Positions 1-64,000 of a stretch of 64,000 bases of DNA are shown piece after piece (position 1 is the first letter of the stretch; each line of letters opens with the position of its first letter). Source of the DNA: Rhodohalobacter halophilus (GTDB taxonomy: Bacteria; Bacteroidota; Rhodothermia; Balneolales; Balneolaceae); NCBI RefSeq assembly GCF_001715195.1, contig NZ_MDWE01000023.1:1-64000 (forward strand). Reading direction: 5' to 3'. Under the pieces are notes generated by a model. The model had not been told where the DNA came from and searched no databases. It saw nothing but the letters and a program-made list of their open reading frames with translations. Both the position numbers and the translations under genes were made by a program.

Positions 1-768
1 ACGGTTGGTGAGGATGCTACAGATTTTTTCAGGAAAAATTTCCCTGATCTAAAAGTTGATAATTTCAAATTTAACCCGGATCTGTTTAGCTGTGAAAACA
101 GCTTGAAAGAGATTGTACCGGGTTACACTACGGCCATTGGTATCGCCTCTCTGGCTGCCGGAATTGGAAGAAAACAAGTACCTGAAATCACCTTTCTTCC
201 GGAATATATTTCGGATCGACAGAAATTTTTTAAACTGCAGTGGCACGGTTTTATTTTACTGATATTAATCGGTGCAAGCCCGGTTGTATTGAACCATTAC
301 TACATGCAGTATTCTGAGCAGATCAGTCAGCTTGAACAGGATAATAGCCGACTGCAGACAGATATCCGATCAATACAGCCATTGGTTGAAGAGTCTGAAG
401 ATTTGACGATGCAGCTTGGACAGATGCAGAATCAGCTTGAGCTGTTAGGAGATCTAAGTGCAGAAAATATTCGATGGTCTGTGACTATCGATAAATTCAA
501 TCAAGCTGCCGAGAGTGTTGGCGGACTTTGGATTAACAGCTTCAGACAAAATAATGATGTGATTATGGTGGATGGATATTCTCTCTACAGAGATCGGATT
601 CCACAACTGGCCAATCAGTTTGATGCAGTGACGCTGCTCTCTGTAAGGAGAGAGGAAGTACGGGAGCGGGAGGTGTTCTATTTCAATATGATGATTCGAT
701 CCGTCATTGAAGATGATAGTGAATTTACTCCCGATAATGTTCGAAGTCTTAATGAATTAATCAATTAA
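1..768 (+). CDS. PilM/PilN-like pilus assembly protein (5' end missing)
   Basis: The reading frame is open from the first base, so the start lies outside the window; 255 residues are visible. The first 65 or so residues resemble the end of a PilM-type actin-like ATPase (a GYTTAIGIASLAAG stretch). A linker follows, then one membrane segment at about visible residues 83-101, a short coiled coil, and a PilN-like periplasmic alpha/beta domain. In most bacteria PilM and PilN are separate proteins, so this looks like a fusion, although the N-terminal part cannot be seen. The next two genes encode PilO/P-like and secretin proteins, which supports a role in the inner-membrane alignment complex of a type IV pilus or type II secretion system. 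Sequence identity to PilN is weak; the assignment rests on topology and context. Confidence 0.6.
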   Translation, partial: TVGEDATDFFRKNFPDLKVDNFKFNPDLFSCENSLKEIVPGYTTAIGIASLAAGIGRKQVPEITFLPEYISDRQKFFKLQWHGFILLILIGASPVVLNHYYMQYSEQISQLEQDNSRLQTDIRSIQPLVEESEDLTMQLGQMQNQLELLGDLSAENIRWSVTIDKFNQAAESVGGLWINSFRQNNDVIMVDGYSLYRDRIPQLANQFDAVTLLSVRREEVREREVFYFNMMIRSVIEDDSEFTPDNVRSLNELIN

Positions 769-780
769 CCGGTAACAAAT

Positions 781-1635
781 ATGTCCTACGGTCTTCGGAA
801 CACACTCATTCTTTTGTTTGCCTTGCTGGTGATTAATGGAGGTGGATTTGCCTACATGCACTTTTTCCAGAAAGCAGAAATTGAAGAGCTAGAACAGCGA
901 AAGGAGGGATTGGAACGCGACTATCAGCAGGATGTAGAGACTGCCGAACTGGTTCCCATGCTCAGGGAACAGTTTGAAGAAGCTACATCAATCATAGAAA
1001 ATTTTGACAAAACAATCTTCTCCAATAATAACGCTGATGAAATTTTTCGATACCTGTCTTTGATCAATGAAGGAGCGAATGTCAACTTCAACTTTACCTT
1101 TCGCGATTCAACCAGTTCTGAGCAGTATGGTGTCATCAGTTCAGAAATTAATGGCGCAGGACCGTACAGAAATGTGGTTCGTTTCATCAACGCGATTGAA
1201 TACAGCGAGCCGGTACAAAAAATTAACAATATTTCGATCAGCCCGTCTGGTGAAGCAGATGGATATCAGAATGTGAACTTCACCTTTAACTTACAGAGTC
1301 ATTACGACAGAGTGAATGTGTTCGATAATAATAACAGAACGCCCGATATCGCATTTCGTTCAAATAGTTCCAATCACAATCCATTCTTTCCACTCATAAG
1401 GAACATTCCGCCCAACGAAGACGGACTTCCAAATGTGGAACAGAGCAGGATCGTGGGGCTTACAAGCAACGCTATTTACATGATGGATCAGACCGGAAGG
1501 ATGAATACTCTGAGGGTGAACGACAGGGTATACCTGGGCCGGTTGGAACGAATCAACATGCAACAAGGATCGGCCTCTTTCAGGCTCAATAAAGGTGGAA
1601 TTATCGAAGTGGTAACACTGGAGGTACAACGATGA
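781..1635 (+). CDS. PilO/PilP-like pilus assembly protein
   Basis: This 284-residue protein has one N-terminal membrane segment (about residues 7-28), a coiled coil (about 32-60) and a PilO-like periplasmic domain. Its last 65 residues (IVGLTSNAIYMMDQ onward) resemble the beta-rich PilP domain that docks on the secretin: a short hydrophobic strand, a 'VNDRVYLGRLERI' segment and a final 'VVTLEV' strand. PilO and PilP are usually separate genes, so this appears to be a fusion. It starts 12 bases after the preceding gene and overlaps the secretin gene by 4 bases, indicating one operon. Function is inferred from topology and neighbours. Confidence 0.6.
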   Translation: MSYGLRNTLILLFALLVINGGGFAYMHFFQKAEIEELEQRKEGLERDYQQDVETAELVPMLREQFEEATSIIENFDKTIFSNNNADEIFRYLSLINEGANVNFNFTFRDSTSSEQYGVISSEINGAGPYRNVVRFINAIEYSEPVQKINNISISPSGEADGYQNVNFTFNLQSHYDRVNVFDNNNRTPDIAFRSNSSNHNPFFPLIRNIPPNEDGLPNVEQSRIVGLTSNAIYMMDQTGRMNTLRVNDRVYLGRLERINMQQGSASFRLNKGGIIEVVTLEVQR

Positions 1636-3530
1636 AATTAATCCAAAAAACAATGAAAAGCACGAAAATAGCAGCCTTTTTGATGACACTTTTCATCGCT
1701 TCCGTGGCGGTTGAATTTGTTTCTGCACAGGATCGTATCCCCAGAGAGTACACCAACCCTGATGAGATGATCGCTTTTGATCGCAGGACAACTTTTCCTG
1801 AAGCCATTGATGTGCTCAACCAGTTTGCCCAGGATTTTGAAGGGAAATTTATTATCGATAGAACCGGATATACGGGACAGATTGGCGTAACACTGCCCGC
1901 CATGCACTGGCGCGAAGCTCTTGATTATATTTTACGCGTACAGAAATTTGTGGCATTTGAGGAGGCAGATCTCTATGAAATTGTAACTCAGGCTGAGGCT
2001 GATGCCCAACAGGAGGTAGAGCGTCGGGGCACAACAGGACAGCAACCCGGCCAACAGACAGGGCCTGCTGCATTAGATGGAATTCAAATCAACACGGGAA
2101 CCCGCGAGGTACGTATTAATGCTACATTTTTTGAAGGCAGTAAACGTGCTCTTCGCGAAATCGGTGTGGATTGGTCTACATTGACAAGCGGCGTACCGGA
2201 AAATCTCTCTGACCTGGTTAACCAGGATGGAGGCGGTGGAGGCGGATCTTCAGACGGTCAATTTCCGACTTCTGAGTTTGAAAGCAGTTTTGTGAACATT
2301 AATTCCCGTGGAGCCCAGAATGTGTCACAAAATGTGTTTAATTCAATTGTAAACTTTGGAGAAGTTGGTAATAGCGGAATTGAAGTGCAGGCACTTTTCA
2401 GTGCATTTGAAGCCGACAACCTTGGGCAAATTCTTGCAACTCCCTCAGTGAAAGTGATGAACGGGGAACCGGGCCGCATACAGGTGGGTGAGGATTTTTC
2501 CATTAAACAGCGAGATTTTGCAGGTAATGTTACCGACCAGTTTTTTAGCACAGGTACAATTCTTGAAGTGACTCCCCAGATTGTGGAATATGCGGATACG
2601 ACTCTCATCTATTTGGAAATACAGGCCGAGCGGTCTTCTGCTCAACCGGATCCTGTAAGTACCGTAATCAGTAAGCAGCAAGCAGAAACACACGCGTTGC
2701 TTCTTGATGGCGAAAGCACAGTGATTGCAGGACTGTATCGAACCGAAGAAGCCAGGGTCAGAAGAGGTATTCCGATTCTGAAAGATTTGCCGGGATGGTT
2801 TTTTGGGTTGAAGTATCTGTTTGGGTACAACTCATCAGATGTCATTGAAAATGAGCTGATTATTCTGTTGCAGGCTGAACTGGAAGAGTCCGTACCGGAA
2901 AGGTTTGCTAAACGATTCAGCTCACAGCAAGAGCTGGTTGATAATGCCCAGGAAAGGCACAGAAACCGATTTGAATATATCAGTCCGAATTCACCCTCAT
3001 ATGGAATTGCGAGTGATAATGAACTAAGATACTCAGAAACGAATCACGCAGAATCTGAGAATGAAGTTATTACAAACGGTTTGGAAGTAGTCGAAGAACA
3101 AGTTGAACTAAGTACAACACCACAGACCGTTGATCGTGAAGAGATCGATCGATTGAAAGCACAGCTTGAAGCCAGACAACTTCAGGAAGGTAACGTAAAC
3201 CGAAGAGATCTCTCCGAATACAAGGGTGAGTGGAGAGAAGTAGAGATGGAGAATATGAACGGGGATTACAGTAATCTTAACTTCTATGTGATCGGGGGAT
3301 CGTTTATTGTAAAATCCAATGCAGACAGATTGTATGATCGATTTCTTGAACAGGGATACGATGCACACATGCTCTTCAACCCTGCTACTGATTACTATTT
3401 TGTTGCTTACCGTGGCTTCGAAGATCCGGATGATGCTATCTCCTATACGCGTGAAATTCAAAGCTCAGTACAAGCAGAAGCTTGGCTGTCGAGAATTATT
3501 CGTGAGGAGCGATTAACTCCGGGCAGATAG
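1632..3530 (+). CDS. Secretin (PilQ/GspD family) with C-terminal SPOR-like domain
   Basis: This 632-residue outer-membrane pore protein starts with a signal peptide ending near SAQD (about residue 33). A secretin/TonB short N-terminal domain lies at about 45-118 and a Gln/Gly-rich linker follows. The secretin barrel domain spans about 245-430, with the typical 'ILATPSVKVMNGEPGRIQVG' and 'GIPILKDLPGWFFG' segments. The C-terminus (about 545-625) resembles a SPOR peptidoglycan-binding domain ('NFYVIGGSFIVKSNADRLYDRF'). PilQ proteins usually bind peptidoglycan through N-terminal AMIN domains, so a C-terminal SPOR module is unusual. The ATG overlaps the upstream stop by 4 bases. A strong terminator follows the stop codon, so this is the last gene of the operon. 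Confidence 0.85.
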   Translation: MKLIQKTMKSTKIAAFLMTLFIASVAVEFVSAQDRIPREYTNPDEMIAFDRRTTFPEAIDVLNQFAQDFEGKFIIDRTGYTGQIGVTLPAMHWREALDYILRVQKFVAFEEADLYEIVTQAEADAQQEVERRGTTGQQPGQQTGPAALDGIQINTGTREVRINATFFEGSKRALREIGVDWSTLTSGVPENLSDLVNQDGGGGGGSSDGQFPTSEFESSFVNINSRGAQNVSQNVFNSIVNFGEVGNSGIEVQALFSAFEADNLGQILATPSVKVMNGEPGRIQVGEDFSIKQRDFAGNVTDQFFSTGTILEVTPQIVEYADTTLIYLEIQAERSSAQPDPVSTVISKQQAETHALLLDGESTVIAGLYRTEEARVRRGIPILKDLPGWFFGLKYLFGYNSSDVIENELIILLQAELEESVPERFAKRFSSQQELVDNAQERHRNRFEYISPNSPSYGIASDNELRYSETNHAESENEVITNGLEVVEEQVELSTTPQTVDREEIDRLKAQLEARQLQEGNVNRRDLSEYKGEWREVEMENMNGDYSNLNFYVIGGSFIVKSNADRLYDRFLEQGYDAHMLFNPATDYYFVAYRGFEDPDDAISYTREIQSSVQAEAWLSRIIREERLTPGR

Positions 3531-3553
3531 GTAATATTTGCGAACTTTAAGAA

Positions 3554-3588
3554 AACCTGTTGGGGTGAAAACCCTGACAGGTTTTTTT
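3554..3588 (+). terminator. Intrinsic terminator after secretin operon
   Basis: A 7-bp stem (AACCTGT paired with ACAGGTT) encloses a loop of 16 bases and runs straight into seven T residues. It lies 23 bases after the secretin stop. Confidence 0.85.
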
Positions 3589-3591
3589 GTT

Positions 3592-4401
3592 TCAGGATTC
3601 GACTTTCTTTAAGTCACTTTGACGATGTAAATACTCGAGTGTGATTTGATTGAACTCATCGGGTTTATCAACATTCACCACGTGGCCACTTCCCTCAACA
3701 ACAACCAGTTCGCTGTGTTTAAATTCCTGAATCATTTTCCGAACCGGGGGTAAAAACATGTGATCCTCTTCACCCATAATATAAAGAGTAGGGGCTTCCA
3801 TCTCTTTCTCTTTAAAGTAGCGTAAAAGAGGGTTCACATCATATGTGAGCCGAAACCATTTCAAAAACTCTTTTCGTGCTAAATTTTTAGCATCTTTTAC
3901 AAAAAGTGACCTGGACTCCTCATGATTTTTTTTCGGCATGATAATCCATGCGAAAAGCTTATAGAGCCAGATAAAAGGAACCACTTTTTTGAAGGTATGG
4001 CCGAGCCAGACCAGTACACGGCTCCTGACATCGAGACGGGTGATAGCACCGCACATTACCGCAGATTTTACCACATCAGGATTAATTTCTGCAATGGTGC
4101 GTATAATAATTGTTCCTAATGAAACACCGACAAAATGAGCTTTCTGAATATTTTCCTGTTTCAGAACCTCCAGTACATCGTAGCTGACGGTTTTAAATGT
4201 GTATTTCTCTTTGTAGTACTTTTTCATCGTACTCATCTCTTTAGACTTTCCGTGTCCGCGGAGATCCACAAGCAGCACATTAAATTCATCTTTATACGCC
4301 TTTAGCTGGCGAAACCAGATGGATGATGATCCACCGGCACCATGCACAAAGACAACCCAGTCTTTGTCTTCTCCGTTAAAAAATGATTTACTGTATAACA
4401 T
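3592..4401 (-). CDS. Alpha/beta-fold hydrolase
   Basis: This 269-residue protein has the canonical alpha/beta hydrolase layout: an oxyanion-hole HGAGG near residue 20, a nucleophile elbow GVSLG with Ser94, an acid in GEEDHMF (Asp213) and the catalytic His in GSGHVVN (His240). All three catalytic residues are present, unlike in two other hydrolase folds in this window. No signal peptide is visible, so it is probably cytoplasmic. The substrate cannot be read from the sequence; relatives include esterases, lipases and BioH-like carboxylesterases. A BioC-like gene lies 15 kb away, but linkage to it is only a guess. It is transcribed toward the secretin operon and appears monocistronic. Confidence 0.85.
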   Translation of the reverse strand: MLYSKSFFNGEDKDWVVFVHGAGGSSSIWFRQLKAYKDEFNVLLVDLRGHGKSKEMSTMKKYYKEKYTFKTVSYDVLEVLKQENIQKAHFVGVSLGTIIIRTIAEINPDVVKSAVMCGAITRLDVRSRVLVWLGHTFKKVVPFIWLYKLFAWIIMPKKNHEESRSLFVKDAKNLARKEFLKWFRLTYDVNPLLRYFKEKEMEAPTLYIMGEEDHMFLPPVRKMIQEFKHSELVVVEGSGHVVNVDKPDEFNQITLEYLHRQSDLKKVES

Positions 4402-4653
4402 TGCTAAGATGGCGTAATAATCTCTATATGATCCGTTTACTGAACGTCTAAAAATACGAATAAGATCCTCACTTCTAAGAAAATGTTTGATCCGTCAAAT
4501 TCATTCAATGTGGGATTGACTTTAAGCAATGTTTGGTTAACCATTACATATGTGCGGTTTGAAGCCCCACTGATACGGAAAAAATCAATATGGGTATCGC
4601 ATCAGACAGTAAATCATATTGCAATGCGAGTGTAGAAAGAGTTATTTTCTCGC

Positions 4654-5448
4654 ATGGATTTACTGAGAGCACTTTTTAAAACATTTCTCACGATTCTTGC
4701 AACGCTGGTTCTCTACAGCTGTTTTGCGATTGGATATTTCTTTTTAAAACTATTTGGAAAAGAGACCGGCCGATGGCGTAATCTCTGGCTGAGGCAGTGG
4801 GGAACATGGATATGCCGGATTCTCTCCATAAAAGTACACATGGAAGGAAAACCACCGGAACCGCCATTTTTTCTTGTCAGTAATCATCTCAGCTACGTTG
4901 ATATCATGGTCTATTTTAAGCTCCTGGACACCTCGTTTGTAGCAAAGTCTGAGATCAAACAGTGGCCGGTGATTGGATATATGGCAAAAACCCTTGAAGT
5001 AATATTTATCGATCGAACCAGGCGGTCTGATGTAACCAGGGTGAATCATGAGGTTGCGCGTCAAATCGACGATCACAAAGGAGTCGTTTTATTTCCGGAA
5101 GGGACCACCTCAAGCGGGGATGATATTCTGCCATTTAAAGCATCCATTTTGGAGCATCCGGCGTCCGGTAATATGCCGGTACACTACGCTTGTATTTCAT
5201 ACGAAACCGGACCTTCCGATCAACCTGCACGTGAATCTGTCTGTTGGTGGGGAGACAGTCCATTTGGAGCGCACTTTTTAAATTTTGCCAAGAATCGTTC
5301 TGTTGATGCACACGTTTGTTTTGGAGAGACGTGCATTTCGAATAGCGATCGAAAGGAGTTGGCTTTAGATCTGTATGAAAAGGTAAGTCTCCTGCAAAAG
5401 AAGATGGATCAGGTTGATAAGGTGAATCAAAAGGTTGTGGAAGAGTGA
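4654..5448 (+). CDS. 1-acyl-sn-glycerol-3-phosphate acyltransferase (PlsC family)
   Basis: This 264-residue protein carries the acyltransferase motifs NHLSYVD (His78 and Asp83, the HX4D catalytic pair) and FPEGTTS (residues 147-153, phosphate binding). A hydrophobic N-terminal membrane segment covers about residues 8-33. The family transfers an acyl chain to lysophosphatidic acid on the inner face of the cytoplasmic membrane, making phosphatidate for phospholipid synthesis. The last third (cysteines, Trp pairs) is less conserved, so another lysolipid acceptor is possible. The next gene, a hydrolase-DedA fusion, begins 4 bases after its stop, suggesting co-transcription and a shared membrane-lipid role. 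Confidence 0.85.
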   Translation: MDLLRALFKTFLTILATLVLYSCFAIGYFFLKLFGKETGRWRNLWLRQWGTWICRILSIKVHMEGKPPEPPFFLVSNHLSYVDIMVYFKLLDTSFVAKSEIKQWPVIGYMAKTLEVIFIDRTRRSDVTRVNHEVARQIDDHKGVVLFPEGTTSSGDDILPFKASILEHPASGNMPVHYACISYETGPSDQPARESVCWWGDSPFGAHFLNFAKNRSVDAHVCFGETCISNSDRKELALDLYEKVSLLQKKMDQVDKVNQKVVEE

Positions 5449-5452
5449 TTTG

Positions 5453-7045
5453 ATGAGCAGTAAGAAACAAATAGTATTTTATAGTTTTCTGATTTACGCT
5501 TTTCTGCTTTCTGGATCGTGGCTTGTTCAGACTTTATACCCTACAGTTGAGAAACCGGGTAAGTATGAGAAGCAGATCGAAGTTACTAACCGGGGGGAGA
5601 ACTGGGTAGTAAGTTATCATGATGTTTGTAAACTGAATTGTAGTGATAGTTCTGTATTGGTGATGATTCCGGATGTCTATTTTGATACGGAGGCGGTTCT
5701 GCCGCTTGCTGAATATTTAAGTGATTCGATTCGTGTTATCATCCCTGACTTCAAATCCATTCATAAAACTGGTTTTCCGGACAGATTTACAATTTCCGGT
5801 AAGGCTGAACTAATCCGTAGTTTATTAAATCAGTTGAGTTTTGATTCTGTTCATCTTGCCGGTCATGGATATGGCGGTCTTCCGGCTGTAGAAATTGCAG
5901 TAACCGACTCGATGAATTTACCTGTTAAAAGTTTAACTCTGATCGGATCGCTGGGGGTACAGGAACTTCGGTTTCTTGGTAATCATCATGTTAATCAATC
6001 TCTCTACAGTATTGTACGTCCGCTTGTGCAATTGTATAATTATGCATTTCCACACTTTGGGTGGGCAAACCACCAACGGTTTAATCTCGACTATGTGGAT
6101 ACCATGCGGAGGATCGATCAGCGTGATTTTAGAGATCAGGTTTCCGGGATTGAACTGCCGGTGAAAATAATTCATGCAGAAAAAGATCCAAATGTACCGC
6201 TGATTACCGCCAAAGAGACCAACAGGCTAATTCCACAGAGCGATCTAAAGGTTATGAATCATGATCTGTCGGGGTATGAAAACGATGTAACCGGGTGGGG
6301 GAACGAAATTTTATCTTTCATATCTGAAGTCAACAGTGGCTTAGCAACTACCCGCGGTGGTGCTTCGAGTGAACGAGTTGAAAAATCAAACGAACCTTTC
6401 GACTCTGATGATGTTGAACCTCTTCACGGCAAAGCTCTTGTTATTATTATTTTGCTGATTATGACATTTACCATTTTCAGCGAGGATCTATCCGTCATTA
6501 CAGCAGGGCTTCTTGCTGCAGGTGGGATCCTGCCATTCTACGTGGCCGTGCTGAGTGTCTTTATCGGCATTGTAATTGTTGATACCAATATTTATTGGCT
6601 GGGTAAAGCTGTTGGGAGTCCGATTCTAAAAAGAGCACCATTTCGTTGGATGGTCGCAGAAAATGATTTGAATCGTGCTCAAAATCTTTACGAAATGTAT
6701 GGGATGGAGCTACTCTTTATTGCTCGATTTATACCGGGAGCTCGTTTTCCAACCTATTTTTCTGCCGGACTTCTAAAAACAAGCTTTAAAAAATTTCTGA
6801 TCTATTTTGTGATATCCGTAGCGGTCTGGACTCCGCTTCTGGTCGGGTTAACCGTTTTGATCGGTCAACCAATGATCCACTACCTGACTGTATACCAGGA
6901 TTATGCTATCTGGATTCTGCTACTGACCATCTTTCTCATTTATATGATCGTGAAGGTAGTCATACCACTGACCACGGTACGGGGTAGAAGACGATTACTT
7001 GTTAAATGGGCTCGTTTTCTGGAAACCTGGGGAGTAGGTCGATAG
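5453..7045 (+). CDS. Alpha/beta-hydrolase-like domain fused to DedA/VTT membrane protein
   Basis: The ATG at 5453 was chosen over an in-frame TTG at 5435 that lies inside plsC. The 530-residue product begins with a hydrophobic anchor (about 4-25). An alpha/beta-hydrolase fold follows (about 60-290), then a charged linker and a C-terminal DedA (VTT, SNARE-associated) domain with several membrane segments and the family signature 'FIARFIPGARFPTYFSAG'. DedA proteins move undecaprenyl phosphate or phospholipids across membranes. The hydrolase elbow reads GHGYGG: the usual Ser is Gly139, so the fold is probably non-catalytic or uses other chemistry, although an Asp (EKDPNVP) and a possible His (NHDLSG) remain. 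Linkage to plsC supports a lipid-related role, which is inference. Confidence 0.8.
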   Translation: MSSKKQIVFYSFLIYAFLLSGSWLVQTLYPTVEKPGKYEKQIEVTNRGENWVVSYHDVCKLNCSDSSVLVMIPDVYFDTEAVLPLAEYLSDSIRVIIPDFKSIHKTGFPDRFTISGKAELIRSLLNQLSFDSVHLAGHGYGGLPAVEIAVTDSMNLPVKSLTLIGSLGVQELRFLGNHHVNQSLYSIVRPLVQLYNYAFPHFGWANHQRFNLDYVDTMRRIDQRDFRDQVSGIELPVKIIHAEKDPNVPLITAKETNRLIPQSDLKVMNHDLSGYENDVTGWGNEILSFISEVNSGLATTRGGASSERVEKSNEPFDSDDVEPLHGKALVIIILLIMTFTIFSEDLSVITAGLLAAGGILPFYVAVLSVFIGIVIVDTNIYWLGKAVGSPILKRAPFRWMVAENDLNRAQNLYEMYGMELLFIARFIPGARFPTYFSAGLLKTSFKKFLIYFVISVAVWTPLLVGLTVLIGQPMIHYLTVYQDYAIWILLLTIFLIYMIVKVVIPLTTVRGRRRLLVKWARFLETWGVGR

Positions 7046-7077
7046 AGGCTTGGTTGATGAAAACGTCCCAGGAATTA

Positions 7078-7557
7078 TTATCCTCGCTTACTTCTAAAAA
7101 ATTCTTTGAGCAGATACTCACAATCAGCTTCCATAACTCCCTGAATCACCTCCAAACGGTGGTTCAAATTTCTGTTTTCTGTGATATTGAAACGTGAACC
7201 GCAACCGCCGGCCTGTTCATCCATGGCTCCAAACACCACTCTTTTTAACTTTGACCATACCGCTGCACCGCTACACATCATGCAGGGCTCCAGGGTGACA
7301 TATAGAGTGCAATCACTTAAGTATTTGTTCGTAAGCGTGTCACAGGCTGCAGAGATCGCAATCATCTCGGCATGGGCTGTCGGATCATTTAACCGTTCAA
7401 CCTGATTATAGCCTTTTCCTACAATAGTATTTTCGTAAACTATTACGGCCCCGACAGGTACTTCACCTTCATCAAATGCCTTTTCGGCTAAAAGAAAAGC
7501 CTGCAGCATAAATCGCTGATGAAAATTTTCAGTTTGTGTACTATTTCCATTAAACAT
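7078..7557 (-). CDS. tadA: tRNA-specific adenosine deaminase
   Basis: TadA converts the wobble adenosine of tRNA-Arg(ACG) to inosine. The 159-residue protein shows the cytidine-deaminase zinc site: HAE (His62 ligand, Glu64 proton shuttle) and PCMMC (Cys92 and Cys95). 'EVPVGAV' and 'GKGYNQVERLNDPTAHAE' are typical of TadA. The ATG at 7557 is preferred over a TTG nine bases upstream. The gene converges with the hydrolase-DedA gene (32-base gap) and diverges from apt. A related guanine or other nucleoside deaminase is a weaker alternative. Confidence 0.88.
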   Translation of the reverse strand: MFNGNSTQTENFHQRFMLQAFLLAEKAFDEGEVPVGAVIVYENTIVGKGYNQVERLNDPTAHAEMIAISAACDTLTNKYLSDCTLYVTLEPCMMCSGAAVWSKLKRVVFGAMDEQAGGCGSRFNITENRNLNHRLEVIQGVMEADCEYLLKEFFRSKRG

Positions 7558-7630
7558 TTGCAGCAAAATATATTATGTTTAGTGCTTTGTGTTAATATAA
7601 AAGAAATTTACGGCGAAGCGGGTATAAGGG

Positions 7631-8179
7631 ATGTCATTAAATGATGCCAAACAATCGTTAAACAAAATCCTGAAGGAGGCTGTACGTTCAGTTTCGGATT
7701 TTCCAAAACCGGGAATTGTTTACAAAGATATCACTCCTCTGTTGAACGACAAATACCTGCTTGAGTTAACCTCCAGGCTTTTAGCGGAACCATTTAGAGG
7801 ATACCGAGTGGATTATGTAGCCGGACTTGAATCGCGTGGCTTTTTATTTGGTACAAACCTTGCGCAGGATTTACATGCAGGATTTATTCCCATCAGAAAA
7901 CCGAATAAATTACCGGCTGAAACCGAATCTGTTGAGTACGAACTCGAATATGGAACAGACATACTGGAAATGCATAAAGACTCTATTCAGCCCGGAGACA
8001 ACGTATTGATTCATGATGACTTAATTGCAACAGGCGGTTCTGCGCTTGCTGCCACCAGACTGGTCGAAAAACTGGGAGGAAACATCATCGGGTACTCTTT
8101 TGTTATGGAAATTGAGGCGTTAAATGGTGTAGAAAATTTGGATCAAACCATACCATTTCACGCTATTTTAAGCGTTTAA
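7631..8179 (+). CDS. apt: Adenine phosphoribosyltransferase
   Basis: This enzyme makes AMP from adenine and PRPP in purine salvage. The 182-residue length is normal. Visible features are the N-terminal 'VSDFPKPGIVYKDITPLL' signature, 'GLESRGFLFG' and the PRPP-binding loop 'VLIHDDLIATGGSA' at about residues 124-137. The gene is divergent from tadA, with 73 bases between starts, and looks to be transcribed alone. No purine riboswitch is evident in that short gap. Confidence 0.95.
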   Translation: MSLNDAKQSLNKILKEAVRSVSDFPKPGIVYKDITPLLNDKYLLELTSRLLAEPFRGYRVDYVAGLESRGFLFGTNLAQDLHAGFIPIRKPNKLPAETESVEYELEYGTDILEMHKDSIQPGDNVLIHDDLIATGGSALAATRLVEKLGGNIIGYSFVMEIEALNGVENLDQTIPFHAILSV

Positions 8180-8242
8180 GAAACAAATCTATCATAAGGT
8201 TATATAAACCAATAATCACTAAAACATCATAAACTAACTACT

Positions 8243-8692
8243 ATGGCAAAACCAACAATTACCACACTCGCAATGTGTGTTGCACTCTTGTTTGGCGCTG
8301 CAGCCTGCGGGCCGTCGTTAGTTATTCAGAATGTGGATTACGCTCAACCTATTGAAAGCGTACTCACTCCGGATTCGAATAACGACGTACACGATCAGCG
8401 TTATGCAATTAAGTTCAACATCTCAAATTTGCTTGAAGAAGAGGGTTCTTCCTCAGCGAATGAGATTCGCCTGATTCGAAACAGTGCGGGTTACTATTTT
8501 GTAACAGCAGCCGATTTCAACAACGTATATGTATTTGAAACGGACGAAGGGGAACTGAAACTGAAAAATAAAATTGAGATTACAGCAAATGGCCTTGGTC
8601 AGCCTGCGTTCAACCAGCGCGATGGATTTATCGAATTGGTTGATCTGGCTTCAGGGAATACATACAATCTCAATCACGAAGGACGAAACTAA
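8243..8692 (+). CDS. Small predicted lipoprotein, function unknown
   Basis: The 149-residue protein begins with a type II signal peptide whose lipobox ends FGAAAC (Cys22), so the mature protein would be lipid-anchored. The rest is acidic and probably beta-rich, with no family I recognise. The following coiled-coil membrane protein starts 12 bases after the stop, so the two are probably co-expressed and may act together at the envelope. No enzymatic motif is visible. Confidence 0.75.
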   Translation: MAKPTITTLAMCVALLFGAAACGPSLVIQNVDYAQPIESVLTPDSNNDVHDQRYAIKFNISNLLEEEGSSSANEIRLIRNSAGYYFVTAADFNNVYVFETDEGELKLKNKIEITANGLGQPAFNQRDGFIELVDLASGNTYNLNHEGRN

Positions 8693-8704
8693 GAGACAAA
8701 TATC

Positions 8705-9925
8705 ATGAAGAAATCAATACAACAAACTCTATCGATTTTTGCTGCTCTCTTGTTCGTTATCAGTTCAACAGCTGTAGCTCAACAATCTGACTACCAGATA
8801 CAGCAAGATTTCAGAGCAGATTACTCAGAACTTGTAAACCGGGTAGATAACGCTGTTTCTTCCGATGATCTGCAAGGGTTAAACGCAGATATTGATGCAC
8901 TTGAGGCAGACTACTCTGAATACTCTTCAATTATCAATGCGGCACTATATCCAGAAACATTTTCGCAGAGAATTGAAGATTTGAGAAACCGCTACACAGC
9001 TTCAGAGCAGAATATCACTGTAATTGAGGAGCTGAATGAGCGAATCCGTGGTTTGATGGACGAACTGGACGGCTTTAGAAATCAACTTTCTGACCTGGAT
9101 GAAGAACAGGCGAACCTAAAAGAGCAGCTCGACAGATCATCTGCCAATGAAAGAAGACAAGCAGCCCTGATTCGTCAATATCGCGAAAATCTGGAAACAC
9201 GGGATCAGTTTGTAACCGAGTTTCTCGAAAATCTGATGACGAAGTATCAGTCTATGGATGCTGCAACTCAGTCAGAAATTGCTGATGCGGCTGAGCGAAT
9301 GGAAGACAATCCAGTAGAAGTGCTGAAAACAATTATCGCCGAATACACCAATACAGCAAATCAAAGCTCTGATTTGGCTGCGGGTGACTATCTGGCCATG
9401 AGAGCTCAGCATGGATATTTTGCTGATGTGTGGGACAGAATTGGCGACCGTTTGACAAATACATTTACACCTGACTCTCCTGTTCAGGAACGCCAGGAAG
9501 TGTCTGATATGCTAGCTGCATGGCAGGCAAGTATAGACAACAAACTGTGGAATTCACTCTCAACTGCATTTAACCAGAATGGCATTGAGCTCGGGTCTTT
9601 CACAAGTGCAAGCACTTTCTTTGATGCACTTGGTATCTACGTGCGGGAGTCTTCACAGCAAGCTGTAGAATCAAACAGCGAAGAAGACTACGAAGTGTAT
9701 CGTAATTTTGCCAACTTCTGGAACTCAACTGTGAAAGGACAGTGGGGAGAACTGATGATACAGGGTAATGTACTCAGTACATCAGAAATGGCAGAAATTG
9801 ACGTAGAATTGGGAACCTGGGGGGAGAATGCTCCTGCAACATCTAACTTAATGTTTATCCTGTTCCTGGTAAGTTTAGCTGTAATTATCGGTCTTGTTGT
9901 TCTTCTTGTAACCAAGAAAAACTAA
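8705..9925 (+). CDS. Exported coiled-coil protein with C-terminal membrane anchor, unknown function
   Basis: The 406-residue product has a cleavable-looking signal peptide (ending near AVAQQ, about residue 26) and a long heptad-rich region at about 95-165. A helical domain follows, then one C-terminal membrane segment (about 383-402) with a short KKN tail on the cytoplasmic side. The bulk would therefore sit in the periplasm, anchored at its C-terminus. I do not recognise the family. It follows a small lipoprotein gene and is closed by a strong terminator, so the pair forms a two-gene unit. Confidence 0.75.
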   Translation: MKKSIQQTLSIFAALLFVISSTAVAQQSDYQIQQDFRADYSELVNRVDNAVSSDDLQGLNADIDALEADYSEYSSIINAALYPETFSQRIEDLRNRYTASEQNITVIEELNERIRGLMDELDGFRNQLSDLDEEQANLKEQLDRSSANERRQAALIRQYRENLETRDQFVTEFLENLMTKYQSMDAATQSEIADAAERMEDNPVEVLKTIIAEYTNTANQSSDLAAGDYLAMRAQHGYFADVWDRIGDRLTNTFTPDSPVQERQEVSDMLAAWQASIDNKLWNSLSTAFNQNGIELGSFTSASTFFDALGIYVRESSQQAVESNSEEDYEVYRNFANFWNSTVKGQWGELMIQGNVLSTSEMAEIDVELGTWGENAPATSNLMFILFLVSLAVIIGLVVLLVTKKN

Positions 9926-9950
9926 GTGACAGACAGATAATAAACTATTT

Positions 9951-9982
9951 AAAGCCGGCTCATTGATGAGTCGGCTTTTTTT
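9951..9982 (+). terminator. Intrinsic terminator
   Basis: AAGCCGGCTCA pairs with TGAGTCGGCTT (one G-T mismatch) around a TTGA-type loop and ends in seven T residues. It isolates the two-gene envelope unit from the trp leader. Confidence 0.88.
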
Positions 9983-10079
9983 ATGCAAATTTGTAATGAT
10001 CAGCTTAATCGAAAAGTTTTATCACATTTGTTCACAAATCTGTTGCATTTAAACAAACCAACCTATACTTTCTGCACGT

Positions 10080-10151
10080 ATGAAAAAGCATAACGTACAT
10101 ATCAATTGGTGGTGGCCCGCGCGAAATATTTCGGCAGTGGAATCACTATGA
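10080..10151 (+). CDS. trpL: trp operon leader peptide with WWW
   Basis: A 23-codon reading frame starts with ATG at 10080, contains three consecutive TGG codons at 10107-10115 and stops with TGA at 10149. It lies 73 bases upstream of trpE and immediately before a terminator hairpin. Three adjacent codons for the rarest amino acid at this position are the hallmark of a ribosome-sensed attenuator. Ribosomes short of charged tRNA-Trp would stall there. The residues after the tryptophans read PARNISAVESL. No good Shine-Dalgarno sequence precedes the ATG, which is common in this group. Confidence 0.9.
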   Translation: MKKHNVHINWWWPARNISAVESL

Positions 10152-10191
10152 TTTGATTACGTTTCAGAAAGAATTATTAAACCCGCTGCCG
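10122..10191 (+). promoter_or_regulatory. trp attenuator: pause hairpin and antiterminator
   Basis: Three competing structures can be drawn by eye. A 12-base palindrome (CGAAATATTTCG, 10122-10133) lies just after the Trp codons. The segment CGGCAGTGG (10132-10140) overlaps it and pairs over nine positions, one a G-T wobble, with CCGCTGCCG at 10183-10191. That second segment is also the left arm of the terminator at 10179-10213. Stalling at the Trp codons would block the first hairpin, free 10132-10140 and so prevent the terminator. This is the classic region 1:2, 2:3 and 3:4 logic; the folding energies were not computed. Confidence 0.85.
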
Positions 10192-10213
10192 TGTTACGGT
10201 TGCGGGTTTTTTT
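10179..10213 (+). terminator. trp attenuator terminator
   Basis: AAACCCGC pairs perfectly with GCGGGTTT, an inner CCG/CGG extends the stem, and seven T residues follow. It sits 12 bases before the trpE start and would stop transcription when charged tRNA-Trp is plentiful. Confidence 0.92.
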
Positions 10214-10224
10214 ATTTATAGCAT

Positions 10225-11685
10225 ATGGATTTCAATCAATTTTCAGAGTTAGCCAAGCAGTATACTGCCATTCCGGTCTACAGACGGATGATGGCCGATA
10301 TATTAACCCCGGTTTCACTTTTTCTATCAATTCGGGAAAAGGCGCACTACCCGTTTCTTTTTGAGTCTGTAGAGGGGGGAGAACATCTTGCCCGATACTC
10401 ATTTCTGGGCAGTAATCCATACCAGGTATTGACATTCGACGGTAACCGGGTTGAACTGCAGGTAAACGATGAAAAAACAGAACTTAAAGAGAACTATTTT
10501 TCAGCACTTGAACGGCTTACAACAGAGCACAGTGAGCCAAATTTGCCTGAATTACCCCGTTTGACAGGTGGTGCTGTGGGATTTTCATCCTATGACACCG
10601 TTCGAGAGGTTGAAAATCTTCCCCATGTTCCCAAACAAGATCTGGATGTACCGGAAGCGATCTGGGCTTTCTATGATGAAGTGTATGCATTTGATCATGT
10701 AAAGCAACAGGTCATCATCATGAAGACGGTTTTTGTAGATGAATCTACTGATCTTGAAAAAGCCTATTCAGAAGCAGAATCAGCCCTGGATATAATGGAG
10801 GATAAAGCTGTAGCTGTTCCATCCAAACCGGGCTCCTTTCAACTTGATACGTCATCATTGAGCAGCAATATCACGCAGACAAAATTCCATTCCGTCGTTA
10901 ACAGGGCAAAAGAGTACATCTACGAAGGGGATATTTTTCAGGTTGTCCTTTCCCAGCGGTTTGAAGTTCCGTTTGAAGGCGACAAATTCACTCTTTACAG
11001 AGCATTGAGGATGGTAAATCCATCTCCCTACCTGTTCTTTCTGGATTTTGATGAGTTTTCATTAGTAGGCTCATCACCGGAGGTATTGGTTCGAACAACG
11101 GGGAAAGAAGCACGGTTACTTCCAATTGCCGGAACCCGGCCGAGGGGAATAAATCATGAAGAAGATCTTGAGCTGGAAAAAGATCTGTTGAATGATCCGA
11201 AAGAGATTGCTGAACACATCATGCTGGTTGATTTGGGGCGAAATGATCTATCCCGGGTTTGTAAATCCGGAACTGTTAAGCTGGAAAGAAATATGGCCAT
11301 TGAGCGATTTTCACACGTGATGCATATTGTATCGGATGTAATCGGAGAACTTTCGGAAGATCAATCATCCGTGGATGCCCTGATGCAGTGTTTTCCTGCC
11401 GGCACCGTTAGCGGCGCACCGAAAATTCGTGCCATGGAAATAATTGATGAACTGGAGCCAACCAAACGTGGACCCTATGCCGGAGCTGTCGGTTATTTCG
11501 ATTTTTCCGGCAACATGGATACCTGCATTGCAATTCGTACCATGCTGGTAACCAATGGATCCGTTTTCATTCAGGCAGGTGCGGGGATCGTGGCAGACAG
11601 TGAACCGGATAAGGAGTTTGAAGAGACCAAAAATAAAGCCGGTGCGCTAATTGAAGCGCTAAACGTTGCACTGAATATCACTTAA
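10225..11685 (+). CDS. trpE: Anthranilate synthase component I
   Basis: TrpE converts chorismate to anthranilate using ammonia supplied by TrpG. The 486-residue protein has the N-terminal regulatory region, including 'FLFESVEGGEHLARYSFLG', which matches the LLES-type tryptophan feedback site. The chorismate-binding core carries 'IAGTRPRG', 'EHIMLVDLGRNDLSRVC', 'MQCFPAGTVSGAPKIRAMEII' and 'AGAGIVADSEP'. It is the first gene behind the attenuator. The glutaminase trpG is separate and follows trpS. Confidence 0.97.
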   Translation: MDFNQFSELAKQYTAIPVYRRMMADILTPVSLFLSIREKAHYPFLFESVEGGEHLARYSFLGSNPYQVLTFDGNRVELQVNDEKTELKENYFSALERLTTEHSEPNLPELPRLTGGAVGFSSYDTVREVENLPHVPKQDLDVPEAIWAFYDEVYAFDHVKQQVIIMKTVFVDESTDLEKAYSEAESALDIMEDKAVAVPSKPGSFQLDTSSLSSNITQTKFHSVVNRAKEYIYEGDIFQVVLSQRFEVPFEGDKFTLYRALRMVNPSPYLFFLDFDEFSLVGSSPEVLVRTTGKEARLLPIAGTRPRGINHEEDLELEKDLLNDPKEIAEHIMLVDLGRNDLSRVCKSGTVKLERNMAIERFSHVMHIVSDVIGELSEDQSSVDALMQCFPAGTVSGAPKIRAMEIIDELEPTKRGPYAGAVGYFDFSGNMDTCIAIRTMLVTNGSVFIQAGAGIVADSEPDKEFEETKNKAGALIEALNVALNIT

Positions 11686-11723
11686 TCTAAACGTAAAGAG
11701 ACTAAAAGAACGAAACGAATACG

Positions 11724-12719
11724 ATGACAAAAAAGAAAACGATTCTCTCCGGAATTCAACCATCAGGTAAACTGCATATCGGGAATTACTTTGGTGCGAT
11801 GAGACAGCACATCGCCATGCAGGAGGAGGGAGATTCCTTCTACTTTTTGGCCAATTATCACTCACTTACTTCTCTGAACGACGGACAACTTCTTGAGGAG
11901 TACACAAAAGATGTAGTGCTTGATTACCTGGCATTAGGGCTAGATCCCAATAAATGTACATTTTTTGCCCAGTCGGATGTTCCGCAAACTACCGAACTGG
12001 CATGGATTCTCGGATGCCTGACTCCGGTTTCCTTAATGGAGAAAGGAGTGGCGTACAAAGATAAAATCGCGAACGGATTGAACCCGAATATCGGTCTGTT
12101 TACCTATCCAATTCTACAAGCTGCGGATATTTTAATCTACCACTCTGATCTGGTTCCGGTCGGTGAAGATCAGAAACAGAACATTGAAATTGCACGTGAT
12201 CTGGCCGGAAAATTGAATCGGGCATATGACGAGGAACTGCTTAAGATTCCGGAAGAGTATATCGTAAAAAGTGTGGCAACAGTTCCGGGAATTGATGGAC
12301 GTAAGATGAGTAAATCGTACGACAATACGATTAATATCTTTGATGAAGGGAAATCACTTAAGAAGCGGGTGATGTCTATCGAAACGGACTCCACGGCTTT
12401 GGAAGAGCCCAAAAACCCCGATTCATGCAACGTATTTTCACTCATCAAACTATTTGCAGATGAAAATCGACAGCATGAAGTGGCTCAAAAATATAGGGCC
12501 GGCGGATACGGCTACGGTCACGCCAAAAAAGAGCTTCTTGGATTGATTCAGGACTATTTTGCCGATGCACGAGATCGCAGAAAAGAGTTGGAAAATGATA
12601 TGGATTATGTTCACGATGTACTCAGGGAAGGCGGTAAAAAAGCGCGTGAACGTGCTGAAGAGGTCATGGAACCGATTCGGTCCGTTACAGGTTTGTTCAG
12701 AAGCTTTAACTACGAATGA
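11724..12719 (+). CDS. trpS: Tryptophanyl-tRNA synthetase
   Basis: TrpS charges tRNA-Trp with tryptophan. The 331-residue class I synthetase has the HIGH-like 'GKLHIGNYFGAM' near residue 16, 'DLVPVGEDQKQNIE' and the KMSKS loop 'RKMSKSYDN'. It lies between trpE and trpG, 38 bases after the first and 10 before the second. It should therefore be expressed from the same attenuated transcript as the biosynthetic genes. trpS is normally unlinked to trp operons, so the placement is unusual and makes a direct feedback loop through tRNA-Trp charging. Confidence 0.96.
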   Translation: MTKKKTILSGIQPSGKLHIGNYFGAMRQHIAMQEEGDSFYFLANYHSLTSLNDGQLLEEYTKDVVLDYLALGLDPNKCTFFAQSDVPQTTELAWILGCLTPVSLMEKGVAYKDKIANGLNPNIGLFTYPILQAADILIYHSDLVPVGEDQKQNIEIARDLAGKLNRAYDEELLKIPEEYIVKSVATVPGIDGRKMSKSYDNTINIFDEGKSLKKRVMSIETDSTALEEPKNPDSCNVFSLIKLFADENRQHEVAQKYRAGGYGYGHAKKELLGLIQDYFADARDRRKELENDMDYVHDVLREGGKKARERAEEVMEPIRSVTGLFRSFNYE

Positions 12720-12729
12720 TTACTGAGCA

Positions 12730-13296
12730 ATGATACTAATTATCGACAATTACGACTCTTTTACTTACAACCTGGTCCACATTGTGGCTTCGGCTACTGA
12801 CAACTACAAAGTGGTTCGGAATGATGTAATGAGTGTAGAGGAGATTAAATGCCTGAACCCAAGTAAAATATTGATTTCCCCCGGACCCGGTCGACCGGAA
12901 AATGCAGGTGTTACAGAACAGGTGATACGGATTTTAGGGAAAGAGATTCCGATTCTGGGAGTTTGTCTGGGACATCAGGCAATCGGTAATGTATTTGGCG
13001 CAAAGGTTGTACACGCACCCAGCTTGATGCACGGTAAAACCTCACAAATACATCACGACGGCAAAACCGTTTTTGATAAAGTAGATGATGCATTTACTGC
13101 AACCCGATACCACTCACTTGCACTGGATTCAACCACCATACCGGATGTACTGGAAGTGAGTGCACGGACAGATGATGAAGTCATCATGGGGGTGAGGCAT
13201 AAAGAGTATCCAATTGAAGGTATCCAATTCCATCCGGAAAGTATCTTAACAACGGAAGGACCGAAAATTGTAAAGAACTGGATCCGTCAGAACTAA
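12730..13296 (+). CDS. trpG: Anthranilate synthase glutamine amidotransferase
   Basis: TrpG hydrolyses glutamine and passes ammonia to TrpE. The 188-residue class I amidotransferase has 'IIDNYDSFTYNLV' at the N-terminus, 'SPGPGRPENAG', the nucleophile elbow 'LGVCLGHQAIG' and the catalytic 'IQFHPESILT' His-Glu pair. In many bacteria the same subunit also serves para-aminobenzoate synthase; no pabB is present in this window. The start is 10 bases after trpS. Confidence 0.95.
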   Translation: MILIIDNYDSFTYNLVHIVASATDNYKVVRNDVMSVEEIKCLNPSKILISPGPGRPENAGVTEQVIRILGKEIPILGVCLGHQAIGNVFGAKVVHAPSLMHGKTSQIHHDGKTVFDKVDDAFTATRYHSLALDSTTIPDVLEVSARTDDEVIMGVRHKEYPIEGIQFHPESILTTEGPKIVKNWIRQN

Positions 13297-13325
13297 GTAT
13301 TGAATCATATAAACGGTAAAATATT

Positions 13326-14363
13326 TTGAGCAAAGAGTTTACATACTATTTAGAGAAAATTTCTATCAGTGAAAACCTGGAGACAGATGAGGCATCTTCT
13401 GCCTTGAACCTGATACTGAAAGGTGAAGTATCTGACGCCGAAATTGCCGCGTTTTTGATGGGCATGCGGAGTAAAGGAGAGACGGTGGGTGAATTAACCG
13501 CTTTTGTAGAAGTGATGCGAAAGGAGTCTGTCCCGGTTGAAGTAAACAGCGATGGAGCCGTTGATCTTTGTGGAACGGGAGGCGACAAATCCGGAACATT
13601 TAATATTTCAACAGCAGCCATGTTTGTTGTTGCAGGAGCGGGTGTGCCGGTCTTAAAGCATGGAAATCGAAGTGTTTCGAGCAAGAGTGGCAGTTATGAT
13701 GTACTTGAGGAGCTAGGAGCTGTACCCAATTTGCAAAAAGCGGGCGTGGAAAAGATGTTTGATGAAACCGGAATGGCCTTTATGTTTGCTCCCAATTTTC
13801 ATCCTGCCATGAAATACGTGATGCCGGCAAGAAGGTCACTGAAAATGAGAACATTCTTCAATATGCTGGGGCCGCTTTTAAACCCTGCAGATGTTAAAAG
13901 CCAGGTAATCGGCGCATTTAGCCGCGAAGCTGCATCTATGATGGCTCAAATACTCGCAAATCTCGATACTGAACGCGCCTACACCCTGAACGCTCATGAT
14001 GGGCTGGATGAAGTCTCTCTGACAAGCCAGAGCGAAATTTTTGAACTTCAATCAAACCTCACCAACGGTTCCGTAACATTTGATCCTGAATCGTTGAATT
14101 ATCAAAAGGAGAGTATGGAATCTCTTATGGGGGGCGATGCTAAAAAGAATGCTTCAATCATCAAGAACATTATGGATGGCGAAGCAACCCGGGCACAGCA
14201 GAATATCGTAACGCTGAATGCGGCATTTGCCATACATGCTGCCGGAGCATCAGATTCACTTCAAGATGCCAATCAAAAAGCGATAAAGAGCATTGAGACG
14301 GGCGAGGCGAGTCGAAAACTGGATGAATTTATTACTGTATCTCAAAAATTATCTCAAATCTGA
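13326..14363 (+). CDS. trpD: Anthranilate phosphoribosyltransferase
   Basis: TrpD joins anthranilate to PRPP. The 345-residue protein shows the glycine-rich 'DLCGTGGDKSGTFNIST' PRPP site, 'KHGNRSVSSKSGSYDVLEELG' and 'NMLGPLLNPA'. The start is TTG at 13326: the next in-frame ATG would remove the helical N-terminal domain that the family needs. The stop overlaps the trpC start as TGATG, which suggests translational coupling. Confidence 0.95.
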   Translation: MSKEFTYYLEKISISENLETDEASSALNLILKGEVSDAEIAAFLMGMRSKGETVGELTAFVEVMRKESVPVEVNSDGAVDLCGTGGDKSGTFNISTAAMFVVAGAGVPVLKHGNRSVSSKSGSYDVLEELGAVPNLQKAGVEKMFDETGMAFMFAPNFHPAMKYVMPARRSLKMRTFFNMLGPLLNPADVKSQVIGAFSREAASMMAQILANLDTERAYTLNAHDGLDEVSLTSQSEIFELQSNLTNGSVTFDPESLNYQKESMESLMGGDAKKNASIIKNIMDGEATRAQQNIVTLNAAFAIHAAGASDSLQDANQKAIKSIETGEASRKLDEFITVSQKLSQI

Positions 14364-15157
14364 TGGTATCCATTCTGAATCGAATCACTGAACAGACTTT
14401 AGAGGATCTCAAGAAAAAGAGACGCAGGGTATCAATGCGCGATTTTGAAAGTTTTCCACGGTTTGAAAAACCACGGAAGCTGATGAGTGATGCACTTTCT
14501 GACAGTGAGTCTGTATCGATCATTGCTGAAGTGAAAAAAGCTTCTCCCTCAAAAGGAGTGATACGAGACGATTTTGATCCTGAGAAAATTGCAGATCGGT
14601 ACATCGAATCAGGGGCATCGGCTATCTCTGTACTTACAGATGAACCCTTTTTTCAGGGATCTCTTGACTACCTGGAGAAAATCTCTGATTTGAGTCCCAT
14701 ACCTGTATTAAGAAAGGATTTTATTTTAGACCCGTATCAGATAAAAGAGGCGAGAGCGAGTGGTGCAGATGCCATACTTTTAATCGCAACGATCTATGAA
14801 GGCAATCAACTTTCCGAGTTATTGGCTGCAACCAAAGAATTTGGTTTACAGGCGTTGGTTGAGTGTTATCATGAAGAAGAAGTTGAGTCCATGAATTGGG
14901 ATCAGATTGAGATTCTGGGCGTGAATAACCGTAACTTAAACACGTTTGAAGTGGATCTTCATCGAGGTATTGAGCTACTGAATCGGGCACCGGAAAACAT
15001 TATAAAAGTTTCGGAAAGCGGCATTCACAAACGAGAAGATATTTCCCATTTGAAGAAAAAAGGCATACATGCTGCTCTGATCGGTGAACATTTAATGAAA
15101 CAGCACGATCCGGGTAAAGCATTGAAAGAACTCCTGAACAAAGAACAGAAATTTTAG
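14363..15157 (+). CDS. trpC: Indole-3-glycerol phosphate synthase
   Basis: TrpC closes the indole ring to give indole-3-glycerol phosphate. The 264-residue TIM barrel shows 'IIAEVKKASPSKG' (catalytic Lys), 'SVLTDEPFFQGSLDYL', 'PVLRKDFILD', 'GVNNRNLNTFEVDL' and 'VSESGI'. The ATG shares one base with the trpD stop. TrpF is a separate gene 15 bases downstream rather than a C-terminal domain. Confidence 0.95.
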   Translation: MVSILNRITEQTLEDLKKKRRRVSMRDFESFPRFEKPRKLMSDALSDSESVSIIAEVKKASPSKGVIRDDFDPEKIADRYIESGASAISVLTDEPFFQGSLDYLEKISDLSPIPVLRKDFILDPYQIKEARASGADAILLIATIYEGNQLSELLAATKEFGLQALVECYHEEEVESMNWDQIEILGVNNRNLNTFEVDLHRGIELLNRAPENIIKVSESGIHKREDISHLKKKGIHAALIGEHLMKQHDPGKALKELLNKEQKF

Positions 15158-15172
15158 AAAACAAATCAGTTC

Positions 15173-15838
15173 ATGTTTGCAGAACCAGAAAACAGAACAA
15201 AAGTAAAAATTTGCGGATTAACCACGTTAGAGGATGCACGATTTGTGTCAGGTGCGCTGGCAGATTTTCTTGGTTTTATTTTTTATCCGGAGAGCCCGCG
15301 CTATGTTGACCCTGCAAAAGCAGGTGCTATTATTAACTGGCTTGAAGGGCCGGGGAAAGTTGGTGTTTTTGTAAATCAGCCGCTCGATGATGTGAACAGT
15401 ATCGCTAAACAGACCGGAGTGGACTATGTGCAGCTTCACGGTAATGAGTCGCCCGACTACTGCAGCTTAGTTGAAAAACCGGTTATAAAAGCATTTCATA
15501 TAGACGAAGATACAGATCCGGCGGATCTTGAGAACTCCATCGAGTCATATTTGAATGAGATTGAGTTCATTCTATTTGATACCAAAAGTGAAACAGAGTG
15601 GGGCGGGACGGGCAAATCTTTTGATTGGAAAATATTGGAGAATATCACTCACGATAAACCATTTTTCCTTTCCGGAGGGTTAAAGACGGAGAATGTTCGT
15701 AAAGCCATTGATGCTGTTCAGCCTTACGCCGTGGATCTCTCAAGCAGTCTCGAGGATTCTCCCGGTTTAAAAGATTTTGATAAGATTGAACGCTTCTTTG
15801 ATGAAATGCGTGAGATTTGGGAGGAGCAGGAACTTTAA
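15173..15838 (+). CDS. trpF: Phosphoribosylanthranilate isomerase
   Basis: TrpF performs the Amadori rearrangement before TrpC. The 221-residue TIM-barrel protein has 'KVKICGLTTLEDA' with the catalytic Cys near the N-terminus, 'DYVQLHGNE', 'FDTKSETEWGGTGKSFDW' with the conserved Asp, and 'FFLSGGLKTENV' plus 'VDLSSSLE' for phosphate binding. The DLSS reading replaces the more common DVSS. An 85-base gap to trpB is the longest inside the operon. No clear terminator is visible there, so read-through is expected. Confidence 0.93.
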   Translation: MFAEPENRTKVKICGLTTLEDARFVSGALADFLGFIFYPESPRYVDPAKAGAIINWLEGPGKVGVFVNQPLDDVNSIAKQTGVDYVQLHGNESPDYCSLVEKPVIKAFHIDEDTDPADLENSIESYLNEIEFILFDTKSETEWGGTGKSFDWKILENITHDKPFFLSGGLKTENVRKAIDAVQPYAVDLSSSLEDSPGLKDFDKIERFFDEMREIWEEQEL

Positions 15839-15923
15839 AGCATCATGTTTGGGATTGTTGACAAACCGATTGATGGATCCCGCTGCTAATTATTGACTTT
15901 ATAAGAATTGACAGGCTAAGATT

Positions 15924-17111
15924 ATGAAATACACAGCCCCAACAAAAGAAGGATATTTTGGGAAGTTTGGCGGTAAGTTTGTTCCGGAAATTTTAATTCC
16001 TGCCCTTGAGGAATTAGAAGCTGCCTATGAAGAAACTCTGGACGACCCGGTTTTTCAAAAGGAGTATCACGATTTACTACGCGAATATGTTGGAAGACCG
16101 ACAAAATTGACCTATGCGAACCGGTTGACAGATCACTATGGAAAAGCAAAAATTTATTTTAAACGTGAGGATTTGTGTCATACCGGAGCTCATAAAATCA
16201 ACAACGCAATTGGGCAGCTTCTTTTGGCAAGAAAAATGGGTAAATCCAGAATTATTGCCGAAACCGGAGCCGGGCAACACGGAGTAGCGACGGCAACTGC
16301 TTGTGCAAAGTTCGGCTTTGACTGTGTTATATACATGGGTGCTGAGGATATGGAGCGCCAAAAATTGAATGTTGAACGAATGAGGCTTCTGGGCGCTGAA
16401 GTTCGCGGTGTACACAGCGGATCGAAAACCTTGAAGGATGCCACAAATGAAGCGATCCGGGATTGGGTGACTAATGTGGAAAATACATTTTATATCATCG
16501 GATCTGTTGTGGGTCCGCATCCCTATCCAATGATGACCCGAAATTTTCATCGCGTGATTGGGGAGGAGACCGGTGAACAGATACGAAAATCAGAAGGGAG
16601 AGACCCTGATTATCTGATTGCCTGCGTTGGCGGTGGAAGTAATGCCATAGGTTTTTTCTATCCATTTATCGAAAATGACATGGTAAAAATGATCGGTGTT
16701 GAAGCGGCGGGGCTTGGAGCAGATACCGATCAAACAGCCGCTACCATCACAAAAGGTGTTCCGGGAGTTTTACACGGTTCACTAAGCTATTTGCTGCAAA
16801 GTGAAGAAGGGCAGATTCAGCTGGCTCACTCCGTAAGTGCCGGTCTCGACTACCCAGGTATTGGCCCGGAACATGCTCATCTCCACGACTCAAAACGTGT
16901 GCATTACTACGGTGTGACGGATGAGGAGGCAATGAATGCGGTAAAATTGGTTTCAGAAAAGGAGGGGATCATTCCGGCAATTGAAACAGCACATGCTCTG
17001 GCTTTTCTTGAAAAGTTGATGCCAACGACTCAAAAAGATGAAATTGTAGCTGTTAACTTTTCAGGGAGAGGCGATAAAGACATGAAAACCATTTCAGACT
17101 GGTTTGCCTGA
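15924..17111 (+). CDS. trpB: Tryptophan synthase beta chain
   Basis: TrpB condenses indole with serine on pyridoxal phosphate. The 395-residue protein has '[13 protein letters not shown]' at its start, '[11 protein letters not shown]' with the PLP lysine (Lys88 region), '[11 protein letters not shown]', '[10 protein letters not shown]' and '[16 protein letters not shown]'. This is the TrpB1 type that pairs with TrpA, whose gene follows 46 bases later. Confidence 0.97.
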
Positions 17112-17157
17112 ACCATGCCTTACTTTTATCAAGAATTGATACGCAAAAATTTAGAAA

Positions 17158-17970
17158 ATGAACAATCATAACGGACGAATTACATCTCTCTTTACAAATA
17201 GAGACAAGCACGATAAGGTGATGTCTCTCTTTATAACGGCAGGATATCCAAATCTTGAAGATACGGTTGATCTTGTATTGGGATTCGAAGCAAATGGGGC
17301 TGAACTCATTGAGTTGGGGATGCCATTCAGTGATCCCCTGGCTGACGGCCCGACCATTCAGGAGGCCAGCAATGTGTCAATTCAGAACGGTATCACCATC
17401 CCGAAAATATTTGATATGGTTAAACAGATACGGGAAAAGTCTGAAATCCCGATCATCTTAATGGGGTATATCAATCCGGTGTTAAAGTATGGAGTGAAAA
17501 AGTTTTGTGAAGAGGCTTCAAAATGTGGCGTGGATGGGTTGATTATCCCGGATGCACCGCTTGAGGAGTCTGCGATATTATCTAAAGCTGCATCCAATAA
17601 TAACCTGAACATGATCTACCTGGTTGCCCCAAACTCTACCGATGAACGAATGCGGAGAGTGGATGAAGAGAGCAGCGGTTTTGTTTACTGTGTATCTGTT
17701 ACAGGAGTAACTGGAGCCCGTGAGGGGAATGAAGTAGCTGATTCTGTATCGATGTTTATTGACCGGGTCAATAAAAATGTGACTCAAAATCCGAAACTGG
17801 TCGGTTTTGGAATTAAAAATCACCAAGATGCGCAAGTAATTTCTAAAAAACTGGATGGGTTTATCGTGGGCAGTGCCTTAATCGATACTATTAAATCCAA
17901 CTATCCCAATAACGGCTGGCAAGAAAACGTTTTTCAATTTGTTAAAGAATTGAAATATGGGAATATTTGA
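17158..17970 (+). CDS. trpA: Tryptophan synthase alpha chain
   Basis: TrpA releases indole from indole-3-glycerol phosphate and channels it to TrpB. The 270-residue TIM barrel shows 'LIELGMPFSDPLADGPTIQEA' (catalytic Glu), 'GVDGLIIPDAPLEE' (catalytic Asp) and 'GFGIKNHQDA'. It is the last gene of the trp operon. The lipoprotein gene that follows starts 29 bases later without an obvious terminator, so some read-through is possible. Confidence 0.96.
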   Translation: MNNHNGRITSLFTNRDKHDKVMSLFITAGYPNLEDTVDLVLGFEANGAELIELGMPFSDPLADGPTIQEASNVSIQNGITIPKIFDMVKQIREKSEIPIILMGYINPVLKYGVKKFCEEASKCGVDGLIIPDAPLEESAILSKAASNNNLNMIYLVAPNSTDERMRRVDEESSGFVYCVSVTGVTGAREGNEVADSVSMFIDRVNKNVTQNPKLVGFGIKNHQDAQVISKKLDGFIVGSALIDTIKSNYPNNGWQENVFQFVKELKYGNI

Positions 17971-17999
17971 GCCTACAAATCAAGCATACTTAAAAAGTT

Positions 18000-19082
18000 A
18001 TGAAAAATAGATTTTACCTGCTTCCAGTTATCCTCGTTCTATTAATTATGAATGCCTGTGAATCTGATTACAGGCCGATGTCGATCGGTCAGATTGATGA
18101 AGTGTTTGTTGTAATGGACTCCACAAAATGGGACAGTGAAACTGCACTAGCCATTGAAGAGACGTTTGGCAAAGCGATTGAGACGCTTCCTAGCTATGAG
18201 CCTACTTACCGACTCATTTTCAGGGACTTCCGGAATAATGATGAACTGGACCGACTCAGAGAACTCAAGAATATCATCTTTGCGGCTCCCATCGACGAAG
18301 AGTCGAATGTTGCCTCATTTATTCGCGCGGTGCTTAGTGATGAGGTTGAAGAGAGGGTGCGAAGCGGCGAAAGTTTCGCCTTTCCTCTTGAAGATCGCTG
18401 GGTACGTGACCAGTGGGCACTCATTTTGACATCAAACGATGATACTGAACTTTCTGAAAAAATCAGGAATTCTGAAGAGTCACTTGTCGGCCATCTGATG
18501 GATCGTGAATTTGATCGACGTATCGATGAAGTTTACCGCAGAGGAGAGCAAGTGGCTCTGAGTGATTCTCTGTGGGAAAACCACGGCTGGAGAATGCGGA
18601 TTCAGCACGACTACGTGAAGACGATAGATACTACGAATGTTCAGGTGTATCGAAGGTCTTTGCCTGACAATGATCGGTGGATTCTTGCCTGGTGGAAGGA
18701 TGATGTACCGACTGCCGATTTTCTGGATTATGACTGGATCAATTCTACACGAGACTCTCTGCTTCAAAAATATGTGCAGGGAACAAGAGAAGGATCATAT
18801 GTAACCACAGAGTACCGTGATCCGCGTGTAGTAACCACGAAAGAGATGGAATTAGACAACCGACTAACCGGCTTTGAAACACTAGGAACGTGGCGAATGA
18901 CAAATGACTTTATGGGCGGCCCCTTTGTGAATTTTTTCTATCATGATCCTGAAACAGAGCGGCTCTTTATGCTTGAATACGGCCAATTTGCTCCAAGTGT
19001 TGGGAAACGCCGTTTTGTTCGGCAGTTCAGGGCAATGGGGCGTACATTTGAATCCGATTCTACCTGGACGAACCCAAATTAA
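18000..19082 (+). CDS. DUF4837-family lipoprotein
   Basis: The 360-residue product begins with a type II signal peptide and lipobox LIMNAC (Cys20). The body matches my recollection of DUF4837, a Bacteroidota-type family of unknown function: an N-terminal 'GQIDEVFVVMD' segment and a C-terminal 'GGPFVNFFYHDPETERLFMLEYGQFAPSVGKRRFVRQFRAM' region, quoted here in parts of one conserved block. It is rich in charged residues and Trp. It lies between trpA and a BioC-like gene; I infer no shared pathway from that. Confidence 0.7.
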   Translation: MKNRFYLLPVILVLLIMNACESDYRPMSIGQIDEVFVVMDSTKWDSETALAIEETFGKAIETLPSYEPTYRLIFRDFRNNDELDRLRELKNIIFAAPIDEESNVASFIRAVLSDEVEERVRSGESFAFPLEDRWVRDQWALILTSNDDTELSEKIRNSEESLVGHLMDREFDRRIDEVYRRGEQVALSDSLWENHGWRMRIQHDYVKTIDTTNVQVYRRSLPDNDRWILAWWKDDVPTADFLDYDWINSTRDSLLQKYVQGTREGSYVTTEYRDPRVVTTKEMELDNRLTGFETLGTWRMTNDFMGGPFVNFFYHDPETERLFMLEYGQFAPSVGKRRFVRQFRAMGRTFESDSTWTNPN

Positions 19083-19100
19083 AATATTCAATCATCAAGT

Positions 19101-19883
19101 ATGGAATTTCCCAAACAGAAAATCATTCAACGATTTTCTGAATCGGCAGATGAGTATGACCGGTCAGCCAGAATTCAAAAGTTGACTTCAGACCGCCTGG
19201 CAAATGCACTTCAGCCGTGGCAGTACTCCATTCCGGAAGGGACGATTCTTGAAGTAGGTGCCGGTACCGGTTTTCTTACAGAAAAACTTGCCGGTATGTA
19301 TTCATCACGTGAAGTGCTGATTACAGATGTATCCTCCCAGATGCTGAATAAAAACAGGGAGAAACATTCCGGAAATTCCAACTTTACGTTCAAGCAGTTA
19401 GATATTGAACAAGAGGAGTGGGAAGAGGAGACGTACTCACTTATTCTATCCAACTTTTTACTCCACTGGCTCAAACATCCGGCTCAAACAGTAGCCAAAA
19501 TTCTGCCGGCACTTAAACCCGGCGGTTTACTATTGATGTCATTTCCGGGGGATGATTCATTTCCTCAATGGAGAAAAAACTGTTTAGATTTAGGATTGCC
19601 CTTCACAGCCAATCCATTACCGGACCTGGAAGAGATGGTTATTAACCTTTCGATGGGGCCGGTGAAGGTTGATTATTACGAGGATCAGACGAATCTTGAA
19701 TACACTTCCCTTTTTGAATTCTACAGGGAGTTGAAAAACTCAGGTTCAGGAACAAGTGTAAACGGAAAGAGGCTGAATGTTAAGCAGTTAAAATTACTGG
19801 ACCGGTACTGGAGGGAGAAGAATAACGGCAAAATTAATGTGCACTATCATACCGCATTTATTGCCGTTAAACGGGACCTTTGA
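19101..19883 (+). CDS. BioC-like SAM-dependent methyltransferase
   Basis: The 260-residue class I methyltransferase has the N-terminal 'RFSESADEYDRSARIQ' helix typical of malonyl-ACP O-methyltransferase BioC. The SAM-binding GxGxG strand is 'ILEVGAGTGFLTEKL' (about residue 50) and 'LSNFLLHWL' resembles the BioC 'SNLALQW' segment. BioC starts biotin synthesis by methylating malonyl-ACP. No other bio gene is adjacent, so the assignment rests on sequence style. A general methyltransferase is the alternative. A biotin carboxylase gene lies 4 kb away. Confidence 0.7.
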   Translation: MEFPKQKIIQRFSESADEYDRSARIQKLTSDRLANALQPWQYSIPEGTILEVGAGTGFLTEKLAGMYSSREVLITDVSSQMLNKNREKHSGNSNFTFKQLDIEQEEWEEETYSLILSNFLLHWLKHPAQTVAKILPALKPGGLLLMSFPGDDSFPQWRKNCLDLGLPFTANPLPDLEEMVINLSMGPVKVDYYEDQTNLEYTSLFEFYRELKNSGSGTSVNGKRLNVKQLKLLDRYWREKNNGKINVHYHTAFIAVKRDL

Positions 19884-19888
19884 TCGTT

Positions 19889-20845
19889 TTAGATATACTC
19901 TTTAAATACTTTGTCCAGATCGGAATCGATATCCCGGATCAGTTTGGGTTCAAAAGACGATCCTGTCAAAGTTTCAAACAGTTCGGAATAACGTTGATAG
20001 ATACTCCATCGGAACTGGTCGGGCAGGTCCGGCAGTGTTTGTCCATCTTTTCCCTGAAAATTTTTCTCCATCAGCCATTCACGCAAAAACTCTTTTGAAA
20101 GCTGCCGCTGAGGCTCTCGTTTTTTCTGGCGCTCTTCGTATCCGTCCAGGTAAAAATATCGGGATGAATCGGACGTGTGAACTTCATCAATCAGTGTAAG
20201 TTCTCCGTTATAAAGGCCAAATTCATATTTTGTGTCTACAAGGATTAAACCTTGTTTATAGGCAACCGCAGTTCCCCGTTCGAATAGTTGAAAAGCAACG
20301 TCACGAATCTGACTCCAAAGTTTCTCCGTTACAATATTGTTTGACAAAATCTCAACTTCAGAGATATCCTCATCATGTCCCTCTGTAGCTTTTGTAGCAG
20401 GAGTAAGGATCGGCTTTTCAAACTTTTGGTGTTCAATCATGCCGTCCGGCATTCTTACACCGCAAATTTCGCGAACGCCGGAACGGTAAACTCTCCAGGC
20501 GTGTCCGGTTAAATACCCTCTGATCACCACCTCAATAGGAATAGGATCGCACTTTTTGGCAATGGTAACATTAGGATGAGGAACCTCTATGATGTGGTTT
20601 GGAACGATATCGGATACCGCATCAAACGAGAATTTTGATAGCTGATTCAGAATTTGCCCTTTAAACGGAATTGCCTGTCGCATAATGTGATCAAAAGCAG
20701 ATATTCGATCGGTAACAACAATTCCAAGTGTGTTCTCATTGAGCGAATATACGTCTCTAACCTTACCCCTGTAAGGTTCTGATAATTGTGGCAATGATGT
20801 GTTGGACGTGGTAATACAGTTGGAGAGCGCCTCCTGCTGATCCAT
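19889..20845 (-). CDS. purC: SAICAR synthetase
   Basis: PurC adds aspartate to CAIR in purine biosynthesis, using ATP. The 318-residue protein is of the longer form. Visible motifs are 'YRGKVRDVYSL' near the start, 'VVTDRISAFDHIM', 'IPIEVVIRGYLTGHAWRVY', 'LVDTKYEFGL' and 'LIDEVHTSDSSRY'. The start lies only 9 bases after the stop of the LacI-family regulator gene, so both are probably on one mRNA. The 3' end nearly meets the end of the convergent BioC-like gene (5-base gap). Confidence 0.95.
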   Translation of the reverse strand: MDQQEALSNCITTSNTSLPQLSEPYRGKVRDVYSLNENTLGIVVTDRISAFDHIMRQAIPFKGQILNQLSKFSFDAVSDIVPNHIIEVPHPNVTIAKKCDPIPIEVVIRGYLTGHAWRVYRSGVREICGVRMPDGMIEHQKFEKPILTPATKATEGHDEDISEVEILSNNIVTEKLWSQIRDVAFQLFERGTAVAYKQGLILVDTKYEFGLYNGELTLIDEVHTSDSSRYFYLDGYEERQKKREPQRQLSKEFLREWLMEKNFQGKDGQTLPDLPDQFRWSIYQRYSELFETLTGSSFEPKLIRDIDSDLDKVFKEYI

Positions 20846-20854
20846 TATGAAAGA

Positions 20855-21880
20855 TTATTTGTTCGGGTTGTTAGTTGAATTCCTTGGCACGAGTACCGGG
20901 TCAATGGTAATCTGCAGTTTATTGTCTGTTTCTCCATTGATGATCTCAGCCAATCGTTTAGTTGCTTGAACACCGATGGAGTGCATCTTCTGATCGATTG
21001 TGGTCAAATCAAGATATTTGGTAAATTTGATATTGTCGTACCCCATCAAGCCGATGTCGTCCGGCACCCGCATTCCAAGTCTGTTAAGCGCATGGTAGGC
21101 TCCAATTGCCTGCGTGTCGTTTGCGCAGAAAATGGCATCCGGAAATTCACCCATTTGGTCGTAGATGTTGATGGCTTCAAAACCGGCTTCTTCTGTAAAT
21201 CCGGCATGCTTAGTACTTTCACCGGTAATGAAAAGGTGATCATGTATTGGCATTTTAAACTCTTTGAGGGCATCCAGAAATCCTTTTTCGCGTAAACTGC
21301 CTGCTTTTGTTTCCAGAGCCGGACGTATCAAACCAATTTTTTTATACCCCTGTTTTACCAAGTGTTCACCCGCTAAGAATCCACCTTTTCGATGATTGAG
21401 GTCGATATAATCATATTCCGGGTGAGAGCTGCCAATTAATACAATGGGCATTCCGGAGGCCTGAATCTGGCGGTGGATATTATCATCAATATCAATACTG
21501 ATACTGATAACTGTATCAGCCGTGCCTCTGTTAAAAAAGTTTTCAATTCCCTCTTTCGGATTTTTTGAACCGGTGTTATAGATCACAATGTCGAGATCCA
21601 TCGGTCCAATCTCATCCTTAACCCCTTTCAGTACCTCATTATAGTAGGGGGTAGTAAAAGATGGAACTGCAATGGCCAGCATTTGTGGTTTACGGCTGGC
21701 CAATTTTCGTGCACTTACCTGTGGTCGAAAATTGAGCTCATCAATCGCCTTTTTCACTTTCTCCTTCGTCTTTTCTGAAACGTTGGGAGAATCGTTTAAT
21801 ACCCTTGAAACCGTGGAAATGGCAACTCCGGCACGGTTAGCTACCTGGTATATCGTTACTTTTTTATTCTGAGGCTTCAT
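20855..21880 (-). CDS. LacI-family transcriptional regulator
   Basis: The ATG at 21880 is preferred over a TTG 18 bases upstream. The 341-residue repressor has the LacI helix-turn-helix 'TIYQVANRAGVAISTVSRVLN' (given in part: recognition helix AISTVSRVLN), the hinge 'NFRPQVSARKLASRK' and a periplasmic-binding-protein-like effector domain ending 'PVLVPRNST'. It precedes purC by 9 bases. The arrangement recalls E. coli PurR, also a LacI-family protein, but the effector here is unknown and sugar-responsive members are more common. A perfect palindrome at 21906-21915 upstream suggests self-control. Confidence 0.9.
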   Translation of the reverse strand: MKPQNKKVTIYQVANRAGVAISTVSRVLNDSPNVSEKTKEKVKKAIDELNFRPQVSARKLASRKPQMLAIAVPSFTTPYYNEVLKGVKDEIGPMDLDIVIYNTGSKNPKEGIENFFNRGTADTVISISIDIDDNIHRQIQASGMPIVLIGSSHPEYDYIDLNHRKGGFLAGEHLVKQGYKKIGLIRPALETKAGSLREKGFLDALKEFKMPIHDHLFITGESTKHAGFTEEAGFEAINIYDQMGEFPDAIFCANDTQAIGAYHALNRLGMRVPDDIGLMGYDNIKFTKYLDLTTIDQKMHSIGVQATKRLAEIINGETDNKLQITIDPVLVPRNSTNNPNK

Positions 21881-21905
21881 TTGATCTTGCGTTAACAATG
21901 ATAAT

Positions 21906-21915
21906 TAACCGGTTA
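21906..21915. promoter_or_regulatory. Candidate LacI-family operator
   Basis: TAACCGGTTA is a perfect 10-base palindrome with a central CG, the hallmark of LacI-family sites. It lies 25 bases upstream of the ATG of the regulator gene, a position suited to repression of the lacI-purC transcript. The other 135 bases up to crtB show no further site I can support. Confidence 0.55.
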
Positions 21916-22050
21916 TTGGTAATAATACGCTTAATAATTATGAGCTTAAAATAGCAGAAAAAAGAGAAGAATATGAGAAAAATTTCCTATTGAGGAACTA
22001 TTTGCAGTAATGGAAGCATTGCATATACTGAATAAAATAATTAATGGCTG

Positions 22051-23022
22051 ATGACCGGACTTCTTAAATATCCTTATTCTCTTATTCGCCCTATCTATGA
22101 ACGGACGAACTTTCATAAGTCTGTTATTCAAGAATTGGATAGTGACAAACTCAGATCTGCCTATGCTCACTGCAGGGCAATAACCCGGGTACATGCAAAA
22201 ACGTTTTATATGGCAACTCGTTTTTTGCCAAACCATAAGCAGAGAAGTATTTTCGCCATTTATGGATTATGTCGCTACCTCGATGATCTTGTAGATGAAG
22301 CTGAAGATCTCATCAAGCACGAGAAAATCAGTCCTTTCGATGTGCTGGAAAAATTGGAGGAGTTTAAAACCAGATTGATCGATACCTATAGGGGAGAATC
22401 GCAGGAAGATCCGATTTTAATCGCGTTCTCAGACACTCTCAACCTTTATAAAATTCCTCTCGATTTGCCTCTTCAGCTTATGGACGGTGTGATGATGGAT
22501 TTAACGAAGAGTAGATACGACAATTTTGACGAGTTGTATGACTACTCCTATAAAGTAGCTTCGGTTGTTGGGTTGATGACCAGCGAAGTTTTTGGATACG
22601 ATAACCCCAAAGCTGTAGAGCATGCGGTTGACCTTGGGATTGCCATGCAGCTAACCAATATTTTACGCGATGTTGGTGAAGACCTGGAACGCGATAGAAT
22701 TTACCTGCCACAAGATGAACTGAAAAAGTTTGGACTCAGTGAAAGTGATCTTTTCAATCACTCTCTGAATGAAAACTTTATTGATTTCATGAAATTCCAG
22801 ATTTCCCGTGCCCGGAGCTATTACGACAGTGCCGATAAAGGAATCCCGATGCTATCCAGAGATAGTCGTCTGCCTGTGTGTTTGGCGCGAGAAAACTACT
22901 CTCGAATTCTTGGTAAGATTGAGGAGAATAACTTCAATGTCTATCAGAAAAGAGCCTACCTCAACTCAACAGAAAAGCTTTCTATCGTGCCAAAAGTGAT
23001 GTATACCCTCCGTTCAGCGTAA
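22051..23022 (+). CDS. crtB: Phytoene/squalene synthase family protein
   Basis: The 323-residue prenyl-condensing enzyme joins two C20 (or C15) prenyl diphosphates head to head. Both aspartate-rich motifs are visible: 'CRYLDDLVDEAED' and 'QLTNILRDVGEDLERDRIYLP'. The latter wording (NILRDVGED) is typical of bacterial phytoene synthase, the first step of carotenoid synthesis. No desaturase or cyclase gene lies in the window, so squalene or dehydrosqualene synthesis is not excluded. The gene is divergent from the LacI-family regulator, with 170 bases between starts. Confidence 0.88.
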   Translation: MTGLLKYPYSLIRPIYERTNFHKSVIQELDSDKLRSAYAHCRAITRVHAKTFYMATRFLPNHKQRSIFAIYGLCRYLDDLVDEAEDLIKHEKISPFDVLEKLEEFKTRLIDTYRGESQEDPILIAFSDTLNLYKIPLDLPLQLMDGVMMDLTKSRYDNFDELYDYSYKVASVVGLMTSEVFGYDNPKAVEHAVDLGIAMQLTNILRDVGEDLERDRIYLPQDELKKFGLSESDLFNHSLNENFIDFMKFQISRARSYYDSADKGIPMLSRDSRLPVCLARENYSRILGKIEENNFNVYQKRAYLNSTEKLSIVPKVMYTLRSA

Positions 23023-23051
23023 GTCTCAAATTCTTTTACTATTCATTGGAA

Positions 23052-23087
23052 AAGCGCTTACAAGAGCCTGAAAAATTCCTATCTTTC
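23052..23087 (+). promoter_or_regulatory. Candidate promoter with LacI-type half-palindrome
   Basis: TATCTTTC at 23080-23087 matches seven of eight positions of the Bacteroidetes -7 box TAnnTTTG. The palindrome AAGCGCTT at 23052-23059, inside a cre-like context, lies about 20 bases upstream, where a LacI-family protein could block or help polymerase. It stands 119 bases before the pseudo-esterase gene. No start-site data are available. Confidence 0.35.
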
Positions 23088-23205
23088 TGTTATTCAACAA
23101 AACCACGCGGGATGGTACACCGCAAATCTCACACCGGATTGTTCTCATACCGTTGATGATGATTTCAAACTCTGAAAACTTCAATTAGATAGAAATTTAC
23201 AGGCT

Positions 23206-23919
23206 ATGCAGCGAGAATACAGAAAATGGAAAAGCCCTACATTGGGCAGAGAGATGGAGATGCTTGTATTTGGAAAAGAGGGGACGCCGGTCCTGATATT
23301 TCCAACAGAAAATGGCCGCTTTTTTGAGTGGGAAGATCAAGGCGTTATGGATCATGTTGAGGAGCAGATCGAACTTGGGTACAATCAGTTCTTTTTGGTT
23401 GACAGTATTGACTCCGAAAGTTTTCTGAACAGTGATGTAGATCCTTACACACGTGTGATGCGCGAAAATCAGTATCAGATGTATATCAAGGATGAAGTAC
23501 TGCCTTTTATTGAAGAGCAAAATTCAAATCCGTTTGTGATAACAGCCGGCACGGGTTTGGGAGCATACCATGCAATGGTGTTTGGTCTAAAATATCCGCA
23601 GTTGGTAGACAAGATTTTGGCTATTTCGGGCTATTACGACATCAATATACACCTGGATGGGTTTAAAGATGATAATAGTTACTACAACAATCCTATTGAA
23701 TTTATTCCCAATCTGCACGACCAGCAGATATTAAGAGATATTTCTACGATTGATATACGCCTGCTCAGCTATTTGAATGATCCGCACCGGGAGGAGACGG
23801 AGAAAATGAGTGAAATCTTATGGTTGAAATTTATAGACCATGAACACTATGTTTGGGATCAGGAAACGAACAATCCATGGACATTGGTTTCGTCAATGTT
23901 TAAAGAAAATCTCTTTTAA
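23206..23919 (+). CDS. Esterase-family protein lacking the nucleophilic serine
   Basis: The 237-residue protein resembles the esterase family of short alpha/beta hydrolases. It has an N-terminal 'LGREMEMLVFG' strand, 'PVLIFPTENGRFFEW', a nucleophile-elbow region and a C-terminal 'DHEHYVWDQE' where the family has its catalytic His-Trp motif. The elbow reads AGTGLGAYHA: the expected Ser is Gly117, encoded by GGT, one base from AGT. It is therefore probably a pseudo-enzyme, unless another residue acts. It begins a run with the biotin carboxylase gene (9-base gap). Its function is unknown. Confidence 0.7.
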   Translation: MQREYRKWKSPTLGREMEMLVFGKEGTPVLIFPTENGRFFEWEDQGVMDHVEEQIELGYNQFFLVDSIDSESFLNSDVDPYTRVMRENQYQMYIKDEVLPFIEEQNSNPFVITAGTGLGAYHAMVFGLKYPQLVDKILAISGYYDINIHLDGFKDDNSYYNNPIEFIPNLHDQQILRDISTIDIRLLSYLNDPHREETEKMSEILWLKFIDHEHYVWDQETNNPWTLVSSMFKENLF

Positions 23920-23928
23920 ATATTCCCT

Positions 23929-25431
23929 ATGCCTAAAATCAAAAAGGTTCTGATCGCCAACCGGGGGGAGATCGCCCTTCGTGTCATTCGAAGTTGTAAG
24001 GAAAAAAATATTCAAACCGTAGCGGTCTATTCTCGCCCCGATGCTGCATCACCTCACGTTTTGGCCGCTGATGAGTCTGTTTTTATCGGGGAAGCGGCAT
24101 CTTCAGAAAGTTATCTGGTTGTTGACAAAATCATCCGTGCCATTAAAGAGACCGGTTGTGATGCCGTACATCCCGGGTATGGATTTTTGAGCGAAAATGC
24201 AGGTTTTGCACAGCGCTGTAAGGACGAAGGGATAATTTTTATCGGGCCGGAACCGGATGCAATCGATTTGATGGGAGACAAAACCAAGGCCCGTGAATTG
24301 ATGGCGAAAGCGAATGTGCCTTATCCACCCGGAACAGAATCGGCTATGAAGGATATTGACAAGGCTCGTTCTATAGCTGAAGAGATTGGGTACCCGGTGT
24401 TGATTAAAGCTGCTGCCGGAGGTGGGGGTAAGGGTATGCGTATTGTACACGATCCCGCTGATTTTGACAAAAGTGTAAAGGCCGCAAAATCTGAAGCAAA
24501 GAACGCCTTTGGAGATGACAGGGTTTATATCGAAAAATATCTTGAAGAACCGCGTCATATTGAGTTTCAGGTTTTGGCAGATAAGGAAGGGAACACGGTT
24601 CATCTCTATGAACGCGAATGCTCAGTTCAGCGACGGCACCAAAAGGTGATTGAAGAGGCTCCATCCTCTGTTTTAACGCCCGATCTTCGGAAGGAGATGG
24701 GAGAGGCCGCAGTAAATGCAGCCAAAGCCTGTAAATATGTGGGAGCCGGTACGGTTGAGTTTTTGGTCGATAAACATCTCAACTTTTACTTTTTGGAGAT
24801 GAATACTCGCCTTCAGGTGGAACATCCGGTTACTGAATTAATTACAGGTCTCGATCTGGTATCCCTGCAGATCGATATAGCTGAAGGTGAACGTCTGCCG
24901 TTTACCCAAAAAGATATTGAAGCAAACGGACACGCCATTGAATGCCGGGTTTATGCGGAGGATCCATCGGATAACTTTCTGCCCAGTACCGGCTTGTTAA
25001 AAAAGCACCGTATGCCTTCCGGCCCCGGAATCAGGGTTGATGCCGGTGTGGAAGAGGGACAGGATGTAACCATCAACTACGATCCGATGATCTCCAAACT
25101 CTGTACGCATGCACCAGACAGAAAATCTGCCATCAAAAGAATGCTGCGTGCACTGGATGAGTACGAAATTGCGGGTGTACGTACAACCATTCCGTTCTGC
25201 AAGTTTACGCTGCAACACGAATCATTTACCAGTGGAAAATACGATACTCACTTTGTGCAGGATCACTATACACCTGTGGCTGATGAGCTTCAAAAAAACA
25301 GTAATCCGGAAGTAATATCTGTTGTATCTTCACTGTTGAAATTAAGGGGAAACAAAGATCAGACCAATCGAAAAGCGGCCGTTGCTGCAGAGTCCCCGGC
25401 AGACAATTGGTGGAAAAACAGAACGAAGTAG
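23929..25431 (+). CDS. Biotin carboxylase subunit of acetyl-/propionyl-CoA carboxylase
   Basis: The 500-residue protein carboxylates the biotin of a carrier protein with bicarbonate and ATP. It shows 'KVLIANRGEIALRVIRSC' at the N-terminus, 'HPGYGFLSENAGFA', the ATP-grasp glycine loop 'KAAAGGGGKGMRIV', 'RECSVQRRHQKVIEEAPS' and 'EMNTRLQVEHPVTE'. It is about 50 residues longer than E. coli AccC, with an extra Lys/Ala-rich tail ending NWWKNRTK and no biotin-carrier domain. The longer form is common in propionyl- or acyl-CoA carboxylases, which would feed methylmalonyl-CoA metabolism; accC proper is the alternative. Confidence 0.88.
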   Translation: MPKIKKVLIANRGEIALRVIRSCKEKNIQTVAVYSRPDAASPHVLAADESVFIGEAASSESYLVVDKIIRAIKETGCDAVHPGYGFLSENAGFAQRCKDEGIIFIGPEPDAIDLMGDKTKARELMAKANVPYPPGTESAMKDIDKARSIAEEIGYPVLIKAAAGGGGKGMRIVHDPADFDKSVKAAKSEAKNAFGDDRVYIEKYLEEPRHIEFQVLADKEGNTVHLYERECSVQRRHQKVIEEAPSSVLTPDLRKEMGEAAVNAAKACKYVGAGTVEFLVDKHLNFYFLEMNTRLQVEHPVTELITGLDLVSLQIDIAEGERLPFTQKDIEANGHAIECRVYAEDPSDNFLPSTGLLKKHRMPSGPGIRVDAGVEEGQDVTINYDPMISKLCTHAPDRKSAIKRMLRALDEYEIAGVRTTIPFCKFTLQHESFTSGKYDTHFVQDHYTPVADELQKNSNPEVISVVSSLLKLRGNKDQTNRKAAVAAESPADNWWKNRTK

Positions 25432-25434
25432 TTT

Positions 25435-26358
25435 GTGAAAAAAGACCAGTCTCTATTTAATCAGCTCGAAAAATTACTAACAGAACAGCGTAATCCGGCC
25501 AGTGAAGAGATTGATCTGGCCGACTCCAGGCAGATTGTTTCAATTATCAACAGTGAGGACAAAAAAGTAGCTCACAGTGTAGAAACCCGTTTGGATGAAA
25601 TTGCCTCAGCAATCGATACGATTGTAAGTAAACTTAAAACTGGCGGGAGGCTCCTCTACTTCGGAGCGGGAACAAGTGGCAGACTTGGCGTACTGGATGC
25701 TTCCGAATGTCCGCCAACATTTGGTACGAAACCCGAAACGGTTCAAGGTTTTATTGCCGGTGGTAAAGAGGCAATGTTTGTAGCGCAGGAGGGTGCAGAG
25801 GATAGTGAAGAGGAGGGCAGGAAAGAGATTATGAATGCCGGTGTAACTTCGAATGACATTGTTGTCGGGCTGGCAGCCAGCGGACGCACCCCCTATGTAC
25901 ATGGAGCTGTTAAAGCCGCCGCTGAAATTGGAGCGCCAACTATTTTCGTAACCACTGTTTCTGCCGATCAGGTAGATTTAAAGGTCGATCACATGATTGA
26001 TATACCGGTGGGACCGGAAGTAATTATGGGCAGTACCCGAATGAAAAGTGCAACTGCACAAAAAATGGTTCTCAATATGTTCACCACCGGGGCTATGATT
26101 CTTCTCGGTAAAGTGTATCAAAATGTGATGGTAGATTTACAGCTCACCAATAAAAAACTCGAAGAGAGAGCCAAACGAATTGTTATGTTGCTTGCAAAAC
26201 TATCCTACGATGAAGCGTCCTCCTATCTGGAAAAAGCAGACTATCATGTAAAAACAGCTCTGTTAATGGCACTTGGTGACTTAAATCAGAAGCAGGCTGT
26301 TGACGAACTGAAAAAGCACAATGGTTTTATTCGCAGGGCGTTAATCAATCTTCAATAA
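25435..26358 (+). CDS. murQ: N-acetylmuramic acid 6-phosphate etherase
   Basis: MurQ removes lactate from MurNAc-6-phosphate during recycling of cell-wall fragments. The 307-residue SIS-domain protein has 'LTEQRNPASEEIDLAD', 'LLYFGAGTSGRLGVLDASECPPTFG', quoted as two adjoining signature pieces, and 'IMGSTRMKSATAQKMVLN'. The start is GTG at 25435, three bases after the biotin carboxylase stop, so the two are translated from one mRNA. The anhMurNAc kinase AnmK, its usual partner, is not in the window. Confidence 0.94.
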   Translation: MKKDQSLFNQLEKLLTEQRNPASEEIDLADSRQIVSIINSEDKKVAHSVETRLDEIASAIDTIVSKLKTGGRLLYFGAGTSGRLGVLDASECPPTFGTKPETVQGFIAGGKEAMFVAQEGAEDSEEEGRKEIMNAGVTSNDIVVGLAASGRTPYVHGAVKAAAEIGAPTIFVTTVSADQVDLKVDHMIDIPVGPEVIMGSTRMKSATAQKMVLNMFTTGAMILLGKVYQNVMVDLQLTNKKLEERAKRIVMLLAKLSYDEASSYLEKADYHVKTALLMALGDLNQKQAVDELKKHNGFIRRALINLQ

Positions 26359-26437
26359 CTTATTGCCTAAATCACACCTTCTGCTTCGAAAGTTGTATTT
26401 TCAATCTCTTGTTTTTTGATAACAGATCAGAGAAAGT

Positions 26438-27118
26438 TTGTCAAACAGTAATTCTACAGATCGCCGAATGCCTGAACCGGTTTACAGAAACCGGTACCTG
26501 CTGGCCATTGTAGTTATAGAATTATTATTGATAGCTTCTATAAGGCTTTGGCCTGATACAGAATACATACCAACACTTGATTTTGAAATTCCCCCTCAAG
26601 AGCAGGTTTTTCTGGATGAGATTGAAGTAACACGTCAGGCCACCTCGCCACCACCGCCACCCAGACCGATCATTCCGATTCCAATTCCAACCGATGAGAT
26701 TATCGAGGTTGAGCTTGATAATGAACTCGATCTGGATCTGCCCGACCTGCCGGAACTGGAAGATGGATTTGGCACGGGGGATACAGGGGATGAGGAGAGA
26801 ATAGTTGCTAACCCTCAAATACCACCTACGGTAGTACGTATTGTTGAGGCCACAGCTCCTGAAGAGGTACCGGCAGAATATAAAGGGAAGCTGGAGATGA
26901 TCGTAAATTTTTTAGTAGATCGAGATGGGAGAGTTGAAGAGGCAAGTGTTATGGAAATTCGGCTCTATAAAGATGACGGCAGTTATGAAGAGCTGCCTTT
27001 TGTGCAGTATGGCTTAATGGATGCTGTTCTTAGAGCCGCGATGCAGTGGCGATTTAGGCCGGCCCGGCAGGATGGGGAGCCTGTAAAAGCCTTTACTCGT
27101 CAAAGATTTAATTATTGA
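26438..27118 (+). CDS. TonB-like energy transducer
   Basis: The 226-residue protein has a single N-terminal membrane helix (about 20-37) and a Pro-rich stretch (SPPPPPRPIIPIPIP). An acidic linker follows, and then a C-terminal TonB-type domain with 'VNFLVDRDGRVEEASVME' and 'AAMQWRFRPARQDGEPV'. TonB couples the proton gradient to outer-membrane receptors; no exbB or exbD is nearby, so it may be an accessory copy. The start is uncertain: TTG at 26438, preceded by the purine-rich AGAGAAAG, or ATG at 26468, which has no such sequence. Confidence 0.8.
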   Translation: MSNSNSTDRRMPEPVYRNRYLLAIVVIELLLIASIRLWPDTEYIPTLDFEIPPQEQVFLDEIEVTRQATSPPPPPRPIIPIPIPTDEIIEVELDNELDLDLPDLPELEDGFGTGDTGDEERIVANPQIPPTVVRIVEATAPEEVPAEYKGKLEMIVNFLVDRDGRVEEASVMEIRLYKDDGSYEELPFVQYGLMDAVLRAAMQWRFRPARQDGEPVKAFTRQRFNY

Positions 27119-27126
27119 TATTCTGA

Positions 27127-27235
27127 TCAATCGGGGATTGAAGAACTTTATTTGATGAGAGGCGATCTTCTGAATAGGAGAGAGAGGGATTCCCCGATTT
27201 GCGCCTGTCGGCTTAATTACCCTTCGGCGGGGCAG
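27127..27235. repeat. Intergenic inverted repeats between tonB-like gene and tRNA-Ser
   Basis: AATCGGGGA at 27127-27135 is matched by its reverse complement TCCCCGATT about 50 bases on. A second small pair, GCCTG and CAGGC, brackets a G/C-rich stretch near 27203-27237. No T run follows either, so I do not call a terminator. It may be a short dispersed repeat; no second copy was found in this window. Confidence 0.3.
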
Positions 27236-27311
27236 GCTTCTCATCCCTTGTAAACTAAAGAAGGATAGAAGAGAGAATCAGGAAAGTAAAAATTAAACAA
27301 TATCGTAAGTG

Positions 27312-27398
27312 CGGAGAGAGAGGGATTCGAACCCTCGGTACCCTTGCGGGCACACTCGCTTTCCAGGCGAGCCCATTCGACCACTCTGGCATCTCTCC
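27312..27398 (-). tRNA. tRNA-Ser(GGA)
   Basis: Read on the minus strand, the 87-nt gene has a 7-bp acceptor stem (GGAGAGA with TCTCTCC) and discriminator G. The anticodon loop CTGGAAA gives anticodon GGA (27362-27364), and the long variable arm is typical of serine tRNAs. The T loop is GGTTCGAATCC. CCA is not encoded. It decodes UCC and UCU. Confidence 0.95.
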
Positions 27399-27451
27399 AA
27401 AAAATCGAAGACTGAAAAGATAGGAGTTTAAGTCAGCAGATTCAAAGTTAT

Positions 27452-28066
27452 TTACACGAAAATTTCTGCTGCCTTCACAATTTTTACACCTTTTTTATTC
27501 ATCTCTTTCCAGGCTTGTTGCAAAGATCCGTTAAGATCAATTCCCCGGACGGCATCTTCTACAATATGCATGGTAAATTCCTCATCAATACCGTCAAGAA
27601 CGGACCATTTCACACAGAAATCCGTTGCCAGTCCCACCGTGTAGAGATCTGTAATTCCGCGCTCTTTTAGATAACCACTGAGTCCGGTCGGTGTTTTCTG
27701 ATCATTTTCAAAAAAGGTGGAGTATGAGTCAATCTCTCTGCGAAACCCTTTCCGAATGATAACTTGAGATTTATCTGTAATCAGTTCCGGATGAAATTCA
27801 GCTCCCTTCGTTCCCTGAACGCAGTGATCGGGCCAGAGAACCTGTGTTCCGTAGCTTGCTTCAATGGTTTCATATGGCTCTTTATTCTCATGGTTTGAAG
27901 CAAATGAAGAGTGATCTGCCGGATGCCAATCCTGAGTTTGTATTACTGTATCAAACCTCTCAATCAGACTGTTAACCGTTGGGATGATAGAATCACCGTT
28001 TGGAACCGCAAGAGCTCCACCGGGGCAGAAATCGTTCTGAATGTCAACAACTAAAAGTGCTTTCAT
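27452..28066 (-). CDS. pncA: Nicotinamidase
   Basis: PncA hydrolyses nicotinamide to nicotinate. The 204-residue cysteine hydrolase has the catalytic triad visible as Asp8 (VVDIQNDF), Lys106 (IIRKG) and Cys151 (ATDFCV). Metal ligands are Asp46, His48 and His52 in DWHPADH. Its start follows the pncB stop by 5 bases. The two products act in sequence, giving nicotinate mononucleotide for NAD salvage. Confidence 0.95.
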   Translation of the reverse strand: MKALLVVDIQNDFCPGGALAVPNGDSIIPTVNSLIERFDTVIQTQDWHPADHSSFASNHENKEPYETIEASYGTQVLWPDHCVQGTKGAEFHPELITDKSQVIIRKGFRREIDSYSTFFENDQKTPTGLSGYLKERGITDLYTVGLATDFCVKWSVLDGIDEEFTMHIVEDAVRGIDLNGSLQQAWKEMNKKGVKIVKAAEIFV

Positions 28067-28071
28067 GTATG

Positions 28072-29478
28072 TTATGATTTAAAAAATTTGAGCAGAATAT
28101 CTCGTTTTTCCATCAGTTTGGTACTGATTCCTACTTTATAGATGTGAGGATTGTCAAGGCGTTTATATTCCGGTTGCAGTAACTTAAGACGTTTTTTTGC
28201 GTATTTTGCAATCGATTGAACATCAGGGAGTTCCTGAATAATATTTCCATTTTTAATGACCGGACTTAACAGATCTTCATACGTTCTGTTGGTCAGGTCG
28301 CTTTTCTTTGCCGGAAATGTTGGGTGATGCATTCGTTCGATCACTTCCTCATTATCAAATAGAATTGCATCTCCGTAAAATGATCCATCTCCATTTAAAT
28401 ACCGAAACACTTTCTTATTTCCGGGCAGGGTGATCTTCTCAATATTCTCAGAAATTTTTAGCTTCGGCTCTCCATCGATAGAGTTTAATTTATAAACTCC
28501 ATCAAGTGCCGGTGATGTATGACCTGTAACCAACCGGGTACCCACACCATAAATATCGATTGGGGCTGACTGAGTGCGCAAACTGTGTATTACCCGTTCA
28601 TCAAGTTGATTGGAAGCTGCAATTTTTACGTAGTTTAGTCCGGCTTCATCCAGTAATTTTCGCGACTTTTTGGAAAAGTAGGCAAGATCGCCGCTGTCTA
28701 AACGAATCGCTTTCAGTTTATGACCCTTTACTTCGAGTTCCTTTGCAATTTTGATTGCGTTGGGAACACCGGAATCAAGAGTGTCATATGTATCCACCAG
28801 CAAGGTTGTATCGTCAGGGTAGTAGTTGGAGTAGGTTCGGAAGGCTTCAATTTCGGAGTCGAAGGATTGTATCCATGAGTGCGCCATGGTTCCACCTGCG
28901 GGCACATTAAAGCGCTGGGCAGAATAGACGTTCGAAGTGCCGTCAAATCCGCCAATCATTGCTGCGCGGGTAGCATGGATACCGCCGAGTCCCTGCGAAC
29001 GCCGAAGACCAAAGTCGAGTACGACAGAATTTTCACCGGCAGCGAGCTTTATCCTCGCGGCTTTGGTGGCAATCAGTGATTGAAAGTTCAATATATTGAG
29101 CAAGAGAGTTTCCAGTAGCTGAGTCTCAAGCAGATCTCCTTCTACTCGAAGGATCGGCTCCGAAGGAAAAACAACTTCCCCCTCGCGAACTGAATAGATA
29201 TTTCCGGTAAATGTGAAATGTTTCAGATACTCCAGGAATTCCTCCTTAAATCCCTCTTTTCTAAAATAATCGATCTCTTCATCACTGAAGGTCAGATTCC
29301 GGATTGTTTCTACCAGCTCATTCAATCCTGCGAAAATAACATAACCGCCATTAAATGGGATATTTCTGAAGAAATAATCGAATCCGGCGGTCTTTTTGTG
29401 CATTCCGGAAAGAAAATAGCCCTGCGCCATCGTGAGCTCGTAGTAATCAGTGTAAGACGCGGGTTTGTTGATATACAT
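28072..29478 (-). CDS. pncB: Nicotinate phosphoribosyltransferase
   Basis: PncB makes nicotinate mononucleotide from nicotinate and PRPP with ATP. The 468-residue protein shows 'YTDYYELTMAQGYFLSGM' at the N-terminus, the substrate motif 'DFGLRRSQG', 'GTMAHSWIQSF' containing the conserved catalytic His region, and 'IRLDSGDLAYFSKK'. It is the upstream gene of a two-gene operon with pncA. The ATG at 29478 gives the normal N-terminal motif. Confidence 0.95.
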   Translation of the reverse strand: MYINKPASYTDYYELTMAQGYFLSGMHKKTAGFDYFFRNIPFNGGYVIFAGLNELVETIRNLTFSDEEIDYFRKEGFKEEFLEYLKHFTFTGNIYSVREGEVVFPSEPILRVEGDLLETQLLETLLLNILNFQSLIATKAARIKLAAGENSVVLDFGLRRSQGLGGIHATRAAMIGGFDGTSNVYSAQRFNVPAGGTMAHSWIQSFDSEIEAFRTYSNYYPDDTTLLVDTYDTLDSGVPNAIKIAKELEVKGHKLKAIRLDSGDLAYFSKKSRKLLDEAGLNYVKIAASNQLDERVIHSLRTQSAPIDIYGVGTRLVTGHTSPALDGVYKLNSIDGEPKLKISENIEKITLPGNKKVFRYLNGDGSFYGDAILFDNEEVIERMHHPTFPAKKSDLTNRTYEDLLSPVIKNGNIIQELPDVQSIAKYAKKRLKLLQPEYKRLDNPHIYKVGISTKLMEKRDILLKFFKS

Positions 29479-29547
29479 AGTTAAATTCTTACGATGTTTA
29501 AATGTGGACTAAAAATAGGGAAGTGAAGGCCAATCATAAAAAAGTAT

Positions 29548-30360
29548 TTATACTGAAAAGAGCATCAGAGAAACAATAAACCACAGAATAGGAATCGACT
29601 CTATCCAGAAGGAGGCGAAGTAGTTGGCTTGATAGATCGGTAAACGCAATATGGCTGCAACAAGCAATATCAAAACGAAAAGTTGAGCCATTAACATGGG
29701 GAACTCTTTTGAAGGCATACACAACGCCATAATGATAATTACCGCCGAGATGACGATGCTCAATCGTTTAGTTTGATGGATACCGATCAGTGAGGGTATC
29801 GTTTTAACTTCTCCATAGTCTGCTCGTAAATCACGGAGGTCGAACGGGAGAGTCAGCAGGATCACAAACAGACATCGCTGAATGAATTCGCTTAACAGAA
29901 CTGTATCAAGCCGGACATTAGCTTCAATGGCGGGTAACAGCACAGAAAACCCTGACCAAACAATCGAGATGGCCACAATTTTGAAACCTGTAATTCTTCT
30001 CAGATTTCGTTTTGAAGCGAAGAAGGAGTGAGGGTAGAACAGTACAATCAACCCAAGCAGAAATAACAGGCTTAATGAAGGTAGCCGGAGGTCTGTGACC
30101 AACAGAAGCGATGCCAATACTGAGATTAAAGTGATGCCTGCTATAATTATTTGTTCAACCTTTGGCGAGATTAGAACTCTACGAACCAGATGACCAAATT
30201 TGATGAAATTATAACCTGCTACCGTTCCCAAAAAGGAAAGTGTGATCATCCTAAGATTAAATGGAAGACCGAAATGAAGATATGTCAACCCCGTAAATGA
30301 AGCCACGGCAAGGGCTACATGCAGGCTTGATTGAATGTAGAGGTCAAAAATTCGTTTCAT
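29548..30360 (-). CDS. UbiA-like polytopic membrane protein
   Basis: The 270-residue product has about eight hydrophobic segments. Its 'DLRDLRADYGEVKTIPSLIG' resembles the second Asp-rich motif of UbiA prenyltransferases (DxxDxxxD). The first motif, expected near 'AGYNFIKFGH', lacks the usual aspartates, so catalysis by the standard mechanism is doubtful. It may be a degenerate family member with another ligand. It is divergent from the Ig-like lipoprotein gene and lies 69 bases from pncB, on the same strand. Confidence 0.6.
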   Translation of the reverse strand: MKRIFDLYIQSSLHVALAVASFTGLTYLHFGLPFNLRMITLSFLGTVAGYNFIKFGHLVRRVLISPKVEQIIIAGITLISVLASLLLVTDLRLPSLSLLFLLGLIVLFYPHSFFASKRNLRRITGFKIVAISIVWSGFSVLLPAIEANVRLDTVLLSEFIQRCLFVILLTLPFDLRDLRADYGEVKTIPSLIGIHQTKRLSIVISAVIIIMALCMPSKEFPMLMAQLFVLILLVAAILRLPIYQANYFASFWIESIPILWFIVSLMLFSV

Positions 30361-30475
30361 AATCTCACGATCATCCGATCGAATATCTTACCGAAAGAAA
30401 ATCAGCAGTTCAGATACGAATCGAATCACAAATTCTATATATTTGCACCTCCATGAATGTAGCAACTCATTTAGC

Positions 30476-32197
30476 ATGATAACAGAGCAATATCGAGAAA
30501 GATGTAGCGGTAACGGCAGACGTACAGTGTATGTGTTGATCTCTTTTATAACAGTATTCATTGCTATGAGCTGTGCTACACCCATTGCTCCGACAGGCGG
30601 CCCCCCCGACCGTACAGGACCGGAAGTGATTGAAACAACTCCGGCAACCGGAACAACAAATTTCCGTGGAGACGAAGTTCGATTTACATTTGACAAATTC
30701 GTTGACAGAAATTCGGTTCGCCAGAATGTAAGTATCGAACCGGATCTCGCCATACCTTTTGAAGTTAATTTCAGGCGAAAAACCGCCATTGTTTCGTTCG
30801 ATTCAGACCTGCCGGATAACACCACCATAGTCGTAAAACTTGGCGTGGATGTAACCGATACCGATCGCAATAAAATGAATAGCTCTTTTGATCTGGCGCT
30901 CTCTACCGGTGATGTGTTGGATGAAGGGAGGGTAACCGCAAGAATTATCGATGCAGAAACAGGTGAAACTGAGAGCGGGCGCCGCGTCTATCTTTACCGG
31001 GAACCGGCAGATTTTTCATCACGGGCGAACTATGTCGCTCAAACCGATACAGCCGGTGTAGCAGAGTTCGGCTATCTGAGTGGCGGATCCTACCGCGCTA
31101 TTTGGATCAACGATGTAAACCGCAACAGGATATGGGAGAGAGGACGTGAGGCAGCACAACCGTTTTCTGTTGAGTTGTTTGAACTTGAACAGAATGGAGA
31201 GTTTGATCTTGGCACTCTCTATACTTCTGTTCCTGACACAACCGCACCTGTACTTGAAGGAATTGGATTACTTTCTGAGCGCAGGCTCCGTTTGCGTATA
31301 AATGAAGAGGTGCAGTGGAGTTCTAATGCTTACATCTCGGTTGTTGATACATTGGAAAATGAAATAACCCGGGCATACCCGCTTTATAAAGACGAAAGTG
31401 ACCCAAATGTACTATTCTCCCAAAGTGATGATCCGTTAACAGAGGAGGGAACGTATAATGTTAATCCTGTTCGTTTTAGAGATCGAGCAGGGAACTCTTT
31501 GGAGTCAAATATTGAACCGTTTACCGGGTCATCGGAGCCGGACACAACGGCTCTCCGCCCAATTTCTCATAACGCTCGAAACGGTCTGTTTCCTTTTGAA
31601 TCGCTGGAAGTAACATACTCTAAGTTTATAGATGAGAATACAATTGTAGATTCTCTCCTGGTGTTTGAGGGAGATCAAATGTTTGAAGAGTGGCCCGCTT
31701 TTGAAATCGATCGGCATATTTTGCGTATATCTCCGAAAGACAGCGTATGGGAGGCGGGATTGAGGTATGAAATGAGAGTATGGGATCCGTGGGAATCAGA
31801 ATATCTTCGGATCAACCCGGAGATTTGGCAGAGAAATCAGCTCGGTAGCATTGAAATTACTGTGGAAAACGGAGAGCCCGATCTACCAAAAAGGCTTACA
31901 GTTCATGACCGGGATGAGAGCGTAGTTGTGGATACAACATTTACCGGGCAGAAGATAGAAATTGAGAACCTTCCCCCGCTCGAATATGTTGCCAGGCTAT
32001 ACCTGGATGAGAATGATAATGGACGCTGGGATACCGGCAGTGTGGATCCTTATCGAAAACCGGAGCCATATATTATCCGACGATCCATTCCCGTTCGGGA
32101 GGGATTCGCGTCTGAGGTTTCCTTACGTTTCCCCAACCTATCAACAGATTTACAGTCCATTGAGCCCGATTCACTTAATCTAAATGACATAGAATAA
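30476..32197 (+). CDS. Ig-like domain lipoprotein
   Basis: The ATG at 30476 is preferred to a TTG 33 bases upstream because it begins a normal signal sequence with lipobox IAMSC. After the cysteine comes 'PTGGPPDRTGPEV', the usual lead-in to bacterial Ig-like (SbsA-type) domains in this phylum. About 570 residues of beta-rich sequence follow, including a carboxypeptidase-regulatory-like segment and Ca-binding-like 'DENDNGRWDTG' and 'DVNRNRIWERG' loops. It is probably surface-exposed. The stop overlaps the mscS start as TAATG. Ligand and role are unknown. Confidence 0.75.
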   Translation: MITEQYRERCSGNGRRTVYVLISFITVFIAMSCATPIAPTGGPPDRTGPEVIETTPATGTTNFRGDEVRFTFDKFVDRNSVRQNVSIEPDLAIPFEVNFRRKTAIVSFDSDLPDNTTIVVKLGVDVTDTDRNKMNSSFDLALSTGDVLDEGRVTARIIDAETGETESGRRVYLYREPADFSSRANYVAQTDTAGVAEFGYLSGGSYRAIWINDVNRNRIWERGREAAQPFSVELFELEQNGEFDLGTLYTSVPDTTAPVLEGIGLLSERRLRLRINEEVQWSSNAYISVVDTLENEITRAYPLYKDESDPNVLFSQSDDPLTEEGTYNVNPVRFRDRAGNSLESNIEPFTGSSEPDTTALRPISHNARNGLFPFESLEVTYSKFIDENTIVDSLLVFEGDQMFEEWPAFEIDRHILRISPKDSVWEAGLRYEMRVWDPWESEYLRINPEIWQRNQLGSIEITVENGEPDLPKRLTVHDRDESVVVDTTFTGQKIEIENLPPLEYVARLYLDENDNGRWDTGSVDPYRKPEPYIIRRSIPVREGFASEVSLRFPNLSTDLQSIEPDSLNLNDIE

Positions 32198-33069
32198 TGG
32201 TAGAGTATTTTTCAGACCTAGTAACCCAATACGCCATGCCCATTCGGGTGACTATAATTCTAATTGTTACAATTTTTGTAGCAAAACTATCCAAACGTCT
32301 GTTCAAAAAATTTGTAATCAATAATACAACCGAAGATGAAAATCTCACGAACTACAAGTTTATAGAGCACTCTCTCTCCACAATCATCTACCTGATTGGT
32401 TTTAGTTTTGCAATTTGGAACATTCCAACACTTGAGAATATTGCTCAATCAATGGTAGCCGGTGCCGGTATATTGGCCATTGCGGTTGGTTTTGCATCGC
32501 AACAGGCATTGGGAAATATCATCAGCGGTTTGTTTATTGTCATTTATAAACCATACGTCATCAATGATCGAATTACACTAAGAACGGATCTCCGGGGGGT
32601 AGTTGAAGACATTAGTCTTCGGCACACCGTAATTCGTAATTTTGAGAATCAGCGAATCATCATTCCCAACTCCGTGATCAGTAATGAAGTTTTGATTAAT
32701 TCCAATTTCAGTGATTCAAAAATCTGCCGTTTAATTGATGTTGGTATTAGTTATGGGTCAGATATTGACCTTGCAAAGAAAATCATTGCTGAAGAGGTTG
32801 AGAATCATCCATTGAGTATGGATGTAAGAAAGCCGGAAGATATTGAAAATGGAGCTCCAAGGGTATTGGTTCGGTTAACCGGATTGATGGATTCATCGGT
32901 TACATTGAGAGGGTGGGCCTGGGCAAAAGATGCTCCCGATGCATTTACATTACAGTGTGATGTGCTCGAGAGCATTAAAAAACGTTTTGATCAAGAGGGG
33001 ATCGTGATTCCATTCCCTCAGCGTACAATCAGCTACTTGAACGAACCTACATCAAAAGAGGAGTCTTAG
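32197..33069 (+). CDS. MscS-family mechanosensitive channel
   Basis: The 290-residue protein has three membrane segments. The pore helix, 'GAGILAIAVGFASQQALGN', has the Gly/Ala packing typical of MscS TM3. A beta domain with 'VVEDISLRHTVIRNFENQ' and 'IIIPNSVISNE' and a C-terminal alpha/beta domain follow. Such channels release solutes on osmotic downshock. It overlaps the lipoprotein gene by one base (TAATG), indicating coupling. Confidence 0.9.
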   Translation: MVEYFSDLVTQYAMPIRVTIILIVTIFVAKLSKRLFKKFVINNTTEDENLTNYKFIEHSLSTIIYLIGFSFAIWNIPTLENIAQSMVAGAGILAIAVGFASQQALGNIISGLFIVIYKPYVINDRITLRTDLRGVVEDISLRHTVIRNFENQRIIIPNSVISNEVLINSNFSDSKICRLIDVGISYGSDIDLAKKIIAEEVENHPLSMDVRKPEDIENGAPRVLVRLTGLMDSSVTLRGWAWAKDAPDAFTLQCDVLESIKKRFDQEGIVIPFPQRTISYLNEPTSKEES

Positions 33070-33172
33070 CATATCTAAGCAGCTTATAAATGGTATGAGA
33101 TCGAATCGTATGATTTACAGCTTTTAAACGTTCATCTACTGAAGTGTAATAAAGTTTTTCAATCGAATTTCC

Positions 33173-33180
33173 TATCTTTG
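33173..33180 (+). promoter_or_regulatory. Bacteroidetes-type -7 promoter box upstream of icmF
   Basis: TATCTTTG is an exact match to TAnnTTTG, 46 bases before the icmF ATG. The -33 region upstream is T-rich but has no clear TTTG. No cobalamin riboswitch elements are visible in the 157-base gap. Confidence 0.45.
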
Positions 33181-33226
33181 GAATCGCTTCCATCAACAAG
33201 AATTTGAATTAGCATAGACGAAATTT

Positions 33227-36200
33227 ATGTCGAAAGGTACTGTTGCAGAAAAAAGCTCTAAAACTAAATCATCAACCAAACAAGGTTCCACACCGAAAAA
33301 ATATCAACCGAAGCATAAGGTGCGATTTGTAACGGCTGCCAGCCTGTTTGATGGACATGATGCCAGTATTAACATCATGCGGCGGATTTTGCAGGGAACC
33401 GGTGCCGAGGTGATCCATTTGGGACACAACCGTTCGGTGCACGAAATTGTGAACTGTGCAATTCAGGAGGATGCTCAGGGGATTGCGATCAGTTCGTACC
33501 AGGGCGGTCATGTGGAGTATTTTAAATATATGGTAGATCTGCTCAAGGAGAACGATGCATCTCACATCAAAGTTTTTGGAGGCGGTGGCGGTGTTATTGT
33601 AGACCGTGAGATTAATGAGCTCCATAACTATGGAGTTGAGCGAATTTTTTCTGTTGAGGATGGCAGTAAAATGGGGCTCCAGGGAATGATCAACTATATG
33701 ATGGAAGCTTGTGATTTTGACACAAATGAAACAGCCCCGGTTGTTCCGGAAAAGGTAAGTAAGCAGGACCGAAACGCAATCGCCCGAACAATATCTGCCC
33801 TGGAAAATGGATGTTCGAATGTTGCCTCATTTGATGAAAAGGGATTGCACATAGCAGGTAATCAGGTTAGTCATTCAGTGAAAACCATTCCAGTTCTTGG
33901 AATTACCGGAACCGGCGGTGCAGGCAAAAGTTCACTTACTGACGAAATAATTCGCCGGTTTATCACGGAATTTCAGGAGTTGACGATTGCTGTAATTTCT
34001 ATTGATCCCTCCAAACTGAGAACGGGTGGAGCACTGCTGGGTGACCGTATACGAATGAACAGCATTGACACACCACGTGTTTACATGAGAAGCATGGCGA
34101 CCCGGGCTTCAAACAAAGCGATCAGCGATTCTGTAAGGGGGGCAATTGAGGTATTCAAAACTGCCGGTTTTGATCTGATAATTGTAGAAACAAGCGGAAT
34201 TGGGCAGAGCGATACGGAGATAGTGGATATCTGCGATATTCCGCTATATGTGATGACCCATGAATATGGTGCAGCTACCCAGCTTGAGAAAATCAACATG
34301 CTGGACCTTGCCGAAATTGTAGTTCTGAACAAATTTGAAAAGAAAGGGTCACTGGATGCGCTTCGTGATATCCGTAAACAGATTCAGAGAAATCGCGGAT
34401 TATTCCACACCGATCCAAAAGAGATGCCGGTTTACCCAACGATAGCCGCTCAGTTTAATGACGAAGGCGTTCATCGTCTGTTTGCAGCCATCGTGGATCG
34501 TATCAACACCCATTTCAATATCGGCTGGACACCGGAACTATACACAGACGCTGAGCCTGCTGAGGATCTTCACACTCAAGCAGTTATTCCGGGAAAACGG
34601 CAGCGTTATCTTTCAGAAATTACCGAAACCATAGAAAACTACCATCAGTGGGCAGAAGAGCAGGTTGAAATTGCATCCAAATTGGACCAGGTACGGGGAA
34701 CCATCGAACAGGTAGAGAACTGGAAACCTGAGGATCAGGAAGTAATGATCTCCCGGCTGGAGGAGATGGAGGAGCATTGGTCGGTGAAACTCGATCCGCT
34801 TCCCCAAAAGATCCTGGACGGCTGGGATGAGCTTTTTGATAAGTATCGACAGGATTCGTTTAAGGTGAAGATCAGAAATAAAACATTTGAGAATCAATTA
34901 TTCCGGACATCGCTCAGCGGTACGAAGATTCCGCGTATTTCCATGCCAAAAACTCAAAATCTTGGCGACAGGCTGAAGTTTGCACTGAAGGAGAATCTGC
35001 CCGGATATTTTCCATACACGGCAGGTGTGTTTCCATTTAAGCGGGAGGGAGAAGATCCGACCCGTATGTTTGCAGGAGAGGGAACGCCTGAACGAACCAA
35101 CAAGCGTTTCCACTATGTGAGCGAAGGTATGCCGGCGGCGCGTCTGTCAACTGCATTTGATTCCGTGACGCTTTATGGAGAAGATCCCGCTTATCGCCCT
35201 GATATTTACGGTAAAATTGGTAATTCCGGTGTGAGTATTTGTACACTTGACGACATGAAAAAGCTCTATTCCGGTTTTGAACTGACGGCACCGACCACCT
35301 CTGTGTCGATGACCATCAACGGACCGGCTCCAATGATTTTAGCGATGTTTATGAATACTGCTATCGATCAGGAGGTGGAACGGTACTTGAAAGAGAGTGG
35401 TGAGTGGGAGAGTGCCCGGAAAAAAATCGAGTCGATCTATAAAAAGAAAGGATTGCCTGCACCTCAGTATGCGGGCGAACTGCCACCAAGCAGCAATGGT
35501 TTCGGACTTGGCACACTCGGTGTGAGCGGAGATCAGCTCTTGGATCAGGAAACGTATCATAAAATTAAAGAGCAAGCACTGAAGGTGGTTCGAGGAACGG
35601 TTCAGGCCGACATCCTAAAAGAAGACCAGGCTCAAAACACATGTATTTTCTCAACTGAGTTTGCCCTGAAGATGATGGGCGACATCCAGAAGTATTTCAC
35701 TGAGCACCGGGTTAGAAACTACTACTCTGTCTCCATTTCCGGTTACCATATTGCGGAAGCCGGTGCAAATCCGATCACACAGGCAGCGTTTACACTGGCA
35801 AACGGGTTTACTTATGTCGAGTACTACCTGTCACGAGGCTTAGACGTAGATGACTTTGCACACAATCTCTCATTCTTTTTCAGTAACGGATTGGACCCTG
35901 AGTATGCTGTCATTGGGCGTGTGGCGCGTAGAATTTGGGCCATCGCCATGAAGAACAAATATGAAGCCAATGAACGATCTCAAAAGCTCAAATATCATAT
36001 TCAAACAAGCGGACGGTCGCTTCATGCGCAGGAGATTCAGTTCAATGATATTCGAACCACCCTGCAGGCTCTGATGGCGATTTACGACAACTGTAACTCC
36101 CTTCATACCAATGCTTACGATGAGGCAATTACCACACCTACAGAAGCTTCTGTAAGAAGAGCTCTGGCGATTCAGCTCATCATCAACAAGGAGATGGGGA

Positions 36201-36694
36201 TGACCAAGAATGAGAATCCTCTTCAGGGATCTTACATCATAGAAGAGCTTACCGATCTCGTTGAGGAAGCGATACTGACAGAATTTGACCGGATTACCGA
36301 TCGCGGTGGTGTATTGGGTGCCATGGAGAGCATGTATCAGCGCGGAAAAATACAGGAAGAGAGTCTATACTACGAATCCCAAAAACATTCCGGTGAACTT
36401 CCGATAATTGGGGTTAATACGTTCAAATCTGATACTCAGACAGGAGAGGATGAACGTGAAATTGAACTGATACGATCTACAGAAGAAGAGAAGAAGCAAC
36501 AGATCGATAATCTTGAGGCATTCCATCAACGAAACAGTGATTCCGCGGATCAGGTAATTAAGAACCTTAAGAAGGTTGCCCGTGAAAATGGAAATTTATT
36601 CGAAGAGATGATGGAGACCGTTAAAGTTGCTTCACTCGGACAAATTTCCCAGGCGCTTTATGAAGTGGGTGGTCAATACAGAAGAAATATGTAG
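33227..36694 (+). CDS. icmF: Fused isobutyryl-CoA mutase with G-protein chaperone
   Basis: The 1155-residue protein combines three modules. A B12-binding domain lies at about 30-165 with '[17 protein letters not shown]', where His44 is the expected cobalt ligand. A MeaB-like GTPase chaperone covers about 220-430 with P-loop GTGGAGKSS at about 225. The acyl-CoA mutase barrel occupies about 560-1110, with '[14 protein letters not shown]' and '[21 protein letters not shown]' segments, the latter quoted as part of its B12-contact region. The order B12, GTPase, mutase defines IcmF rather than methylmalonyl-CoA mutase. It interconverts isobutyryl- and n-butyryl-CoA, and in some members pivalyl/isovaleryl-CoA. 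It stands alone between its promoter and a terminator. Confidence 0.93.
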
Positions 36695-36863
36695 TGCATC
36701 CCGGCTTTTTAAAATCATGATCCTGAGGAGTAAACAGATCTCTTGATATCATCGTAACCATTGACCTCAAGCGTTATCTGTAGAGGTTAACTTTAATGAG
36801 TAGTTGACAGATTACAAGGATTGGCTATAGTCTGCATTTTCGCAAGATATATCTTGATACAAA

Positions 36864-36894
36864 AAAAGGGGAATTCGTATTGAATTCCCCTTTT
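36864..36894. terminator. Bidirectional terminator
   Basis: AAAAGGGGAATTC pairs perfectly with GAATTCCCCTTTT around a five-base loop. The A and T ends serve both directions: icmF on the plus strand and the TPR gene ending at 36916 on the minus strand. Just upstream, CAAGATATATCTTG (36843-36856) is a perfect 14-base palindrome of unknown use. Confidence 0.85.
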
Positions 36895-36915
36895 CATTTT
36901 CAAAAGAGTCGAGTT

Positions 36916-37602
36916 CTATCCTCGAACTGCAAGCGCTCCTTTCATGCGTTCGGCCCGTGCTATTACCTGACTGTTCGGATAGTCACGCAAAATTTGATCA
37001 AGTACACGATTGGCTTCAGTTGTGAGGCCGGCTGCATCGTATGCTTGTGCTGCCTGATAGAGATTTGCTGGGGTTGTAGCATTGTTTTCGTCCCAACCGG
37101 CAGCCTGCTCAAAAAGTGATGCTGCATCTTCGAACCGTTCCATTTCCAAAAGCAAAGTAGCATGAAAAACGGATGGTGGTACACCCAGAATGCCTCGCGG
37201 CTTACTGAAAGATTCGATATAGGAGAGTGATGATTCAAAATTTCCTAATTCATATTCAGAAACTGCGGCGTAGTATTTTGCCAGATTACCGGCATCGGTT
37301 CGTGAAAAGTTATTTGCAATCTGTGCAAACCCGAGAGTAAACTCTTCATCATCCCCATGTAATGCAGTCTGGAAGTCTCCCTGAAAGAGAGCCTGTTCTG
37401 CAATACTCAGCAAATTCTGAGCTCTTTGTTCCTGCTGAGCACTGTAGTAGAAATAACCGATCAGCAATCCTATAACCAAAACAAAACTGATACCACCGCC
37501 CAAAACAGCTGCTTTATTCTGATTGTAGAAGTGAACAAATCGTGAAGAATATTCAATCAGAAGATCCTGTTCGAGGTCTTCATTTTTAAGTCTTTTACTC
37601 AT
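36916..37602 (-). CDS. TPR-containing membrane protein (YfgM/Tol-Pal-like)
   Basis: The 228-residue product has a short cytoplasmic N-terminus, one membrane helix (about 30-53) and a periplasmic region with TPR-like helices. These include 'AKYYAAVSEYELGNFESSLSYI' (about 110-135) and 'ANLYQAAQAYDAAGLTTEANRVLDQILRDYPNS', quoted as parts of repeats. The layout matches YfgM, a chaperone partner of the Sec translocon. Similarity in sequence is limited, so this is a structural assignment. It is the last gene on this strand before a shared terminator. Confidence 0.7.
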   Translation of the reverse strand: MSKRLKNEDLEQDLLIEYSSRFVHFYNQNKAAVLGGGISFVLVIGLLIGYFYYSAQQEQRAQNLLSIAEQALFQGDFQTALHGDDEEFTLGFAQIANNFSRTDAGNLAKYYAAVSEYELGNFESSLSYIESFSKPRGILGVPPSVFHATLLLEMERFEDAASLFEQAAGWDENNATTPANLYQAAQAYDAAGLTTEANRVLDQILRDYPNSQVIARAERMKGALAVRG

Positions 37603-37703
37603 TCTGCTTATTTAAAATTTGCTGGTTTACTTCAATTTTTCATCATGCTTTCAAGACCGATAAAAATATCACAGTTTAGCCATTTAACCAAAAATTTACC
37701 GGC

Positions 37704-38399
37704 TCATTTTACGCTTTCAAGCACACCTGCATGTAGATTATAAAGACGGTCACATCGCTCGGCAATTTCGTGTTCATGAGTAATCAAAACGAGGGATACC
37801 TGTTCAGTTTCCCGAAGCTCAAATAGTAGATCTAAAATGATCTGAGTGTTATTTTCATCCAGATTACCGGTGGGTTCATCTGCCAGAATGATGGATGGAT
37901 TATTCATAAGTGCACGTGCCATAGATACCCGCTGCTGCTCTCCGCCGGATAATTGTGAAGGTCGATGATTTAACCTTTCGGCAAGCCCAAAACGATTTAG
38001 CAGATCCGTAGCCCGTAACTCGGCCTTCTTCATCCCAAGATTCTGTATAAGTGCAGGCATCATAACATTTTCAATAGCCGTAAACTCCGGTAGCAGATGA
38101 TGGAACTGAAAAACAAAGCCGACATTTCTGTTTCTCAGATCAGCAAGTTTGTCCGGTTTATGATCATAAATCGATTCATCGTTCCAGAATACATTTCCTT
38201 CGTTTGGCCGGTCAAGTCCACCCAGAATGTGCAAAAGCGTACTTTTTCCGCTTCCGCTTGATCCAACAATACTTACCATTTCAGACGATTTTAAAGTGAG
38301 ATCAATCCCTCTGAGAATGTGCAGATCTTCCGCTCCTGATTCAGATTTAAACTTTTTGTGGATATTTTCACATCGTAAAACGGTAGGTGATGAGCTCAT
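37704..38399 (-). CDS. lolD: LolD-type ABC transporter ATP-binding protein
   Basis: The 231-residue ATPase has Walker [12 protein letters not shown] (about residue 41), the Q-loop '[18 protein letters not shown]', signature '[15 protein letters not shown]', Walker B '[12 protein letters not shown]' and the H-loop 'LITHEHEIA'. 'HHLLPEFTA' and 'GGLDRPNEG' are typical of LolD, which powers lipoprotein release from the inner membrane. The LolCE permease is not adjacent, so a MacB-type or other LolD-like ATPase remains possible. The ATG overlaps the ymdB stop by 4 bases. Confidence 0.88.
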
Positions 38400-39211
38400 G
38401 AATCAGATGTTGTGTTAAATTCCGGAAAAATAACAGGTTCGATTTTTGTGCATTTAGCCGATTCAGAGTCAATTTCGAGGTAAACTCCACAGATTCTGTT
38501 ATCATTATCGGCAATTTTGTATTTCTGAGGCGTACCCAGCCTAAATCTATTGATGGAGGTCTTTTTATCCATTCCAATTACAGAATCAAACGGCCCGGTC
38601 ATCCCGGCATCGGTCAGATACCCTGTACCTTTTGGTAAAATTCGCGCATCGTTTGTTGGAATATGTGTGTGAGTACCAATTACAGCCGACACCTTTCCGT
38701 CAACAGTCCAGGCAAACGCCATCTTTTCGGCAGTTGCTTCTGCATGAAAGTCGATAAACACGATATCGGTCTCCTCTTTAATTTTTTCCAAAGCCCATTC
38801 TGCAGTGGAAAATGGATCATCAATGTCGGGCATAAAGGTTCGACCCTGCAGATTCAATACACCAACTTTCAGGTCCGATTTTTTAACCTTATAAATTCCA
38901 TATCCAAAACCTGCATTTCCTTTTGGATAGTTCATCGGGCGCAGAAGGTTCTCATCGGTTTTCATGTATGAGAAAATTTTCCACTTATCAAAAGAGTGGT
39001 TTCCGCCGGTAATTACATCTACATCCAGATCATAAAGTCGCTGTACGATGTGGCGGTTTACACCTCGGCCTTCATGAGAGTTCTCTGCATTTGCAATTAT
39101 AAAATCCGGGGAATATTTATCACGAATGGGAGGGAACATCGTCTCAAGCAGATTGAGACCGGGCTCACCCACAATGTCTGAGATGAAAAATAGCTTCAGT
39201 TTTTTTGACAT
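38396..39211 (-). CDS. YmdB-family metallophosphoesterase
   Basis: The 271-residue enzyme matches the TIGR00282/YmdB family: metal-site motifs 'FISDIVGEPG', 'NAENSHEGRG', 'GGNHSFD', 'IDFHAEATAEK' and 'GTHTHIPTND'. B. subtilis YmdB is a 2',3'-cyclic-nucleotide phosphodiesterase and lies next to the RNase Y gene. Here no rny gene is present, although zapA, often beside rny in this phylum, is 0.8 kb upstream. It overlaps lolD by 4 bases. Confidence 0.9.
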   Translation of the reverse strand: MSKKLKLFFISDIVGEPGLNLLETMFPPIRDKYSPDFIIANAENSHEGRGVNRHIVQRLYDLDVDVITGGNHSFDKWKIFSYMKTDENLLRPMNYPKGNAGFGYGIYKVKKSDLKVGVLNLQGRTFMPDIDDPFSTAEWALEKIKEETDIVFIDFHAEATAEKMAFAWTVDGKVSAVIGTHTHIPTNDARILPKGTGYLTDAGMTGPFDSVIGMDKKTSINRFRLGTPQKYKIADNDNRICGVYLEIDSESAKCTKIEPVIFPEFNTTSDS

Positions 39212-39292
39212 GTATTTGATTTGTCAGGCATTTAAAAAATCTGTGGTAAGGTAAAGAAAAGTGAGGGGAGAACCACAGAATTCTCTCGCAAA

Positions 39293-39907
39293 CTAAACGA
39301 ATGCAGCGATAGTAATAAAGTGGCTGACACTGCCGGCAAGCACAAAAAGATGCCAGATTCCGTGCGCCAGTTTATGTTTGCTGTCGAGAACATAAAAGAG
39401 TACTCCCATGGTGTAGAGCAGCCCGCCAGCCATCAGCCAATCCATAGCAGTTACTGAAAGATTATTCATCAGTGGCTCCATCACCAAAATAACAAGCCAT
39501 CCCATCAATAGGTAGATGACCAACGGTAAGATTCTGTGACCTTTTTGAGGCAGTAAATCTATAACAATGCCAATCATGGCTAATCCCCAAATAATGGCGA
39601 AGATGGTCCATCCAATGTGATTAGGCAACGTGACAAGAGTAAACGGCGTATAGGTACCTGCAATCAGAAGATAGATTGCGATGTGATCAAACTTCTGGAA
39701 GATTTTCTTCCACTTTCCCCTGAAACTGTGATAAAGTGTGGAAAACAAGTAAAGAATAACCAGGGTGGATCCGTAAACGGTAAAGGAGGCGATTTTCCAA
39801 ATATCGCCTTGTTGAATGGACAGATAGAGTAGTAATGCAAAGCCTGCAACAGCAGCAATTACGCCAATAAGATGTGAAATGGAATTGAAACGTTCTCCTT
39901 TATACAT
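39293..39907 (-). CDS. Hemolysin III / PAQR-family membrane protein
   Basis: The 204-residue protein has seven predicted membrane segments. The three conserved metal-site regions of the family are visible: 'STLYHSF', 'FDHIAIYLLIAGTYTPF' and 'HKLAHGIWHLFVLAGSVSHF'. Relatives are named hemolysin III or YqfA and are related to adiponectin receptors. Their bacterial role is not settled; membrane homeostasis has been proposed. It is 74 bases downstream of zapA. Confidence 0.9.
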   Translation of the reverse strand: MYKGERFNSISHLIGVIAAVAGFALLLYLSIQQGDIWKIASFTVYGSTLVILYLFSTLYHSFRGKWKKIFQKFDHIAIYLLIAGTYTPFTLVTLPNHIGWTIFAIIWGLAMIGIVIDLLPQKGHRILPLVIYLLMGWLVILVMEPLMNNLSVTAMDWLMAGGLLYTMGVLFYVLDSKHKLAHGIWHLFVLAGSVSHFITIAAFV

Positions 39908-39981
39908 GATGAAAAATAGAGGTAAAGTAAATAGTGAGGTACTAACGCTTAAAGTAGCTCAAAAATTCTTTATCAGCTAAA

Positions 39982-40275
39982 TCAGGTCAGCTCTTTGATG
40001 AAATTTTCAAGTTTATCATTCACCTGATCCATCAACTCACTCTCTTTGTCCTCCTGAACCTGAAGTCTAGATCTTAATTCAAACAGTTCTTCAGCAATAT
40101 TCAGACAGGCGAGTATCATCACTGTTGAGTCGGGCTGGTTAGAGAGCTGATTACGATACATTCTGAATTTTTCATCGACAAACTGTGCCATTTGCCGAGT
40201 AGCTTCCACTTCACTCTCCTCAACTTTAAGGGGAATTTGCTTACCCATGATCGTTACTTTAATCGACTGCATCAT
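39982..40275 (-). CDS. zapA: Cell division protein ZapA
   Basis: ZapA bundles FtsZ filaments at the division ring. The 97-residue protein has the short N-terminal beta domain ('SIKVTIMGKQIPLKV'), a conserved helix 'VDEKFRMYRNQ' and 'VMILACLNIAEELFELRSRLQ' leading into a C-terminal coiled coil. It starts two bases after the small coiled-coil gene upstream, an arrangement often seen downstream of pheT in this phylum. Confidence 0.88.
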   Translation of the reverse strand: MMQSIKVTIMGKQIPLKVEESEVEATRQMAQFVDEKFRMYRNQLSNQPDSTVMILACLNIAEELFELRSRLQVQEDKESELMDQVNDKLENFIKELT

Positions 40276-40277
40276 AG

Positions 40278-40526
40278 CTATTTATTCAGATGTTGATTCA
40301 ACTTTTCAATGAGTCCGTCAACTTTATGCCTCATGGCAATTCGTTCCGATTCGCTGATAGATGAGAAGATATCGGTTTGCTCTTTCTGTATCTCTTCCAG
40401 CTTTGATTTAAGCTTCAGGTTTTCCCGGCTCAGTTCCTTGTTCTTCTTTCTAAGTGATTGAACCTCAGTCCGTATCTGCTCCAGAAGATTGAAAAAAGTT
40501 TCCTTTTGAATTTCACTGATAGCCAT
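40278..40526 (-). CDS. Small coiled-coil protein, ZapB-like
   Basis: The 82-residue product is almost wholly heptad-patterned, with a Lys/Glu-rich coiled coil at about 12-50 (LRKKNKELSRENLKLKSKL) and a second helix. It lies between pheT (12 bases) and zapA (2 bases). Size, coiled-coil content and linkage to zapA suggest a ZapB-like partner at the division ring, but coiled coils match easily and no specific motif proves it. Confidence 0.6.
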   Translation of the reverse strand: MAISEIQKETFFNLLEQIRTEVQSLRKKNKELSRENLKLKSKLEEIQKEQTDIFSSISESERIAMRHKVDGLIEKLNQHLNK

Positions 40527-40538
40527 AAGTAAGCTAAT

Positions 40539-42956
40539 TTAAGATCTCAATTTAGCTCCAAAGTCGTTCTCCAAAGATTGAACAATTTTTTGAACTTTCG
40601 GTTCTACATCTTTGATTGTCAACGTTTTATTAGGATCTAAAAAAGTGAGCCTAAATGCAATACTTTTTTTCTCTTCTCCAATATTTTTTCCTTCATAAAC
40701 ATCAAAAACCGATATAGACTTGAGTGTATCATCTGCGGCTTTTTGAATACCTGAAGAGAGCTCACCCGCTCGGATCGACTTATCAACGATAAAGGCGGCA
40801 TCAAACTCGAATGAAGGGAATTTGGCAACCGGAGTGTAGGTAGTTTCAGATCGTCCGGCATTCAATTCAAACAGTTCAGTTAAATCAACTTCTGCTATAA
40901 ATACATCCTGCCCAACATCAAAGCTCTTCAATACCTCTTCATCCAACTGCTGCAGAGTTGCAATGATCTTTCCATCCAGCAAATAGTTAAGAGAGTAATT
41001 GCTCTCCGCTTTTCGCTCAACTTTTCCATCAATATTTAGAAAATGTATTAACGACTCAAGATCAGATTTGATGTCAAACACCGAATAAGCTTCCGATGCA
41101 CCCTGCCAGTTATCTGATCTCTTCTGACCGCAAACTCCCATCAGAAGGTTTGTGTGTTCCCGGACTCCCTCAATCCAGGTACTTTGTTCTTTCTCAACAT
41201 TTTTGAAGACGTGCCCAATCTCGAAGAAGCGAATATTCTCGATATTCCGGTTCAGGTTGTAACGGATTGACTTCAGGAATCCGCCACTGAGATGGGTTCT
41301 TAAGGTTGTATTCTCCTGAGATACAGGATTCAGTGTTGAAATCTGTTCCTCTCTATCTGCCAAGGCATCTGCTTCTTTCTGAGAAAGGAGGGAGTTGGTT
41401 GTAATCTCTTTGTAGCCAAGACTTCGAGCAAATCTTCTTATTTTCTGATTGTAAACTTCAGTCTCTGACAGTGTTTCCGGTGTAAAAAATGGAGAAGTTT
41501 CAGGAGACGGTATATTATTATAATCGAATATACGTCCTACTTCCTCAATCAGATCAATCTCCCTGGATACATCCGGGCGAAAAGTCGGAACTTTGCAAAG
41601 AAGCTGACCTTCACCGGCAAGGGTAGTTTCAAACTCAAGATCGTTCAAAATCTTCTCGGCATCCTTCATCTTTAAGGAGGTACCCAGCACCCGGTTTATT
41701 CTGGAAAGCCTGAGTTTCACTTCACACGGTTCAAACTTCACAGGATGAACATCTGCGTATCCTTCTACAATTTCACCGCCGGCAAGTTTCACAATCAGTT
41801 CTGCTGCGCGCTGAGCGGCTTTGAGTTGAATTTCAGGGTCAATGCCTCGTTCAAACCGATAGGAGCTGTCAGTTTGCAAAGCAAGGCTTTTAGAAGTTTT
41901 CCTGATGGATGAAGGTTTAAAATACGCACTTTCGATCAGTATGTTGGTTGTGCTGTCAGTAACTTCACTGTTTTCTCCACCCATCACACCGGCAATTGCC
42001 ACCGGTCCGTTTCCATCACAAATGAATAGGGAACCGGCCGGAACCTCACGTTCTACATCGTCCAGTGTTGTGAATTTAACGTCCTTGTCAAATGTTTTAA
42101 CGTCTATTTTCTTATCGGCAATTTTATCATAATCAAATGCATGGAGAGGCTGCCCAATTTCGTGCAATATAAAATTCGTTACGTCAACTACGTTATTTCT
42201 TGGGCGTAACCCAATGGCTGTTAATCGCTGTTTCAGCCAGGCAGGTGATTCTTTTATTTCAACACCTTTCACCATCATCCCCACATAACGGTGACACTTC
42301 GTTTTGTCTTCAATAGATATAGAAATTTGGTCATCAATCGAGCCTGCTTTCGATACTAATTCGTTGTACGGGTTTTTTAGGGGGCTGCCGGTCACGGCAG
42401 AAAGGTCACGTGCTACTCCAACATGACAAGCTGCATCGGGACGATTTGGCGTGAGGCCAATTTCAATAATTACATCCTTTTCAACATCCAGGGCCTTCTT
42501 AAGCGGAGTTCCGGCTTCCAGATCAGGATGAAGCACCATAATTCCTGAATGGTCATCACTCAGGCCCAGCTCAGATTCCGAACAGATCATTCCATTTGAT
42601 TTCTCTCCACGTAACTTCGCCTTTTTGATCTTCAGGTAACTTCCGTCCTCCATGGGTAACGGCATTACAGAGCCGACAGTGGCAACGGGTACTTTCTGTC
42701 CTACAGCAACATTGGGTGCTCCACAAATAATTTGGACTGTATCGGAGCCTACATTGACATCACAAATCTGAAGTTTATCAGCGTTAGGGTGAGCTTTTAC
42801 CTCGAGTACTTCCCCAACAACAAAACCGTCAAAATCAGAACCGATCTGCTCCATTCCTTCTACCTCAAGTCCGGAGAGGGTTAATTTCTCTGAAGTTTCT
42901 TCGGGTGTTAAATCAAGATCGATATACTCTTTTAACCAGTTGTAAGAGATGTTCAT
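40539..42956 (-). CDS. pheT: Phenylalanyl-tRNA synthetase beta subunit
   Basis: The 805-residue subunit has the tRNA-binding (EMAP-like) domain at about 40-150 ('VGEVLEVKAHPNADKLQICDV', quoted in part). The B3/B4 editing domain with 'RYVGMMVKGV' follows, then B5 with 'RPDVSREIDLIEEVGRIFDY', a core module and a C-terminal anticodon-binding FDX-ACB domain from about 710. It acts with PheS as a heterotetramer. It follows pheS by 81 bases. Confidence 0.96.
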   Translation of the reverse strand: MNISYNWLKEYIDLDLTPEETSEKLTLSGLEVEGMEQIGSDFDGFVVGEVLEVKAHPNADKLQICDVNVGSDTVQIICGAPNVAVGQKVPVATVGSVMPLPMEDGSYLKIKKAKLRGEKSNGMICSESELGLSDDHSGIMVLHPDLEAGTPLKKALDVEKDVIIEIGLTPNRPDAACHVGVARDLSAVTGSPLKNPYNELVSKAGSIDDQISISIEDKTKCHRYVGMMVKGVEIKESPAWLKQRLTAIGLRPRNNVVDVTNFILHEIGQPLHAFDYDKIADKKIDVKTFDKDVKFTTLDDVEREVPAGSLFICDGNGPVAIAGVMGGENSEVTDSTTNILIESAYFKPSSIRKTSKSLALQTDSSYRFERGIDPEIQLKAAQRAAELIVKLAGGEIVEGYADVHPVKFEPCEVKLRLSRINRVLGTSLKMKDAEKILNDLEFETTLAGEGQLLCKVPTFRPDVSREIDLIEEVGRIFDYNNIPSPETSPFFTPETLSETEVYNQKIRRFARSLGYKEITTNSLLSQKEADALADREEQISTLNPVSQENTTLRTHLSGGFLKSIRYNLNRNIENIRFFEIGHVFKNVEKEQSTWIEGVREHTNLLMGVCGQKRSDNWQGASEAYSVFDIKSDLESLIHFLNIDGKVERKAESNYSLNYLLDGKIIATLQQLDEEVLKSFDVGQDVFIAEVDLTELFELNAGRSETTYTPVAKFPSFEFDAAFIVDKSIRAGELSSGIQKAADDTLKSISVFDVYEGKNIGEEKKSIAFRLTFLDPNKTLTIKDVEPKVQKIVQSLENDFGAKLRS

Positions 42957-43037
42957 GCGTAATGTCGTTCGGTTTTATCAGTCTGAAAGTTGTTGTTTGA
43001 ATTGTTTAAATAACAATCTGAATAGAGAAATAGCGTG

Positions 43038-44048
43038 TTACGATTTGAACTGCTCTAAAAATCGGATGTCATTTTCATAGAGAAGACGAATGTCATCGAT
43101 TCCATAGCGAAGCATGGCAATTCGGTCAACGCCCATTCCAAAAGCGAAACCGGTATAGATTTCCGGATCCACATTCACAGATTCAAATACATTGGGATCG
43201 ACCATTCCGGCGCCCAGGATCTCCAGCCACTGACCACCTTTCTCATTCTCCCACCACACATCCATCTCGATACTGGGTTCAGTAAATGGAAAGTAGGAGG
43301 GACGCACACGGTATTTCACATCGCTGCCATACATAAGTTTCGCAAACATGACGAGCGTTTCAATCAGCTCACCCATGTTAACATTCTTATCCACATAAAG
43401 TCCCTCAACTTGATTAAACTGGAAATAAGATTTTGCTGTTACGGCCTCATTTCTGTACACACGCCCCGGCATGATGGACCTGAGTGGCGGCTGCTGATTT
43501 TTCATCAAACGAATTTGAACGGGTGAAGTATGAGTTCTTAAAACCAGGTCCTGCTCATTTTGGTCATCCGATTTTCGAACAAAAAATGTATCCTGCATGT
43601 CCCGGGCAGGGTGGTCAGGCGGAAAGTTGAGTGCAGTAAAATTGTGAAAATCGTTCTCCAATTCCGGACCGTCTGCTATGTTAAAACCAAGCCTCAAAAA
43701 TATCTGCTTCATCTCATCAAGTGCCTGGGTGAGAGGGTGAAAAGAGCCGGCATAGGTTGGTTCTACAGGCAGCGTAATATCATCTAAAGCACCAAACTCT
43801 TTTCGGGTTGCTTTTTTGAGTTCAAGCTGTGCGTCATCAAACTTTTGCTGAGCGAGAACTTTAACGCCATTCATCGCTTTACCAACTTCCGCTTTTTGCT
43901 CTTTCGGCACCTTACCCATCAAGGCGAACATACTCTGGATCTTTCCGTTACGGGAGAGGAATTCTAATCGAAAGGCTTCCAGATCATCTTCATTTGAAAT
44001 GTTAAAATCTTGAATCTCTTTTTTGATCTTTTCAATGTTGTCGATCAT
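43038..44048 (-). CDS. pheS: Phenylalanyl-tRNA synthetase alpha subunit
   Basis: The 336-residue class II catalytic subunit has an N-terminal coiled coil that binds tRNA. Core motifs are 'HPLTQALDEMKQIFLRLGF', 'DMQDTFFV', 'LRTHTSPVQIRLM', 'PGRVYRNEAVTAKSYFQFNQVEG' (quoted as a motif 2 region) and 'GFAFGMGVDRIAMLRYGIDD' (motif 3). It starts a transcription unit separated from rplT by a terminator. Confidence 0.96.
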   Translation of the reverse strand: MIDNIEKIKKEIQDFNISNEDDLEAFRLEFLSRNGKIQSMFALMGKVPKEQKAEVGKAMNGVKVLAQQKFDDAQLELKKATRKEFGALDDITLPVEPTYAGSFHPLTQALDEMKQIFLRLGFNIADGPELENDFHNFTALNFPPDHPARDMQDTFFVRKSDDQNEQDLVLRTHTSPVQIRLMKNQQPPLRSIMPGRVYRNEAVTAKSYFQFNQVEGLYVDKNVNMGELIETLVMFAKLMYGSDVKYRVRPSYFPFTEPSIEMDVWWENEKGGQWLEILGAGMVDPNVFESVNVDPEIYTGFAFGMGVDRIAMLRYGIDDIRLLYENDIRFLEQFKS

Positions 44049-44111
44049 GCCGTTATGCGCTTTTAAAAGACTCTAAGGAGAGTATGGTTAGTAAGTTCGT
44101 CAATAATTGAT

Positions 44112-44148
44112 AAAAAAAAGCCGGCAAACCTTAAAAGATCTGCCGGCT
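44112..44148 (-). terminator. Terminator after rplT
   Basis: On the minus strand AGCCGGCA pairs perfectly with TGCCGGCT across a 14-base loop and is followed by a run of T residues (44112-44118). It ends the thrS-infC-rpmI-rplT transcript before pheS. Confidence 0.88.
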
Positions 44149-44166
44149 GTAAATAGGAAATAACAA

Positions 44167-44514
44167 TTAGTTTACTGCTTCTTTGACAATTGCAGCAAAT
44201 GTTTCCGGATCGCGAACGGCGATGTCGGCCAACATTTTTCGATTAATTTCCATGTTGTTTTCTTTCATGCCGTGAATAAGCTTGGCATAAGTGGTTCCGT
44301 TTAATCGAGCAGCTGCATTTATACGCGTAATCCAAAGCCGACGAAACATTCTTTTACGAACCTTTCGGTCGCGGTATTGGTACTGAAGACCTTTTTCTAC
44401 CGCATTTTTGGCAACGGTGTAAACGTTTTTGCGTCTGCCCCAATAGCCTTTCGCCTTATTGAGTATCTTACGGCGACGGCGACGGGAAGCCACCAGATTT
44501 CGTGATCGTGGCAT
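44167..44514 (-). CDS. rplT: 50S ribosomal protein L20
   Basis: The 115-residue basic protein shows the L20 N-terminal tail '[24 protein letters not shown]', quoted only to mark the family, and '[20 protein letters not shown]'. L20 binds 23S rRNA early in assembly and in many bacteria represses its own operon. It follows rpmI by 37 bases. Confidence 0.97.
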
Positions 44515-44551
44515 TTTTACTTAACGTTTAGAGATTAATTGTTTAGTGTAA

Positions 44552-44755
44552 TTACTTTCCACCGTAGGGGAGCATATCCTTGATTGAGGATTCATCAGCT
44601 TTGTGAACCAATGCATCCTTGCCGAGGTTATTTTTCCGCTTCGATGTTTTCTTTGTCAAAATGTGACGCTTATAAGCTTTCTTGCGCTTAATTTTACCGG
44701 AACCGGTAACCTTAAAACGCTTCTTGGCGCCACTATTCGATTTCATTTTAGGCAT
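44552..44755 (-). CDS. rpmI: 50S ribosomal protein L35
   Basis: The 67-residue basic protein begins '[20 protein letters not shown]' and carries the '[19 protein letters not shown]' stretch typical of L35. It lies 72 bases after infC and 37 before rplT, the usual order. Confidence 0.97.
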
Positions 44756-44827
44756 AATTAGCGTAATTGTCTGAAATTATAAAGAACAGAAAGATAAAAA
44801 TGTTTGAGTTCTGATAAAAGCTATTCT

Positions 44828-45370
44828 TTAATCTTTTGACGGAGACAATACCATGATCATTCTTCGCCCTTCCATGGTCGGTTTGGACTCAATTTTACTC
44901 ACGTCGCTCAACTCTTCAGCCAGATTTTGCAGTAGCTCCTCACCTTGCTCCGTATAGAGCATATCTCGGCCTCTGAACTGCACAGTAGCCTTAACTTTAT
45001 CGCCACCTTCCAAAAACTCTCTTGCGTGACGAGTTTTAAATTCAAGGTCGTGATCGTCTGTTGTAGGACGGAAACGCAGCTCTTTTACCTGTATGGTGTG
45101 CTGTTTCTTTTTGGCTTCCTTCTCCTTTTTCTTTTTTTCGTACATGAATTTTCCAAAGTCGATCACCTTGCAAACCGGCGGTTTGGCATTGGGTGCAACT
45201 TCCACTAAGTCCATGTCAAATGATTCGGCAATTTGCAGGGCCCGTTCAACTGAAACGATTTCGTGATCTTCATCAGGCTTAATTAACCTGACTTTTGAAG
45301 CCCGAATCTCGTTATTGACCCTGGGCCGGTCATCATCTCGTTTTCTTCTCATAGGTCGTCGTCTTGCGAT
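44828..45370 (-). CDS. infC: Translation initiation factor IF-3 (probable AUC start)
   Basis: IF-3 binds the 30S subunit and rejects non-standard start codons. The 180-residue form proposed here starts at ATC (45368-45370) and reads I/M-ARRRPMRRKR, an Arg-rich IF-3 leader. AGAGG lies seven bases upstream of that codon. The in-frame ATG at 45350-45352 has no Shine-Dalgarno sequence. Core motifs 'NNEIRASKVRLI', 'DLVEVAPNAKPPVCKVIDFGKF' (in part) and 'VKELRFRPTTDDHDLEFK' are clear. A rare start codon is the known basis of IF-3 self-repression in E. coli, where it is AUU. If the ATG is used, the protein has 174 residues. Confidence 0.93.
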   Translation of the reverse strand: MARRRPMRRKRDDDRPRVNNEIRASKVRLIKPDEDHEIVSVERALQIAESFDMDLVEVAPNAKPPVCKVIDFGKFMYEKKKKEKEAKKKQHTIQVKELRFRPTTDDHDLEFKTRHAREFLEGGDKVKATVQFRGRDMLYTEQGEELLQNLAEELSDVSKIESKPTMEGRRMIMVLSPSKD

Positions 45371-45377
45371 AAGTAAA

Positions 45378-45382
45378 CCTCT
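45378..45382 (-). promoter_or_regulatory. Shine-Dalgarno site placing the infC start at AUC
   Basis: AGAGG on the minus strand is seven bases before the ATC codon and 25 before the first ATG. Only the ATC start has ideal spacing. Confidence 0.6.
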
Positions 45383-45388
45383 GTGTTT

Positions 45389-47338
45389 TTATTTATGATT
45401 AGATATTAATGATTTCGAGTTTATCTCGTCCATCACTTTGTCAAAAAATTCATCGAGCGAAAACGTTCCAATATCGCCTTTTTTATGTCGTCTGACGGAT
45501 ACGGTTCGATCTTTCTGCTCTTTGGCTCCAACTATTAACATATAGGGAATTTTTGCATTTTCTGCATCCCTTATTTTTCCGCCAATCATTTCGGAGCGGG
45601 TGTCCACTTCTACGCGAACTCCTTCGGCTTCAAATTTAGCAGCACACTCTTCAGCGTAACTGTTAAAATCTTCCGAAATCGGTAAAACCTTCATCTGTAA
45701 AGGGGAGAGCCACAGTGGGAAATCACCTGCAAAATGTTCAATTAAAATACTTACAAATCGTTCCATTGACCCAAAAGGGGCTCGATGGATAATTACCGGT
45801 CTGTGCTTATTATTATCTGATCCCACATAGGTCAGATCAAACCGCTCCGGCATTACATAATCAACTTGAACAGTTCCAAGCTGCCACTTTCTACCGATGG
45901 CATCCCGGATAATAAAATCGATTTTTGGTCCGTAAAAACTGGCTTCTCCGAGTGCAACTTTATAATCGAGATCCATCTCATCGGCTACCTCTTTGATTTC
46001 CTGTTGCGCTCGCTCCCAATATTCATTGTTGCCACCATACTTTTTGTCATTGTCATCCCGGAAAGAGAGACGAATATCTACCGGCATTCCAAAAGTGCTA
46101 AATACAAATTGAGTAAGCTCGATCGTGCTTTTTATTTCACCCTTAAGCTGATCGTGTGTGCAGTAAATGTGAGCATCATCCTGGGTAAACCCGCGCACAC
46201 GAGACAAGCCATTCAGCTCTCCGCTCTGCTCATAACGGTACACGGAGCCAAATTCAGCAAGCCTGAGCGGGAGATCACGATAACTGCGCAGTTCATTTGA
46301 ATAAATTCTGTGATGATGAGGGCAGTTCATCGGTTTGAGCATATACTTCTCATCATCCACCTCCATCGGATCAAACTGAGAATCCTTGTAGTAAGGGTAG
46401 TGCCCGGAAGTTTCATAAAGCTCAATATTGGCAATATGAGGAGTGATTACCTCTTTATAGCCGCGCTTTTTCTGTTCATCACGCAAAAAAGCTTCCAGTG
46501 TTCTGCGCAGTACGGTACCATTCGGCAACCATAACGGTAATCCGGAGCCAACCATGCGGTCCATCATGTAAATACCGAGCTCTTTGCCCAGTTTTTTATG
46601 ATCTCGCTTTTTGGCCTCTTCAAGCTGCTCAAGATACTCTTTCAGCATTTTCTGTTTGGGAAACGTAATTCCGTAAATTCTCGTCAGCTGTTTGCTATCC
46701 ACATCACCGCGCCAGTAGGCACCGGACATGCTGGTGAGTTTAGCTGCCTTGATCAGGGAAGTATTAGGAATGTGCGGACCTTTACACAAATCTGTGAAAT
46801 CACCTTGCTCATAAAATGTGATGGTTCCGTCTTCCAGATCCTTAATCAGGTCAACTTTATACTCATTGCCTTTCTCCTTATAGAAGGTGAGAGCTTCCTC
46901 CTTGGAAACTTCACGCCGTTTGAACTCCTCCTTATTTCTTGCAAGTTCAATCATCTTCTCTTCAATTTTCGGGAGATCGTCCAGACCTACTGTTTTATCC
47001 CCGAAATCGATATCGTAATAGAATCCGTTTTCAATTGGAGGACCAATTCCAAATTTTGCATCAGGGTACAGTTCCTGAACAGCTTCGGCCAGCAGATGGG
47101 CAGATGAGTGCCAGAATGTGTACTGTCCGTCTTCCGAATCCCATGTGTTAATTTCTATAGTACCATTTTCAGTAATAGGAGCGTCAAGATCTTGAATGGT
47201 ACCATTCACGGTTACACTTAACGCATTGCGAGCTAATCCCTTAGAAATAGATTCGGCGACTTCATATCCTGAAATTCCTTTCTTATACTCTTTTTCAGCA
47301 CCATCAGGAAAGGTGAGCGTAATAAAATCTTCTGGCAT
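45389..47338 (-). CDS. thrS: Threonyl-tRNA synthetase
   Basis: The 649-residue class II synthetase has a TGS domain (about 5-65), the editing domain with 'FWHSSAHLLAEAV' (zinc-type HxxxH), and catalytic motifs 'MVGSGLPLWLPNGT', 'YMLKPMNCPHHHRIYS', 'FGSVYRYEQSGELNGLSRVRGFTQDDAH' (quoted as motif 2) and 'HRAPFGSMERF'. A C-terminal anticodon-binding domain follows from about residue 545. It is the first gene of the thrS-infC-rpmI-rplT unit, with infC starting 18 bases after its stop if AUC is used. Confidence 0.97.
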   Translation of the reverse strand: MPEDFITLTFPDGAEKEYKKGISGYEVAESISKGLARNALSVTVNGTIQDLDAPITENGTIEINTWDSEDGQYTFWHSSAHLLAEAVQELYPDAKFGIGPPIENGFYYDIDFGDKTVGLDDLPKIEEKMIELARNKEEFKRREVSKEEALTFYKEKGNEYKVDLIKDLEDGTITFYEQGDFTDLCKGPHIPNTSLIKAAKLTSMSGAYWRGDVDSKQLTRIYGITFPKQKMLKEYLEQLEEAKKRDHKKLGKELGIYMMDRMVGSGLPLWLPNGTVLRRTLEAFLRDEQKKRGYKEVITPHIANIELYETSGHYPYYKDSQFDPMEVDDEKYMLKPMNCPHHHRIYSNELRSYRDLPLRLAEFGSVYRYEQSGELNGLSRVRGFTQDDAHIYCTHDQLKGEIKSTIELTQFVFSTFGMPVDIRLSFRDDNDKKYGGNNEYWERAQQEIKEVADEMDLDYKVALGEASFYGPKIDFIIRDAIGRKWQLGTVQVDYVMPERFDLTYVGSDNNKHRPVIIHRAPFGSMERFVSILIEHFAGDFPLWLSPLQMKVLPISEDFNSYAEECAAKFEAEGVRVEVDTRSEMIGGKIRDAENAKIPYMLIVGAKEQKDRTVSVRRHKKGDIGTFSLDEFFDKVMDEINSKSLISNHK

Positions 47339-47483
47339 TAAATTTTTTGTCTGTGAGGAAAAAGTTTATTTCGTTAACATGTGAACTGTTAAAATACAAA
47401 ATCCTGACAATCCTTTAAACTGTTATCTCTGTTTGATATAGTTGAAATAAATTTCATCGGGAAGGTGCAGAAATAAAAACTAC

Positions 47484-48899
47484 GTGATGGAAAAATCTGC
47501 TCTACAAAATGATAAAATTGGTACGTTCTTTACCAATGAGTGCATGCTTCTTTACGACTATTACACGCTTGATATACTTGAAGTTAATGATGCCTGTTTA
47601 AGAAAGTACAAGTTTACTGAGGATGAATTTTTAGCCAAGAAAATAACCGATCTGGGCGAAAAATTTAGAGAAGGTGTTCGTGACACTTCATCAAACAACG
47701 AGCGCTTTCAGCTTCCTGCCATTTGGAAACACTACCGAAAGGATGGCTCTTCATTTTATGTACAATTCACCTTCCATCAGTTAAAACGGAATGGACGGAA
47801 TGTTCAATTTTGCATACTTCACGATATTACAAACGAAATTCCCGATCTCAGCAAAAAGCTGCACCATCTTCCAAGAGTAGATACCTATCGTGAGCAGCTG
47901 CCCCTCGCCACAGTAGAATGGGACCGTAATGGTATCATCAGAGATTGGTCACCAAAAGCTGAGGAGATTTTTGGCTGGAAGTTTGAAAAGATTTTGGGCA
48001 ACTCTCTGTTTAAAGCAGGGGTGGTAAAACTCTCTCAGAAGCAGATGATTCTTGATAAAATTCAGGAAATGACTGCTCATCAGACAACCTATTTCACGTT
48101 TGACACGGCTGTGGAAAATCTGGAAGGTAAGATAATACACACCACCTGGCACAACACAGCAAACTACGATCAGGCCGGTAAGCTTCTGACAGTCGTTTCG
48201 CTGATTGAAGATGTATCAGAGAGCAGGGTAGCCGAGGAGAGGTTAATGGCATCTGAGCAGCGATTCAGAGTACTAAGTGAGGCATCAACAGTAGGGGTTT
48301 ATTTAATTCAGAATGGACACTTACGGTATGTTAACCCAATGTTTTGCAAGATATGCGGATTTGATAAAAACGAACTGATAAACGGAATTGATCCACTGGA
48401 ATTAATTCATAATCAGGATTTAAAAAAATTACTGACCATCAGGCAGCGCTTTTACAACTCCGAAATCGATTCTTTTGAAATAGATGCCCGTGCAAATGCA
48501 AAAGACGGAACTCAAATTTATGTTCGAATTTACGGATCAAAAATTGAGCTTGATGGTCAGTTGGCAATTATGGGCGTAGTGATTGATCAAACGCGGCAGA
48601 TGGAAATGCAGAATAAGCTCAACCACTCCATTCAAAGCTACAGAGATCTGTTTAATTCAATCGGCGATGCAATTTACATTCACGATGAGAGTGGAAAATT
48701 TACTGAGATCAATCAAACCGCAGAGGAAATTTTTGGATATACCAGGGAGGAGATGATTGGTAAGGACCCCATGCTTTTTGCGGCTCCCGGAAAGGTCGAC
48801 CCGAAAGAGACCTATCATTACATCCAAAGTGCATTGAATGGCCAACGTCAGCGGTTTGAGTGGTGGGCCGAGCGAAAAATGGGGAGGTTTTTCCCATAG
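47484..48899 (+). CDS. PAS-domain sensor, N-terminal part of a frameshifted histidine kinase
   Basis: This 471-residue reading frame holds three complete PAS domains (about 15-115, 130-250 and 260-370). A fourth is cut short: the frame runs to QRFEWWAERK, then shifts into MGRFFP and stops. The missing continuation (NGEVFPIEVTL) is found in the -1 frame from 48880 in the next entry. Together they would make one sensor kinase of about 835 residues. No membrane segment is visible, so the protein would be a cytoplasmic sensor. The ATG at 47484 is divergent from thrS with 145 bases between. Confidence 0.75.
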   Translation: MMEKSALQNDKIGTFFTNECMLLYDYYTLDILEVNDACLRKYKFTEDEFLAKKITDLGEKFREGVRDTSSNNERFQLPAIWKHYRKDGSSFYVQFTFHQLKRNGRNVQFCILHDITNEIPDLSKKLHHLPRVDTYREQLPLATVEWDRNGIIRDWSPKAEEIFGWKFEKILGNSLFKAGVVKLSQKQMILDKIQEMTAHQTTYFTFDTAVENLEGKIIHTTWHNTANYDQAGKLLTVVSLIEDVSESRVAEERLMASEQRFRVLSEASTVGVYLIQNGHLRYVNPMFCKICGFDKNELINGIDPLELIHNQDLKKLLTIRQRFYNSEIDSFEIDARANAKDGTQIYVRIYGSKIELDGQLAIMGVVIDQTRQMEMQNKLNHSIQSYRDLFNSIGDAIYIHDESGKFTEINQTAEEIFGYTREEMIGKDPMLFAAPGKVDPKETYHYIQSALNGQRQRFEWWAERKMGRFFP

Positions 48900-49990
48900 A
48901 GGTGACGTTAACTCCGGGTAAATATTTTGGCAAAAATGCGGTTATTGCAATGGCCAGGGATATCAGTACTCGACATGAACAGCAGAAAGATTTAAAACAT
49001 AGTGAAGAGCTGTTCAGACAGCTGTTTCAGAATGCTCCGGTGGGCATCGTAATGCTCGACAGTCATAATGAGGTGAGACGAGTGAATAAAAGTTTTGAGT
49101 CGATATTTGGCTACTCCGGGGAAGAGATTAATGGATTAAATATTGATGAAATCATTGTAGGAAAAGATCAACGTGATTCGGCTCGCAAACTTTCAAACAG
49201 TACAGAGGCGTTTAAGGTAACCGGTGTTCGAAGAACTAAATCGGGAGATGCGGTTGATGTACTGATTTACGGCGTGCCGGTGAAAGTTGATGGAAAAACG
49301 ATCGCCATTTATGGTATATATTTGGATATCACAGATCAAAAAAGGGCTGAGACTAAACTGAAAGGTTCGCTGAAAGAAAAAGAGGTGTTGCTCGCTGAAA
49401 TTCACCACAGAGTGAAAAACAACCTGGCGGTTATTACCGGCTTGCTCGATCTCCAGTCTCACAGTTCTGAGAATGAAGATGTTCAGAATGCTTTGAAAGA
49501 CAGTCAGATGCGTATAAACACCATGGCATTGATTCATGAAAAGCTTTATCAGAACGATACGCTCTCCAATATCGACTTTTCAAGATACATCGTTGAATTG
49601 GTTGAGGTTATTGAAAAATCTCATCAAAAAACAGCAGACAAAATTGACATCCGGCTGGATCTTGATAAAATTGAATTCACTATTACACAAGCTATTCCCT
49701 GCGGTCTTTTACTGAATGAGATCTTGACTAACAGCTTTAAGCACGCCTATCCTGATCAATTTTCAGGTAAACCGGAAATTCAAATATCCCTCAGCTCTGA
49801 GGATGAAAATAAGATTTTATTGAAGGTATCGGATAACGGAGTGGGGTTGCCTGAAGATTTTGAAGACTTGGGCAAAACGTCGCTGGGGCTCACTCTTATC
49901 AAAACCTTATGCCGACAAATTGATGCTGAAATGAGTGTCATCGGTTCGCAAGGAACGACCTATCAATTTATATTTAAGCTTGAAAAATAA
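48860..49990 (+). CDS. Histidine kinase (HisKA_2/HATPase), C-terminal part of frameshifted gene
   Basis: The frame encodes the end of the fourth PAS domain, a fifth PAS domain (about 46-160), and a HisKA_2 dimerization domain with 'EIHHRVKNNLAVITG' (phospho-acceptor at His182 or His183). An HATPase domain follows with N box 'LLLNEILTNSFKHAY' and G1 'DNGVGLPEDF'. The true start is that of the upstream frame; the GTG at 48860 lies within the previous coding frame and is only formal. HisKA_2 kinases usually signal through separate response regulators, and none is in the window. A terminator follows. Confidence 0.75.
   Translation: MVGRAKNGEVFPIEVTLTPGKYFGKNAVIAMARDISTRHEQQKDLKHSEELFRQLFQNAPVGIVMLDSHNEVRRVNKSFESIFGYSGEEINGLNIDEIIVGKDQRDSARKLSNSTEAFKVTGVRRTKSGDAVDVLIYGVPVKVDGKTIAIYGIYLDITDQKRAETKLKGSLKEKEVLLAEIHHRVKNNLAVITGLLDLQSHSSENEDVQNALKDSQMRINTMALIHEKLYQNDTLSNIDFSRYIVELVEVIEKSHQKTADKIDIRLDLDKIEFTITQAIPCGLLLNEILTNSFKHAYPDQFSGKPEIQISLSSEDENKILLKVSDNGVGLPEDFEDLGKTSLGLTLIKTLCRQIDAEMSVIGSQGTTYQFIFKLEK
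48875..48879 (+). other. Frameshift site in A run
   Basis: A run of five A residues (48875-48879) occurs where six are needed to read ERK-NGEVFP in one frame. The loss of one A fully explains the split. It could be a real mutation or a sequencing slip in a homopolymer. Confidence 0.75.
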
Positions 49991-49993
49991 AAT

Positions 49994-50018
49994 AGCCTCA
50001 TCCAGTTTGAATGAGGCT
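49994..50018. terminator. Terminator between kinase and peptidase genes
   Basis: AGCCTCAT pairs perfectly with ATGAGGCT around a nine-base loop. On the minus strand an AT-rich ATTTTATTTTTC tract follows, so it best serves the peptidase gene. It may also stop the kinase transcript. Confidence 0.65.
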
Positions 50019-50043
50019 GACATAAAATTGCTTTGATGTGTGA

Positions 50044-52164
50044 CTAGTCTGAGGAGAGGCCTCGTCTTTCAAGTAAATGTTGCACATCGGGCTCACCGCC
50101 TCTGTACTCCCGATAGAGATTCATCGCTTCATCACTGCCGCCTCTGGAGAGAATATACTGCCGGAAGCGATCTCCATTTTCACGGGTCAGCCCTCCCTGA
50201 TTCTTCATATATGCAAAAGAATCTGCAGCTAAAATTTCGCTCCAAATATATGCGTAGTAATTAGCAGAATATCCGCCGGAAAAGATGTGGGAGAAGTATG
50301 CCGACTTATATCTTGGAGGGATCGCCGGATTGTTCAGGTTGTATTTTGCAAGGGAAGCATTTTCAAATGCAACCACATCTGAAGGAATTGACCCCGGAGA
50401 TAACAGATGCCACTCCATGTCCACTAATGTTGCGGCAAGATACTCGTAGGTATCAAAACCTTGATTAAACTCCCGGGCTTCAATCAGTTTATCCAGCAAA
50501 TCCTGAGGAATTTGTTCGCCGGTTTCATAATGGACGGCATAGTTTTCAAGAACTTCCGGCAGAATTGCCCAATCCTCCTGAAAGGTAGATGGAAACTCTA
50601 CAAAATCTCGCGGAACCGAAGTACCTGCAAGAGAAGGGTAGGTGACATCGGAAAAGAGACCGTGAACAGCATGTCCCATTTCGTGAAATAATGTGGTTAC
50701 ATTATCGAAGCTGACTAATGCAGGCTCTCCCTCTGCGGGAGGTGTGATATTCAATACATTAACGACTACCGGCTTTCTCTCTTTCAGGTGAGATTGTACT
50801 ACAAAAGAGTTCATCCAGGCACCGCCTCGTTTAGAATCTCGGCTGAAGAAATCACCGTAGAAAAGTCCAATCTGAGATCCGTCATCATCCATAACATTCC
50901 AAACACGAACATCCTCATGATAAACGGGTAGATCAAATCGCTCTTCAAACGTAATTCCAAAGAGTTTTTCCATGGCATAGAAAACACCGTCGTTTAACAC
51001 TTTGTCAAGTTCAAAGTACTCTCGAACCTGATTATCATCGATGTTATACTGTTCCTGGCGAACTTTTTCTGCGTAATATTCCCAATCCCATGGCCGCAAA
51101 TTATCTTCAACTCCATCGCGCCTCATGTACTGTTCAATAAGTGAGGCTTCATTATTACTGTTGGTAATTACGGGAGGTATTAAATCCTGTAACAAGTTCA
51201 GAACGCGTTCAGGTGATTCCCCTGTTTGAGGTTCAAGTGCATAATGCGCATAGGTTTCGTAGCCGAGAAGTTGGGCTCTTTCTGCCCGCAGCTCTGCGAG
51301 TTCAAGAACAATAGGGCGTGTATCAATTCCGCCATTTTCTCCCAATCCTCTAAAAGCTGAAGCTTCCCATACTTTTTGTCTCATTTCGCGATTATTTAGG
51401 GAGGAGAGGAGGGGATGACGGGTTGTATTCGAAATATTGATCAGGTAACGATCTTCAAGGCCGCGCTGCTCCGCTGCCTGTTTTGCTGATGCTATTCTAT
51501 CACGACTCAGACCATCGAGCATATCGGCGTCATCCACAACAACGGCTCTCTCACGGGTAAGTTCGAGCAGTTTTTCCTGAAATTCTGTTGTAAGAGAAGA
51601 AATTTGCTCATTAATTTGCCTCATCCGCGATTGCTGTTCGTCACTGAGTTGAGCACCGGCTCGTATGAAGTCGCGGTGAGTATCTGAAAGCAATTTGCGC
51701 GATTCACTGTCGAGATCAAGATTGTCTATATCATTATAGAGTGATTCAACTCGTTCAAACAGGTTTCGGTTCAGATAGATATTATCTGAGTGAGCAGCTA
51801 ACAAAGGTGCCAATTCAGATTGGATTTTCTGAATTTCATCATTTGTGTGAGCCGATGTTAAATTAAAAAATACTCTTTGAACCCGGGTGAGCAGTTCACC
51901 GCTCATCTCCATGGCAACTATGGTATTATTAAAAGTGGGTTCTTCATCCTGATTAGCTATCTCCTCAATTTCCTGTAGCTGCTCTTCCATTCCACGCTGA
52001 AACGCCGGCAAAAAATGGGAGTTTTCAATTTTATTAAAGTCCGGTGCTCCAAATGGGAGGGAGCTTTCTGAGTAAAAGGGATTTTGGTTCATATCTGAAT
52101 CATTACTACAACTGACAACCAGAATGGCCGACATCAGTATAATTGTTATTGAAAATTTTGTCAT
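50044..52164 (-). CDS. M3-family metallopeptidase (Dcp-like), lipoprotein
   Basis: The 706-residue zinc peptidase has 'LFHEMGHAVHGLFSDV' with the HExxH site, 'GTSVPRDFVEFPSTFQEDW' and the C-terminal 'HIFSGGYSANYYAYIWSEILAAD' region (in part), all typical of peptidyl-dipeptidase Dcp/oligopeptidase A. The ATG at 52164 was chosen over one 84 bases upstream because it begins a type II signal peptide with lipobox ILVVSC. The enzyme would be an envelope lipoprotein that cleaves peptides. The gene is monocistronic. Confidence 0.9.
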   Translation of the reverse strand: MTKFSITIILMSAILVVSCSNDSDMNQNPFYSESSLPFGAPDFNKIENSHFLPAFQRGMEEQLQEIEEIANQDEEPTFNNTIVAMEMSGELLTRVQRVFFNLTSAHTNDEIQKIQSELAPLLAAHSDNIYLNRNLFERVESLYNDIDNLDLDSESRKLLSDTHRDFIRAGAQLSDEQQSRMRQINEQISSLTTEFQEKLLELTRERAVVVDDADMLDGLSRDRIASAKQAAEQRGLEDRYLINISNTTRHPLLSSLNNREMRQKVWEASAFRGLGENGGIDTRPIVLELAELRAERAQLLGYETYAHYALEPQTGESPERVLNLLQDLIPPVITNSNNEASLIEQYMRRDGVEDNLRPWDWEYYAEKVRQEQYNIDDNQVREYFELDKVLNDGVFYAMEKLFGITFEERFDLPVYHEDVRVWNVMDDDGSQIGLFYGDFFSRDSKRGGAWMNSFVVQSHLKERKPVVVNVLNITPPAEGEPALVSFDNVTTLFHEMGHAVHGLFSDVTYPSLAGTSVPRDFVEFPSTFQEDWAILPEVLENYAVHYETGEQIPQDLLDKLIEAREFNQGFDTYEYLAATLVDMEWHLLSPGSIPSDVVAFENASLAKYNLNNPAIPPRYKSAYFSHIFSGGYSANYYAYIWSEILAADSFAYMKNQGGLTRENGDRFRQYILSRGGSDEAMNLYREYRGGEPDVQHLLERRGLSSD

Positions 52165-52540
52165 GAGTCTGTTATTAGAAGGAAAATTATCCATATAAAT
52201 TAACGTGAGGGATATTGGAAACAAAATAAGAGTCGGGGAATATTTCATTCAGAATCATAACACTTCACTCATTTTCTATTAATAGGTATTTCGGATAGTC
52301 AGAAAATTTTGACTATCGCTCTAAGCGAATACTTTAATAGGATAAATTACTTACATGAAATTTTTTTAATAATCGGTTGTTGGTCAGTTTTCATTGAATA
52401 TCCATCCGTAAAAATCGTTACATTAAATAACTGATTTAGCAATCAATTAAGCGCAGGCATTTTATTCGCCTGTGGGGTAAAAAGTTAGGAGTGATATTGA
52501 GTCTGAAATTTGGACGGACTCCATCAACCAGGGTAAAATC
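52165..52540. other. Intergenic region with one hairpin
   Basis: This 376-base gap separates the divergent peptidase and lipoprotein genes, so it must hold both promoters. The clearest structure is a perfect 8-bp stem, GATAGTCA/TGACTATC (52294-52317), around an AT-rich loop. No T run follows. It may be an operator. I see no gene or RNA family here. Confidence 0.4.
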
Positions 52541-53053
52541 ATGAAGTGGCTATCGTCACATTTTTATGCAGCATCCGGGATGGTTCTATTAGCATCTCTG
52601 ATTTTGATTTCGGCGTGTAAATTACACACACTGCAAACGTTTCCGTCTCCGGGTGTCAATAATTATCAACAGCAATTGGTCATTCGAAGTGCTGTGATCC
52701 CCTCTGACTCCAATATTCTGGCAGAGCCGCTTAATTCGCAATTAACCCGGAATGACGCCTTATTAAATGAGCCCACTGATGAGACTCTCACATTAATAGA
52801 GTCTGTAGATTGGGAGCATCGTCAATCGTCCATCGATGAACACAGAATCTTATTTGAGGTTTCACACAATGCCGATTCCATCTCTTATCAAATTACGGCT
52901 TGTGATCAATTGTGGAGTGACATCATACGCTGCTCTGATATGGCTTACTACGAGATTGTAGCCGTTAAGGGAGAGAAGGTAGAAACAGTTCGTGATTCTA
53001 TTAACCTGAAATTTCTGAATGAACTATTTGTCTTAGATCGTTCCGGAAATTAA
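52541..53053 (+). CDS. Small predicted lipoprotein, unknown function
   Basis: The 170-residue product has a signal peptide with lipobox LISAC (Cys26) and a mature part without recognisable domains. Three further cysteines lie near its C-terminal half (TACDQLW, IIRCSD). It is the last host gene before the integrated element, whose left repeat is 163 bases downstream. No terminator is evident before that border. Confidence 0.65.
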   Translation: MKWLSSHFYAASGMVLLASLILISACKLHTLQTFPSPGVNNYQQQLVIRSAVIPSDSNILAEPLNSQLTRNDALLNEPTDETLTLIESVDWEHRQSSIDEHRILFEVSHNADSISYQITACDQLWSDIIRCSDMAYYEIVAVKGEKVETVRDSINLKFLNELFVLDRSGN

Positions 53054-53215
53054 TTATACAAAACACCCCAAATTCTGACACTCTTTTCTATTCGTATTCG
53101 CATATAATATTGGGAAAGACTAAAAAGAGTTGCTCAACAGTTGTCTAAATCTTCGTCGGATAATTGGAAATGTATAAATCCGACAGGTAGAATTAAACAA
53201 GCGGAAAAGATAGGA

Positions 53216-53230
53216 GTGGGTTCAGGCAGA
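53216..53230. repeat. Left attachment repeat (attL side)
   Basis: GTGGGTTCAGGCAGA is identical to 61101-61115. The match continues over the next seven bases with two mismatches (CTCAAAC against TTCGAAC). It duplicates the tRNA-Val 3' end. The 325-base gap around it (53054-53379) holds this repeat and the integrase promoter region. Confidence 0.85.
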
Positions 53231-53348
53231 CTCAAACCAGTGTAGAGCCATGAAGTGAACTGAACTATAAATACGCTCTAATCTATTTTATTCCCTTATT
53301 TTGTTGTTCATTGGTTTTCAACTAAGCAATAAGAACCGTAAATTCTTG

Positions 53349-53365
53349 GTAACAGAAACGGTAAC
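53349..53365 (+). repeat. Possible integrase arm site or operator, left
   Basis: GTAACAGAAACGGTAAC matches 15 of 17 bases at 61040-61056. It ends 14 bases before the integrase ATG and overlaps the promoter-like TAACTTTG (53362-53369), so protein bound here could limit integrase expression. Confidence 0.5.
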
Positions 53366-53379
53366 TTTGCACCACGCCA

Positions 53380-54654
53380 ATGAAAACCACGATCAAACCT
53401 TTCCTACTGAAGAGAAGAAAAACAGCTGATGATCTGTACCCGGTATATTTCAGGATTACTCAGCAAGGCTCATATTCTCTTTACTCAGCTGAGATCTACA
53501 TTGACAAAGATATGTGGAATAAGCGAGGGAACTACATAAAGCGGAACTGGATCAAAGATCATCCTTCAGCTGATGCCTGGAATAATCAGATATACAAAAT
53601 CTGGAAAAGGATTGAGGATATCATTGAACAGAATCCGGGTATCAATAGAAAACAGATCGTGAAGAAGCTCAACAATGATGATCAGTCTGGAGAGGTTGTT
53701 TCCTTTGTTGACAAACAGATCAATTCAATGGAAGATGATGGCCAATATCACCAGGCTAAACATTTCAGAGTGTTATTGAATAAGATACAGGACTTTGTAC
53801 GCTCTTCTGATGATTACTCAAATGAAGTACGCTTCTCTGATATTGATGTTCAGTTCCTGGAGGACTTCAAAGAATGGCTGGGGAAAGATCAATTTAATGA
53901 TGATGGCTCTATACAATGGAAGGCAAACCATGTTAATACGATATCAAAAGAGATGGTACGCCTGAAGCGATTACTCAAAGAGGCCAATAAGCAGGGATAT
54001 ATCAGGTCGAATCCGTTTGATGATCCACACTACAACAAGGTTGCCACTGTGAAGTCGAAGAAAAAGGCTCTATCCATTGAACAAATTGAAAGGATTGAGG
54101 CTCTGGAGCTGGAAAAGGGTTCATCCTTATGGCACGTGAGAAACTACTTCCTGTTTTCGTTTTGGAATGCAGGGATCAGGTTCACAGATCTGGCTCTGTT
54201 AAAGTGGGAAAATATCAAAGATGGCCGATTGATATATGAGATGGGTAAAAATGGTAAAGAGAAGAATATCAAACTACTCCAGCCAGCAATCGAGATCCTG
54301 AGCCATTATAAAGATCATCCAGATAGTATTGAGAATTTCATCTTTCCGATCATCCAGCAGAAGAATCTCACACCGTTAGGGCTGAAGAAAAAGGCAGGAT
54401 CTGCAAACGCTATTGTAAACAGAGATCTGAAAGAAATTCAGAAGATGGCTGATATCCAGACGAACATATCATTCCATATTTCGAGGCACTCCTTTGCACG
54501 CTGGGCAAAAAAGAAAGGCCTCAGTTTGGAAGCGATAGGCAAGGCACTGGCTCACAGTGATCGAGCCACTACTGAGCAATACCTGGATGACCTGAGGGAA
54601 TACGATGCCGATTCTGAGCTGGAAACGCTGTTTTTGTCAAAGGGCAAAAATTAA
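53380..54654 (+). CDS. Tyrosine recombinase (integrase)
   Basis: The 424-residue protein has the N-terminal arm-binding domain common in Bacteroidota integrases ('PVYFRITQQGSYSLYSAEIYI', in part), a SAM-like core-binding domain (about 105-215) and a catalytic domain. The residues are visible: Arg267 (NAGIRFTDLALLKW), His366 and Arg369 (FHISRH), His392 (ALAHSDRATTEQYL) and the nucleophile Tyr401. It should insert and excise the element at tRNA-Val. Its last bases lie within one copy of the roughly 50-bp repeat that recurs near the tRNA. Confidence 0.95.
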   Translation: MKTTIKPFLLKRRKTADDLYPVYFRITQQGSYSLYSAEIYIDKDMWNKRGNYIKRNWIKDHPSADAWNNQIYKIWKRIEDIIEQNPGINRKQIVKKLNNDDQSGEVVSFVDKQINSMEDDGQYHQAKHFRVLLNKIQDFVRSSDDYSNEVRFSDIDVQFLEDFKEWLGKDQFNDDGSIQWKANHVNTISKEMVRLKRLLKEANKQGYIRSNPFDDPHYNKVATVKSKKKALSIEQIERIEALELEKGSSLWHVRNYFLFSFWNAGIRFTDLALLKWENIKDGRLIYEMGKNGKEKNIKLLQPAIEILSHYKDHPDSIENFIFPIIQQKNLTPLGLKKKAGSANAIVNRDLKEIQKMADIQTNISFHISRHSFARWAKKKGLSLEAIGKALAHSDRATTEQYLDDLREYDADSELETLFLSKGKN

Positions 54655-54695
54655 ATGTTTTGTTCAGATGCCATTTTTACCATTTTTACCATGAA
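54643..54695 (-). repeat. Inverted copy of the element's ~50-bp repeat
   Basis: Read on the minus strand, this begins with 25 bases identical to 60888-60912, containing two tandem GGTAAAAAT units. It continues after six variable bases with AACAAAACATTTAATTTTTG. It covers the last codons of the integrase gene and the spacer after it. Candidate roles are integrase arm sites or replication iterons. Confidence 0.75.
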
Positions 54696-54710
54696 TAAAA
54701 TAACGCTGTT

Positions 54711-55208
54711 ATGATAACACTATCAGAAACTTTATCTAAAATTCTAAAATGTGAGATAACTGGAAAAACTGATTTAGTGAACCTTGTTGATGAAATATCA
54801 AAAGGATCAAAAGAAAGACTTCAGTCAATGAAATTTGAAATTGAGGACTATATCAATAATCAAAGTTTTTCTTATAAACTGGGCATAATGAGAAAATACT
54901 GGCCAGATGTGAATGATAAGATTTATCACAAAAGAGCACTGGATGGCTTAGCAAACCTTAAAAAGTTTGTGAAGATTGTTGAGTTAAAACTTGATACCTA
55001 TCAAGATCCACGCCTGAAATATTATTCAGAAAATTACTGGGATACTGCATTTAAAATTTATCGAGATGATCAAATTAGTTGGAAAAGTGTCTATAAAAAA
55101 ATGATTGCGGAAATGGAATCTCTTGGAATTGAAAAAAGACACACAAGCTTTGATTCATTCGATTCAGCCAGGAAGAGATACCAAAGGGAACAGCGTTCCT
55201 CTAATTAG
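54711..55208 (+). CDS. Hypothetical protein, first cargo gene
   Basis: The 165-residue product is mostly helical, basic and Lys/Tyr-rich, without signal peptide or membrane segments. I recognise no family. It lies directly after the inverted repeat. It is AT-rich compared with the helicase gene, suggesting a separate origin. A DNA-binding or regulatory role is possible by position only. Confidence 0.6.
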   Translation: MITLSETLSKILKCEITGKTDLVNLVDEISKGSKERLQSMKFEIEDYINNQSFSYKLGIMRKYWPDVNDKIYHKRALDGLANLKKFVKIVELKLDTYQDPRLKYYSENYWDTAFKIYRDDQISWKSVYKKMIAEMESLGIEKRHTSFDSFDSARKRYQREQRSSN

Positions 55209-55289
55209 GTAACTTTGTTCTTTAACTTATTGAATTCCATAGCTTTATATTGCGCATGAAGCAAACAAAAACCACCACACACTTAAGCA

Positions 55290-55568
55290 ATGGAAGATAC
55301 TTTAATACTAACGAAGGCAAGCATTCTGAAGCAGGTCGTTAATCAGGTTTTTGATGAACGTATTCCACAAATAGCCGAGCAATCGAACCAGAAGCCCTTC
55401 CTCACTAAAGAGGAAGTAATGGAGTTGACCGGATGGAGTTCTCGAAAACTTCAATACATGAGAAGTTCAAAACAACTTTCTTATGTGAAACATGGCCGTT
55501 CAATAGTATATCCGACAGACGAATTTTACCAATTCATGGAGCAACACCACATTAAACCGCTCCAATAA
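55290..55568 (+). CDS. Excisionase-like helix-turn-helix protein
   Basis: The 92-residue protein has a C-terminal winged-helix HTH_17 domain: 'PFLTKEEVMELTGWSSRKLQYMR', quoted in part, followed by 'YVKHGRSIVYPTDEFYQFM'. Such proteins bend DNA as excisionases or activate the element's genes, as AlpA does. It is placed between integrase and replication genes, as in many satellites, and starts 18 bases before the helicase gene ends its leader. Confidence 0.8.
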   Translation: MEDTLILTKASILKQVVNQVFDERIPQIAEQSNQKPFLTKEEVMELTGWSSRKLQYMRSSKQLSYVKHGRSIVYPTDEFYQFMEQHHIKPLQ

Positions 55569-55586
55569 CATAAACGAACAATTAAC

Positions 55587-57107
55587 ATGATTACCCCAGA
55601 TGAAATAATGGACGAGGCCACCACATTGGCCACGAATGGCGTTGATAAAGATTCAACGTACATACTCAATTATCTTCTCAAACAGATCAAACCGATTGAT
55701 TTTAAGGCTGAGGCCTTTTCTGATCAGTACGATAAGCTCCTGAAGCGAAAGGAAGAGGCTACTAAATCAAATGATGATGATACACTGGCTAAGATCCAGA
55801 AAGAGATCGAAGGCCTGAAATTGTATCAAAAACACTATCTGATCATTACGATTGAGAAGCTCCTGGAGATTGCCCGGAGTCGTGGCTGGGATCTGTGCAA
55901 ACGATACATTTACTATTATGTGTATAATGGTAAATACTGGATTGTGATTGATGAAGCGGTATTGACCACGTTTTTGGGCAAAGGAGCTGAGAAGATGGGA
56001 GTTCCAAAATTTGACTCCAGACATTATGAGTTCAAAGATAAACTCTTCAAACAATTTGAGGCCTCAGCACACCTTCCAGAGCCTGAAATAGATGATGACA
56101 CCACGCTGATTAATCTTCAAAATGGTACTCTCGAAATTACACCGGAGGGCTACGAATTAAGAGAATTCAGATCACAAGATTATTTGACGTATCAGATGAA
56201 CTTTGAGTTCGATCCTGAAGCCACCGCACCAATATTTGAGAGATACCTTTCTGAAGTGTTACCGGATGAAGAGAGCCAAAAGGTACTGGCTGAGTTTATG
56301 GGTTACATATTCACCCGAAATCTGAAGCTGGAGAAAGTTCTCTTCCTTTATGGTAGTGGCCGAAATGGAAAATCTGTGATGTTCGATATCATCCGGGCAA
56401 TGCTGGGAGAGGATAATATATCATACTACTCACTTCAATCAGTTACTGGCGATGATGGATATCACCGGGCAAAGTTGGTAAACAAATTAATCAACTGGGC
56501 TTCCGATGTTGGTGATCGACTCCAGAGTAACACCTTCAAACAGCTTGCAAGTGGTGAACCAATTGAATGCCGTTTACCATATAAAGAGCCGTTTTTGATG
56601 ACAAACGTCTGCAAATTTGCATTCAATACAAACACTCTTCCGGCTGATGTTGAGCATACAGACGCCTTTTTCGAGCGCTTTCTGATCATTCCCTTTGATG
56701 TGTATATCGAGAAGGAAAAGCGAGATCCAAAGCTGGCAGAGAAGATCATTGCAAATGAATTACCAGGAGTATTGAACTGGGTTCTGGATGGCCTCAACCG
56801 ACTACTCGAACAGGGTACATTTTCACGATGCCAGGCAAGTGATGAAGTTCTCAAAGAGTTCAGGAAGGAATCGGATTCAGTGGCACTGTTTGTAGATGAA
56901 ATGAACTACAAACCTGAGCCGAGCCATTGGACGAAGGAAAAGCCCGTTTACGATGATTATCGGCAGTATTGCTATGGAGAGGCGCTCAAACCATTAGCGA
57001 GGAAGAACTTCAGGAAGAGGCTTCAGAATCTGGGGATCTTCTCAGAAGTCAAAGACGTTGGCCGGGTTGTTTTTATGAAAAAATATTCGATGAATGGCAC
57101 TCACTAA
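55587..57107 (+). CDS. P4-type SF3 helicase / phage-plasmid primase family
   Basis: The 506-residue protein has a D5-like N-terminal region ('LINLQNGTLEI', 'LREFRSQDYLTYQMNFEFDP') and a superfamily 3 helicase domain. Visible parts are Walker A GSGRNGKSVMFD (about residue 255), Walker B-like 'LINWASDVGDR', sensor 'FAFNTNTLPADV' and the arginine-finger region 'FFERFLIIPFD'. A winged C-terminal tail follows. It should unwind the element's origin. The primase active site is not in this protein and may be supplied by the next gene, which overlaps by 14 bases. Confidence 0.9.
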   Translation: MITPDEIMDEATTLATNGVDKDSTYILNYLLKQIKPIDFKAEAFSDQYDKLLKRKEEATKSNDDDTLAKIQKEIEGLKLYQKHYLIITIEKLLEIARSRGWDLCKRYIYYYVYNGKYWIVIDEAVLTTFLGKGAEKMGVPKFDSRHYEFKDKLFKQFEASAHLPEPEIDDDTTLINLQNGTLEITPEGYELREFRSQDYLTYQMNFEFDPEATAPIFERYLSEVLPDEESQKVLAEFMGYIFTRNLKLEKVLFLYGSGRNGKSVMFDIIRAMLGEDNISYYSLQSVTGDDGYHRAKLVNKLINWASDVGDRLQSNTFKQLASGEPIECRLPYKEPFLMTNVCKFAFNTNTLPADVEHTDAFFERFLIIPFDVYIEKEKRDPKLAEKIIANELPGVLNWVLDGLNRLLEQGTFSRCQASDEVLKEFRKESDSVALFVDEMNYKPEPSHWTKEKPVYDDYRQYCYGEALKPLARKNFRKRLQNLGIFSEVKDVGRVVFMKKYSMNGTH

Positions 57108-58065
57108 GTTTAGATATCAATTAGATTCAGGAAGCAAAAAGTTTCGCTGTCCAGCTTGCCAGAAAAAACGTTTTGTTCGATACGTTGATTCTGAAGATGG
57201 AAACTACCTTCCTGAAGATGTTGGAAGATGTGATCGAGAGCTGAATTGTGGCTATCACAAACCACCGAGAGAGGCAGACGGCCTGAGTATTGGCAGTGCT
57301 TTATATTCGATGCCTGAGCCACCACCTGAGCCAGTGCCGAGCTACATATCAAAAGAATATCTGGAGCGCTCTCTGGGCAAATATGAACGCAATTCACTGA
57401 TCAGATGGATGGCCACACTGAAGGGCTGGAGCTGGGCGCTTGCCACCGATACGGCTAAAGAGTATAGAGTTGGTACTTCCTCAGATGGCTGGGCAATATT
57501 TTGGCAGATAGACCAGGAAGAGAAGATCCGTTCCGGTAAGATGATGGCCTATTCAAATGATGGCCACCGGATCAAAGAGGGATATTCTCAGGACTGGATA
57601 CACTCCAAACTAAAGAGATCCGGCCACCTGAATGATTTTGAGTTGGTACAGTGCTTTTATGGCCTTCACTTATTGGATGATCGGCCAGTGGCTATTGTGG
57701 AGAGTGAGAAAACCGCAATCATTGCCTCACAATATTTAACTCAGTTCACCTGGATGGCTTCAGGCCAGCTAAATGGTATCAATGAATATAAGATGCAACC
57801 GCTCAAAGGCCGAAAGGTTGTTTTGTTTCCAGATATCGGTTGTTTCAATCAGTGGAATGATAAGGCTCTGGAGCTGGCTCACATGGCTGATATAAGCGTT
57901 TCCACTCTATTGGAAGAGAATGCACCGGATCAGCACAAAGGATATGATATTGCTGATTATTTGATTGAGTACGATCTGAGAGATTTTTCACCCCATGGCT
58001 GGAATCCGTTCACTGGAGAGATCTTTGATGATAGAGGCTATCCAAAAAGCTGGGATGATGTGTAA
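57094..58065 (+). CDS. Zinc-finger/Toprim-like primase partner
   Basis: The 323-residue product begins with a zinc-binding CPAC...C...CGYH array (about residues 19-51), like the DnaG zinc finger and the Bacteroidota DUF6371 type. The later part has Toprim-like motifs: 'AIVESEKTAIIASQYL' (Glu) and 'VVLFPDIG' (Asp). These support a primase or primase-like nuclease role beside the helicase. P4 alpha protein carries both activities in one chain; here they seem to be split. The start overlaps the helicase gene by 14 bases. Confidence 0.8.
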   Translation: MALTKFRYQLDSGSKKFRCPACQKKRFVRYVDSEDGNYLPEDVGRCDRELNCGYHKPPREADGLSIGSALYSMPEPPPEPVPSYISKEYLERSLGKYERNSLIRWMATLKGWSWALATDTAKEYRVGTSSDGWAIFWQIDQEEKIRSGKMMAYSNDGHRIKEGYSQDWIHSKLKRSGHLNDFELVQCFYGLHLLDDRPVAIVESEKTAIIASQYLTQFTWMASGQLNGINEYKMQPLKGRKVVLFPDIGCFNQWNDKALELAHMADISVSTLLEENAPDQHKGYDIADYLIEYDLRDFSPHGWNPFTGEIFDDRGYPKSWDDV

Positions 58066-58234
58066 GGATAGAGAAACATATCTGAAATGCCTTCAGAATG
58101 AGATCAATCGAGCTGAGAGGGCTTCAGTTGAAACTGGCCTTATATCACCTTTATTGGCTCTAAAAAAAGAATATAGACGAGTTTCACTAACACTAACAAA
58201 GCACCACACCAATGACAGAAAAAAAACTGGCTGA
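58055..58234 (+). CDS. Small hypothetical protein
   Basis: A 59-residue frame starts at the double ATG 58055/58058, inside the end of the preceding gene. A longer form from 57995 would overlap that gene by 70 bases and is less likely. The product is charged and helical, with two cysteines (MMCKD, LKCLQ). It overlaps the next gene by 23 bases. No family recognised. Confidence 0.5.
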   Translation: MMCKDRETYLKCLQNEINRAERASVETGLISPLLALKKEYRRVSLTLTKHHTNDRKKTG

Positions 58235-58385
58235 TATTGCCAAATTCATACGAATGAGAAAGCAAGCAATCGAACATGAAACCGACTTCAACAAAGGTAT
58301 GAACCATGCCTATCAGGATATTCTCTTTTTAGTGGAAGATATGCTGGCAGATCCTGAGTTCCCTATTGATAAAGTTTTAGACTAA
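58212..58385 (+). CDS. Small hypothetical protein
   Basis: A 57-residue acidic, helical product (MTEKKLADIAKFIRMRK at the start). The ATG follows the purine-poor ACACCA, so initiation may rely on coupling with the overlapping upstream gene. No family recognised. Confidence 0.5.
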   Translation: MTEKKLADIAKFIRMRKQAIEHETDFNKGMNHAYQDILFLVEDMLADPEFPIDKVLD

Positions 58386-58396
58386 ACCCCAAGACC

Positions 58397-58483
58397 ATGA
58401 CCGCAAATAAACGACTCCCCGAACTTGAAACAATCATACTGGCACTGTTTGCCACATTAATTTTAATCGCAATAATCATTTAA
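58397..58483 (+). CDS. Very small membrane peptide
   Basis: A 28-residue frame starts 11 bases after the previous stop. It has a polar N-terminus and one hydrophobic helix (TIILALFATLILIAIII) that could span the membrane. Short one-helix peptides in satellites sometimes act as toxins or holins, but nothing here shows it. It is low-confidence because of its length. Confidence 0.4.
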   Translation: MTANKRLPELETIILALFATLILIAIII

Positions 58484-58497
58484 AAACATAAAATCAG

Positions 58498-59031
58498 ATG
58501 AATCTAACGGAAACCGAACAGTACAAAAGACTATCAAATTTACCGCAAAAAATCAGTTCTCTTGAATCCAAGCTGAAGAAAACACGAACTGAATATAACG
58601 AAGCTCTGAACGCAAAGGATGAAGCCAATCGGGATTTAGATAAGGCATACAAAGCAGGAAACAGCTCTGAAATTGACGAAGCAAAAAAGGCGGCACGTAA
58701 TGCCACCAATACCGTTGAAGCCCTTCAGGAGCAAATACAGGACGCAAATAAGGAACTCGAAGAGGCAAACAAACAGCTTCAAGAAGTATCTGCCGATTAT
58801 CGGAAAATTGTTGTCAAACAGGCGAACAAGGTATTAAAAAAGTTCCTTCCGGTTGTCGAAGAAATGGACGAACTCAATGCAGAGCTAAAAGAGATGTGTA
58901 AATGTGTTTCGTTTGGAAGCCTTAGTAAAAAACACCGTGTTGCACCCCCTGTTCCGTCTTTGAGTATTAGTAAGCAAACCGAAAAATTAAAAAAGAAAAT
59001 ACAATCATGGGATTCTGCTACCGGAAAATAA
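58498..59031 (+). CDS. Coiled-coil protein
   Basis: The 177-residue product is a long Ala/Glu/Lys heptad coiled coil (about 15-115), then a Cys pair (MCKCVS), a short Pro-rich segment (VAPPVPS) and a basic helix. No family recognised. It overlaps the HExxH protein gene by 25 bases, so the two are probably made together, perhaps as scaffold and enzyme. Confidence 0.65.
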   Translation: MNLTETEQYKRLSNLPQKISSLESKLKKTRTEYNEALNAKDEANRDLDKAYKAGNSSEIDEAKKAARNATNTVEALQEQIQDANKELEEANKQLQEVSADYRKIVVKQANKVLKKFLPVVEEMDELNAELKEMCKCVSFGSLSKKHRVAPPVPSLSISKQTEKLKKKIQSWDSATGK

Positions 59032-59561
59032 CATTCAAGGAGTTACCGGAACCGATACGCACACCGCTTTTATTAGCTGTTGCGGAACTACCGGACTATG
59101 AAAAACTGCCGTTGATGCTCTTAGTTGAAGCGACACCGGATAACGCCACAATGACGAAGCAAAGCCGTGTAAATGGATTCTGTACACTGTCAGAACCTTA
59201 TCTGATTGCCGTTGTTGTCAGACAGTTGAGCAAGACAATAAACACCCTATACCATGAATATGAACATTACGCTGTTCATCGTATGGCATTGAAAAAAATG
59301 GGATGGGATGAAATCACAAACGGCCATATTAAATTTGCTGAATCTATACTGGAACCCGACAGCGACAGAGCCGGAAAGCAAGGAATAGAAGCCTTTAAAA
59401 GCAAATATCCAGACCTGTTTAATGAAGGTGAAGCGTGTTCAATTCAATGGATGAAACAGAACGGATTCAGTGATTATAACGAAAACCAAACGAATCCGGC
59501 AGACTTTCTATCTGAACTGGATGAAAGTATTTCAATAATGAAAACCATAAACAAATCATAA
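59007..59561 (+). CDS. Hypothetical protein with HExxH metallopeptidase-like motif
   Basis: The 184-residue product has H83-E84-Y-E-H87 inside a predicted helix (NTLYHEYEHYAVHRM), the zinc-binding pattern of metallopeptidases. A possible third ligand lies 25-31 residues on (AESILEPDSD). The N-terminal half is beta-rich, as in minimal gluzincins and ImmA/IrrE-type proteases. Without a family match it is unproven. In a mobile element, an ImmA-like role in cleaving a repressor is one option. Confidence 0.65.
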   Translation: MGFCYRKITFKELPEPIRTPLLLAVAELPDYEKLPLMLLVEATPDNATMTKQSRVNGFCTLSEPYLIAVVVRQLSKTINTLYHEYEHYAVHRMALKKMGWDEITNGHIKFAESILEPDSDRAGKQGIEAFKSKYPDLFNEGEACSIQWMKQNGFSDYNENQTNPADFLSELDESISIMKTINKS

Positions 59562-59562
59562 A

Positions 59563-59883
59563 ATGATGACACGAGAAAAATTTGAACAAACAAAATCAGA
59601 ACTCCGATCAGGACTGGAGCAGATAGCGGATTCTGTTCGCAAAGGTGAACTAACCAAAGAGCAGGCGAAGCCATTTCGCAAAAACATTATTGATCTTTGG
59701 ATGATGGAAGAACTCGGATATGAACATTACAAGATGTATGCCGGTATGCAGAGCCAGCTTGTCGAAATGGATCTACAAACAGCACAGGCACGGCAGGAGG
59801 CTTTAAATCTGCAAATTGAGATGCTACAAGCTGAACTGGCTGAAGTCAGGCGACATATTGAAGCAAGGCGACACTTAGGATAA
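59563..59883 (+). CDS. Small helical hypothetical protein
   Basis: A 106-residue product, starting at a double ATG two bases after the upstream stop. It is helical throughout, with a coiled-coil C-terminal half rich in Gln, Glu and Ala. No family recognised. A Met-rich middle (MYAGMQSQLVEM) stands out. Confidence 0.6.
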   Translation: MMTREKFEQTKSELRSGLEQIADSVRKGELTKEQAKPFRKNIIDLWMMEELGYEHYKMYAGMQSQLVEMDLQTAQARQEALNLQIEMLQAELAEVRRHIEARRHLG

Positions 59884-59936
59884 CCCCCATAAAATGGGCT
59901 ATAAATAGTAATTACAATTATTTAAATAAATTTGTA

Positions 59937-60179
59937 ATGGCAGATAAACGAAGCAGAAAGCGCAAAGCGTACACAGTAGACCAGGTTCTTTTGATAGGCT
60001 CTCACGCTCTTCAGGAGATGGAGCGGATACTTTTATCTGATGCAGATAATAACGAAAAGATCCGTTCAGCTAATGCAATCAGTACGCTTATAAACAGCTA
60101 TCGAAGGTTAGTAGAAACTTCTGAAATTGTGGAGCGGATCGAAGCTCTCGAAAACAGACAGCTCAAAAAAGTAAGCTGA
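59937..60179 (+). CDS. Small basic protein, possibly terminase-small-subunit-like
   Basis: The 80-residue product has a basic N-terminus (MADKRSRKRKAYT) and a helical part with 'NAISTLINSYRRLVETSEIVERIEALE'-type pattern, quoted in part. This recalls small proteins next to phage packaging genes, including some small terminase subunits. Satellites often encode their own small terminase to redirect helper packaging. The similarity is by impression only. The stop overlaps the next ATG as TGATG. Confidence 0.5.
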   Translation: MADKRSRKRKAYTVDQVLLIGSHALQEMERILLSDADNNEKIRSANAISTLINSYRRLVETSEIVERIEALENRQLKKVS

Positions 60180-60340
60180 TGAAATTTGATAAACGACTCG
60201 ATAAGCTGGAAGCCATTGCACCGGATAGAGAATATCCTACTTATGGCGAATTGTTAAAGCTGGAAGCCACGTCAGGAACGAAGGAGAATAAGGAATTTTT
60301 GAACCTATACAATGAAAACCGATATGATGAATCTGAATAA
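60179..60340 (+). CDS. Small hypothetical protein
   Basis: A 53-residue charged product beginning MKFDKRLDKLEAIAP. The ATG shares bases with the upstream stop (TGATG), typical of coupled translation. The next gene overlaps its end by 29 bases. No family recognised. Confidence 0.5.
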   Translation: MKFDKRLDKLEAIAPDREYPTYGELLKLEATSGTKENKEFLNLYNENRYDESE

Positions 60341-60584
60341 AAGAATATCTGAACTTGAAGAGCTTCACGCACCAAAAAAGGATCTGCCTACTGCATGGAT
60401 CGCCATTGCTGAAGGCGATGGATCTGTGAGCGCTTCACATATCAAACATGGAAAACATGAATTTGATAACGTTGATGACTTTGAAGCATTCAGAAAAGAA
60501 AAGGGAATTATTGAAGGCGACTTTATCGAAGTTGTTATCGTGAATGCTAAGGATTGCAAAGGAGAACCCCCGAAAGAGCTATAA
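60312..60584 (+). CDS. Small acidic hypothetical protein, last gene of element
   Basis: A 90-residue product. The start may be 60312 or the double ATG at 60324/60327. Its beginning, KRISELEEL, resembles the KRLDKLEAI start of the gene before it, hinting at an old duplication. The middle (AWIAIAEGDGSVSASHIKHG) is beta-prone. A strong terminator follows 18 bases later. Confidence 0.55.
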   Translation: MKTDMMNLNKRISELEELHAPKKDLPTAWIAIAEGDGSVSASHIKHGKHEFDNVDDFEAFRKEKGIIEGDFIEVVIVNAKDCKGEPPKEL

Positions 60585-60601
60585 ATCATTATTTCATCTG
60601 G

Positions 60602-60634
60602 AGCCTCTCAGTTGGTAGCTGAGGGGCTTTTTTA
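60602..60634 (+). terminator. Terminator of the element's operon
   Basis: AGCCTCTCAG pairs with CTGAGGGGCT (one mismatch) around a seven-base loop and runs into six T residues. It ends the long plus-strand gene run of the element. Confidence 0.88.
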
Positions 60635-60746
60635 TTAGACCTATACCATTGCACCGGATGAGATCGAAGCTCTCAGGCCAAATATGAAAGCCGTTTCTGA
60701 GCCGTGAGGGGCATTTTTGCGAATATTGGTAATAGAGAGGCATATC

Positions 60747-60790
60747 CAAAAAAAATGAGCCAGCACCTTCACCACAAAGGAAACTGGCTC
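60747..60790 (-). terminator. Minus-strand terminator facing tRNA-Val
   Basis: On the minus strand GAGCCAG pairs with CTGGCTC around a 20-base loop and is followed by a run of eight T residues. It would stop transcription that reads leftward from tRNA-Val, or a short RNA made from the 60791-61100 region. Confidence 0.6.
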
Positions 60791-60887
60791 TCGAACAATT
60801 AACACTTTATTGATGTAGCACCACACCACAATCAATATAGTGAATATTGATAGGTGATATAAACCACCGTATCAATTCCTTTCAGGT

Positions 60888-60938
60888 TCATGGTAAAAAT
60901 GGTAAAAATGGTAGTTCAACAAAACATATTATTTTTGC
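60888..60938 (+). repeat. Element repeat copy R1
   Basis: The first 25 bases match the inverted copy at 54671-54695 exactly; they contain two GGTAAAAAT units. After six variable bases comes AACAAAACATATTATTTTTG. The surrounding 60635-61100 region has no gene I can support; it holds this repeat, R2, the arm-like site and a minus-strand terminator. Confidence 0.75.
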
Positions 60939-60949
60939 ACTTACTGAAA

Positions 60950-61000
60950 TCATGGTATTAATGGTAAAAATGGCGTTTCAACAAAACATTTAATTTTTCA
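60950..61000 (+). repeat. Element repeat copy R2
   Basis: This copy lies 62 bases downstream of R1. It reads ATGGTATTAATGGTAAAAAT, then ATGG, six variable bases and AACAAAACATTTAATTTTTC. It is less exact than R1 but clearly the same unit in the same direction. Confidence 0.7.
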
Positions 61001-61039
61001 CCTTCACCACTCAGAACCGTTGATTTTGCTCACTTTTCA

Positions 61040-61056
61040 GTAACAAAAATGGTAAC
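61040..61056 (+). repeat. Possible integrase arm site, right
   Basis: GTAACAAAAATGGTAAC matches 15 of 17 bases at 53349-53365 and shares AAAAATGGTAA with the larger repeat. It lies 45 bases from the right attachment repeat. Confidence 0.5.
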
Positions 61057-61100
61057 GCAAAAACTAAACCATTGAACACCAATGACTTACAGTTTTGATT

Positions 61101-61115
61101 GTGGGTTCAGGCAGA
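61101..61115. repeat. Right attachment repeat (attR side, within tRNA-Val)
   Basis: GTGGGTTCAGGCAGA here forms the 3' end of the tRNA-Val gene and its flank. It is identical to the left border repeat at 53216-53230, so insertion kept the tRNA intact. Confidence 0.85.
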
Positions 61116-61175
61116 TTCGAACTGCCGACCTCATCGATGTCAACGATGCGCTCTAACCAACTGAGCTATGAACCC
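61102..61175 (-). tRNA. tRNA-Val(GAC), integration target
   Basis: Read on the minus strand, the 74-nt gene has acceptor stem GGGTTCA with TGAACCC and discriminator A. The anticodon stem CATCG/CGATG holds loop TTGACAT, anticodon GAC (61139-61141). The T loop is TTCGAAT. CCA is not encoded. The element lies immediately past its 3' end. Confidence 0.95.
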
Positions 61176-61290
61176 AAGAATCCAAATATACAATACTCCG
61201 CATTTGAATAGCAAAAGAAATCACACCCAAATCTTTCGGCTGAGTGTAAAGCTTTGTATTTTTCAAGTCTTTGAAAATTTATAAACAAGT

Positions 61291-61746
61291 ATGTCGAACA
61301 GAAGAGCAGCACGGGAATCAGCACTAAAATCCATTTATGCGGTAGAGGTAGGCAGCAGCCGCACGCAGGATGTTACTAAAAATATCATCAAGGCTGAATT
61401 GAAAGATGACACTGATTCCATCAAATTTGCAGAAAAATTACTCCTGGTTACAGTAGATCATGCACATGAGTACGATGAAATTATTCAGAATCATATCAAC
61501 AATTGGAAAGTTAATCGCTTGGCCACGCTTGATAAACTCATATTAAGAATGGCCATTTCCGAGTTTTTATACTTCGAAGATATCCCCACAAAAGTGACCA
61601 TAAATGAAGCTATTGAATTGGCAAAAGATTATTCAACCCGAAAAAGCGGTAATTTTGTTAACGGAATATTAGATGCTGTTCTCAACCAATTCAAAAAAGA
61701 AGGTAAAATTAAAAAGTCCGGAAGAGGTTTAATCGAAACCTCATAA
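61291..61746 (+). CDS. nusB: Transcription antitermination protein NusB
   Basis: NusB binds boxA RNA with S10 in rRNA antitermination. The 151-residue all-helical protein begins 'NRRAARESALKSIYAVEVG' and has 'LATLDKLILRMAISEFLYF' and 'PTKVTINEAIELAKDYSTRKSGNFVNGILD', the latter quoted in part as the family's C-terminal signature. It is the first host gene after the element and starts a run with the phosphatase gene (3-base gap). Confidence 0.95.
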   Translation: MSNRRAARESALKSIYAVEVGSSRTQDVTKNIIKAELKDDTDSIKFAEKLLLVTVDHAHEYDEIIQNHINNWKVNRLATLDKLILRMAISEFLYFEDIPTKVTINEAIELAKDYSTRKSGNFVNGILDAVLNQFKKEGKIKKSGRGLIETS

Positions 61747-61749
61747 TTT

Positions 61750-62412
61750 ATGAGTCAACAACTAATCGCAATTGGCGACATTCACGGATGCGTGGAATCC
61801 CTGAAGGCTCTTTGGAAAAAGCTTGAGTCTTATCCGGACGCCAAAATTATATTTATCGGAGATTATATTGATCGGGGGCCGGACTCTAAAGGGGTTGTAG
61901 ACTTTCTTCTTCATGTAAAAAATGATCGTGATTGTGTATTTCTGAGAGGGAATCATGAGCAGATGCTGTTGGACTCTTTCAAATCAAAAAAAGATTACAA
62001 CTGGATCATGAATGGCGGTAGCTCCACATTAGACTCCTACGGAGTGAATGACGCGGTGGATATCCCTGAAGCACATCTGGACTTTTACAGACAAACGGAA
62101 CTCTATTACGATACTGAGGAGTACTTTTTTGTACATGCCGGTGTCCCGTCTCATCAACCAATACGAGAAACTCTTAAAACAGATGAGTTTAACGATTTCT
62201 TTTTATGGGGAAGGGAACATGTCGACTCTTTTGAGACGCCGTGGGAAAAAACTGTCGTGTTTGGGCACACACCGCGGCCGTATCCAATTCAGAAAAAGAA
62301 AATGATCGGTATTGACACCGGGTGTGTCTACGAAAAATTGGGTTATGGAAAATTAACTGCTGTTCTGCTACCCGAACGAACTTTTATACAACAAACTTCA
62401 CTCGATATTTAG
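61750..62412 (+). CDS. PPP-family metallophosphoesterase (serine/threonine phosphatase-like)
   Basis: The 220-residue enzyme has the PPP motifs GDIHGC (residues 9-14), GDYIDRGPDS, RGNHE, HAGV and GHTPR. Bacterial relatives dephosphorylate proteins or split diadenosine tetraphosphate (ApaH, PrpE). The short length and motif wording do not separate these. It is just after nusB and just before ychF. Confidence 0.88.
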   Translation: MSQQLIAIGDIHGCVESLKALWKKLESYPDAKIIFIGDYIDRGPDSKGVVDFLLHVKNDRDCVFLRGNHEQMLLDSFKSKKDYNWIMNGGSSTLDSYGVNDAVDIPEAHLDFYRQTELYYDTEEYFFVHAGVPSHQPIRETLKTDEFNDFFLWGREHVDSFETPWEKTVVFGHTPRPYPIQKKKMIGIDTGCVYEKLGYGKLTAVLLPERTFIQQTSLDI

Positions 62413-62423
62413 GTAAGGAATTT

Positions 62424-63518
62424 ATGAATTTAAAATGTGGTATTGTCGGACTCCCAAACGTTGGAAAGTCCACACTTTTTAATGCGCTCAGTAATGCAGG
62501 AGCAGAATCCGCAAACTTTCCATTTTGTACGATTGATCCGAATGTGGGTTTGGTTACTGTTCCTGATGATCGCCTTGATAAATTGTCAGAATTGATTCAA
62601 CCAAAACAGACGCTGCCTGCAACAATTGAGTTTGTTGATATTGCGGGGCTTGTTAAAGGAGCATCCGAAGGAAAAGGAAAGGGGAATGCATTTCTCTCTC
62701 ATATTCGCGAGGTAGACCTGATTGTTCATGTTGTTCGATGTTTTGAAGACGATGACATTATCCACGTTGAAGGATCTGTAGATCCGGAGCGCGATATTCA
62801 TATCATTGAAGACGAATTGATCCTGAAAGATCTTGAGTCTGTAGAGAAGCGTGTAGAAAATCTCAAAAAACAGTCGAAAAGTGGGGACAAGAAAATTGTA
62901 GCCGAGCTAGATATCGTTCAAAGACTGGCAAACCATCTGGAAGAAGGGAACAGTGCCCGTACCTTTGATGCAGATGAAGAGGATAGAAAAGCTTTCCGTG
63001 ATCTCTCCCTGCTATCCGACAAACCGGTTCTCTACGCCTGCAATGTATCAGAAGATGAGATCAACACTGGAAATGATTATGTAGAGACGGTTCGATCCAT
63101 AGCTTCTAAATTTGATGATGAGGTGGTGACATTTTGCGCAAAGATTGAAGCTGAAATTGCAGAGTTGGATGAAACTGAAAAAGAGATGTTTTTGGAAGAA
63201 CTTGGTGTCGACTCCGCCGGTCTCGACCGTTTAATTCAGGCTGCATTCAAGAATCTTGGACTCATTACTTATTTCACGGCCGGAGAGAAAGAGGTTCGTG
63301 CCTGGACGATTAAAAAGGGTACAAAAGCTCCTCAGGCAGCCGGAGTGATTCACACCGATTTTGAAAAAGGATTTATCCGGGCTGAAACAATAGCTTATGA
63401 CGATTATGTCTCTCTCGGGTCAGAGAAAGCCGCAAAAGAGGCCGGTAAAATGAGGCAGGAAGGGAAAGAGTATGTCGTTCAGGATGGCGATGTGATGCTC
63501 TTCCGTTTTAATGTGTAG
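62424..63518 (+). CDS. ychF: Redox-regulated ATPase YchF
   Basis: YchF is an Obg-related P-loop ATPase that associates with ribosomes and stress responses. The 364-residue protein starts at ATG 62424 (MNLKCGIVGLPNVGKST, with the P-loop). It shows 'FVDIAGLVKGASEGKGKGN', the 'AAFKNLGLITYFTAGEKEVRAW' start of the TGS domain and 'IKKGTKAPQAAGVIHTDFEKGF', each given in part. An upstream in-frame GTG/ATG region lies inside the phosphatase gene and was rejected. It follows the phosphatase stop by 11 bases. Confidence 0.96.
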   Translation: MNLKCGIVGLPNVGKSTLFNALSNAGAESANFPFCTIDPNVGLVTVPDDRLDKLSELIQPKQTLPATIEFVDIAGLVKGASEGKGKGNAFLSHIREVDLIVHVVRCFEDDDIIHVEGSVDPERDIHIIEDELILKDLESVEKRVENLKKQSKSGDKKIVAELDIVQRLANHLEEGNSARTFDADEEDRKAFRDLSLLSDKPVLYACNVSEDEINTGNDYVETVRSIASKFDDEVVTFCAKIEAEIAELDETEKEMFLEELGVDSAGLDRLIQAAFKNLGLITYFTAGEKEVRAWTIKKGTKAPQAAGVIHTDFEKGFIRAETIAYDDYVSLGSEKAAKEAGKMRQEGKEYVVQDGDVMLFRFNV

Positions 63519-63535
63519 ATAAACTTACTAAATAC

Positions 63536-63568
63536 AAATCCCGACTCTTTGTTGAGTTGGGATTTTTT
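63536..63568 (+). terminator. Terminator after ychF
   Basis: AATCCCGACTC pairs with GAGTTGGGATT (one mismatch) around a six-base loop, followed by T residues. The symmetrical A and T flanks may also serve the minus-strand gene ending at 63572. Confidence 0.85.
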
Positions 63569-63571
63569 GTA

Positions 63572-64000
63572 TCAATCTACGATTACTTGCTCCGGTTCAT
63601 CTTCAGTGATCTCAATCTCCAGAAACCTGAATCTGGTCGTATCCGCCGGAACTCTTTCAGGCTCAATCCGGTCGTGAACGATCCAGGCTTCCGGGTAATC
63701 TTCCTTAATCAGGCGTGAAAATTCAATTGCTTTCTCTCGATTTGAAAAGTCTCCGGCACGAACCCTATAATAAGGTTGACGGAAATGCACATACGCGTTG
63801 GGTTTATACCCATCAATGGTGCTATCTGCCCATGCAACAAAATGATCCCGGGTGGTATCGGCATGGACCACATCCCTGGTGGAGAGTATCTGCACTCGAT
63901 ATCCTGCATATCGATCCACCTGCTGCTCTTCAAATGTTACCTCGCGGGTAAACTGTTCCGGTAGATCGTGTTGTATCGTTGAAAACTGATCCGTTAATCG
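63572..64000 (-). CDS. SPOR-domain protein (5' end outside window)
   Basis: The frame is open to the end of the window, giving 142 visible residues. A SPOR domain covers most of it ('YAGYRVQILSTRDVVHAD' to 'YYRVRAGDFSNREKAIEFSRLI' and 'YPEAWIVHD', in part). SPOR domains bind denuded glycan strands in septal peptidoglycan. An acidic tail follows. The first visible GTG (63919) is not the real start, since coding continues upstream. Confidence 0.8.
   Translation of the reverse strand, partial: RLTDQFSTIQHDLPEQFTREVTFEEQQVDRYAGYRVQILSTRDVVHADTTRDHFVAWADSTIDGYKPNAYVHFRQPYYRVRAGDFSNREKAIEFSRLIKEDYPEAWIVHDRIEPERVPADTTRFRFLEIEITEDEPEQVIVD

Follow-up and report, generated by a model that had tools for sequence, protein, structure and literature searches.

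A probable ribosome-mediated transcription attenuator of the trp operon in Rhodohalobacter halophilus and its relatives

The window analyzed here consists of 64,000 nucleotides of Rhodohalobacter halophilus DNA and forms the first 64 kb of contig C16 in a draft genome of 3.1 Mb (98% complete). Ahead of trpE it very probably carries a classical ribosome-mediated transcription attenuator of the trp operon (Table 1), and the comparative evidence for trp attenuation is strong. The mechanism is of the textbook Escherichia coli type and is in itself ordinary. The present analysis adds three points: the attenuator is spread through the class, its leader mRNA is predicted to be nearly leaderless, and the sole trpS gene lies inside the attenuated operon.

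Table 1. Features of the trp leader region and operon, in window coordinates
Feature	Coordinates	Strand	Basis
Predicted promoter: -33-like TTGCATTT (10043-10050), -7-like TACTTTC (10066-10072)	10043..10072	+	pattern
Leader peptide ORF, MKKHNVHINWWWPARNISAVESL*	10080..10151	+	sequence; WWW kept across order; shuffle control
Hairpin 1:2 (anti-antiterminator), outer stem 10093-10097/10158-10162	10093..10162	+	fold; per-sequence duplexes
Sensor: three tandem Trp codons (codons 10-12)	10107..10115	+	
Arm 2, antiterminator 5' arm, CGGCAGTGG, within leader ORF	10132..10140	+	
Intrinsic terminator 3:4 with U tract	10179..10213	+	
Arm 3, antiterminator 3' arm, shared with terminator 5' arm	10183..10191	+	
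trpE, anthranilate synthase component I	10225..11685	+	TIGR00564 556.8 bits, cut-off 517.7
trpS, tryptophanyl-tRNA synthetase	11724..12719	+	TIGR00233 300.6 bits, cut-off 176.75
trpG, trpD, trpC, trpF, trpB, trpA	12730..17970	+	NCBIfam matches

Leader reading frame and alternative structures

A 23-codon leader containing three consecutive Trp codons (WWW) ahead of trpE had been proposed in the first-pass annotation and was confirmed base by base. The frame opens with the ATG at 10080, closes with the stop codon at 10149-10151 and places the tandem Trp codons immediately 5' of the trp genes. It is the only small ATG-initiated ORF (8-40 amino acids) with WWW in the 64-kb window. When leaders are compared, WWW is retained while the neighbouring codons vary. 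An excess of change at third positions was not clear in codons 2-9, so that codon-position variation is insufficient as stand-alone proof of leader translation, which is inferred from the WWW run and the reading frame alone.

The pairing elements described in the same annotation are also present. Arm 2 pairs with arm 3 (CCGCTGCCG) at exactly the nine proposed positions, with eight Watson-Crick pairs and one G-U pair, and the strong terminator lies between the leader and the first structural gene. Three features go beyond that annotation: the location of arm 2 within the leader ORF, promoter-like elements next to the leader ATG, and trpS as a gene of the operon. Its stem is formed by AAACCCGC (10179-10186) and GCGGGTTT (10202-10209), with an upper stem at about 10188-10200 and a T run that extends to 10213. 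The proposed early hairpin appears in the minimum free energy (MFE) fold of 10075-10215, which has an energy of -43.9 kcal/mol (z -3.4) that none of 200 shuffled sequences equalled. In this fold the Trp codons (10109-10115) pair with 10143-10149, and arm 2 is enclosed in the inner stem of hairpin 1:2. The 2:3 pairing has an energy of -18.6 kcal/mol in the window, a value reached by 0/200 shuffles.

Folding of the three structures gave the switch expected of an attenuator. The calculated probability of 2:3 rises from 0.06 in the free RNA to 0.99 when a ribosome occupies the Trp codons, and the terminator forms once arm 2 is masked. A ribosome stalled on the Trp codons thus frees arm 2 in these calculations and one at the stop codon masks it, and the spacing between the Trp codons and 10132, which had been thought to suit masking of hairpin 1:2 by a stalled ribosome, works there as proposed. 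The ribosome was represented by removing its footprint from the RNA, with a generally accepted footprint size; edges at 10124, 10127 and 10130 gave identical outcomes. The same direction of change was obtained in 17 of 23 loci of the genus and in all 16 loci of families f3 and f4. At equilibrium the terminator outcompetes the antiterminator, and the attenuation model therefore needs kinetics, like that of E. coli.

From these structures we infer a leader that is translated and whose read-through responds to tryptophan. Transcription of the leader by RNA polymerase would be accompanied by translation of the 23-codon peptide. Under a shortage of charged tRNA-Trp, the translating ribosome would stall at codons 10-12 and cover the 5' strand of hairpin 1:2 while leaving the RNA from 10132 onward free, so that arm 2 could pair with arm 3 before the 3' arm of the terminator is made and transcription could proceed into trpE-trpS-trpGDCFBA. 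With ample charged tRNA-Trp, it would instead reach the stop codon at 10149 and cover arm 2; arm 3 would then pair with arm 4 and transcription would end at about 10213. Without a ribosome, arm 2 would be held by hairpin 1:2, making termination the default.

The predicted promoter blocks end 7 nt 5' of the leader ATG in the window. Nearly every leader of the order has blocks of the form TTG(C/A)nTTT and TAnnTTC at such a place, ending some 6-9 nt 5' of its ATG. The blocks resemble the Bacteroidota -33/-7 promoter. Their position predicts a leader mRNA that would begin at the ATG or within a few bases of it and would thus be leaderless or nearly so. Farther upstream, a 12-pair terminator-like hairpin (9951-9978) follows the preceding gene (8705-9925) and lies 5' of the trp promoter region.

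Conservation of the leader and its pairings

TrpE comparison gives Balneolaceae as the nearest named relatives, and Rhodohalobacter sulfatireducens is among the members of the same genus group, so the initial placement in Balneolota was right. Among loci of the same order, a WWW leader precedes trpE in 71 of 87, against 0.03 expected from shuffled sequences. The corresponding counts are 17/47 loci in the rest of the class and 21/40 in other classes of the phylum, each with 0 expected; the shuffles kept base composition and did not keep dinucleotides. Further loci carry WW or WxW variants, and the leader recurs in most families of the class. A search for such leaders ahead of trpE had been suggested along with the original proposal, which a lack of conservation of WWW or of the pairing in close relatives would have refuted; both are conserved there and far beyond. 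These comparisons point to the trp attenuator as a conserved trait common to a little-studied class, and more than 100 loci become usable for comparative work.

A terminator is present in nearly all loci bearing a WW leader. Arm 2 is complementary to arm 3 (shuffle p<=0.03) in all 59 Balneolaceae loci that have a WW leader and a detected terminator, so that an antiterminator mutually exclusive with the terminator is kept in relatives. The arms differ between families while their complementarity is kept (GCAGTGG/CCCACTGC, AACAGCGGG/CCCGCTGTT, CTGAAAGCGG/CCGCTTTCAG and CGGTGGGC/GCCCACCG). All 59 loci have G as the seventh base of arm 3. Within the terminator this G stands opposite G in 44 of the 59 loci and opposite A in 4 (48/59 mismatched), whereas its pairing with arm 2 holds in 58/58 loci measured. 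The antiterminator is the straightforward explanation for its retention, and a base kept despite a terminator mismatch is an unusually clean sign of selection on the antiterminator.

Helix 1:2 covaries, with a mean energy of -10.95 kcal/mol for duplexes within the same sequence versus -8.47 ± 0.34 kcal/mol for swapped ones. Pairing of its outer stem is kept across lineages as AACGTA/TACGTT, ATGATAC/GTATCAT, ATGGTTTAA/TTAAACCAT and AACGCACA/TGTGCGT. Comparison thus supports all three pairings, 1:2, 2:3 and 3:4.

RNAalifold applied to the genus alignment returned the 2:3 helix only, with 0 compensatory pairs. The reasons are that the core does not vary inside the genus and that the rows for the window and the two relatives nearest to it have arm 4 displaced by one base. 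For this reason the arms were anchored by motif when pairs were counted. When arms 2 and 3 were shuffled across sequences of the family, the signal was modest (480 versus 470.8 ± 3.0; 5/5000), since the core barely varies at this level. The retained mismatch and the change of arms between families are stronger evidence for 2:3 than this shuffling. In family f12 and in some f10 loci, the detected 2:3 pairing was not above chance in shuffles.

The position of arm 2 relative to the leader stop varies. In Balneolaceae, arm 2 usually lies inside the leader ORF, with its first base 19-23 nt 5' of the last base of the stop codon. The usual layout in f2, f3 and part of f4 has the stop where arm 2 begins. 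With either layout, a ribosome that has reached the stop would mask arm 2.

The Trp run is weakened or missing in a few relatives (EWW, YWW, WCW, WRW, single W or, in genome G031, none). Decay of the run is seen at L032 (none, in G031), L020 (WCW), L056 (single W), L063 (WCW) and L132 (WRW), and these loci possibly form a natural loss-of-function series.

Operon context and alternative explanations

The trpS gene of the operon is the only TrpRS gene found in a genome search; the other class I match is a more distant paralogue, probably TyrRS. In 34 of 37 genomes of the class, comparison of gene positions puts trpS next to trpE or at a distance of roughly one small gene (550-710 nt). The remaining three belong to family f8, in which a convincing WW leader was not seen in the two loci read. 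Genomes of other classes, even ones carrying WWW leaders, did not show the linkage, and neither did loci of other phyla. With trpS in the operon, the attenuator would in addition control how much is made of the enzyme that produces its own signal. The linkage raises a simple feedback question, namely whether a switch responding to charged tRNA controls the charging enzyme as well. We give about even odds to a broader reading in which the attenuator is ancestral to the class, its leader mRNA is leaderless and one switch forms a closed loop that balances the synthesis of tryptophan against the charging of tRNA-Trp. This reading takes in both the operon with the cell's only TrpRS gene and f8, where trpS is unlinked and a convincing leader is likewise lacking.

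The terminator could in principle be constitutive or under control of a protein such as TRAP or of a tRNA acting directly, as in a T-box, with the short ORF incidental. A terminator alone needs no ORF, and in several families of the phylum no WW leader could be detected before trpE. Against this, WWW is kept amid changing codons and arm 3 retains a base that serves the 2:3 pairing only. No TrpR repressor was found in the genome, and the T-box covariance model (RF00230) had no match upstream of trpE or elsewhere in the genome. With TrpR and the T-box as the regulators covered by these searches, such control without a sensing leader is very improbable.

Slightly less probable still is an action of the leader through translation, by reinitiation or coupling to trpE, in place of transcription termination. 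Reinitiation has been proposed as a way in which leader genes increase the expression of the gene that follows (PMC4833913), but here the leader stop is 73 nt 5' of the trpE ATG with a canonical U-tract terminator between them, and such a terminator recurs with nearly all WW leaders. We hold it just as improbable that the element is a relict, inherited and still recognizable, whose switching has been lost in R. halophilus. The decay of the Trp run in some relatives would fit such a loss, but in the window none of the three Trp codons is missing, the 2:3 helix ranks among the strongest of the genus and the state folds work. Ribosome-mediated transcription attenuation therefore stands as the preferred reading.

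Relation to known attenuators

The E. coli trp leader has two Trp codons, and its arm 2 follows the leader stop. The window element shares with that attenuator (RF00513) a short leader with Trp codons, hairpins 1:2, 2:3 and 3:4 that exclude one another, a U-tract terminator and a location ahead of trpE; it differs in having three Trp codons, an arm 2 within the leader ORF and a genome in which TrpR was not found. The RF00513 Trp_leader model matched the window at 34.3 bits (E 2.6e-5 for 501 bases), below its gathering score of 41 bits, and this match is read as architectural similarity, short of proof of descent. At gathering thresholds, Rfam models found two tRNAs only in the whole window. 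A covariance model built from the genus leaders has one strong site in the genome, with the next matches at E above 4.

Within the same phylum, Bacteroid-trp (RF01692) is a tryptophan leader of Bacteroidetes listed by Weinberg et al. in 2010 (PMC2864571). Described as a tryptophan peptide leader, it resembles the window element in having a WWW leader before trpE and differs in sequence and stem layout. The model matches family f29 (loci L167-L170, 62-88 bits) and has a gathering score of 49 bits; even at E values as high as 5 the window was not matched, and neither was any of 100 genomes of the class. The suggestion that ribosome-sensing attenuation is little documented in the phylum is partly right: RF01692 has covered other families since 2010, and for the Balneolota/Rhodothermota branch no description was found in the literature searched. 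Literature on attenuation in Rhodothermus and Bacteroidetes and on leader peptides in Salinibacter yielded none before trp genes, and an earlier prediction for this branch is possible. The present analysis firmly places leader-peptide attenuation in a branch where no Rfam model detects it.

The predicted start at the ATG has a counterpart in the trpL attenuator of Sinorhizobium meliloti, which is also ribosome-dependent, whose RNA starts at the leader ATG and which likewise operates without transcriptional repression (PMC7298713). That system belongs to a different phylum; only trpE(G) is attenuated there, and the RNA and the peptide also act in trans (PMC7298713).

Trp-rich leaders were also encountered in more distant loci. 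Families f25 and f43 (L138-L147), from another class of the phylum, have longer Trp-rich leaders 5' of trpE, for example with WAWWW, WFWWW or WAWFW, and the four of these loci scanned against Rfam (L138, L139, L140 and L144) matched no trp leader family. Two deltaproteobacterial contigs (L216 and L219) have a common WWW leader, LEWWWAYHIDRDLCAPFVGY and a near copy, 5' of trpE.
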